Assembly (NCBI GenBank): GCA_025928345.1
Contig: JAICJR010000013.1
Coordinates: forward strand, 1-32,598
Origin: Thermoleophilaceae bacterium
GTDB lineage: Bacteria > Actinomycetota > Thermoleophilia > Solirubrobacterales > Thermoleophilaceae
Direction: 5' to 3'
Length of the DNA: 32,598 bases
Shown piece by piece: positions 1 to 32,598 of this stretch. The position numbers and the translations under genes were made by a program. Every line of letters starts with the position of its first letter. Position 1 is the stretch's first letter. The notes under the pieces were generated by a model that saw only the letters and a list, made by a program, of their open reading frames with translations, searched no databases and was not told the DNA's origin.

Positions 1-1853
1 CGATCATCCAGCTCCTGCTCGGCAACATGGGGCGCCCAGGCGGCGGCATCCTGGCGCTTCGCGGCCACGCGAACATCCAGGGCTCGACGGACATCCCCAC
101 GCTTTTCAACATCCTGCCGAGCTACATCCCGATGCCGCACCCGCAGCCGGAGCCCACGCTCGACAAGTTCGTGGAGCTGAACGGCCCGAGCACCGGCGCG
201 TGGGGGAGCCTCAAGTCGTACACGGTCAGCCTGCTGAAGGCCTGGTGGGGAAGCGCCGCCACGGAGGAGAACGACTTCTGCTTCAACTACATCCCGAAGA
301 TCGACGGCGACCACTCGAACTACGCCACGATGCTCAGGATGCTCGACGGCGAGATGAAGGGGTTCTTCGTCGTCGGCGAGAACCCGGCCGTGGGATCGGC
401 GAACGGCAAGCTCCAGCGACTCGCGATGGCAAAGCTCGACTGGCTCGTGGTGCGGGACACCAACATGATCGAGACCGCGACCTTCTGGCACGACTCCGAC
501 GAGATCGAGACCGGCGAGCTCGTGACGGAGGACATAGGCACCGAGGTGTTCTTCATGCCGGCCGCCGCCCACACCGAGAAGGACGGCACCTTCACGAACA
601 CCCAGCGCCTGCTGCAGTGGCACCACAAGGCGGTCGAGCCGCCGGAGGAGTGCCGCTCGGAGCTTCACTTCTTCCACGAGCTGGGGAAGAAGATCCGCGA
701 GAAGCTCGCTGACTCTGAGGACGAGCGCGACCGGCCGATCCTCGACCTCACCTGGGACTACCCGACCGTAGGTGTGCACCAGGAGCCGGACGCCGAGTCG
801 GTGCTCCAGGAGATCAACGGGCGCAACCTCGAGACGGGCGAGTTCATTCCGCAGTACGAGGCGCTGAAGGACGACGGCTCGACGTCCTGCGGGTCCTGGC
901 TCCACACCGGTATCTACAAGGACGGCGTGAACCAGACGGCGCGCAAGAAGCCGCACACCGAGCAGAACTGGGTGGCGCCGGACTGGGCCTGGTCATGGCC
1001 GAAAAACGTCCGCATCATGTACAACCGGGCGTCCGCGGGCCCGGACGGCAAGCCGTGGTCCGAGCGCAAGAAGTACGTGTGGTGGGACGAGGAGCAGGGC
1101 AAGTGGACGGGCTACGACTCGCCCGACTTCACGCCCGACAAGGAGCCCGACTACAAGCCGCCGCGAGGCGCGAGCGGGACCGAGGCGCTCACCGGGCGCG
1201 AGCCGTTCATCGTGCACCCTGACGGGCTGGGCTGGCTCTACTCGCCGGCGGGTCTCGTGGACGGGCCGTTGCCCACGCACTACGAGCCGCAGGAGTCGCC
1301 GTTCGAGAACCCGCTCTACGGCCAGCAGCAGAACCCCGCCCGGCAGCGCTACGACCGCGAGGAGAACATCTACAACCCGTTCCTGAGCGAGGTCTTCCCG
1401 TACGTTCTCACGAGCTACAGGCTCACCGAGCACCACACCGCGGGCGGCATGTCGCGCACGGTGCGCTACCTCTCGGAGCTCCAGCCCGAGCTGTTCTGCG
1501 AGGTGAGCCCGGAGCTGGCGGAGGAGCGCGGGCTGCAGCACGGCGAGTGGGCCACGGTCGTGACCGCGAGGAGCGCGATCGAGGCGCGCGTGATGGTGAC
1601 CGACCGGATCAAGCCGATCGAGGTGCAGGGCCGCACGCTCCACCAGGTGGGCCTGCCGTACCACTGGGGCAAGCGCGGCGTGGTGACCGGAGACACGGTG
1701 AACGACCTCTTCTCGCTCGCGCTCGACCCGAACGTGCACATCCAGGAGGTGAAGGCCGCCACCTGTGACATCCAGCCGGGGCGGAGGCCGCGCGGGAAGG
1801 CGCTGCTCGACTACGTGCAGGCCTACAGGGACAGGGCGGGCGCCCATGCCTAG
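1..1853 (+). CDS. Formate dehydrogenase alpha subunit (molybdopterin oxidoreductase), 5' truncated
   Basis: This is the C-terminal part of a large molybdopterin-guanine-dinucleotide enzyme that oxidises formate to CO2. The reading frame is open from base 3, so the gene starts before the window, and an internal ATG at 27 is not the start. Codons at the very edge read IIQLLLGNMGRPGGG followed by LRGHANIQGSTD, a stretch typical of FdnG/FdoG-type formate dehydrogenases. The segment VGENPAVGSANGKLQRLA and the following LDWLVVRDTNMIETATFW fit the same family. From about nt 1420 the dinucleotide-binding C-terminal domain is visible (GGMSRTVRYLSELQPELFCE and the LPYHWGKRG region). The N-terminal [4Fe-4S] motif and the catalytic Cys or Sec lie outside the window, so selenium use cannot be judged. 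The stop overlaps the start of the iron-sulfur subunit. The family call is firm; formate as substrate is inferred from family resemblance. Confidence 0.93.
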   Translation, partial: IIQLLLGNMGRPGGGILALRGHANIQGSTDIPTLFNILPSYIPMPHPQPEPTLDKFVELNGPSTGAWGSLKSYTVSLLKAWWGSAATEENDFCFNYIPKIDGDHSNYATMLRMLDGEMKGFFVVGENPAVGSANGKLQRLAMAKLDWLVVRDTNMIETATFWHDSDEIETGELVTEDIGTEVFFMPAAAHTEKDGTFTNTQRLLQWHHKAVEPPEECRSELHFFHELGKKIREKLADSEDERDRPILDLTWDYPTVGVHQEPDAESVLQEINGRNLETGEFIPQYEALKDDGSTSCGSWLHTGIYKDGVNQTARKKPHTEQNWVAPDWAWSWPKNVRIMYNRASAGPDGKPWSERKKYVWWDEEQGKWTGYDSPDFTPDKEPDYKPPRGASGTEALTGREPFIVHPDGLGWLYSPAGLVDGPLPTHYEPQESPFENPLYGQQQNPARQRYDREENIYNPFLSEVFPYVLTSYRLTEHHTAGGMSRTVRYLSELQPELFCEVSPELAEERGLQHGEWATVVTARSAIEARVMVTDRIKPIEVQGRTLHQVGLPYHWGKRGVVTGDTVNDLFSLALDPNVHIQEVKAATCDIQPGRRPRGKALLDYVQAYRDRAGAHA

Positions 1854-2763
1854 CCACAAGCTGCTCGAGCTCGAGACCCATTCCTGGCCCGGCTCCTACG
1901 GCGACTCCGCCGAGCCGCGGATGGGCTTCTTCACGGACACCTCGATCTGCATCGGCTGCAAGGCGTGCGAGGTGGCGTGCAAGGAGTGGAACCACGTGCC
2001 CGACTCGCTGCAGGGCTTCAGCGGCAAGTCGTACGACAACACGACGGCGCTCGGTGCGAACGACTGGCGCCACGTGGCCTTCATCGAGCAGCGCAAGCCG
2101 CTCGGGGCGGAGGCGGCCGCGGAGGACCTGGTGCAGGCGGCGGAGCGCGCGAGCGCCACGGATGGCTGGGGGCTCCAGACCTATCAGGACGGCGAGGGCG
2201 TGCGCTGGCTCATGGCGTCCGACGTGTGCAAGCACTGCACGTCCGCGGCGTGCCTCGACGTGTGTCCCACGGGCGCGCTCTTCCGCACCGAGTTCGGCAC
2301 CGTGGTGGTGCAGGAGGACATCTGCAACGGCTGCGGCTACTGCGTGCCGGCGTGCCCCTTCGGCGTGATCGACAAGCGCGAGGACGACGGCCGGGTGTGG
2401 AAGTGCACCCTCTGCTACGACCGCCTGCGCGAGGACATGGAGCCGGCATGCGCGCAGGCGTGCCCGACGAACTCGATCCAATTCGGCGAGCTGGGCGAAC
2501 TGCGCGAGCGCGCCGAGAAGCGGCTCGAGCAGATGGCCGCCGCCGGCCAGACCGAGGCGCGGCTGTATGGCGCGGACTCTGAGGACGGGGTGGACGGCTT
2601 TGGCGCGTTCTTCCTGCTGCTCGACGAGCCCGAGGTCTACGGCCTGCCGCCGGATCCGGTGGTGACCACGCGGAACGTGGGCCAGGTCTGGGCCGGTGTG
2701 TTCGCGGGCGCGGCGGCGCTCGGCGCGGGCATCGCCGCCGCCTTCATCGGGGGTCGCAAGTGA
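1846..2763 (+). CDS. Formate dehydrogenase iron-sulfur (beta) subunit
   Basis: This electron-transfer subunit would carry electrons from the molybdenum subunit to the membrane subunit. The start is the ATG at 1846, which overlaps the upstream stop by 8 bases (protein begins MPSHKLLELE); a longer frame runs further upstream only inside the alpha gene. The 305-residue protein has four cysteine clusters for four [4Fe-4S] centres: CIGCKACEVACKEW, CKHCTSAACLDVCPTGAL, CNGCGYCVPACPFGVI, and CTLCYDRL followed by CAQACPTNS. Near the C-terminus a single hydrophobic helix (VWAGVFAGAAALGAGIAAAF) ends in GGRK, like the membrane anchor of FdnH/HybA-type subunits. No Tat signal is visible here; export would depend on the alpha subunit. 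The overlapping starts and stops of the three genes indicate translational coupling and a single complex. Confidence 0.93.
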   Translation: MPSHKLLELETHSWPGSYGDSAEPRMGFFTDTSICIGCKACEVACKEWNHVPDSLQGFSGKSYDNTTALGANDWRHVAFIEQRKPLGAEAAAEDLVQAAERASATDGWGLQTYQDGEGVRWLMASDVCKHCTSAACLDVCPTGALFRTEFGTVVVQEDICNGCGYCVPACPFGVIDKREDDGRVWKCTLCYDRLREDMEPACAQACPTNSIQFGELGELRERAEKRLEQMAAAGQTEARLYGADSEDGVDGFGAFFLLLDEPEVYGLPPDPVVTTRNVGQVWAGVFAGAAALGAGIAAAFIGGRK

Positions 2764-3734
2764 CACGCGAAGCCGTGCGGGGCGAGCGCATTCGCGAGCG
2801 CTCGATGGTCCCGCGCGCCGAGCCTCAGTCGTACTACGGGCAGCCGGTGCTCAAGGAGCCGGTGTGGACCCCGGAGATCCCCTTCTACTTCTACACGGGC
2901 GGGCTCGGCGGCAGCTCGGCAATGCTGGCGCTAGTGGCCGAACTGCGCGGCAACAGCAAGCTCGCGCGCCGCGCCTGGCTCGTCGCGCTCGGTGGCGTGA
3001 CGGCGAGCCCCGCGCTGCTCATCTCGGACCTGGGCAAGCCGTCGCGCTTCCTCAACATGCTGCGGATGTTCAAGGTCACCTCGCCGATGAGCGTGGGCTC
3101 CTGGATCCTCAGCGGGAGCGGAGCCTTCACCGCGATAGCCGTCGGGAGCGAGTTCACCGGGCTCTATCCCGCACTCGGCCGGGCGGCGAAGGTGAATGCC
3201 GCGCTGCTCGGCCTGCCGCTCGCCACCTACACGGCGGGGCTCGTGTCGAACACTTCCGTACCCGTCTGGCACAACGCGCGCTTCACGCTGCCGATCGTGT
3301 TCGCCGGCAGCTCCGCCGCGAGCTCAGGGGCGGCCGCGGCCGCCCTCACGCCGCTGCGGCACGCCGGGCCGGCCCGTAGGCTCGCCGTGGGTGGAGCGGT
3401 CACCTCCGTGGCGGCCGCGTTGACCATGGAGAAGACGCTCGGAGAGATCGGCGAGCCGTACAGCCGCGGCGTGTCCGGGAAGCTCACGCGCCTGGCGGGC
3501 GGCCTGAGCCTCGCGGGGGCGGCGCTGATGGCGGCGCGCGGTGGCAGCTCGAGAGGCGCCGCTATCGCGGCCGGCGCCGTGATCACCGCCGGCGTGATCA
3601 CCGAGCGCTGGGCCGTGTTCCGCGCAGGCTTCCAATCGGCAAACGATCCGAAGTACACGGTGGGTCCGCAGCGGGCGCGAATCGAGCGCGGCGAGACGCG
3701 CGGAGCGGCCCGCCGGGCCCAAGCTGGCGCCTGA
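2760..3734 (+). CDS. NrfD/PsrC-type quinone-reactive membrane subunit
   Basis: This 324-residue multi-helix membrane protein is the likely quinone-reducing anchor of the formate dehydrogenase complex. The GTG at 2760 overlaps the stop of the beta subunit (GTGA); an internal ATG at 2805 is an alternative that would remove 15 residues. Family signals are IPFYFYTGGLGGSSAM near the N-terminus, the segment ISDLGKPSRFLNMLR, and MFKVTSPMSVGSWIL, all typical of NrfD-like proteins. Several further hydrophobic helices follow, and the C-terminus is a short basic tail. Classical FDH-N uses a cytochrome b subunit with haem ligands instead, so this enzyme appears to have an NrfD-type module that needs no haem. 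Its natural acceptor would be menaquinone, by inference. The gene ends the operon; 87 non-coding bases follow. Confidence 0.9.
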   Translation: MTREAVRGERIRERSMVPRAEPQSYYGQPVLKEPVWTPEIPFYFYTGGLGGSSAMLALVAELRGNSKLARRAWLVALGGVTASPALLISDLGKPSRFLNMLRMFKVTSPMSVGSWILSGSGAFTAIAVGSEFTGLYPALGRAAKVNAALLGLPLATYTAGLVSNTSVPVWHNARFTLPIVFAGSSAASSGAAAAALTPLRHAGPARRLAVGGAVTSVAAALTMEKTLGEIGEPYSRGVSGKLTRLAGGLSLAGAALMAARGGSSRGAAIAAGAVITAGVITERWAVFRAGFQSANDPKYTVGPQRARIERGETRGAARRAQAGA

Positions 3735-3821
3735 ACACACGCGTTCGCCCCGGTCGGCCTGACAAGTCACGCCTTTTTCGCGTTACAGCGGGGTAATACA
3801 CGGCTTGAGGAGGCCGAGCTT

Positions 3822-4259
3822 TTGGCTCAGGAGGCGGGGGCCGTAAGCAGCGGAGACGCTGCCCCGAACACGATCGCGCTCGTACGACGCGCCTACCGCG
3901 CGTTCGCCACGAACGACGAGAAGCTCTTGCGCCGGCTATGTCACGAGTCGCTCGAGGTGCGGCCCGTGGACGCTCTCGGCTTCGTGAGCGAGACACTCCA
4001 CGGCTTCGACGCCGCGCGTGACTGGGTGCGGCGCCGCCGCGCCCTCGGCTACGAGGTGTCGATCTGGATCCGCACGCTCGAGGCGGTGAGCGACGACACC
4101 GTGCTCGGCGTCGGCGTGGTGTCCGAGCATGGGCGCACCGGGAACGGCTACGCGGCCACCGTGGCGTGGGTGTGGCACGTGCGCGACGGGCGCATCGACT
4201 GCGTCTACGGCTACCCCAGCGAGGCGGCCGCGCGGCGGGGCCTCAACGGCCGGGAGTAG
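3822..4259 (+). CDS. SnoaL-like / NTF2-fold protein
   Basis: A 145-residue protein with the pattern of the SnoaL-like (NTF2-like) fold: an N-terminal helix (TIALVRRAYRAFATNDEKLL), a central strand region, and a C-terminal sheet ending VAWVWHVRDGRIDCVYGYPS. That last segment, hydrophobic strands around a DGRI turn, is the most typical part of the fold. The start is a TTG at 3822, chosen because a good Shine-Dalgarno sequence (TGAGGAGG, about 3805-3812) lies 9 bases upstream and no ATG or GTG fits. Members of this fold range from isomerases and cyclases to binding proteins without activity, and nothing here fixes a reaction. Its 3' end overlaps the convergent nucleotidyltransferase gene by 17 bases. 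A TAATAC hexamer at 3794-3799 could be the -10 element. Confidence 0.8.
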   Translation: MAQEAGAVSSGDAAPNTIALVRRAYRAFATNDEKLLRRLCHESLEVRPVDALGFVSETLHGFDAARDWVRRRRALGYEVSIWIRTLEAVSDDTVLGVGVVSEHGRTGNGYAATVAWVWHVRDGRIDCVYGYPSEAAARRGLNGRE

Positions 4260-4869
4260 CCGTCCGCCCGCCGACCACTCGCACGTGGCCGCGCCCGCTG
4301 GCGGTGGCCGCCGCCGGCGGAATGAGCTCCAGCTCCTCGGCGAGAACGAAGAACGGCCTCGCGTACGGCGAGGCTGAGGTGCGCTCGCGCAACGACTCCC
4401 AGTCGATCTGCTCACGCAGGGCGCGCGCGATCTGGATGAGCGACGTGTACGACAGGGAGTGCTCGTCCAGCGCGAGCAGCTTGGTGGTGAGCATGTCCTC
4501 GAGAGACATCACAGGCATGCGGATCGCGAGCACGTCGATCTCCTCGGCGCGCCGGATCACGTCGTCCGTCATGGGAAGGCCCTTGGGCATAAAGATCAGG
4601 TCCAGCATCACCTCGCCATCCCACGCCTTGTAGAGCCAGCCCTCGGGCGGTCGCTCGCTGCGCATCCCGGTGGCCTCCAGGCATGCCAGTGCCGCCTCCG
4701 CATCATCCGGCTTGACCATGATGTCGAGGTCGTGCCGCGGCTCGGGGCCGCCGCGCGCCCAGCTCGCCACGCTGCCGCCCACCACGAAGGGGATGTCTGC
4801 GTCGCGCAGCGCGGCCGTGGCCTTCTTCAGCGTCTCGCCCATGGCCTCAAAAGGCTGATCCTGCCCCAT
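4243..4869 (-). CDS. Nucleotidyltransferase-fold protein
   Basis: A 208-residue protein with the minimal nucleotidyltransferase signature: GGS at residues 31-33 (in FVVGGSVASWARGG) and DLD at 47-49 (RHDLDIMV), with the two aspartates as probable metal ligands. A further acidic strand (EVMLDLIFMP) may supply the third carboxylate. This arrangement resembles small nucleotidyltransferases related to the AbiEii toxin group and to antibiotic adenylyltransferases, but no adjacent antitoxin gene is seen, so a toxin role is not supported. The start is placed at the ATG at 4869 (MGQDQPFEAM); the ATG at 4842 is an alternative. The frame stays open further upstream, but that stretch overlaps the divergent phosphoesterase gene. 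Its substrate is unknown. Confidence 0.78.
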   Translation of the reverse strand: MGQDQPFEAMGETLKKATAALRDADIPFVVGGSVASWARGGPEPRHDLDIMVKPDDAEAALACLEATGMRSERPPEGWLYKAWDGEVMLDLIFMPKGLPMTDDVIRRAEEIDVLAIRMPVMSLEDMLTTKLLALDEHSLSYTSLIQIARALREQIDWESLRERTSASPYARPFFVLAEELELIPPAAATASGRGHVRVVGGRTATPGR

Positions 4870-4930
4870 GTGCGGTCCATACCCTGGGGCGCGCTTTTCG
4901 ACTCGGGCGTGCTCGGGTAGGCACTCCCAG

Positions 4931-5719
4931 ATGGAGGTTCGAACGAACGGCGCTCCGGCGGAAGCCCCTGAACAGGCGACCATCCGGATCGCCGCGGCAG
5001 GGGACATCCACGTGAGCGACGCCAACGCGGAGGCGACCGAGACGGCGTTCCGGGAGATCGACGGCACGGTTGACCTGATCCTGCTGGCCGGCGACCTCAC
5101 GACGCTGGGCGAGCGCTCGCAAGCGGAGGTGCTGGCGCGGATCTGCGAGCCGGTGGAGACGCCGATCTTCGCCGTGCTCGGCAACCACGACTGGCACTCC
5201 GGCTGCCGCGACGCGCTCGTGGACACGGTTGAGGACGCGGGCGTGCGCGTGCTCGATCCCGGTTGCGCCACCCGCTATGTGAACGGCGTGGAGCTCGGGA
5301 TCGTCGGTGCGAAGGGCTTCGTGGGCGGCTTCCCGGGGTCGCACCTGCCGGACTTCGGCGAGCCGTCGCTCCGCGAGGTCTACGCGGAGACCGGGGAGGA
5401 GGTTGAGGCCCTCGACGAGGGTCTGCGCGCCGTGGCCGCCTGCCCGTTCCGGATCGTCCTTCTGCACTACGCGCCAACGATCGACACGTTGCGCGGGGAG
5501 CCCGAGGCGATCTGGTCGTTCCTTGGCACGGACCGCCTGGCCGCACCGATCATCGAGCACCAGCCGGACCTCGTCCTTCACGGGCACGCCCACGCGGGGT
5601 CGTTCGAGGGCGATCTGGCCGGCGTCCCGGTGTTCAACGTGTCCGTGCCCGTGATCGGGCGCGACTTCTGGGTGTTCGAGCTGAGCGGCGCCGCGCGGCA
5701 CCCCGCCGAGATCCACTGA
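4931..5719 (+). CDS. Calcineurin-like metallophosphoesterase
   Basis: A 262-residue metal-dependent phosphoesterase. The family motifs appear in order: GDIH (D25, H27), GDLTTLG (D55), GNHD (N85, H86), a histidine in LLHYAP, and the closing GHAHAG. Together these make a complete dinuclear metal site, so the enzyme should be active. The start is the ATG at 4931; a longer frame begins at 4868 but would run into the promoter region shared with the divergent nucleotidyltransferase gene. There is no signal peptide or membrane helix, so it is probably cytoplasmic. Substrates in this superfamily include cyclic nucleotides, phosphoproteins and nucleic acids, and the sequence does not show which applies. 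It reads as a single-gene unit. Confidence 0.87.
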   Translation: MEVRTNGAPAEAPEQATIRIAAAGDIHVSDANAEATETAFREIDGTVDLILLAGDLTTLGERSQAEVLARICEPVETPIFAVLGNHDWHSGCRDALVDTVEDAGVRVLDPGCATRYVNGVELGIVGAKGFVGGFPGSHLPDFGEPSLREVYAETGEEVEALDEGLRAVAACPFRIVLLHYAPTIDTLRGEPEAIWSFLGTDRLAAPIIEHQPDLVLHGHAHAGSFEGDLAGVPVFNVSVPVIGRDFWVFELSGAARHPAEIH

Positions 5720-5775
5720 CGTCACGAACCTGACGCAGGCGTTTCGCTCCCCGCCCAACCGGGCAGCCGGGCGAT

Positions 5776-6027
5776 ATGACCTCCGGTACACGCCTGCTCA
5801 TCGCCTTCACGCTCGCGGCCGCCATCGTGGTGGGCGCGATCATCTCGCTGGCCACCGGCAGCTGGTGGTTCCTGGCGCTCGCGGTCGCGGTGCACGGGTT
5901 CGCCACATTCGTGGTGATGGCGACGATCGGCAACCGCCTGCGCGAGCAGGACAAGCCCGATCCGGTGACCGAAGCGCGCCTGCTCGAGGAGCGCGGAGAA
6001 GGCAAGCACCACCACGTGGCGACGTAG
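5776..6027 (+). CDS. Small two-helix membrane protein
   Basis: An 83-residue protein of unknown function. Two hydrophobic helices are visible (about residues 6-25, LLIAFTLAAAIVVGAIISLA, and 29-50), joined by a very short turn containing SWW. A charged C-terminal tail follows (RLREQDKPDPVTEARLLEER) and ends in a His-rich GKHHHVAT. The hairpin topology suggests that both termini lie on the cytoplasmic side. No clear Shine-Dalgarno sequence precedes the ATG. The gene lies in a short gap between the phosphoesterase and the SDR gene, 17 bases before the latter, so it may share a transcript with it. I do not recognise a family. Confidence 0.65.
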   Translation: MTSGTRLLIAFTLAAAIVVGAIISLATGSWWFLALAVAVHGFATFVVMATIGNRLREQDKPDPVTEARLLEERGEGKHHHVAT

Positions 6028-6030
6028 CCG

Positions 6031-6036
6031 TACACT
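6031..6036 (+). promoter_or_regulatory. Possible -10 element of a leaderless SDR transcript
   Basis: TACACT fits the TAnnnT pattern of a -10 hexamer and is followed by 8 bases and then the GTG start. Transcription would begin at or next to the start codon. No good -35 is seen, so this single site is weak. It is listed because the same layout recurs at several genes here. Confidence 0.35.
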
Positions 6037-6044
6037 GCCGCGCC

Positions 6045-7124
6045 GTGCCGAGCGGCGTCATCTTCTTCACGGGATTTCCGGGCTTCATCGGGCGCCGGCT
6101 CGTCAGCGAGCTCCTCGCACATGACTCCGAGGCGCGCATCGCCGCTCTCGTCGAGCCGCGCTTCGCCTCGGCCGCCCGCGAGGCTGCGACCGAGATAGCG
6201 CCGGACCGGATCGAAATCGTCGAGGGCGACATCGCCGACCGTCGCCTCGGACTGGCGGACGATGTGTACGAGCGCCTGGTTGCCGAGACCATCAGCGCCT
6301 ACCACCTCGCCGCGATCTACAACCTGGCGGTGCCGCTCGAGATCGCGCAGCGCGTGAACGTGGACGGCACCGGCAACGTGCTCGAGCTGTGCGCTCGCTG
6401 CGAGCGGCTCACCAGACTCAACTACGTGAGCACCGCATATGTGGCCGGCGACCGCCACGGCGTGGTGTACGAGCACGAGCTGGCGCTCGGCCAGGGCTTC
6501 AAGAACCACTACGAGTCCACGAAGTTCCAGGCCGAGCTCTGGGTGCGGGGGATGATGGACAAGGTGCCCACCACCATCTACCGGCCCGCGATCGTGGTGG
6601 GCGACTCGAAGACGGGGGAGACGCAGAAGTTCGACGGGCCGTACTACTTCCTGCGCACGATCGCGCGCTCGGTGCAGCAGCGGATCCCGATCCCGCAGTT
6701 CGGCCGCGCGGCGGCGCCGTTCAACTGCGTGCCGCTCGACTTCATCGTGGACGCGATGGTGGCCGTCGCCGACGATCCGGAGGCGCTCGGCAAGACGCTG
6801 CACCTCGTGGACCCCGAGCCGGTCACGGCGGCCGAGGTGGCGCGCATCTTCAGCCGTGAGTACGCGCACCGCGATCCGCAGCTGCGGCTGCCGCCGGCAC
6901 TGGTGGAGAACGCACTGCGGATCAAGGCCGTCCGCGACCTATACGGCGGCGCGCCGCACGAGGCGATCCGCTACCTCAACCACCCGGTGCGCTTCGACAC
7001 CCGCAACGCCACCGACGTGCTGTCGCGGCACGGGCTGCGCTGTCCGCGGCTCGAGGAATACGCGGGCCCGGTCGTGCAGTTCTTCAAGGCACATGAGCAC
7101 GATCCCGCGCTGATGCCAGCGTGA
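6045..7124 (+). CDS. Extended SDR family NAD(P)-dependent reductase/epimerase
   Basis: A 359-residue extended short-chain dehydrogenase/reductase. The nucleotide-binding motif is TGFPGFIG near the N-terminus. A GDI acidic turn follows (IVEGDIADRR), then the AAIYNL strand, and the catalytic pair appears as YESTKF (Tyr-x3-Lys). The C-terminal half (LHLVDPEPVTAAEVARIF) is the substrate domain. The overall pattern is closest to the 'NAD-binding 4'/thioester-reductase-like group, which includes fatty acyl-CoA reductases and sugar-nucleotide epimerases; the substrate cannot be read from sequence. The start is the GTG at 6045, because the Rossmann motif begins only six residues later and the upstream extension overlaps another gene. 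A TACACT hexamer ends 8 bases before this GTG. The 3' end overlaps the convergent transporter gene by 41 bases. Confidence 0.85.
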   Translation: MPSGVIFFTGFPGFIGRRLVSELLAHDSEARIAALVEPRFASAAREAATEIAPDRIEIVEGDIADRRLGLADDVYERLVAETISAYHLAAIYNLAVPLEIAQRVNVDGTGNVLELCARCERLTRLNYVSTAYVAGDRHGVVYEHELALGQGFKNHYESTKFQAELWVRGMMDKVPTTIYRPAIVVGDSKTGETQKFDGPYYFLRTIARSVQQRIPIPQFGRAAAPFNCVPLDFIVDAMVAVADDPEALGKTLHLVDPEPVTAAEVARIFSREYAHRDPQLRLPPALVENALRIKAVRDLYGGAPHEAIRYLNHPVRFDTRNATDVLSRHGLRCPRLEEYAGPVVQFFKAHEHDPALMPA

Positions 7125-8016
7125 CGAACGCGATCGCCGTGCCGAGCCATGCCACCACCGCCAGCGGGGTGAATATGTCGAACACGACGCGGCCCGGCGG
7201 GACGCTGGCCGTGAGCCAGAGTGCGTGGCTTGCGACGGCGAGCATCCCGAGCGGGAACACGCTGCTCCAGCGGCCGGTTGTGTAGAGCGGCGGGCGTCTG
7301 AGGCGCCAGCCCTCGCCGGCCACCAGGATGGGGAGCCAGCACAGCGCCACGATCCAGACCACGAGCGTGAGCACGCGCGCCGCGTCGTGCGGACCCCAAT
7401 GAAGAGCCGTCACGCCGGCGAGCACGCGGCTGCCGGCAAGCGTGGCGATTGCGAGCGCGCCCATCGCCACCCAGTGCTCGCCCTGCACGTCGTCGATCTC
7501 AAGGGAGCCGCGCCGGGCGCGCTCGGTGATCAGCCACATCACGAGCGCATAGAGCGCGAGCCCGAGCAGCCAGCAGGCCGCGCAGAAGGCGAGCAGCGCG
7601 TCCGAATGGATCCGGCGCGCGATCGGCTCCCCCGCCACCGCCAGCGAGCTCGTCGCGACCGGAGCGAGGAGCCACGAAGGCCTGACCACGTGATCGTGCA
7701 TCCGGACCCGCAGCACCTGCCACACGGTGGCGACCCACGCCGCCACCCCCAGGGCCCAGAGCACCACCGACACCGCATGCGACCTGCTGAGCGAAGCCAG
7801 CACCTCCGTGGCCGCGACGAACGCAAACAGCTGTACGGCGTCGGCGCGTGAGTCCGGAGTCCAGCGCGACCTCACGTGCAGAGCGACGAGCACGACGTAC
7901 AGCACTGAGGCCACTCCTGCGACCACCCAGGCGATCGTCCCGAACCCGGCATCCCGCACCGCGAGCCCGACGATCCCCGTCGCCATGACAGCAGTGAAGA
8001 ACGCAGGCCGGTACAC
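7084..8016 (-). CDS. TDT/SLAC1-family anion or tellurite/dicarboxylate transporter
   Basis: A 310-residue membrane protein with about ten hydrophobic helices. The N-terminal RPAFFTAVMATGIVGLA and the C-terminal WSSVFPLGMLAVASHAL match the pattern of the tellurite-resistance/dicarboxylate transporter (TDT) family, which includes TehA, Mae1-type malate transporters and SLAC1 anion channels. It would move a small anion across the cytoplasmic membrane; the ion is not determinable here. The start is taken as the GTG at 8016, right before the first helix (protein begins MYRPAFF). Longer starts would extend into the neighbouring GNAT gene. Upstream of the GTG there is a TAATCA hexamer 7 bases away. 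The stop lies inside the 3' end of the convergent SDR gene. Confidence 0.8.
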   Translation of the reverse strand: MYRPAFFTAVMATGIVGLAVRDAGFGTIAWVVAGVASVLYVVLVALHVRSRWTPDSRADAVQLFAFVAATEVLASLSRSHAVSVVLWALGVAAWVATVWQVLRVRMHDHVVRPSWLLAPVATSSLAVAGEPIARRIHSDALLAFCAACWLLGLALYALVMWLITERARRGSLEIDDVQGEHWVAMGALAIATLAGSRVLAGVTALHWGPHDAARVLTLVVWIVALCWLPILVAGEGWRLRRPPLYTTGRWSSVFPLGMLAVASHALWLTASVPPGRVVFDIFTPLAVVAWLGTAIAFVTLASARDRAHVP

Positions 8017-8023
8017 GGAATGC

Positions 8024-8029
8024 TGATTA
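8024..8029 (-). promoter_or_regulatory. Possible -10 element of the TDT transporter gene
   Basis: Read on the minus strand the bases are TAATCA, followed by 7 bases and the GTG at 8016. The last position departs from the usual T. It lies just downstream of the GNAT stop. Confidence is low on its own; it follows the spacing seen at other genes in the window. Confidence 0.3.
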
Positions 8030-8048
8030 CCCGCCGGGGCCGTGCGGC

Positions 8049-8570
8049 CTAATCCTCCGCGGTCTTCTGAAACAGGATGTGGTCCGACCACTCGCCCGCG
8101 ATCTGCAGGTAGCGCGGCGCCACGCCGATGCGCGTGAAGCCGTTCTTCTCAATCACGCGCTGGGAGGCGACGTTGTGAAGAAGCGTGCCGGCTTCGACGC
8201 GGTGCAGCCCGAGCTCACCGAACGCGCGCTCGCACACGAGGCCGAGCGCCGCGGTGGCGCAGCCCTGGCCGTTGTGGTCCTTCGCCACCCAGTAGCCCAC
8301 GTTGCAGCTCTGGAATGCGCCGCGCACGACGTTCGACAGGTTGATCGCTCCCACCACGTTGCCGCCGGTGAGGATCACGAACGGATATGCGCTGCCGGAC
8401 GAGCGCCGATCGCTGAGCTGAGCGATGTGCCGGCGCTGCCCCTCGAACGTGTAGAACGCCTCGGGCCGCATCGGCTCGAGTGGCGCGAGGAAGTCGCGGT
8501 TCTCGGCGTACAGCTGCGCCAGCGTGCGGGCGTCTGTGACCGCGAGCGGGCGAATGTCCACCGTTGCCAT
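8049..8570 (-). CDS. GNAT N-acetyltransferase, RimJ/RimL type
   Basis: A 173-residue acetyltransferase of the GNAT superfamily, which transfers acetyl from acetyl-CoA to an amine. The pattern is that of the RimJ/RimL branch: an N-terminal DIRPLAVTDARTLAQLY, a central VGYWVAKDHNGQGCATAAL containing the acetyl-CoA pyrophosphate loop (here NGQGCAT for the usual Q/RxxGxG/A), and LGLHRVEAGTLLHNVASQRV followed by EKNGF, the usual C-terminal motif. The substrate may be a ribosomal-protein N-terminus or a small amine; the sequence does not decide. The ATG at 8570 lies 7 bases after the stop of the upstream di-metal oxidase gene, so the two are probably co-transcribed. Confidence 0.88.
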   Translation of the reverse strand: MATVDIRPLAVTDARTLAQLYAENRDFLAPLEPMRPEAFYTFEGQRRHIAQLSDRRSSGSAYPFVILTGGNVVGAINLSNVVRGAFQSCNVGYWVAKDHNGQGCATAALGLVCERAFGELGLHRVEAGTLLHNVASQRVIEKNGFTRIGVAPRYLQIAGEWSDHILFQKTAED

Positions 8571-8577
8571 TGGCGGC

Positions 8578-9843
8578 TCAGCGTCCGAACAGCTTCTGCA
8601 TCCGCCAGAGCGCGATCGGGTTGCCCCGCGGGCGAAGCTTGCCCTTCAGCATCAGGGCACGCGGGTCGGCGCGGCCGCCCATCACGTCCACCCAGTCCGC
8701 GTAGCTGCAGCGGAGCGTCAGATCCGTGTGCGGCGCCTGCCCGCGGGACACGCTCGCGTCGCCGTTCTCGACGCGCAGGTACCACGGCTCCGCGTCGCTG
8801 AACTCCCACTGGATCGTCGTGGGCCGCCCGTGCGAGTGGCGCGGGTCCACCGACGTCCGCAGCGAGTCGAACAAGAGCTCGAGCACCTCCGGCTCGCTCG
8901 AGGGCCGGCCGTTCTTCTCGCCGAGCACACCGGCCTCCAGCAGCACGAGCGCTCGCCGCACGCGCTCCTCCACCGAGAGGTCAAAACGGATCGGCATGGC
9001 GGGCATCTGCTCGAGCGGCATGCCGGCGCTGCGCATCTTCGTCTCCATCGACCTCATGCCCTCGGCGAAGATCTCCTCGATCGTGAAGCCGAACACCTCG
9101 CTGTAGCGGCGGTCCCAGTTCGGCGGGACGAACACGGCGGCGGTGTAGGGGAACAGCTCGCGCAGGAGCTCGGCCACCGCGTCGCGGCATTCGGGGTCCT
9201 CCTCTACGAGGTCTGAGAGCAGCTTCACGCCGAAGCCGATGTGTCGCTGCTCGTCGAGCGCCACGTTCGCCATGCCGGAGCGGAAGCCGGGCAGGATCTC
9301 GCGCTCCTCGAGGTAGCTCTCGATGAAGTGCTGGCCCGGCTGGGCGAGCGAAGCCTCGATCACGATGTGGTAGAGCGCGATGCCCTGCGCGAGCTTGGTG
9401 CGCGAGCGGTCGCGGCGCAGCTCGTCGGCCATCCGGTCGAGCCGCGCGAACACCTTCTTGAAGCCCCACGTGAGCTGCGGGCGCGTGGCTTCGAGCGAGC
9501 CGGCGTAGCTCTCGCCGTTCTCCACGACCTCGCGCATGAAGCGCCCGAAGAACACTGCGTGGCGCGCCTCGTCCACCTGCTGAGTCGCGAGGAAGTACTT
9601 GTGCTCCTCGCGCGGAGCGGCGTCGATGAACGGCGACAGGTTGTCCGCCACCGAGTCCTCGCCGTGAAGGAACATCGCGTAGTTCCAGAGCGCGGCTTGG
9701 CGCTCCAGCTCGCTGAAGTCCTCGCGCCACTGCCGGCGGTCCTCGCCGAAGTCGATCTCCGTGGCGCTCCAGTTGCCCTTCTCCCAGCGGCGATACAGGT
9801 CGTCGTAGGAGACGCGCTGGAGCATCTGAAGGGGCTGCGCCAT
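8578..9843 (-). CDS. R2-like di-metal oxidase fused to an SCP2 sterol-carrier domain
   Basis: A 421-residue two-domain protein. Residues 1 to about 290 form a ferritin-like four-helix bundle of the ribonucleotide-reductase-R2/ligand-binding-oxidase kind. The metal-site motifs are in order: E62 (HGEDSVADNL), E92xxH95 (DEARH), E163 (IEASLAQPGQ) and E198xxH201 (DEQRH). All six usual carboxylate/histidine ligands are therefore accounted for. Residues of about 295-421 look like an SCP2/sterol-carrier domain (TTIQWEFSDAEPWYLRVENG, then DLTLRCSYADWVDVMGGRADP and a GKLRPRGN turn). Such domains bind fatty acyl or lipid ligands. The fusion suggests an oxidase acting on a lipid-like substrate, possibly a fatty acid bound near a di-iron or Mn/Fe centre; this is inference. 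The ATG is at 9843, right beside a perfect dyad in the divergent region. The GNAT gene follows 7 bases downstream. Confidence 0.85.
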   Translation of the reverse strand: MAQPLQMLQRVSYDDLYRRWEKGNWSATEIDFGEDRRQWREDFSELERQAALWNYAMFLHGEDSVADNLSPFIDAAPREEHKYFLATQQVDEARHAVFFGRFMREVVENGESYAGSLEATRPQLTWGFKKVFARLDRMADELRRDRSRTKLAQGIALYHIVIEASLAQPGQHFIESYLEEREILPGFRSGMANVALDEQRHIGFGVKLLSDLVEEDPECRDAVAELLRELFPYTAAVFVPPNWDRRYSEVFGFTIEEIFAEGMRSMETKMRSAGMPLEQMPAMPIRFDLSVEERVRRALVLLEAGVLGEKNGRPSSEPEVLELLFDSLRTSVDPRHSHGRPTTIQWEFSDAEPWYLRVENGDASVSRGQAPHTDLTLRCSYADWVDVMGGRADPRALMLKGKLRPRGNPIALWRMQKLFGR

Positions 9844-9844
9844 C

Positions 9845-9866
9845 GACGCCGGAGATTACCGGCGTC
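9845..9866. promoter_or_regulatory. Perfect 8-bp inverted repeat between divergent genes
   Basis: GACGCCGG and CCGGCGTC, separated by AGATTA, form a perfect dyad one base from the oxidase ATG (9843) and 17 bases from the glucose dehydrogenase ATG (9884). On DNA this is a classic operator for a dimeric regulator. On the oxidase mRNA it could only act as a hairpin if transcription starts further upstream. Half-site length and central position favour an operator controlling one or both divergent genes. Confidence 0.55.
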
Positions 9867-9869
9867 CCA

Positions 9870-9875
9870 TAGATT
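9870..9875 (+). promoter_or_regulatory. Possible -10 element of the glucose dehydrogenase gene
   Basis: TAGATT lies 8 bases before the ATG at 9884, the leaderless spacing seen elsewhere in the window. It sits directly next to the dyad at 9845-9866, so a protein bound there would cover the -35 region and block or recruit polymerase. Confidence 0.4.
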
Positions 9876-9883
9876 GCCGACCT

Positions 9884-10669
9884 ATGCCCACCAACAATGA
9901 ACCCCTCAGCGGCCGGCGCGCTCTAGTCACAGGTTCGGCCACCGGCATCGGCCGTTCCACGGCCAAGCGGCTCGCCGCCGACGGAGCGTCCGTGATCGTC
10001 AACTACGTCGGCCCGCCGGACCAGGCCGAGAGCGCGGTGAAGGAGATCGAGGGCGAAGGCGGCCGCGCGCTCGCCATCGCCGCGGACGTCTCCAACGAGG
10101 AACAGGTGCAGGCGATGTTCGCGCAGGCGCTCGAGGAGCTCGGCGGCCCGATCGACCTGCTCGTGAACAACGCCGGTATCGAGAAGCCGTTCAACGTCGT
10201 CGACATGCCTCTCGAAGAGTGGAACAAGGTGATCGCGGTGAACCTCACCGGCGCCTTCCTCTGCACGCGCGAGGCGGCTCGCGGGATGACGAAGGCCGGG
10301 ATCCCGGGCGCGATCATCAACGTGTCGAGCGTGCACGAGGTGATCCCGTGGCGCGAGTTCAGCCACTACTGCGCCTCGAAGGGCGGGATGAAGCTGTTCA
10401 TGCAGACAGTGGCGCGCGAGCTCGCGCCTCAGGGCATTCGCCTTGTGAACGTCGCGCCGGGCGCAATCCTCACGCCGATCAACCAGGACCTGATCGACGA
10501 CGCGGAGAAGCGCAAGGCCGTGGAGGACGAGATCCCGCTCGGCCGCACCGGCAAGCCGGAGGAGATAGCGGCGGCGATCGCCTGGCTGGCGAGCCCTGAA
10601 GCGGACTACGTCGTGGGCTCGACGCTGTTCGTGGACGGAGGGATGACGCTGTTCCCGAAGTTCATCTGA
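9884..10669 (+). CDS. Glucose 1-dehydrogenase (SDR family)
   Basis: A 261-residue classical short-chain dehydrogenase. The cofactor motif is TGSATGIG, then NNAG (LLVNNAGIEKP), the catalytic Ser in NVSSVHEVIPW, and Tyr-x3-Lys in HYCASKGG. The surrounding wording, SSVHEVIPWREFSHYCASKG, the NVAPGAILTPIN segment and the C-terminal GSTLFVDGGMTLFPKF, closely follows the Bacillus-type glucose 1-dehydrogenase that oxidises glucose to gluconolactone with NAD(P). It is probably a cytoplasmic tetramer. The N-terminal Gly-rich loop with an adjacent VNYVGPPD strand suggests possible NADP use, but this is not certain. The RpiR-type regulator follows 58 bases downstream on the same strand, which fits a role in sugar use. 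Confidence 0.85.
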   Translation: MPTNNEPLSGRRALVTGSATGIGRSTAKRLAADGASVIVNYVGPPDQAESAVKEIEGEGGRALAIAADVSNEEQVQAMFAQALEELGGPIDLLVNNAGIEKPFNVVDMPLEEWNKVIAVNLTGAFLCTREAARGMTKAGIPGAIINVSSVHEVIPWREFSHYCASKGGMKLFMQTVARELAPQGIRLVNVAPGAILTPINQDLIDDAEKRKAVEDEIPLGRTGKPEEIAAAIAWLASPEADYVVGSTLFVDGGMTLFPKFI

Positions 10670-10689
10670 TCCCTCGGACCGGCGTATAA
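10661..10689 (+). promoter_or_regulatory. Weak promoter candidate before the RpiR-type gene
   Basis: TATAAC at 10684-10689 is a good -10 hexamer; 17 bases upstream lies TTCATC (10661-10666), a poor -35 that overlaps the end of the glucose dehydrogenase gene. Transcription from here would give a leader of about 30 bases. Just downstream, GAA-N6-TTC (within GGAAGGAACTTTCG) is a short dyad that could serve for autoregulation. Confidence 0.3.
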
Positions 10690-10727
10690 CGGAAGGAACT
10701 TTCGCCTCGCGGTGGAATCACTCCGCC

Positions 10728-11582
10728 GTGAGCCGAGCAGGCACCAGTGCGCTGACCCTGAGCGAGGAGATCCGCCAGCGCTTCGACGAGTTCTCGCGTT
10801 CGCAGAAGGACGTCGGCCAGTACATCGTCGACCATCTCGACGAGGCCGCCTTCCAGACCGCGGAGGAGCTCGCGCGCCGCGCGTCCACCTCGAGCTCGAC
10901 CGTGGTGCGCTTCGCGCAGGCGCTCGGATTCGAGGGCTTCCCCGAACTTCAGGCGGCGGCACGTGACGAGTACCGCCGCGGGCGTGAGTCGTCGAACGGC
11001 GGAGCGCCTGAGCTCACCACGCAGCCGCTGTTCCCGATCGACCAGACGGACTTCGAAGCCTCCCTGGCCGCCGATCACACCAATCTCGAGGACACCGCGC
11101 GCAAGGTCGACCGCGACGAGGTGGCCGCGTCCGTAGAGCTCATCTCACGAGCCGAGCGGATCCTTCTCTGCGGCACAGACCAGATGGCGTTCTTCGCGAG
11201 CTACCTCCGCCACCTGCTGATGCTGCTCGACCTGCGCTGCGAGGTCGTGGCCTCGCCGAGTCAGGAGGGCCTGGCGCGCCTCGGCCGCATCGACGAGAAC
11301 ACGCTCGTGATCGGCTTCTCGGCCGGGCGCCCGCACCCGCTCGTGGTGCGCGCGATGAAGCTCGCGCGCCACCGCAAGGCGGACACGATCGCGATCGCCG
11401 ATGCCACGCTGTCCGAGGTCGCGAAGCTCGCCGACCAGCGCCTCTATTACTCGTCGAACGGCCCCGCGTACGTGCGCTCGCACACCGCGCTGCTGAGCCT
11501 CATCCAGTCGCTCGCGTACGCCGTCTACGCGCTCGACGAGTCCGCATACGCGGATCGCATCAAGGCTTTCCGGCTGAAGTAA
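10728..11582 (+). CDS. RpiR-family (HTH + SIS) transcriptional regulator
   Basis: A 284-residue regulator of the RpiR family. The N-terminal part (about residues 10-80) is the HTH_6 DNA-binding domain, with TAEELARRASTSSSTVVRFA followed by QALGFEGFPELQ, a segment very typical of the family. From about residue 110 a SIS domain follows (ERILLCGTDQMAFFASYLRH, then NTLVIGFSAGRPHPLVVRAM), which binds a phosphosugar in known members. It would sense a sugar phosphate and regulate sugar catabolism; the glucose dehydrogenase just upstream is the obvious candidate target. The start is the GTG at 10728. A hairpin follows the stop and separates it from the convergent small gene. Confidence 0.88.
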   Translation: MSRAGTSALTLSEEIRQRFDEFSRSQKDVGQYIVDHLDEAAFQTAEELARRASTSSSTVVRFAQALGFEGFPELQAAARDEYRRGRESSNGGAPELTTQPLFPIDQTDFEASLAADHTNLEDTARKVDRDEVAASVELISRAERILLCGTDQMAFFASYLRHLLMLLDLRCEVVASPSQEGLARLGRIDENTLVIGFSAGRPHPLVVRAMKLARHRKADTIAIADATLSEVAKLADQRLYYSSNGPAYVRSHTALLSLIQSLAYAVYALDESAYADRIKAFRLK

Positions 11583-11599
11583 GTAGGCCGGACGGAAGA

Positions 11600-11644
11600 T
11601 CGGGCCGCGAGGCCGCCGGGGAGTCTCAGCGGCCGCTGGCCCGA
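11600..11644. terminator. Two-part hairpin between convergent genes
   Basis: TCGGGCC (11600-11606) pairs with GGCCCGA (11638-11644), and inside it GGCCGC (11611-11616) pairs with GCGGCC (11629-11634). The structure fills the 65-base gap between the RpiR gene and the convergent small gene. It has no T-tract on either side, so it may act as a bidirectional or factor-assisted terminator or only protect mRNA ends. Confidence 0.5.
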
Positions 11645-11647
11645 CCG

Positions 11648-11830
11648 TCACGCGGCCAGCAGGTTCATCTCCACGCCGCTGTCGCGCTCCTCCGCTGGCG
11701 CGGGCCAGCCGACGATCGCGAGGCCGCAGCCGCACTCGCACGCCAGCAGCTCGACCTCCTCGAGCGGGCCGTACGCCTCGTAGACGGCCGTGCAGCCGTC
11801 GTCCGAGCAGATCAGGATCGCGCGTACCAC
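11648..11830 (-). CDS. Small cysteine-rich (zinc-ribbon-like) protein
   Basis: A 60-residue protein starting at the GTG at 11830 (MVRAILICSDDGCTAVYEAY). Cysteines at 8, 13, 31, 33 and 35 (CSDDGC and CECGC) could bind a zinc ion as a compact ribbon, with acidic PLEEVE between the pairs. The frame continues open upstream, but that extension is antisense to the LuxR-type gene and has the composition of a shadow frame. There is no clear Shine-Dalgarno sequence. It is divergent from the large regulator with about 80 bases between the starts. I do not know its function; a structural or nucleic-acid-binding role is a guess. Confidence 0.6.
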   Translation of the reverse strand: MVRAILICSDDGCTAVYEAYGPLEEVELLACECGCGLAIVGWPAPAEERDSGVEMNLLAA

Positions 11831-11875
11831 TCCAAAAGCGTGGGAGGCCGCCCGGACGGAAAAGGCGGACGCCGC

Positions 11876-11904
11876 TTGCGGTAATTGGCCTTCGCGGACA
11901 GAAT
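11876..11904 (+). promoter_or_regulatory. Promoter of the ATPase/LuxR gene, leaderless type
   Basis: TTGCGG (11876-11881), a 17-base spacer and CAGAAT (11899-11904) give the right geometry for a housekeeping promoter. Seven bases later comes the GTG at 11912, so the mRNA would start at or next to the start codon. This also decides between that GTG and the in-frame TTG at 11885, which would lie inside the promoter. Confidence 0.6.
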
Positions 11905-11911
11905 CCTCTGC

Positions 11912-14701
11912 GTGAGCCCCGCCGGTGCGAATAGCCCGGCGCCGCAGACCGCCCCACTGGTCGGGAGGTCTCGGGAGCGAAGCGAGATCGACGCGATGCT
12001 CGCGGAGGCCCGCGCCGGGAACGGGACCGCGCTGCTGATCCACGGCGAAGCCGGCGTGGGCAAGTCCGTCCTTCTCGAATACGCCCGCGAGGCCGCGAGC
12101 GGCATCCGTGTGCTGAGCGCGCTGGGAGTCGAACCCGAGTCGGAGCTCCCGTTCTCGGCGCTCGCCGATCTTCTGCGCGGCGGGGAGGAGGCGATCGAGA
12201 GACTGCCCCCAGCGCAGGTGGCCGCGCTGCGCTCGGCGCTCGGGCTCGAGCCTGGCAGCGCCGGTGACCGCTTCGCCGTCTACGCCGCCACGCGCAACGC
12301 TCTCGCCGCGATCGCCCGTGACGAGCCGCTGCTCGCGATCGTCGACGACGTGCACTGGCTCGACGCCGCCTCGCGCGAGGCGATCGTGTTCGCTGCCAAG
12401 CGCCTCGGCGACGAGCCCGTGGCGATTCTGTTCGCCGCCCGCGACGGCGAGGGCGCGCCCATGACAGGGCTCGGCCTGCAGGAGCTGGCGCTCGAGGGCC
12501 TGTCCGCGGAGGAGTCGGAGGAGCTCGTGGCGCGCACGGCTCCCGAGACGACGAAGCGCGTGAGGCGCAATCTGCACGCGGGCACCGGCGGCAATCCGCT
12601 CGCGCTTGTGGAGCTCGTGCGGGATCTCGACGACGCGCAGCTCGCGGGCCGGGATCCGCTCCCGGAGCCACTGCCGATCGGCAGGCGCCTCGAGCAGGTG
12701 TTCGGCGGCCGCGTGCGCGAGCTGCCCGCCCCCACCCGGCAGGCCCTGCTTGTCGCAGCTGCGAGCGAATCCGGAGCGATGGACATCGTGCTGGAGGCCA
12801 TGGAGCGGCTCAATATCCCGCGCGCCGCGCTCGACCCGGCGGAGTCCGCGGGCCTCATTGCCGTGAGGGAGGGCAGGCTCGCATGGCGGCATCCGCTGGT
12901 GCGCTCGGCGAGCTACCACGGCGCCACAGGGCCCGAACGGCGTGCAACGCATCTGGCTCTCGCCGAGGTGGCAAGGGAGGCCCGGCTCGAGGACAACCGC
13001 GCCTGGCATCTGGCCGCTGCGGCCGCGGTGCCGGACGAGGACGTGGCACGGGCGCTCGAGGACGTGGCCGCGCGCGCCCGCGCCCGCGGCGGGCTCGCGG
13101 GGGCAATGCGCGCGCTCGCCACTGCGGCCCGGCTCACGCCCGACGACGAGACATGCGCCCGGCGCGGCCTCGCGGCCGCGGAGGTGGCGGTGTCGCTCGG
13201 CGAGTCCGAGGAGGCGGTGCTGCTCGTGGCCCATTCACTCGAGAGAACGGAGGACCTCCGCATGCGCGCCCACGGCGAGCGGCTCCGCGCGCGAGTGGAC
13301 ATCCTCCGCGGCGTGCCGTCCGTGGGGCACGAACGGCTGGTGTCGACCGCCGAGGCGATCGCGGACGCCGAGCCCGCCCTCGCGGTGGAGCTCTTCTGCG
13401 AGGCGATCGTGGCCAACATGGCCGACGGCAACTCACCGGTGTTCAGAGCGACCGCCGAGCGCGCGATCGAGGTGGCGAAGGACGCGGGACCGGGCGCGGA
13501 CGCCCTGCCCGGCCTGATGCTCTCGCTCGAGATGCTCGCGAGCGGCGAGGGCGAGCCGGCGGTCGAGCTCTTCGATCGCCACCGCCACGCTGCCGAGAAC
13601 CCGGAGTTGTGGGAGGCGGCCCCGGAGATAGCCGGCATCACCGCGTTCTGCCTCACCTGGCTCGAGCGCTTCGACGAGTCCGAGCGGCTGCTCACTCGCC
13701 TCACCACCTGGGCGCGCGATTCAGGCGCGCTGCGTGCGCTCGCCTTCCCGCTCGCGGTGCTCGGCGACGTTCAGTTCCGCCGCGGCCAGTGGCCCGCCGC
13801 CCGCGCGTCCATGCTCGAGGGCGTGCAGATGGCCGAGTACGTCGGCGAGGTGGTCCTGCTCGCCAACAACCTCGCCTACCTGGCTCGGATCGAGGCGTGG
13901 CTCGGACGCGAGGAGGAGACCCGAGCGCACGCCGGGCGCGCCCTGGAGATCAGCGAGGGGCTCCGCCTCGGGGCCGTCTCCCCATACGCCTGGCACGCGC
14001 TCGGCGCCCTCGAGCTCAGCCTCGGAGAGCCCGAGCGCGCGATCGCCCAGATGGAGAACATCAGGCGGATCGACACGTTCTGGGGCGAACCCGGGCACGT
14101 CCTGTGGGAGGCCGACCTCATCGAGGCCTACATCCGCGCGGGCCGCGACAGCGACGCCGAAGAGAGCCTGGCCCGCTACGAGCGCATCGTGGAGCGGACC
14201 GGGCGGTGCTACGGGCGCGCGGTCCTCGCTCGCCTGAACGGTCTGCGCGCACCTGCCGGCGAGTTCGACGAGCACTTCGAGTCCGCCCTCAAATGGCACG
14301 ACGAGGTGGGCATGCCCTTCGCCCGTGCGCGCACGGCCCTGTATTACGGCGAGCGCCTGCGGAGGGCGCGCCGCCGGGCCGACGCTCGCAAGCATCTCGG
14401 GGATGCCGCCGCAGCGTTCGAGCGCCTCGGCGCGAAACCGTGGGCGGACCGCGCGCGGCGCGAGCAGGCCGCCGCGGGCGCGCGGCTGAGCGCCGACGCT
14501 GCCGCCCCCACCTGGAGCGACCTCACCGATGCCGAGGCGCGCGTGGCCGAGGCCATCCTCTCCGGCGCCACCTATCAGGAGGCGGCGAACAGTCTCTACC
14601 TGAGCCCGCGAACGGTGGAATTCCACCTCCGCCACATCTATCGCAAGTTGGGAGTGCGCTCGCGGAGCGAGCTGGCCGCCAGGCTGGGCGGCAGCGCCTG
14701 A
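11912..14701 (+). CDS. Large AAA-ATPase / LuxR-type transcriptional regulator
   Basis: A 929-residue regulator of the LAL/MalT-like type. The N-terminal ATPase module has PLVGRSRERSEI, the Walker A loop HGEAGVGKS and a Walker B strand LLAIVDDVHWLD. The middle, about residues 330-850, is a long Ala/Leu/Glu-rich helical array of TPR-like character. The C-terminus (LTDAEARVAEAILSG, SLYLSPRTVEFHLRHIYRKL, GVRSRSELAARL) is a complete LuxR-type HTH. Such proteins bind ATP and a small inducer and then activate specific promoters. The inducer and targets are unknown; neighbours give no clear pathway. The start is the GTG at 11912, 7 bases after a -10 element; the TTG at 11885 would add nine residues. 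Confidence 0.9.
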   Translation: MSPAGANSPAPQTAPLVGRSRERSEIDAMLAEARAGNGTALLIHGEAGVGKSVLLEYAREAASGIRVLSALGVEPESELPFSALADLLRGGEEAIERLPPAQVAALRSALGLEPGSAGDRFAVYAATRNALAAIARDEPLLAIVDDVHWLDAASREAIVFAAKRLGDEPVAILFAARDGEGAPMTGLGLQELALEGLSAEESEELVARTAPETTKRVRRNLHAGTGGNPLALVELVRDLDDAQLAGRDPLPEPLPIGRRLEQVFGGRVRELPAPTRQALLVAAASESGAMDIVLEAMERLNIPRAALDPAESAGLIAVREGRLAWRHPLVRSASYHGATGPERRATHLALAEVAREARLEDNRAWHLAAAAAVPDEDVARALEDVAARARARGGLAGAMRALATAARLTPDDETCARRGLAAAEVAVSLGESEEAVLLVAHSLERTEDLRMRAHGERLRARVDILRGVPSVGHERLVSTAEAIADAEPALAVELFCEAIVANMADGNSPVFRATAERAIEVAKDAGPGADALPGLMLSLEMLASGEGEPAVELFDRHRHAAENPELWEAAPEIAGITAFCLTWLERFDESERLLTRLTTWARDSGALRALAFPLAVLGDVQFRRGQWPAARASMLEGVQMAEYVGEVVLLANNLAYLARIEAWLGREEETRAHAGRALEISEGLRLGAVSPYAWHALGALELSLGEPERAIAQMENIRRIDTFWGEPGHVLWEADLIEAYIRAGRDSDAEESLARYERIVERTGRCYGRAVLARLNGLRAPAGEFDEHFESALKWHDEVGMPFARARTALYYGERLRRARRRADARKHLGDAAAAFERLGAKPWADRARREQAAAGARLSADAAAPTWSDLTDAEARVAEAILSGATYQEAANSLYLSPRTVEFHLRHIYRKLGVRSRSELAARLGGSA

Positions 14702-14714
14702 CCCGCGCCGCGTC

Positions 14715-14733
14715 GTTGGCGCGTTGGCGCCAA
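14715..14733. repeat. Tandem 8-bp repeat ending in a 10-bp palindrome
   Basis: GTTGGCGC occurs twice in tandem (14715-14722, 14723-14730), and the second copy runs into the perfect palindrome TTGGCGCCAA (14724-14733). It lies 13 bases after the stop of the large regulator and 56 bases before the small membrane protein gene. It could be a protein-binding site for the latter, but no promoter hexamers can be assigned with confidence. Confidence 0.4.
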
Positions 14734-14789
14734 GAGGGGTTCGATCGTGCTTGGAGAAAGGAAAACCCGGGCATATCGACGATCTCCCG

Positions 14790-15230
14790 ATGCAGCGACC
14801 GCGCTCCAAGACCCTCATCCGCCAGCTGCGGCTCGCCGCGGTGTGCTCGATCGCCTACGGCGGGGCGGCGGCGCTGTTCATGCCGGGCGTGTGGCCGCTG
14901 ATGCCGTTCCCGGCGGTCGGGCCGGTGCAGATAGCGGCGGTACTCGGGTTCATGTTCGGTCTCATCACGCGCAGAGGCTGGACGCTCGCGCTGCCGCTCA
15001 CGGTCCTCGTGGCGCTCGACCCGCCGCAGAGCGGCATCGCGGGCGCGTTCATCGCACTGCTCATCATCTGGCCGTTCTCGGCCGCGGGCTCGGTGGTGGG
15101 CATCGGGGTCGGCCGCGTGCTTCAACGGCAGATGCTGCGCCGCACCCTCCGCGCCGCGCAGAGGCGCGAGCGCGTGAAGAAGCAGCGCTCCTCCGCGCCC
15201 GTGAGCGCACCCGGCGCCGCCAGCCTGTAG
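14790..15230 (+). CDS. Small integral membrane protein
   Basis: A 146-residue protein of unknown function with four hydrophobic stretches: LAAVCSIAYGGAAALFM, then PVQIAAVLGFMFGLI, WTLALPLTVLVAL, and a longer GIAGAFIALLIIWPFSAAGS. The N-terminus is basic (MQRPRSKTLIRQLR), and the C-terminus is a strongly basic tail (RRTLRAAQRRERVKKQR), so both ends are probably cytoplasmic. The start is the ATG at 14790; in-frame codons upstream add only hydrophilic residues. No Shine-Dalgarno sequence is evident. It follows the large regulator by 88 bases and precedes pdxS by 59 bases, with hairpin-forming sequence on both sides, so it is probably a separate unit. Confidence 0.65.
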   Translation: MQRPRSKTLIRQLRLAAVCSIAYGGAAALFMPGVWPLMPFPAVGPVQIAAVLGFMFGLITRRGWTLALPLTVLVALDPPQSGIAGAFIALLIIWPFSAAGSVVGIGVGRVLQRQMLRRTLRAAQRRERVKKQRSSAPVSAPGAASL

Positions 15231-15255
15231 CTCATTGCGCCGTTGTATGACGGGA

Positions 15256-15273
15256 CCCGCGGCGAGCCGCGGG
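15256..15273. promoter_or_regulatory. Perfect 7-bp hairpin upstream of pdxS
   Basis: CCCGCGG-CGAG-CCGCGGG is a perfect stem with a four-base loop, directly followed by GATAAC (15273-15278), a possible -10 hexamer of pdxS. It may end transcription from the membrane protein gene or be an operator overlapping the pdxS promoter. It has no T-tract, which makes the simple terminator reading weaker. Confidence 0.45.
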
Positions 15274-15289
15274 ATAACATGAGCATGCG

Positions 15290-16174
15290 ATGAGGGAAAG
15301 CGGCACATTCCGCGTCAAGTCCGGCCTCGCCGAGATGCTCAAGGGCGGCGTGATCATGGATGTGGTCACCGCCGAGCAGGCGCGCATCGCCGAGTCTGCG
15401 GGCGCCGCCGCGGTGATGGCGCTCGAGCGCGTGCCCGCGGACATTCGCGCGGCCGGCGGCGTGGCCCGCATGGCGGATCCGTCGAAGATCGAGGAGATCC
15501 AGGAGGCCGTCACGGTCCCGGTGATGGCCAAGGCGCGCATCGGCCACCTCGTCGAGGCGCAGGTGCTCGAGGCGCTCGAGGTCGACTACATCGACGAGTC
15601 CGAAGTGCTCACTCCCGCCGACGAGGCCAACCACATCGATAAGTGGAACTTCAAGGTGCCGTTCGTCTGTGGCGCCACCAACCTGGGCGAGGCGCTCCGC
15701 CGCATCGCCGAGGGCGCCGCGATGATCCGCACCAAGGGCGAGGCGGGCACCGGCAACGTCGTCGAGGCCGTGCGCCACATGCGCACGATCATGGGCGAGA
15801 TCCGCCGCCTCAGCTCGATGGACGAGGCCGAGCTCCCCACCGCCGCGAAGAACCTGCAGTCGCCGCTCGAGCTCGTGCGCATGGTCGCCGAGAAGGGTGG
15901 GCTGCCGGTGGTGAACTTCTCCGCGGGCGGCATCGCGACCCCGGCCGACGCCGCGCTGATGATGCAGCTCGGCGCCGAGGGCGTGTTCGTCGGCTCCGGC
16001 ATCTTCAAGGCCGAGGACCCCGAGCGCACGGCCGCCGCGATCGTGGAGGCCACCACCCACTACGACGATCCCGAGCGCGTGGCGAACGCTTCGCGTAATC
16101 TCGGCGCCGCGATGAGCGGTATCGAGATCTCAGAGCTCGGCGAGCAGGGCCTGATTCAGCACCGCGGCTGGTAG
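15290..16174 (+). CDS. pdxS: Pyridoxal 5'-phosphate synthase lyase subunit PdxS
   Basis: A 294-residue protein that forms PLP from ribose 5-phosphate, glyceraldehyde 3-phosphate and ammonia in the deoxyxylulose-independent vitamin B6 pathway. It is nearly collinear with known PdxS (Pdx1/SNZ) enzymes: [27 protein letters not shown] and VMAKARIGH carrying the catalytic lysine at residue 81. The second lysine is K149 in [11 protein letters not shown], the same number as in the Bacillus enzyme. The phosphate loop [20 protein letters not shown] follows, then FVGSGIF. The length is standard. The ATG at 15290 follows ATGAGCATGCG in another frame. PdxS works as a dodecamer with PdxT, whose gene starts 6 bases downstream. 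Confidence 0.98.
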
Positions 16175-16180
16175 CGGCGC

Positions 16181-16738
16181 GTGGTCGTAGGCGTCCTCGC
16201 CATCCAGGGCGACTTCGAAGCCCATGCCGGAGTGCTTGTGCGGTTGGGCGCCGAGGCGCGCATCGTGCGCACGCCGGCCGACCTCGAAGGGCTCGACGCT
16301 CTCGTCATCCCTGGCGGCGAGTCCACCACGATGACGCTCGGCATCGAGCGCGAGGGCCTCGCGGAGCCGCTCCGCGAGCTCGTGAGCTCCGGCGTGCCGA
16401 CGCTCGGCACCTGCGCGGGCATGATCATGCTCGACCGTGACCACCTCGGGCTGCTCGACGTGAGCGCCCGCCGCAACGCCTTCGGGCGCCAGGTGCAGAG
16501 CTTCGAGGCGGATCTCGATCTGAACCGCCTCGGGCGCGATGGGCCGCTCCGTGCGGTATTCATCCGTGCACCCTGGGTAGACGATTACGGGGAGGACGTC
16601 GAGGTGCTTGCTGAGATCGAAGGACATCCCGTGGCTGTGCGGCAGGGCAACATCCTTGCCGTCGCATTCCATCCCGAGCTCACTGACGATGGGCGCGTGC
16701 ATGCCTGGCTCGTGGACCAGGTGAGGCAGCACGCATGA
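16181..16738 (+). CDS. pdxT: Pyridoxal 5'-phosphate synthase glutaminase subunit PdxT
   Basis: A 185-residue class-I-like glutamine amidotransferase that feeds ammonia to PdxS. The catalytic triad is visible: C78 in LGTCAGMIML, and H164 and E166 in AFHPELTDD. The N-terminal VLAIQGDFEAH and the oxyanion-region PGGESTTM are also characteristic. The start is the GTG at 16181, directly before the first beta strand. It lies 6 bases after pdxS, and its stop overlaps the ATG of the aminopeptidase gene (ATGA), so the three genes are probably translated from one message. The length is normal for the family. Confidence 0.97.
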   Translation: MVVGVLAIQGDFEAHAGVLVRLGAEARIVRTPADLEGLDALVIPGGESTTMTLGIEREGLAEPLRELVSSGVPTLGTCAGMIMLDRDHLGLLDVSARRNAFGRQVQSFEADLDLNRLGRDGPLRAVFIRAPWVDDYGEDVEVLAEIEGHPVAVRQGNILAVAFHPELTDDGRVHAWLVDQVRQHA

Positions 16739-17847
16739 AAGACCAGCGCGCGGAAGCGCTCGCGCAAATCCTCGTCCGCTACTCGACGAAGGTGAAGAAG
16801 GGCGAGACGGTGGCCGTGCAAGGCTCCTCGACAGCCGAGCCGCTCGTGCAGGCGGTGTACGAGGAGGTGTTGCGCGCCGGCGGGCTGCCGGTCGTGCAGC
16901 TCTCGCCCGAGGGCGCGGCCGCAGCGTTCTACGAGCTCGCGAGCGACGAGCAGCTCGAGTGGATCCCGCCCACGTCCGCGTGGGCGATCGAGGAAGCTGA
17001 CGTGCGCATCGCCATCCTCGGCGACGCGAACACGCGCGACCTCTCGCAGGTCGACCCGAAGAAGCAGGCCAAGGCGCAGAAGGCGCGCAAGGGGCTGATG
17101 GAGACGTCGATGAAGCGGAGCGCCTCAGGCGAGGGCCGCTGGGCGCTCACGCTCTTCCCCACGCACGCGTACGCGAGCGAGGCCGGCATGTCGCTCGCCG
17201 CCTACGAGGACTTCTACTACGGCGCCTGTCTCTGCACAGATCCTGAGCCGCTCACGGCGTGGCAGCGCCAGTCGGACCTCGTCCGCCGGCTCGCCGACTG
17301 GATCGCGGGCAAGGAGGAGGTTCACATCCAGGCGCCTGGCACCGACATCAAGCTCGGCGTTGCGGGCCGCACGTGGATCCCGTGCGTGGGCGATCGCAAC
17401 ATGCCGGACGGCGAGTTCTTCACCGGCCCCGTGGAGGACGCGGTGGATGGTGAGATCAGCTTCTCGTTCCCGGCCGTCTACGGCGGGCGCGAGGTGTCCG
17501 GCGTGAAGCTGCGCTTCGAGAGCGGCAAGGTGGTGGACGCGAGCGCCGAGCGCGGTGAGCCGTTCCTCCACGAGATGCTCGACACCGACGCCGGCGCCCG
17601 CACGCTCGGCGAGCTCGGCATCGGCACGAACTACGGCATCACCACCGGCACGCGCGAGATCCTCCTCGACGAGAAGATCGGCGGCACCGTTCACATGGCG
17701 ATCGGCATGGCCTATCCCGAGTCGGGCGGCACAAACTCATCGGCCGTGCACTGGGACATGGTTTGTGACTTGCGGCAGGGTGGTTCGATCACTGTCGATG
17801 GAGAAGAGCTCCAGCGTGATGGCGAGTTTCTAGTGGGTAGTGCGTAG
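16735..17847 (+). CDS. M29-family metallo-aminopeptidase
   Basis: A 370-residue aminopeptidase of the M29 (thermophilic aminopeptidase, AmpS/PepS) family, which removes N-terminal residues from peptides using a co-catalytic metal pair. Typical segments are YSTKVKKGETVAVQGSS at the start, and RNMPDGEFFTGPVEDAVDGE, with the metal-binding glutamates and the family GEFFTGP-type motif. The C-terminal GIGTNYGITTG, then LDEKIGGTVHMAIGMAYPE and AVHWDMVCDL supply the His, Tyr and Asp ligands. The ATG overlaps the pdxT stop. A link between PLP synthesis and peptide hydrolysis is not obvious, so co-transcription may be only positional. The last codons and the stop are made of a heptamer repeat. Confidence 0.92.
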   Translation: MKDQRAEALAQILVRYSTKVKKGETVAVQGSSTAEPLVQAVYEEVLRAGGLPVVQLSPEGAAAAFYELASDEQLEWIPPTSAWAIEEADVRIAILGDANTRDLSQVDPKKQAKAQKARKGLMETSMKRSASGEGRWALTLFPTHAYASEAGMSLAAYEDFYYGACLCTDPEPLTAWQRQSDLVRRLADWIAGKEEVHIQAPGTDIKLGVAGRTWIPCVGDRNMPDGEFFTGPVEDAVDGEISFSFPAVYGGREVSGVKLRFESGKVVDASAERGEPFLHEMLDTDAGARTLGELGIGTNYGITTGTREILLDEKIGGTVHMAIGMAYPESGGTNSSAVHWDMVCDLRQGGSITVDGEELQRDGEFLVGSA

Positions 17848-17858
17848 TGCGTAGTTCT
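17831..17858 (+). repeat. TAGTGCG heptamer array at convergent gene ends
   Basis: Four consecutive heptamers, TAGTGGG, TAGTGCG, TAGTGCG and TAGTTCT, fill the end of the aminopeptidase gene and the 10-base gap to the convergent crotonase gene. Because seven is not a multiple of three, the successive TAGs fall in all three forward frames; the aminopeptidase uses the one at 17845. Composition is clearly less GC-rich than its surroundings. Confidence 0.7.
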
Positions 17859-18661
17859 CACTTTGAGACTGCTGCTCTGTATTGACCGAAGTCGGGCTGG
17901 CGTTTTTCTGCGAAGGCCGTTACGCCCTCCTTCGCCTCGTCGCTTTCCAGGAATGCATTGAGGCCTGAAAAGGCGACTGCTCCCAGGCCGGCCAGGTGCT
18001 CGGTGTCGGCGTTGAACGACTGCTTCTGGAAGCGCAGCGCGGTGGGGGAGAGCGTGAGGATCTCGTCGGCCCAGCGCCTCACCTCGTCGTGCAGCTCGGC
18101 CGCCGGCACGACCTTGTTCACGAGACCCCAGCGCTCGGCCGTCTCGGCGTCGTAGCGGCGGCAGAGGAACCAGATCTCGCGGGCGCGCTTCTCGCCAACC
18201 ACGCGCGCGAGGTAACCGGTGCCGAAACCGGCGTCGAACGAGCCCACGCGCGGGCCGTTCTGCCCGAAGATCGCGGTGTCCGCGGCGATCGTGAGGTCGC
18301 AGAGCACGTGGAGCACGTGGCCGCCGCCGATCGCGTAGCCGTTCACCGCGGCGATCACCGGCTTCGGGATCTCGCGCACCATCCGGTGCATGCGCTCGAC
18401 CTCGAACAACCCGGACACCGACGGGCCGTAGTCGCCGGTCTCGGCGCGCTGCTTCTGGTCGCCGCCGGTGCAGAACGCGCGGTCGCCGGCGCCGGTGATG
18501 CACACGACGCCCACCTCCGGGTCCGCCCACGCGCTCGTCAGGCAGTGGATGATCTCGTCCACCGTGCGCGCGCGGAACGCGTTCATGCGGTCGGGGCGGT
18601 CGATCGTTATCCACGCGAGGCCGTTCTCCACGTCGTAGCGCACGTCCGTCATTTCTTCCAT
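17858..18661 (-). CDS. Crotonase-family enzyme of the MenB/BadI group
   Basis: A 267-residue crotonase. Clear family segments are AFCTGGDQ (substrate loop), NGYAIGGGHVLHVLCDLTIA (oxyanion hole), FGQNGPRVGSFDAGFGTGYL with the catalytic Asp, AREIWFLCRRYDA, SPTALRFQKQSFNADTEHLA and EKRQPDFGQY. They match 1,4-dihydroxy-2-naphthoyl-CoA synthase (MenB) most closely in the middle and C-terminus. The N-terminal AWITIDRPDRMNAFR and GAGDRAFCTGGDQ look more like BadI, the ring-opening 2-ketocyclohexanecarboxyl-CoA hydrolase. The loop after GDQ has MenB-like length but lacks the usual GGYVG. The divergent neighbour resembles BadH, which would favour the BadI role. A good Shine-Dalgarno sequence (AGAGGAG, spacing 5) supports the ATG at 18661. 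The family is certain; the exact reaction is not. Confidence 0.85.
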   Translation of the reverse strand: MEEMTDVRYDVENGLAWITIDRPDRMNAFRARTVDEIIHCLTSAWADPEVGVVCITGAGDRAFCTGGDQKQRAETGDYGPSVSGLFEVERMHRMVREIPKPVIAAVNGYAIGGGHVLHVLCDLTIAADTAIFGQNGPRVGSFDAGFGTGYLARVVGEKRAREIWFLCRRYDAETAERWGLVNKVVPAAELHDEVRRWADEILTLSPTALRFQKQSFNADTEHLAGLGAVAFSGLNAFLESDEAKEGVTAFAEKRQPDFGQYRAAVSK

Positions 18662-18709
18662 GTCACTCCTCTCGCTCAGTTGGGGCGGGCGGCTACGCTA
18701 CCCGCGCTC

Positions 18710-19456
18710 GTGGGTCAGCCGAAGTCAGACAGGGTCGCGTTCGTCACCGGAGCCGGGCAGGGGATCGGCCGGGCGATCGCGCTCGCCCTCGCCGACGACG
18801 GGCGGCGCGTGGTGGCGGGCGATCTGCGCGCCGACGCCGCCGAGGCCACCGCGTCCGAGGTCGGCGGCCTCGCCGTGACCGTTGACGTGACCGACGGCGC
18901 GTCCGTGGCGGCCGCCGTGGAGCGGGCGGAGGCCGAGCTCGGCCCGGTAGAGGTCCTCGTGAACAACGCCGGCTGGGACGAGCTGCGCGCGTTCGTGGAC
19001 ACCGACGAGGCGTTCTGGGACCGCGTGATCGACGTGAACTTCAAGGGCTGCCTGCGCATGACGCATGCGCTACTGCCGGGCATGATCGAGCGCGGCTTCG
19101 GGCGCATGGTCAACATCGGCTCAGACGCCGGCCGCGTGGGCTCGTCGCACGAGTCGGTGTACTCGGGCGCGAAGGGCGGCGTGATCGCCTTCACCAAGAC
19201 CGTCGCGCGCGAGGCCGCGCGCGCCGGCGTGACCGCGAACGTGGTGTGTCCAGGTCCCACGCGCACGCCGCTGCTCGAGGGCATGGCCCAGATTAGCGGA
19301 GAGAAGCTGGTGGCCTCGCTCGAGCGGGCGGTGCCGATGCGCCGGCTCGGCGAGCCGGAGGACGTGGCCGCGGCGGTGGCGTTCCTCGCGAGCGAGCGTG
19401 CCGGCTACATCACGGGCCAGACGCTGTCGGTCAGCGGCGGCCTGACGATGGCGTAA
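18710..19456 (+). CDS. SDR dehydrogenase resembling BadH (2-hydroxycyclohexanecarboxyl-CoA dehydrogenase)
   Basis: A 248-residue classical short-chain dehydrogenase. The cofactor loop is TGAGQGIG, the NNAG motif reads LVNNAGWDE, and the catalytic residues lie in NIGSDAGRVGSSHESVYSGAKGG (Ser, Tyr-x3-Lys). NNAGWD, the GSDAGRVGSS stretch and the ending TGQTLSVSGGLTM follow BadH of anaerobic benzoate degradation more closely than general 3-oxoacyl reductases. BadH oxidises the hydroxyl of 2-hydroxycyclohexanecarboxyl-CoA with NAD, giving the ketone that BadI opens. The start is the GTG at 18710; the frame is open for about 700 bases upstream, but that region is antisense to the crotonase gene. 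A 48-base gap separates the divergent starts, so shared regulation is likely. Confidence 0.82.
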   Translation: MGQPKSDRVAFVTGAGQGIGRAIALALADDGRRVVAGDLRADAAEATASEVGGLAVTVDVTDGASVAAAVERAEAELGPVEVLVNNAGWDELRAFVDTDEAFWDRVIDVNFKGCLRMTHALLPGMIERGFGRMVNIGSDAGRVGSSHESVYSGAKGGVIAFTKTVAREAARAGVTANVVCPGPTRTPLLEGMAQISGEKLVASLERAVPMRRLGEPEDVAAAVAFLASERAGYITGQTLSVSGGLTMA

Positions 19457-19472
19457 TGCCGCTCCAACGCCG

Positions 19473-19490
19473 GTGCGCCCACTTGCGCAC
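19473..19490. terminator. Perfect 6-bp hairpin after the BadH-like gene
   Basis: GTGCGC and GCGCAC pair around CCACTT, 16 bases after the stop at 19456. A T-tract is missing, so intrinsic termination would be inefficient; it is still the only stem between this gene and the next. Confidence 0.4.
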
Positions 19491-19522
19491 AGCGCCCTGA
19501 CCTTTCGTCCGCGCGTGCGTTG

Positions 19523-19555
19523 AAAAGGGTGATACCTCGACAGGGAGGCCCTTTT
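19523..19555 (+). promoter_or_regulatory. Leader hairpin around the ribosome-binding site
   Basis: AAAAGGG (19523-19529) is complementary to CCCTTTT (19549-19555), enclosing a 19-base loop that contains AGGGAGG (19542-19548), the Shine-Dalgarno sequence for the secreted-protein gene at 19560. The spacing of 11 bases to the ATG is long in linear form. The stem could shorten the effective distance or modulate access of ribosomes. Confidence 0.4.
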
Positions 19556-19559
19556 ACTC

Positions 19560-19970
19560 ATGAAAATCAATCGCACGATCGCTGCCGGGGCGGCAGCGCT
19601 GACACTGAGCCTCGTCCCGGCGCTGGCGCTCGCCAATACCGGCAACGGCAACGGTCCGCCCCCGTGGGCGCATAACAACCAGGGCACGACCGGCACGACC
19701 GGCACGACCGGTCCCACGGGCACAACCGGCCCCCAGGGCCACGCCTGGGGCTTTTTCTGCCAGGGCGAGAGCAAGAAGCACGTGGCCGGCACTCCAGGCA
19801 CGCCGTTCAGCAAGTGCGTGCATGACATGAAGGCGCTCGCGAGTGGCTCGGCCACGAACCCCGCGAAGGCGTGCAAGAACGAGAGCAAGAAGCACGTGAA
19901 GGGGCAGAAGGGCACGCCCTTCAGCGTCTGCGTGTCCGGCGGCAAGAAGCTGCTGAAGAGCCAGAGCTAG
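19560..19970 (+). CDS. Small secreted protein with two Cys-flanked ESKKHV repeats
   Basis: A 136-residue exported protein. Residues 1-25 are a signal peptide (basic MKINR, hydrophobic core, ALALA before the probable cleavage site). Residues 28-60 are a low-complexity Gly/Thr/Pro linker with GTT triplets. Then two copies of one unit follow: C67-x2-ESKKHV-x-G-x2-GTPFS-x-C86 and C105-x2-ESKKHV-x-G-x2-GTPFS-x-C124. All four cysteines are exactly 19 residues apart, so each unit may form a disulfide loop. The many lysines make the mature protein strongly basic. The function is unknown; binding to an acidic cell-wall polymer is one idea but is not shown. It lies tail-to-tail with the RTX gene, with 3 bases between the stops. 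Confidence 0.8.
   Translation: MKINRTIAAGAAALTLSLVPALALANTGNGNGPPPWAHNNQGTTGTTGTTGPTGTTGPQGHAWGFFCQGESKKHVAGTPGTPFSKCVHDMKALASGSATNPAKACKNESKKHVKGQKGTPFSVCVSGGKKLLKSQS
19683..19709 (+). repeat. Three 9-bp tandem repeats inside the linker
   Basis: GGCACGACC occurs three times in perfect tandem and encodes the Gly-Thr-Thr triplets of the secreted protein's linker; degenerate copies follow to about 19730. Slippage would change linker length in frame by three residues. Confidence 0.7.
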
Positions 19971-19973
19971 GAG

Positions 19974-22904
19974 CTAGCGCAGCCGGAAGCTCGTCAGGTT
20001 CCGCCCCGGACGGAGCCTCTCGGTTAGACCGGTCGAGTCGATGGCGCGTGAGCGGACGTTCCAGGTGCCCCGCGGGAGAAGGTGGGGCACCCGGAGCGTC
20101 CACCTCAGGCTGTCCGTCACGCGCGCCCTGAGGTAGAAGGGGCGCCCGCAGGAGCGGCGCACCAGGTGCGACCCGCGCGCGAGCCACAGGCACCTGCCGT
20201 GGCCGATCGAGCGCGACGCGGCCACGAGCACCTGAGCCACGGGGCCGTTGTCCTGCACGGTCCCGGCGATCAGGTGCACCTTGCGTCGCAGGTTCACCCC
20301 GAACGGCTCGCCGATCAGCGAGCTGGGTCGCAGGTTGATCCCGGTGGTGACCTCGGTGAGCGCGCCGGTCGAGAGGTCGCGCCGGTAGATGCGCGGCTGC
20401 GTGCTGGGCGTCTCCTCCGGCACGACACCGGTCGCCTGTGATGAGAACGCCACGTAGCGCCCGTCCGCGCTGATCGCCCCCTGGGTGCTCGGGCCCGCAA
20501 GCGGCGTGCCGTCGGGATGCGTGGACACCATCGTCGTCACGCCGGTGGTGAGGTTGCGAGCGAACACGTCGGCGGTGCCGTTGGTGTCGCCCAGGACGAG
20601 GTTGGACGCGTTCGAGGTGAACACCGCGACGTTGCCGTCGGCGGAGATCGAGTCGGCGGTGGAGTCGCCGCTCGCGCCGGAGCCGTCCCTGCCCTGGCTC
20701 ACGAGCGTCACCGCCCCGGTGACCATGTCCTTGCGGAACACGTCGACCGTACGGCCGTTGAGCCCGCCGCCGAGCAGATCGGTCGCGTCAGAGTCGAACA
20801 GCACGAAGCGGCCGTCGGCAGAGATCTTCGGGTTCATGCCGCTGCCGTCCGAGCCGAGCGCGCCGGGCGGCACGTCCACGAGCCTGGTCTCCCCGGTCAC
20901 GATGTCGTGCCAATAGATTCCCGCCCGAGTACCGTCTCCGGGCACCAGCCCGCCCGCGTCGCTCGTGAAGGCGACGTAGCGGCCGTCCGCCGAGAGCGAC
21001 GGCTCAGCCGAGCTGCCCACCGTGTTCACACTGTCGGTCAGCGGCACCGACACGCGCACGACGTTGCCGGTGAGCATGTCGCACTCGTAGACGTCCGGCT
21101 GAAGGTCGTTGTCCGACCCGGCGAGATCGGTGGCGCGCGAGCTGTAAGCCACGAAGCGGCCATCGGCGCTGACCACGGGATCGCCCGAGTCCGCGTTGCC
21201 GGCCCGGCACGCGCGCACGTGCGTGCCCGTCAGCAGGTCCTCCCGGAAGATCGCGTATGCCGGCACATGTCCGTTGAGGTCGGAGGTGTTGCTGGCGAAG
21301 ACGAGGAAGCGCCCGTCGCCGCTCAGGGCGCCCGCCGGCCCGTTCCGCAGCCGCGCGCCGCGCGCCGCCGGCCTGCCGGACCGCCGCGCATCGCCCGCAC
21401 GTGTGGTGCCGGTGGCGAGATCGCGCACGAACGGATCGGTGCGAGCCCCGTTCGTGTCACCGGTAATGAGGTTCGAGGCATCGGATGAGAACGCAACCTT
21501 CGAACCGTCGCCCGAAATGGAGGGGGCCGTGGACCCACCATCGGCGGAAGTGGGAGAGACGGGCGGCGACTGGGCCGGCCCGGACTTGCGCTGGACGGTG
21601 GACCCGGCCGCGAGCACCGCAGCGGGCAACAAGTTCGCAACACCGGGAGGCCAGATCTCGGACGAGGGTCTGAAGAAATGGCCGAAGTCGGCCTGGTGGA
21701 ACTGGCTCGTGAACGCCTCACAGCGGCGGTAGACGGCGCGCCGCGCCGGGTTGATCGCGACCACATCGAAGCCGCGCCCGCAGTCGACGTACGCGCGGCC
21801 GTTCGGATCGGTCGTGTCCCCGCCGAGCAGGTTGATGATGTCGTTGCCCGCGCCGGCGCGGATCGTGTCGCCATCGTAGGCACCCTCGATCAGGTCGTCG
21901 CCCGGACCGCCCACCATCAGGTCCTGGCCCGAGCCGCCCTGCAGCTCGTCGTTGCCGGGCGGGCCCGCGTTCAGCGAGCGCGCGTCGCCGTAGAGGCGGT
22001 CATTCCCAGAGCGTCCGGCCAGGCGGTCGCTGCCGGAGCCGCCCATCAGCAGGTCGTCGCCGGGTGTCGAGCCGTCGCCCTCGAGCTCGTCGTTGCCTCC
22101 GCCGCCGAAGAGCCGGTCGTTGCCGCCCTTGCCCTCGATGAAGTCGTTGCCGCCGCCGCCCGCGATCGTGTCGTTCCCGCTATGGCCGAGGAGCTGGTGG
22201 AGCGGGAAGCCGGCTGTGGGGTCGGCGTTGATGATGTGCTCGCAGCCCGCGGAGGGCGGGATCGAGCCGTCGGCGCGGCCCGTCGACAGGTGGTCCGGCG
22301 ACGAGTGCCGCACGCGGTAGACGGTGTCGTTGCCGGGCCCGCAGTCGAAGGTGTCGCGGTTGGGGCCGCCGTAGAGCACGTCGTCGCCTGGGCCGCCGTA
22401 GAGGTGATCGCTCCCCGAGCCGCCGATGAGCACGTCACTGCCGGTGCCGCCGAAGAGGTTGTCCCCTCCGCGTCCGCCGGCAACGATGTCGTTCCCCGGC
22501 CCGCCGTAGAGATGTTCCCGGACCCCGAAGCGCAGCTCGCGCAGGGTGTCGTCGCCGAGCCCGCCGTAGAGGGTGTCCGAGTCGTCGCCGCCGTCGAGGT
22601 AGTCGGCGCCGCGCTCGCCAAGCAGCTCGTCGTTGCCGGGACCACCCACGAGCGTGTCGCCGAACTCGGAGCCCACCACGGTGTCGTGGCCGTTCTCGCC
22701 AAAGAAGGCGATCGGGCCTGGGCTGCCCGAGAACACGGCGTCGTCGCCCTCATCGGTGCCGCAGGTGGGGCCGCCGGGCGTGCTCGGAACGTCGCTCGAC
22801 AGCTCCACGCCGCAGGCCGACTGGTAGCCGGTCGAGGCGCTCGCCGTGGCGGGCGCGATAGCCGCCGCGAGCAGCGAAATCAGCACTAGGTGGCGCACCT
22901 GCAC
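19974..22904 (-). CDS. Secreted RTX calcium-binding plus WD40/TolB-like propeller protein
   Basis: A 976-residue exported protein. Residues 1 to about 24 are a signal peptide ([19 protein letters not shown]). About 50-375 hold many RTX nonapeptides of the GGxGxDxLx kind (for example [20 protein letters not shown]), which fold into calcium-loaded beta rolls outside the cell. After a linker, about 455-850 contain repeated PD40/TolB-like blades with the recurring motif [11 protein letters not shown] and DLATGTT-type strands, expected to form a beta-propeller. The last 110 residues (from [12 protein letters not shown]) look like a beta-sandwich with two cysteines and no anchor or LPxTG motif. The start is the GTG at 22904; a second GTG at 22898 is possible. 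No type I secretion genes are nearby, so export is probably by Sec. It may be an adhesive or surface scaffold protein; the ligand is unknown. Confidence 0.85.
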
Positions 22905-22912
22905 TCGAACCC

Positions 22913-22918
22913 ACTATG
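22913..22918 (-). promoter_or_regulatory. Possible -10 element of the RTX protein gene
   Basis: On the minus strand the bases read CATAGT, 8 bases before the GTG at 22904. Together with TAAACT on the other strand it would give back-to-back promoters in the 49-base divergent gap. Confidence 0.35.
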
Positions 22919-22940
22919 TCGTGCCGAGGATCGGTGCTCG

Positions 22941-22946
22941 TAAACT
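22941..22946 (+). promoter_or_regulatory. -10 element of yebC, leaderless layout
   Basis: TAAACT fits the actinobacterial -10 pattern TAnnnT and is followed by exactly 7 bases and the GTG at 22954. The mRNA would begin at the start codon, which agrees with the absence of a Shine-Dalgarno sequence. No convincing -35 is visible. Confidence 0.5.
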
Positions 22947-22953
22947 CCTGTTC

Positions 22954-23703
22954 GTGGCAGGACATTCGAAATGGGCGCAGATCAAGCGCAAGAAGGGCGC
23001 CACCGACGCGAAGCGGGGCAACCTCTTCACCAAGCTCGCGCGGGCGATCCAGGTGGCCGCGCGCGAGGGTGGGGGCGACCCAGCGGGCAACGCCGCGCTC
23101 GCCAACGCGATCCAGAAGGCCAAGGACGCGCGCATGCCCAAGGACAACATCGAGCGCGCGATCGCGAAGGGCACGGGCGCCGACTCGAGCGGCGACTCCA
23201 TCGAGGAGGTGCTCTACGAGGGCTACGGCCCAGGCGGGGTCGCGATCCTCGTCGAGGCGCTCACGGACAACCGCAACCGCACCGGCTCCGAGGTGCGCCA
23301 TGCCTTCTCCAAGCACGGCGGCTCGCTAGGCGAGCCGGGCTCGGTGGCGTGGAACTTCGAGAAGAAGGGCGTGCTCGTGGTGGACGCCGACCAGTACACC
23401 GAGGACGACCTCATGCCCGCGATCGACGCGGGCGCCGAGGACGTGGCGATCGATGAGAACGTGTACGAGGTGATCGCGGAGCCGACCGACTTCACAGCGG
23501 TGCGCGAGGCACTCGAGCAGGCCGGTGTGGAGATCCAGAGCGCCGACCTGACGATGCGCGCCACCAACCGCGTTCCCGTGGACGAGGAGCAGGTGGGCAC
23601 GCTGATGCGCCTGATCGAGCTCCTCGAGGACCACGACGACGTGAACGCCGTGCATGCCAACTTCGACGTGGACGCGGCGGTGCTGGAGCGGGTGCTGGCC
23701 TAG
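22954..23703 (+). CDS. yebC: YebC/TACO1-family protein
   Basis: A 249-residue member of the YebC/PmpR/TACO1 family. Members act either as transcriptional regulators or as translation factors that help ribosomes at proline-rich stretches. The start reads [20 protein letters not shown] followed by [12 protein letters not shown], the invariant N-terminus of the family. [20 protein letters not shown], the LYEGYGPGG segment, [15 protein letters not shown] and [11 protein letters not shown] are likewise standard. The length is normal. The GTG at 22954 is certain from this N-terminal alignment. In many bacteria yebC lies just before ruvCAB; here a PilZ protein and four other genes have come between. 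It has its own leaderless-type promoter and is followed by the PilZ gene after 7 bases. Confidence 0.96.
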
Positions 23704-23710
23704 CGGCCGC

Positions 23711-24364
23711 ATGGGCGTGATCAGGAGGCTGCTCGGCCGGCGGGGAGACGAGCCGCCCGCCCCGGCGGCGGAACGCGGGCAGGAGGTGACCGTCTGGATC
23801 CGCGGCCTCGGGCGGACAGGCGGAGGCGTCGTGGTGGTCACGGGCCAGACCGCAGAGATCGCGCTTGCGGTCGATCCCCGCTTCGGCGACGACACGGTCG
23901 ACACCGTGGACGCCATGGTGGAGCACACCACGCCGCGCGGCCTCCACCGCCAGGCGGGCAGCGTCTGGTTCGGCGCGAGCAACCACGTGAGCTTCACGCC
24001 CTCGGAGGAGGCGTCGCTCGTGCAGCGCCGCGAGTTCGTGCGCCTACCGCTCCACCTCGAGATCCGCGCGACGGTGCAGGGCGAGTCTTCTGAGCGCGAG
24101 CTGATGGCCATCGACCTGAGCGCGAGCGGCCTGCTCCTCGGCCGGTCGCCCGGCGCCGACCTCGACGAGGGCGGCACCGTCTGGCTCTCGATCCCGCTCG
24201 ACGACGGCATGCCGCCGATCACTCCACGCGGAGCCGTAGTACGCGGGGCAGAGGAGGGCACACACGGCGTCCGCTTCGACTACATCGCCGACAGCGACCA
24301 GGAGCGGTTGGCGCGCTTCGTGATGCGCGAGCAGCTGCGCCTGCGGCGAGAGGGGAAGCTGTGA
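23711..24364 (+). CDS. PilZ-domain (c-di-GMP-binding) protein
   Basis: A 217-residue protein with an N-terminal YcgR-N-like beta domain (about 22-95) and a C-terminal PilZ domain (about 103-215). Both c-di-GMP contacts are present: the RxxxR motif at R107 and R111 (QRREFVRLPL) and DLSASG at 135-140 (the D/NxSxxG motif). It should therefore bind cyclic di-GMP and act as an effector, for example on motility, polysaccharide synthesis or surface attachment. The partner is unknown, since there are no flagellar or cellulose genes in the window. The ATG at 23711 lies 7 bases after the yebC stop, so it probably shares that transcript. It ends 13 bases before the convergent cupin gene. Confidence 0.88.
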   Translation: MGVIRRLLGRRGDEPPAPAAERGQEVTVWIRGLGRTGGGVVVVTGQTAEIALAVDPRFGDDTVDTVDAMVEHTTPRGLHRQAGSVWFGASNHVSFTPSEEASLVQRREFVRLPLHLEIRATVQGESSERELMAIDLSASGLLLGRSPGADLDEGGTVWLSIPLDDGMPPITPRGAVVRGAEEGTHGVRFDYIADSDQERLARFVMREQLRLRREGKL

Positions 24365-24377
24365 GGCTGGGCTCCCG

Positions 24378-24848
24378 TTACGTGCGACTCGTGGTCAGCG
24401 TCGAGAGCTGCTCGGTGTCGTAGCGCTTGCGTAGGGCCGCGATGGCCTCGCCGTCAGGCGGTCCACCCACCGCGAGGATCTCGGCCAGCTCATCGAAGTA
24501 GCGGTCGTGGGTGGGCGGAGATGTGATCAGCAGGAACTTCGCCGGCGCCTCGGTGCGGTTGGCGAAGGCATGCGGCACGCGAGGAGGAACGAAGAGGGTC
24601 ACGCCGGGGCCCGCGTTGAACAGCGCCTCACCCGCACGGAACTCGAGCTCGCCCTCAAGGATGTACCAGGACTCCTCGAGGCGCTCGTGCACATGGAGGC
24701 CGGTGTCGAAGCCGGGAGCCGCAACCCACTCCTGGAAGCTCGCACCGCGGGCGTCCGAGCTCTCGACCTTGAATCCGACGGTCGTGCCGCGCAGCGACAC
24801 CGAACGCCCCTCGCCCGCCTCCAGGAACACGGCTGCCTGCTCGCCCAT
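24378..24848 (-). CDS. Single-domain cupin protein
   Basis: A 156-residue protein with one cupin barrel. The first metal motif is visible as GLHVHERLEESWYILEGELEF (H52, H54, E59 or E58), and the second as FVPPRVPHAFANRT (H93). These make a plausible metal site on a beta-barrel, found in dioxygenases, isomerases and sugar- or stress-related binding proteins; the substrate cannot be deduced. A strong Shine-Dalgarno sequence (GGAGG, spacing 6-7) precedes the ATG at 24848. It is divergent from the CGNR regulator with 42 bases between the starts. A dyad lies in that gap, so the regulator may control the cupin gene. Confidence 0.85.
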   Translation of the reverse strand: MGEQAAVFLEAGEGRSVSLRGTTVGFKVESSDARGASFQEWVAAPGFDTGLHVHERLEESWYILEGELEFRAGEALFNAGPGVTLFVPPRVPHAFANRTEAPAKFLLITSPPTHDRYFDELAEILAVGGPPDGEAIAALRKRYDTEQLSTLTTSRT

Positions 24849-24871
24849 CGAAAACCTCCAAGTCCGTTACC

Positions 24872-24887
24872 GGTTGATATAGTAACC
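24872..24887. promoter_or_regulatory. Operator-like dyad with embedded -10 hexamer
   Basis: GGTTGATA and TAGTAACC form a 16-bp imperfect palindrome of the form GGTTnnTA-TAnnAACC between the divergent cupin and CGNR genes. Within it TATAGT (24878-24883) lies exactly 7 bases before the GTG at 24891, a leaderless promoter layout. Also, GTTAC and GTAAC at 24866-24870 and 24882-24886 form a second nested repeat. A bound regulator would cover the -10 element. Confidence 0.5.
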
Positions 24888-24890
24888 TGG

Positions 24891-25493
24891 GTGGAGGGCG
24901 AGGTCAACGGCAGCATTGCGACGAACGAGCAGCGGGCATTCATGGCCATCTCGGGCCACCGGGCGCTGGACCTGCTCGCAACGCTGCGCGACCGCCACGG
25001 CAACCCGGCCGAGTGCCTCTGCCGACCTGCCGACCTCGATCGCTGGCTGGGCGCGATGGACCTCGCGTTGCCGGTGGCCGCTGTAGAAGCCGACGTGCGG
25101 GCGGCGCGGCGCCTCCGCGAGACCATCAACGACTTGACGCGGGCGCTGCTCGCCGGGCAGACGCCGGATGCCGGCGCCATTCGTCACCTCAACGATTGGG
25201 CGCGGAAGCCTGCGATCGCCCCACAAAGCGACACCCACCTCGGACTTCAGTGGACCGCCGACGCTCCAGTGAACGGAGCCCTGGCGCTGATCGCCCGCGA
25301 GGCGATCGAGCTGCTCACCGGCCCGGACCGTGCGCTCATTCGCGAGTGCGCCGCGGCGCCGGCCTGCTCGCGCGTGTATCTCGACCGGTCGCGTTCCGGG
25401 CGCCGGCGCTGGTGTCACATGGACTGGTGCGGCAGCCGCGCGAAGATGGCGAGCTACCGGCAGCGGCGCAGCGAGGCTGACCCGGCGCGCTAG
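24891..25493 (+). CDS. ABATE/CGNR zinc-finger transcriptional regulator
   Basis: A 200-residue protein of the actinobacterial ABATE plus CGNR-finger family. The N-terminal part (SGHRALDLLATLRDRHG, then a helical region with RRLRETINDLTRALL) is the ABATE domain, thought to bind a ligand. The C-terminal zinc finger reads CAAAPAC, then YLDRSRSGRRRWCHMDWCGS and RAKMASYRQRR. Four cysteines are present, but the eponymous CGNR is CGSR here and the first pair is spaced by five residues. It is expected to bind DNA and respond to a small molecule. The GTG at 24891 is chosen because a TATAGT lies 7 bases before it; an ATG at 24942 is possible. It may regulate the divergent cupin gene. Its stop overlaps the convergent gene by 4 bases (CTAG). 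Confidence 0.82.
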   Translation: MEGEVNGSIATNEQRAFMAISGHRALDLLATLRDRHGNPAECLCRPADLDRWLGAMDLALPVAAVEADVRAARRLRETINDLTRALLAGQTPDAGAIRHLNDWARKPAIAPQSDTHLGLQWTADAPVNGALALIAREAIELLTGPDRALIRECAAAPACSRVYLDRSRSGRRRWCHMDWCGSRAKMASYRQRRSEADPAR

Positions 25494-25840
25494 CGGTTAT
25501 TCCAGCGCCGCTTCCAGTCGCGGCCGGCTCGGCGTGTGCGCCGCACGATCGTGGCCTGGTCCCAGCGCTGCTTGAGCGTCGACTGCGGCGGCGCGAGCGC
25601 CGCCACCTCTTCAGCCGTGATCGTCAGCGTGACCCCCCGCTCGGCGATGCGGGCCACCTCGGGCGCGTCGACGAAGCGCATCCCCGCCTTCGTCTCCACC
25701 ACGAGCCCGTCGAAGATGTTCTCGCGCGCGTTGTCGAGCACCCGCCGCACCCTGCCCACCTCGGCGCCGTCCGACGCCCGCACCGGAGTCCCGCGCGGGA
25801 GTGCCTTGTACGAGATCGCGTGGCCATCGTCGAATTCCAC
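25490..25840 (-). CDS. PRC-barrel-like protein
   Basis: A 116-residue protein. The N-terminal half (GTPVRASDGAEVGRVRRVLD, then FDGLVVETKAGMRFVDAPEV) looks like a PRC-barrel, the small beta-barrel found in photosynthetic reaction-centre H subunits and in the ribosome-maturation factor RimM. After a short helical segment the C-terminus is very basic and Arg/Trp-rich (RRTRRAGRDWKRRWNNR), compatible with nucleic-acid or membrane contact. The start is the GTG at 25840; a TAATTT hexamer lies 8 bases upstream. It shares the CTAG stop overlap with the convergent CGNR gene. Its function is unknown; a protein-interaction role fits the fold. Confidence 0.7.
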   Translation of the reverse strand: MEFDDGHAISYKALPRGTPVRASDGAEVGRVRRVLDNARENIFDGLVVETKAGMRFVDAPEVARIAERGVTLTITAEEVAALAPPQSTLKQRWDQATIVRRTRRAGRDWKRRWNNR

Positions 25841-25848
25841 GGAGCAAA

Positions 25849-25854
25849 AAATTA
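25849..25854 (-). promoter_or_regulatory. Possible -10 element of the PRC-barrel gene
   Basis: Minus-strand TAATTT followed by 8 bases and the GTG at 25840. It lies in a locally AT-rich patch of the 71-base divergent region shared with ruvC. There is no clear -35 and no Shine-Dalgarno sequence. Confidence 0.4.
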
Positions 25855-25898
25855 GCCGGAGAAGCGGCCGCCGACGCGAAGGCGTCCGCTCCCGAACG

Positions 25899-25904
25899 CA
25901 GAAT
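25899..25904 (+). promoter_or_regulatory. -10 element of ruvC, leaderless layout
   Basis: CAGAAT followed by exactly 7 bases and the ATG at 25912, identical in hexamer and spacing to the site before the ATPase/LuxR gene. The -35 region is not recognisable. It would drive the ruvC-ruvA-ruvB operon. Confidence 0.45.
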
Positions 25905-25911
25905 CACCCCC

Positions 25912-26403
25912 ATGGTGATCGTCCTCGGCATCGACCCCGGCACCGCCCACACCGGCTACGGCGTGGTGCTCGCGTGCGGCGGCGCGCTCGCGGCGCTCGA
26001 CGGCGGTGTGCTGCGCACGGGCGCACACGAGACCCTCGAGCAGCGCCTCGCACACATCCACGAGCAGGTTTCAGGCCTCATCGAGGAGCACCAGCCCGAG
26101 GCGATGGCGGTCGAGGACCTCTTCTTCGGCCAGAACGCGCGCAGCGCCTTCGCCGTCGGCCAGGCGAGGGGCGTCACACTGCTCGCGGCGGGCCAGGCGG
26201 GCGTGCCCTGCTTCTCCTACACGCCGCAGGCCGTCAAGCAGGCGGTGTGCGGCAGCGGGCGGGCCGACAAGGGTCAGGTGCAGCGGATGGTCGGCGCGCT
26301 GCTCAAGCTGCCTGCGCCGCCAGAGCCCGACCACGCGGCGGACGCGCTCGCGGTTGCCATCTGCCATGCCAACGGCGCGCGCATGAAGGCGGCGATCGCA
26401 TGA
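25912..26403 (+). CDS. ruvC: Crossover junction endodeoxyribonuclease RuvC
   Basis: A 163-residue Holliday-junction resolvase that cuts four-way DNA junctions in recombinational repair. The N-terminal strand LGIDPGTAHTGYG carries the first catalytic Asp (D8), E68 lies in AVEDLFFGQNARSA, and D144 with H141 lies in PDHAADALAVA. The full acidic metal site is therefore intact. The length is normal. The start is the ATG at 25912; a longer frame upstream would overlap the divergent gene's promoter. It is the first gene of a ruvC-ruvA-ruvB operon in which each stop overlaps the next start (ATGA). Confidence 0.97.
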   Translation: MVIVLGIDPGTAHTGYGVVLACGGALAALDGGVLRTGAHETLEQRLAHIHEQVSGLIEEHQPEAMAVEDLFFGQNARSAFAVGQARGVTLLAAGQAGVPCFSYTPQAVKQAVCGSGRADKGQVQRMVGALLKLPAPPEPDHAADALAVAICHANGARMKAAIA

Positions 26404-26978
26404 TCGCGTCGGTGCGAGGCACGGTGACGGTGCGGCGCCCGGACCACGTGGTGATCGAGTGCGGCGGCGTGGGCTATAGGCTCGCGGTCTCGGCCGAGAC
26501 GCTCAAGGCCGTCCCGGCCACGGGCAAGGAGACGCTGCTCCAGTCGCACCTCGTCATGCGCGACGACGGCATCAACCTCTACGGCTTCGCCAGCGAGGAG
26601 GAGCGAGAGCTGTTCCTGCTCCTGATCGGCGTGCAGGGAGTGGGGCCGAAGGTGGCGCTCGCCGTGCTCTCGGGCGGAACCACGCGCGAGCTCCTGCGCG
26701 CGATCGGCGCCGGCGACGGCGCCCGCTTCCAGGCGGTGCCCGGGATCGGCAAGCGCACGGCTGACCGGATCATCGTCGAGCTGCGCGAAAAGGTGGCCGG
26801 CGAGACGGGCGTGGTGGACGAGATCGTGATCACGAAGACCGACGACCCGCGCACGCTCGCGAGGCAGGGTCTCGTGGGGCTTGGCTTCAGCATGCAAGAG
26901 GCGGACGAGCTGCTCGCCGAGGCCGCGGGCGAGACGCCCGAGGAGCTGATCGGCGAGGCGCTGAGGGCATCGCGATGA
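26400..26978 (+). CDS. ruvA: Holliday junction DNA helicase subunit RuvA
   Basis: A 192-residue RuvA, which binds the four-way junction as a tetramer and loads RuvB for branch migration. The N-terminal OB domain starts [13 protein letters not shown], with [10 protein letters not shown] and [15 protein letters not shown] typical. Two helix-hairpin-helix motifs follow ([17 protein letters not shown] and [20 protein letters not shown]), and the C-terminal three-helix domain that touches RuvB ends in [20 protein letters not shown]. The ATG at 26400 overlaps the ruvC stop; the stop overlaps the ruvB ATG. Confidence 0.97.
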
Positions 26979-28027
26979 CCCCCGAGCACGGCGGCATCCG
27001 CACACCCGGCGTCGAGCGCATCCAGGCGGCGCCGGCCTTCGGGGCCGACGAGGAGCTCGACCGCTCGCTCAGGCCACGCAGGCTCGCGGACTTCGTCGGC
27101 CAGCAGGCGGTGAAGGACCAACTCACCGTGTTCATCGAGGCCGCCAAGCAGCGCGGCGAGGCGCTCGACCACGTGCTGCTGGCGGGCCCGCCCGGCCTCG
27201 GCAAGACGTCGCTCGCCCAGATCGTGGCGGCGGAGCTGGCCGTTCCGTTCGTGCAGACGGCGGGCCCGGCGCTCGAGCGGAAGGGCGACGTCGCGGCGTT
27301 CCTCACGGCGCTCGAGCCCGGATCGGTGTTCTTCGTCGACGAGATCCACCGCCTCCCGCGCGCGCTCGAGGAGACGTTCTATCCCGCGATGGAGGACCGG
27401 CGGCTGCCGATCACGGTCGGCCAGGGCGCCGGCGCACGCGTGGTCACGCTCGACCTGCCCCCCTTCACCCTCATCGGGGCTACTACGCGTGCGGGATTGC
27501 TCACCACGCCGTTGCGTGATCGCTTCGGCGTCACCCACCGGCTCGATCTGTACGAGCCGGAAGACCTCGCGAGGATCGTGCGCCGCTCGGCCGGCATCCT
27601 CGACGTGGACATCGACGACGCCGGCGCGGTCGCGATCGCCTCCCGCTCGCGCGGCACGCCGCGCGTGGCCAACCGCCTGCTCAAGCGCGTGCGCGACTAC
27701 GCCGAGGTGCGCGGCGCCGGCCACATCGACCGTGACATCGCGGAGGAGGCGCTCGACCTCCTAGAGGTCGACCACGCTGGGCTCGACCGCCTCGACCGCG
27801 ACATCCTGCGCACCATCGTCGAGAAGTTCGAGGGCGGCCCGGTCGGCCTCTCCACGCTGGCCGTGGCCGTGGGCGAGGAGGCCGACACGATCGAGGACGT
27901 GTACGAGCCCTATCTGCTCCAACAGGGGTTCATCAAGCGCACGCCGCGCGGGCGGGTGGCCACGGCGGCGGCGTTCGAGCACCTGGGCGTCAAGCGCCCA
28001 GAGCACCACGCGGCTAGCCTCTTCTAA
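26975..28027 (+). CDS. ruvB: Holliday junction DNA helicase motor RuvB
   Basis: A 350-residue AAA+ motor that drives branch migration with Ruv[20 protein letters not shown] begins the ATPase domain, Walker A is GPPGLGKTS, and Walker B is FVDEIHRL. Sensor and arginine-finger segments appear in [21 protein letters not shown], and the C-terminal winged helix in [16 protein letters not shown]. The N-terminal 25 residues before the AAA+ domain are slightly long but fit other actinobacteria. Nothing essential is missing. The next gene starts 4 bases after the stop. Confidence 0.97.
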
Positions 28028-28031
28028 TCAG

Positions 28032-28685
28032 ATGGCCGAGGACTGGCGCGTAAAGGTCGAATTCCCGCATGAGGAGCACGGGCACCGGCTGTCCGGCTTC
28101 CTGCGCGACCACCCCGAGCTCGAGGGAGACCTCGCGGAGCGGCTGCGCGGCCGCGTGGTCGTGAGCCAGGACGGCCCGGTCCTGTTCCTCTACGCCGACA
28201 CGCGCGACCAGGCGGAGGCCGCGATCCAGGTGGTGCGTTCGTTCCTCAAGGAGTACGACCAGCAGGCGGAGATCGACCTCCGGCGGTGGCATGCCGTCGA
28301 GGAGCGCTGGGAGGACCCGTCGGTGCCGCTTCCGGATACCCCGGAGGAGGTACGCGAGGAGCGCGAGAAGCTCACGGAGACCGAGCGGGAGGAGTCGAAG
28401 GAGGACCGCATGGACGAGTGGGAGGTGCAGGTCGTGCTGCCCGACCACTCCTCCACGAAAAAGCTCGGCGACAAGCTCGAGGCGGAGGGCATGAAGCCGC
28501 TCAGGCGCTGGCGCTTCCTGGTGATCCCGGTGCCCAGCGAGGACGACGGGAACGCCCTCGCGGACCGGCTCCGGCAGGAGGCGCCCTCCGATGCGAAGGT
28601 TGCCGTCGAGGCCTCCTACGGCCAGGTGGTGGCCGACAACCCCCGGCTCAGCGCATTTTCGATCTTCGGCGGGCTCGGGGGCTAA
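28032..28685 (+). CDS. Protein with two related halves, unknown function
   Basis: A 217-residue soluble protein. Residues 5-88 (DWRVKVEFPHEEHGHRLSGF and onward) and about 127-205 (DEWEVQVVLPDHSSTKKLGD and onward) have the same order: W-x-V-x-V strand, helix, a hydrophobic strand, then a helix starting near an acidic or Asn-rich turn, then a closing strand with acidic residues. An internal duplication of an alpha/beta domain is therefore likely. They are joined by a very charged linker (EEVREEREKLTETEREESKE). I do not recognise the family; a ferredoxin-like fold is plausible. Its position 4 bases after ruvB suggests co-transcription with the ruv operon. Confidence 0.75.
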   Translation: MAEDWRVKVEFPHEEHGHRLSGFLRDHPELEGDLAERLRGRVVVSQDGPVLFLYADTRDQAEAAIQVVRSFLKEYDQQAEIDLRRWHAVEERWEDPSVPLPDTPEEVREEREKLTETEREESKEDRMDEWEVQVVLPDHSSTKKLGDKLEAEGMKPLRRWRFLVIPVPSEDDGNALADRLRQEAPSDAKVAVEASYGQVVADNPRLSAFSIFGGLGG

Positions 28686-28718
28686 CAGCTCGTTAAAGCT
28701 AAGCTGGATTGTCCGCCT

Positions 28719-28734
28719 GGCGCGCGGGAGCGCC
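28719..28734 (+). terminator. Short GC hairpin between two genes
   Basis: GGCGC and GCGCC pair around GCGGGA, 33 bases after the two-half protein gene and 19 bases before the next ATG. The stem is only five pairs and lacks a T-tract, so a terminator function is uncertain. Confidence 0.25.
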
Positions 28735-28753
28735 TACTCTTCGACTAGACCAC

Positions 28754-29200
28754 ATGCCTCATTTCATCTGTCCCAACTGCGGGAACCGCACGCTCTCGGG
28801 GGAGCGCACCGCAGGATTCACAACTCGCGCGAAGGGCTGCTCCAAGTGCGGCTTCGGCTTTCTCTTCGAGCTGCTCGACGACTACTACCCCGCGCCCAAC
28901 GCGGCCTTCGTGATCTGCGATCAGGACGCAAAGGTGATCGGCTTCGGCCGCGGTGTGCGCGAGCTCACCGGCCTGGGTGAGACCGACGCGCTCGGCCAGC
29001 CTGTTCGCGACGTGCTCGGCCTCACCTTCCAGAACGGCGACGACCACATCGGCACGGCGCTGGAGTGGGGCGTGCGGGTGCTCGACAAGCCCGTGACCGT
29101 GCATGCCGAGGGCGATCGGCCCGAGCCGGCCACCGCGGACATCTTCCCTGCCTACGACGAGGACGGCGGGCTCTTGCTCGTCCTCACCCCGAAGTCCTGA
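28754..29200 (+). CDS. Zinc-ribbon plus PAS-domain protein
   Basis: A 148-residue protein. The N-terminus holds a zinc ribbon: C6 and C9 in CPNCGNRT and C29 and C32 in CSKCGFG. From about residue 42 a PAS domain follows (YPAPNAAFVICDQDAKVIGF, then GRGVRELTGLGETDALGQPV and a FPAYDEDGGLLLVLTPK end). PAS domains bind small ligands or mediate protein contacts, so it looks like a one-component sensor or adaptor, without a visible kinase or HTH module. The start is the ATG at 28754 because the ribbon begins three residues later. It lies 4 bases before secDF, so it may be co-transcribed with the secretion gene. Confidence 0.78.
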   Translation: MPHFICPNCGNRTLSGERTAGFTTRAKGCSKCGFGFLFELLDDYYPAPNAAFVICDQDAKVIGFGRGVRELTGLGETDALGQPVRDVLGLTFQNGDDHIGTALEWGVRVLDKPVTVHAEGDRPEPATADIFPAYDEDGGLLLVLTPKS

Positions 29201-29204
29201 CGAG

Positions 29205-32200
29205 ATGACGAGCGCCAGGCGCAACCTCTTCGTGCTGCTCCTCGTGATGGGACTGGCGGCCATCTCCTTCATCGTCATCTTCACCAAGCCCACGCGGCTC
29301 GGCCTCGACCTGAAGGGCGGCGTCCAGCTCATCTACCAGGGCGAGCCGACGCCGCAGGTACCGAAGGTCACGCCGGAGGCGATCGACAACGCGATCTCCA
29401 CGATCCGCAAGCGCACCGACGCCCTGGGGGTCTCCGAGCCGGAGATCCAGCGCTCCGCCGACAACCAGATCTCGATCGGCATGCCGGACGTGAAGAACGT
29501 CGCGCGCGCGGAGCAGCAGGTGGGCAGCACGGCGCAGCTCCAGTTCTACGACTGGGAGCCCAACATCTACTCCGGGCCGAACAAGCTGGTGGACCCGAAC
29601 ACCGCGGCCGGCGACAACGCGCCGAACAGCCCGATCTTCAGCCTCTACGACGCCGTGGTGCGCGGCTCGCAGTCGAAGCCCCGCGCGGAGCCGACGGACG
29701 TTCCCGCCGGCGGTGCCGACCCTGCCGTGGTGAGGCAGTTCGGCGGCAACCAGCAGAAGATCGAGCAGTACTACGACAACAAGAACGACACCTCGGGCGA
29801 CAAGTACTACCTGTTCGGGCCGGCGGCCGGAAAGGGACAGAAGCCGCGTCCGCTCGAGGGTGGTCAGCCCGCGTCGAGCTGCCAGGAGCTGCTGTCGGAC
29901 TACTCGAACAAGATCAATCGGACGGGGCCGAAGCCCGCGCCGCGGCCGGTGATCAAGAACACCCAGTGCCGCGCGCAGCTGCAGGCGCTCGGCGTGGACG
30001 GCCCGCCGCAGGGCAGCCAGATCCTGAAGGTGCCGAAGGGCGTCGTGATCATCGGCGCGCAGTCCACCAACGGCGCGAAGCCCGGCACGCCGCCGCCGGG
30101 CTACTTCGTGCTCGAGGACGACTCGGCGCTGTCGGGCTCGGACATCCGGAACCCCAAGCAGCAGACCGACCAGTCCGGCGCGCCCAACGTCACGTTCTCG
30201 TTCAGCAACTTCGGCCGCAAGCAGTTTGCCGCCACCACCAAGCGGATTGCCGACCGCGGCGCCTCGCAGCTGCTTGCGCCGGGCACGCCGCCGGCGAACG
30301 CTGACCAGCGCTTCGCGATCACGCTCGACAACCAGATCGTGTCGCTCGCCACGGTGGACTTCCGCGACAACCCGGATGGCATCGACGGCCGCACGGGCGC
30401 CGAGATCGACCACATCGGCTCGATCCAGGAGGCGAACGATCTCGCGCAGAACCTGCGCATCGGCGCGCTGCCGATCAACCTCAAGCTGATCTCGAAGACG
30501 CAGGTGTCCTCGACGCTCGGCAAGCAGGCGCTCCATCAGGGCCTCATCGCCGGCGCCGTGGGCCTCGCGCTCACGCTGCTCTTCCTGCTCAGCTTCTACC
30601 GCGTGCTGGGCCTCGTGGCCGCGTTGGCGCTCGTGGTCTACGCGATCCTGCTCTACGCGCTCATCAAGCTCATCCCGATCACGCTCACGCTGCCTGGCAT
30701 CGCGGGCATGGTCCTCACGCTCGGCGTGGCGGCGGACGCCAACATCGTCATCTTCGAGCGAATAAAGGAAGAGATACGCGGCGGCGCGTCGATCCCGCGC
30801 GCCATCTCGCAGGGCTACGGCAAGGCCCTCAAGGCGATCATCGACGCGAACGTCGTCACGATCGGCGTCGCGTTCATCCTCTTCATGCTCGCCACGAGCT
30901 CGGTGAAGGGCTTCGCGTTCACGCTGCTCGTCGGCACGCTCGTGTCGCTGTTCACGGCGGTGCTGTTCACCTCGGCGCTGCTCGGGTCGCTGTCGCGCAC
31001 GCGGCTGTTGCGCAACAAGCACGTGCTGGCGGCCGGCAAGGAGCGCATCCGCTGGCACTTCGACTTCATGGGCAAGTCGAAGTGGTTCTTCGCCATGTCG
31101 GGCGCGATCATCTGCGCGGGCGCTCTCGCGATCGCGGGGCTGGGCGTGAACTTCGGCATCGACTTCGAGTCCGGCACGCGCATCACCACGCCCGTGGAGA
31201 AGACGGCAAGCGTGCAGGACGTGCGCAACGTCATCGCGCCGCTCGGCTACGGCGACGCGAAGATCCAGCAGGTACAGGACAAGCAGCTCGGGCAGCACGT
31301 CTTCCAGATCACGCTGAAGAAGGTGCCGCCGAACAGGGTGAACACGGTGGAGAACGCGCTCGACCAGAAGTTCGGGGTGGTGAGAGCCGACTTCTCGGCG
31401 GACTCGGTCGGTCCGACATTCGGGGCGCAGATCGCGAAGACGGCGCTAGTGGCGCTGATCGCGTCGCTCATTCTCATCGCGCTGTACATCGGCTTGCGGT
31501 TCGAGTTCAAGTACGCGGTGCCGGTGCTGATCGCGCTGGCGCACGACCTCTTCATCACCGCTGGCGTGTACGCGCTCTTCCAGCGCGAGGTCACGGCGGA
31601 CACGGTCGCCGCGCTGTTGACGATCCTCGGTTACTCGCTCTACGACACGATCATCGTGTTCGACCGAATACGCGAGAACGTGCCGCGCATGCCGCGGGCC
31701 ACGTTCTCCCAGATCGTGAACCGCTCGATGGCCGAGGTGCTTACGCGATCCCTGGCCACGAGCCTTTCGACCCTGCTCCCGATCATCGCGCTGCTCGCGT
31801 TTGGCGGGCAGACGCTGAAGGACTTCGGCTTCGCGCTGCTCGTCGGCGTCATCTCGGGCGCGTACTCGTCGATCTTCATCGCGAGCCCGGTGCTCATGCA
31901 CTGGAAGGAGCGCGAGCCGGTCTACGTGCGCAGGCGCCAGCTCGCGCTCGAGGACTTCGACGGCGAGGTGCCGGCGTACGCGCCGGGCACTTTCGGCGAC
32001 GAGGACGGTGGCGTGGTGGCCACGCCCGCGCGGCGGGGCGGACCCCCGGAGCGCCAGCGGCTTGGCCGGGCGGGGCGTCCTTCGGCGCGTCCTGTGCGTG
32101 GTAACGGTCCGGGCGCCGGAGCGGCGCCGGCTGCCGGCACGGCGGTTGAGGAACCGCCGCCGGCCGTCGAGGCGCCCCAGCCGGAGGAGATCGAGGAGCC

Positions 32201-32387
32201 GCCGAGCGCGAACGGTCCCGATGGCGGCGTGACCGGCGACGGAGCGGACGGCAGCGATGGGGCCGACGGAGCCGACGGCGGCGACGGCCGTTCGTCCTCC
32301 ACGAGCAGCACCGCCGGGCCGAACCGGCCGCGGCCATCGAAGAAGCAGCAGCAGCAGAAACGTCGAAAGAGGCACGGTCGCCGATGA
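29205..32387 (+). CDS. secDF: Protein translocase SecDF fusion
   Basis: A 1060-residue fusion of SecD and SecF, the proton-driven part of the Sec pathway that pulls exported proteins across the membrane. SecD begins with a helix and GLDLKGGVQLIYQ, has a large extracytoplasmic P1 region (about 45-440) rich in Pro, Gly and Asn, then helices with VAADANIVIFERIKEE. SecF starts near residue 615 (WHFDFMGKSKWFF), has NFGIDFESGTRI and then GYSLYDTIIVFDRIREN with the conserved Asp. After the last helix (about 895) a 150-residue tail follows: Pro/Ala/Glu-rich, then a Gly/Asp-rich stretch, ending in SKKQQQQKRRKRHGRR, probably cytoplasmic. The ATG at 29205 is set by the first helix. The stop overlaps the next start (ATGA). 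Confidence 0.95.
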   Translation: MTSARRNLFVLLLVMGLAAISFIVIFTKPTRLGLDLKGGVQLIYQGEPTPQVPKVTPEAIDNAISTIRKRTDALGVSEPEIQRSADNQISIGMPDVKNVARAEQQVGSTAQLQFYDWEPNIYSGPNKLVDPNTAAGDNAPNSPIFSLYDAVVRGSQSKPRAEPTDVPAGGADPAVVRQFGGNQQKIEQYYDNKNDTSGDKYYLFGPAAGKGQKPRPLEGGQPASSCQELLSDYSNKINRTGPKPAPRPVIKNTQCRAQLQALGVDGPPQGSQILKVPKGVVIIGAQSTNGAKPGTPPPGYFVLEDDSALSGSDIRNPKQQTDQSGAPNVTFSFSNFGRKQFAATTKRIADRGASQLLAPGTPPANADQRFAITLDNQIVSLATVDFRDNPDGIDGRTGAEIDHIGSIQEANDLAQNLRIGALPINLKLISKTQVSSTLGKQALHQGLIAGAVGLALTLLFLLSFYRVLGLVAALALVVYAILLYALIKLIPITLTLPGIAGMVLTLGVAADANIVIFERIKEEIRGGASIPRAISQGYGKALKAIIDANVVTIGVAFILFMLATSSVKGFAFTLLVGTLVSLFTAVLFTSALLGSLSRTRLLRNKHVLAAGKERIRWHFDFMGKSKWFFAMSGAIICAGALAIAGLGVNFGIDFESGTRITTPVEKTASVQDVRNVIAPLGYGDAKIQQVQDKQLGQHVFQITLKKVPPNRVNTVENALDQKFGVVRADFSADSVGPTFGAQIAKTALVALIASLILIALYIGLRFEFKYAVPVLIALAHDLFITAGVYALFQREVTADTVAALLTILGYSLYDTIIVFDRIRENVPRMPRATFSQIVNRSMAEVLTRSLATSLSTLLPIIALLAFGGQTLKDFGFALLVGVISGAYSSIFIASPVLMHWKEREPVYVRRRQLALEDFDGEVPAYAPGTFGDEDGGVVATPARRGGPPERQRLGRAGRPSARPVRGNGPGAGAAPAAGTAVEEPPPAVEAPQPEEIEEPPSANGPDGGVTGDGADGSDGADGADGGDGRSSSTSSTAGPNRPRPSKKQQQQKRRKRHGRR

Positions 32388-32598
32388 GCATGCTCGTGTG
32401 GGTGATGGTCGGAATCGCGATCTGGCACTTCGCGATCTTCCTGCCGGACCGCTTCTGGGGCGGGATCGTGGGCGCGCTCGTGTTCGCGGTCATCGGCGCG
32501 GTGATCGTCGCGCTGATCATCAACGGCTTCAACGTGCCGGGTAAGACCGAGACGCATCTCGGGCAGGCGCTCGAGGCGATACCGGGGGCGGTGATCGC
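32384..32598 (+). CDS. Small membrane protein, 3' truncated by window
   Basis: A new frame begins with the ATG at 32384, overlapping the secDF stop (ATGAGC), and stays open to the last base, so at least 71 residues are visible. It starts MSMLVWVMVGIAIWHFAIFL, a hydrophobic helix, followed by PDRFWGG and a second helix (IVGALVFAVIGAVIVALIIN), then a polar segment (GFNVPGKTETHLGQALEAIP). The topology is a two-helix hairpin. Translational coupling to secDF points to a role near the translocase, but no family is recognised with confidence. Its full length is unknown. Confidence 0.7.
   Translation, partial: MSMLVWVMVGIAIWHFAIFLPDRFWGGIVGALVFAVIGAVIVALIINGFNVPGKTETHLGQALEAIPGAVI

What the first reader, a model, noticed from the sequence alone, without database searches (positions are those of the whole stretch)
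8578..9843. Di-metal ferritin-like oxidase fused to an SCP2 lipid-binding domain
The four-helix metal site is complete (E62, E92xxH95, E163, E198xxH201), and the same chain carries an SCP2-like domain. R2-like ligand-binding oxidases are known to hold a fatty acid near the metal site, so a covalently attached lipid carrier suggests a substrate-delivery arrangement. That biochemical reading is inference. The GNAT gene 7 bases downstream could act on the same pathway.
Basis: partly seen in the sequence, partly recalled or inferred. Interest (0 to 1): 0.55.

Follow-up and report, generated by a model that had tools for sequence, protein, structure and literature searches.

The report
Metal oxidase joined to lipid carrier
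An actinobacterium encodes, in one protein chain, an oxygen-using two-metal enzyme and a lipid-carrying domain, a conserved combination that offers a concrete way to test what this puzzling enzyme family does in cells.

Summary
The 421-aa gene at 8578-9843(-) encodes an R2lox-like ferritin-fold domain (residues about 9-279; best fold match R2lox 7qbp, Z 31.6) and a C-terminal SCP2-type lipid-binding domain (about 341-419). The fusion is no isolated oddity: by hand count 91 of 151 sampled genomes of the order carry it full length, as do 13 genomes of two families outside the class, and on a quick tree it fits one origin. Elsewhere it often lies beside acyl-CoA synthetase-like or acyl-CoA dehydrogenase genes. 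The GNAT gene is a genus-level neighbour only. Best reading: a dinuclear O2-activating oxidase acting on a long-chain lipid that its own SCP2 domain holds; this activity is inferred, not shown. The cavity tyrosine reported as conserved in R2lox (Y175) is Gln171 here and NCBIfam cut-offs are missed, so I call it an R2lox-like sister subfamily with a new domain architecture. Targeted paper searches showed no description of the fusion. New variant of a known kind.

The parts
8578..9843 (-). R2lox-like / SCP2 fusion gene, 421 aa
   Evidence: Pfam; NCBIfam; model
9007..9819 (-). R2lox-like ferritin-fold oxidase domain, residues 9-279
   Evidence: 7qbp Z 31.6, rmsd 2.5, 258 aligned, model 9..279
8824..9006 (-). 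linker region, residues 280-340, less conserved (mean pairwise identity 0.41 over 276-340)
8587..8823 (-). SCP2 / alkylsulfatase-C lipid-binding domain, residues 341-419
9658..9660 (-). codon of metal ligand E62 (GkR2loxI E69)
9649..9651 (-). codon of V65, cross-link valine (GkR2loxI V72)
9559..9570 (-). codons of E92 to H95, metal ligands ExxH (GkR2loxI E102, H105)
9370..9372 (-). codon of Y158, cross-link tyrosine (GkR2loxI Y162)
9355..9357 (-). codon of metal ligand E163 (GkR2loxI E167)
9331..9333 (-). codon of Q171, in place of the conserved R2lox cavity tyrosine Y175
9241..9252 (-). codons of E198 to H201, metal ligands ExxH (GkR2loxI E202, H205)
8049..8570 (-). GNAT acetyltransferase, RimJ-like below cut-off; neighbour, probably not part of the function
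9884..10669 (+). divergent short-chain dehydrogenase, also near the fusion gene in two relatives (same genus L074/L087; L040/L075)
6045..7124 (+). NAD_binding_4 / thioester-reductase-like SDR (fatty-acyl-reductase-like by inference), also near the fusion gene in the same two relatives

Best explanation
The protein is a dinuclear-metal (Mn/Fe or Fe/Fe), O2-activating oxidase of the R2lox kind that carries its own lipid-binding domain. Shown: the predicted fold of both domains, the complete and conserved metal-ligand set, the conserved Val/Tyr cross-link pair, the small channel residue A167, and the conserved fusion. Inferred: the metal pair activates O2, a first turnover cross-links V65 to Y158, and the enzyme then performs two-electron oxidation (hydroxylation or desaturation) of a long-chain aliphatic substrate such as a fatty acid, acyl lipid or alkane. 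Also inferred: the SCP2 domain binds the alkyl chain and holds it close to the channel mouth, so that a poorly soluble substrate, or the product, is handled in cis. The product would feed into acyl-CoA metabolism.
For: N-domain: R2lox entries rank first in the fold comparison (Z 26.7-31.6) above RNR R2 (26.2 and below); profile hits to R2lox at E down to 5.7e-30. Ligands plus V65, Y158, A167 and Q171 are invariant in the 38 sequences of A1, and these ten residues are intact in 60 of 65 fused rows of a wider set. [quoted passage not shown] one paper reports alkane oxidation by GkR2loxI (PMC10867098). The C-domain is closest to alkylsulfatase C-terminal domains (among them SdsA1 entries with dodecanol or decane-sulfonate) and SCP2. 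pTM 0.89 for the whole chain suggests a defined domain arrangement (inference). Neighbours: AMP-binding, acyl-CoA-synthetase-like gene in 12 of the 42 named loci; acyl-CoA dehydrogenase in 9 of 18 fused loci outside the class against 0 of 16 unfused paralogue loci. Fused rows fall in one clade.
Against: No activity, metal or ligand data were found for this subfamily. Cavity Tyr175 is Gln here. NCBIfam's R2lox cut-offs are not reached (121 against 194 bits). The GkR2loxI alkane claim is weak: crude extracts, and the E202A/H205A ligand mutant lost only part of the activity. In the window the neighbours are mixed. The 12 acyl-CoA-synthetase loci are close kin and count as few independent events. 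Of the 9 acyl-CoA-dehydrogenase loci, 5 are the copies that have lost metal ligands (L061, L062, L064, L086, L111), and the intact fused copies L053 and L058 of two of those genomes have no such neighbour: the neighbourhood thus speaks for a lipid link of the fused chain more than for oxidation. Pocket orientation was not measured.
Confidence: 0.5

Rival explanations
1. The oxidase is real, but the SCP2 domain serves as a membrane or partner docking module, or a product acceptor, and does not deliver substrate to the metal site.
For: The SCP2 domain of UbiJ is modelled to adsorb to membranes and release lipid there (passages of PMC9499169). The SCP2 domain is less conserved than the oxidase domain (mean pairwise identity 0.47 against 0.65).
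Against: One-chain linkage kept through a single clade and a confident whole-chain model, pTM 0.89, fit a fixed working arrangement, though they do not prove delivery.
Confidence: 0.25
2. The substrate is an isoprenoid lipid (quinone, hopanoid or carotenoid type), as in the SCP2-assisted steps of ubiquinone synthesis, and not a fatty acid or alkane.
For: The E. coli Ubi metabolon pairs hydroxylases with the SCP2 protein UbiJ (passages of PMC9499169); UbiJ structures are among the fold matches of the C-domain.
Against: Nearest C-domain matches are alkylsulfatases. Among the ten recurring neighbour clusters that I named by Pfam none is a quinone or isoprenoid gene; smaller clusters were not named.
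Confidence: 0.12
3. The chain is mainly a lipid-binding or sensing protein and oxidation is secondary or lost.
For: Five fused copies in one clade have lost E62 and Tyr158, and in some cases H95 or V65, yet keep the SCP2 domain and sit beside acyl-CoA dehydrogenases (Pfam SCP2 in L061 and L086).
Against: The window copy and 59 other fused rows keep every one of the ten residues. Two genomes with a degenerate copy also keep an intact fused one (G081, G135).
Confidence: 0.08
4. It is a ribonucleotide reductase small subunit with an extra domain.
For: Pfam Ribonuc_red_sm matches, and several annotated plasmid relatives are called ribonucleotide-diphosphate reductase subunit beta.
Against: One same-genus genome has a B12-dependent class II RNR (NF005122, 1387 bits, cut-off 859), which needs no small subunit (recalled). 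The own genome holds only two PF00268 genes, this one and its paralogue, and no large-subunit match (88% complete). R2lox outranks RNR R2 in fold and profile.
Confidence: 0.02

Closest known systems
R2-like ligand-binding oxidase (R2lox; GkR2loxI 4hr0, Mtb 3ee4, S. erythraea 7qbp, S. acidocaldarius 6qrz and 7qbk)
   Same: Fold, six metal ligands, Val/Tyr cross-link pair, small residue A171 (A167 here)
   Different: Extra C-terminal SCP2 domain; conserved cavity Tyr175 is Gln171; below NCBIfam R2lox cut-offs; 20-25% identity in the structure alignments
SCP2 domain of human MFE-2 (1ikt) and rabbit SCP2 (1c44)
   Same: Fold of the C-terminal domain; MFE-2 likewise has an SCP2 domain at the end of a lipid enzyme (recalled)
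   Different: Partner enzyme here is a dinuclear metal oxidase
Alkylsulfatase C-terminal domain (SdsA1 2cfu/2cfz, Pisa1 2yhe)
   Same: Best fold matches of the C-domain; an SCP2-like domain at the end of an enzyme for alkyl chains
   Different: Catalytic domain there is a metallo-beta-lactamase-fold sulfatase (recalled)
UbiJ with the Ubi metabolon hydroxylases
   Same: SCP2 domain proposed to bind the lipid tail of intermediates (passages of PMC9499169)
   Different: Separate proteins; quinone pathway
WS/DGAT with C-terminal SCP-2 domain in Bacteroidota (passages of PMC10351704)
   Same: Lipid enzyme carrying a C-terminal SCP2 domain
   Different: Acyltransferase, not an oxidase

Membership tests
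R2lox | Six carboxylate/histidine metal ligands at GkR2loxI positions E69, E102, H105, E167, E202, H205 | tested here: met
   Aligned to 4hr0; invariant in the 38 sequences of A1
R2lox | Cross-link valine and tyrosine (V72/Y162) | tested here: met
   V65 and Y158 invariant; the valine is reported as completely conserved in R2lox (PMC6060897)
R2lox | Small residue A171 that lets the ligand channel form | tested here: met
   A167 in 65 of 65 fused rows; role from PMC4118035
R2lox | Conserved tyrosine lining the ligand cavity (Y175) | tested here: not met
   Q171 in 62 of 65 fused rows, E in the other 3. In a separate unfused clade of 8 rows (L073, L105, L122-L125, L127, L128) 7 have Y and L123 has H
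R2lox | Score above an NCBIfam R2lox cut-off | tested here: not met
   Best 120.9 bits against 194
R2lox | R2lox structures as best fold match | tested here: met
   7qbp Z 31.6 and 3ee4 Z 30.9 against RNR R2 at 26.2 and below
R2lox | Mn/Fe cofactor, bound fatty acid, ether cross-link formed | not testable with these tools
   Needs purified protein
SCP2 superfamily | Profile and fold match | tested here: met
   PF02036 38.5 bits against 21.3; PF14864 44.8 against 27; fold matches 2cfz Z 13.5, 8af3 Z 13.1, 1ikt Z 12.6
SCP2 superfamily | Binds lipid in a hydrophobic tunnel | not testable with these tools
   No coordinates or biochemistry at hand
Ribonucleotide reductase small subunit (NrdB/NrdF) | Cognate class I large subunit in the genome | tested here: inconclusive
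   No PF02867 match in the own genome, which is 88% complete; the same-genus genome's match is a B12-dependent class II RNR
Ribonucleotide reductase small subunit (NrdB/NrdF) | RNR R2 closer than R2lox by profile and fold | tested here: not met

The most novel reading that the evidence does not exclude
A monophyletic subfamily of R2lox-like oxidases in two classes of Actinomycetota works as a self-loading lipid oxidase: a covalently attached SCP2 domain takes a long-chain acyl or alkyl substrate and feeds it to a dinuclear site with a rebuilt cavity (Gln for Tyr175). Its acyl-CoA gene neighbourhoods would then point to the unsettled physiological role of R2lox chemistry, and the ligand-less fused copies would act as regulatory or heterodimer partners.
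Probability: 0.28. Interest if true: 0.75.

Novelty: new variant of a known kind. Interest (0 to 1): 0.47.

Why it matters
Passages of a 2014 and a 2018 paper call the physiological function of R2lox unknown (PMC4118035; PMC6060897). The one later claim I saw (alkanes, 2024) rests on crude extracts and a partial mutant effect. A natural fusion to a lipid carrier, kept across many genomes and set beside acyl-CoA genes in some lineages, ties this chemistry to lipids and gives a direct assay design: extract the bound lipid, feed it back, and look for an O2-dependent product.

Tried and rejected
RNR small subunit: rejected, see rivals. GNAT as pathway partner: among loci held, found only in the window's own genome (L130) and the same-genus place L074/L087; many loci have short flanks, so this is a partial test. 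Fusion as an assembly artefact: rejected, since the match runs full length in many separate genomes. Pocket-to-channel orientation: not possible, as no coordinates are exposed. The fold second look of the whole model listed only the oxidase domain, so the C-terminal part was folded and searched alone. A search for columns fixed in fused but rare in unfused rows gave only W53 and G127, no clear interface patch. Plasmid search: 40 records with a match, 0 covering 80% of the query, so no fusion seen there. The first tree labelled L066, L059, L082 and L115 as unfused inside the fused clade (4 changes). Pfam does find SCP2 in L066; L059 and L115 are cut by a contig end and L082 is frame-broken, so these three were set aside, after which one change suffices. 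The tree is a quick one (SH-aLRT 89 on the key branch, several long branches flagged), so a single origin is likely, not proved. Phyla other than the window's own were not searched with the genome search, and domain-architecture databases were not at hand.

Rows dropped: alignments A1 and A2 use 37 of the 42 named loci plus the window; L011 (run of X), L038 and L043 (partial), L042 (broken frame) and L044 (distant) were left out. The tree left out 19 rows named in its script (near-copies and partial or broken rows) and rows with an oxidase match under 200 residues. The neighbour gene calls come from a crude script, not a gene finder. L040 and L075, and L005 and L079, and L009 and L081 look like the same genes seen twice.

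Full report
What is there. The gene at 8578-9843 on the minus strand is one open frame of 421 aa. Pfam gives Ribonuc_red_sm (residues 15-230), Alkyl_sulf_C (321-418) and SCP2 (343-419), all above their cut-offs. NCBIfam's five best families are all R2-like ligand-binding oxidase, but the top score (120.9 bits) is below its curated cut-off of 194. Solved structures matched by sequence are R2lox proteins first (the stretch 17-235 for 4hr0), and more weakly SCP2 proteins (1ikt E 8.2e-4, 352-417).

Metal site. In the profile alignment with GkR2loxI (4hr0), E62, E92, H95, E163, E198 and H201 stand on the ligands E69, E102, H105, E167, E202 and H205 named in PMC10867098 (section 14, part 1 of 2 read). 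V65 and Y158 stand on V72 and Y162, the ether cross-link pair, and A167 on A171, the small residue that lets the channel form (passages of PMC4118035). All nine are invariant in the 38 sequences of A1, the window plus 37 relatives, and so is Q171. Of 65 fused rows of a wider set, 60 keep all ten. The cavity tyrosine reported as conserved in R2lox (Y175) is Gln171 here: Q in 62 and E in 3 of 65 fused rows, and Q in 28 of the 43 rows then labelled unfused. In a separate unfused clade of 8 rows (L073, L105, L122-L125, L127, L128) 7 have Y and L123 has H.

Structure. The whole-chain model is confident (pLDDT 91.9, pTM 0.89). R2lox structures lead the second-look ranking (7qbp Z 31.6, rmsd 2.5 over 258; 3ee4 Z 30.9; lowest R2lox entry 26.7), with ribonucleotide reductase R2 at 26.2 and below. 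The C-terminal 137 residues folded alone (pLDDT 94.5, pTM 0.85) match alkylsulfatase C-terminal regions (2yhe and 2cfz, Z 13.5) and SCP2 (8af3 Z 13.1, 1ikt Z 12.6) (Foldseek E down to 8.2e-10). I could not open the coordinates, so I cannot say whether the SCP2 pocket faces the metal channel. The high pTM suggests, by inference, a defined arrangement of the two domains.

How widespread. Of the 42 named loci found by similarity, nearly all bear titles of Solirubrobacterales, Thermoleophilia or unplaced Actinomycetota MAGs; 37 gave fused rows for the alignment. In 151 genomes drawn from the order, 114 have a match at E 1e-10 or better; by my hand count of the listing 91 of 151 have a match running from residue 23 or earlier to 403 or later. 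In 396 genomes drawn from the phylum, 44 have a match; by hand count 22 are full length in the same sense, 13 of them in genomes marked only same phylum, in families coded f9 (11) and f14 (2). No genome marked same class but of another order is among the 44. On a quick tree of the oxidase domain 66 fused and 39 unfused rows need one change (support 89), once one mislabelled row is corrected and three cut or broken rows are set aside; before that the count was 4. One origin of the fusion is the simplest reading; the patchy spread leaves loss and horizontal transfer both open. The own genome also has an unfused paralogue (L002, 39% identical).

Surroundings. A crude gene map of 73 loci shows a class II tRNA synthetase gene (glycyl by my reading; Pfam) in 32 loci and a Lon protease gene in 19, on either side of the fusion gene: probably inherited position, not function. 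An AMP-binding, acyl-CoA-synthetase-like gene is present in 12 of the 42 named loci, in 7 of these 12 directly upstream on the same strand; they are close relatives. Outside the class, 9 of 18 fused loci have acyl-CoA dehydrogenase genes beside them, 7 with one on each side, against 0 of 16 loci of unfused paralogues with mostly shorter flanks. But 5 of those 9 are the copies that have lost metal ligands, and the intact fused copies of two of those genomes (L053, L058) lack such neighbours. The window itself has a divergent SDR, a RpiR-type regulator, GNAT, SLAC1 and a NAD_binding_4 / thioester-reductase-like gene. The SDR and the reductase-like gene recur near the fusion gene in two relatives (same genus L074/L087, and L040/L075); GNAT and SLAC1 were found only in the own genus among the loci held.

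Not a ribonucleotide reductase. The same-genus genome G406 has a B12-dependent class II enzyme (1387 bits to NF005122, cut-off 859), and all 12 of 12 good-quality genomes of the family have a large-subunit match. The window's own genome shows none, but it is 88% complete in 317 contigs.

Function. Shown: the parts, their conservation, and their neighbours. Inferred: an O2-activating dinuclear oxidase that acts on a long-chain lipid held by its own SCP2 domain. R2lox is described as binding a long-chain fatty acid in a channel to the metals and as having unknown physiological function (passages of PMC6060897). A 2024 paper reports alkane oxidation by crude GkR2loxI, but its ligand mutant lost only part of the activity, so I give that little weight. 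An SCP2 domain in the ubiquinone hydroxylation complex (UbiJ; passages of PMC9499169) and SCP2 domains fused to wax-ester synthase homologues (passages of PMC10351704) are precedents for the arrangement. Results against this reading: Tyr175 is missing, the SCP2 domain is less conserved than the oxidase (0.47 against 0.65 mean pairwise identity), a clade of fused copies has lost ligands, and part of the acyl-CoA neighbourhood belongs to those copies.

Novelty. Searches that pair the oxidase with the domain found nothing to the point: R2lox with SCP2, 0 papers; R2-like ligand with sterol carrier protein, 0; RNR small subunit with SCP2, 1 paper, unrelated by its title; R2lox with fused, 3 papers, of which the one looked into uses the word for a His tag; and a mixed search with 386 papers, of which only the 12 listed were seen, none holding R2lox. 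The library lacks most subscription journals. I rate it a new variant of a known kind.

Noticed in passing
L061, L062, L064, L086, L111 (family f9 genomes): Five fused copies in one clade have lost the ligand equivalent to E62 (V or I), Tyr158 (C or T) and in some H95 or V65, yet keep SCP2 and sit beside acyl-CoA dehydrogenases; genomes G081 and G135 also hold an intact fused copy. They may be pseudoenzymes or heterodimer partners.
   Followed up: partly
L067, L110, L090: A separate deep fused branch with a longer C-terminal tail beyond the SCP2 domain (468-475 aa) and weaker similarity to the SCP2 part of the others (Pfam SCP2 in L067 and L110).
   Followed up: partly
L082 (G516, contig of 5.06 Mb): The fused gene is split between two reading frames; oxidase part in one, SCP2 part in the other.
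   Followed up: no
window 6045-7124 (+): Stand-alone NAD_binding_4 / thioester-reductase-like SDR matching the N-terminal half of PRK07201 (below cut-off), also near the fusion gene in two relatives.
   Followed up: partly
G000, whole genome: No ribonucleotide reductase large-subunit match in the window's own genome, probably because the assembly is incomplete.
   Followed up: partly
L002 1489-2400 (-): Unfused R2lox-like paralogue in the same genome with the same ligand set and Gln in place of Tyr175.
   Followed up: partly
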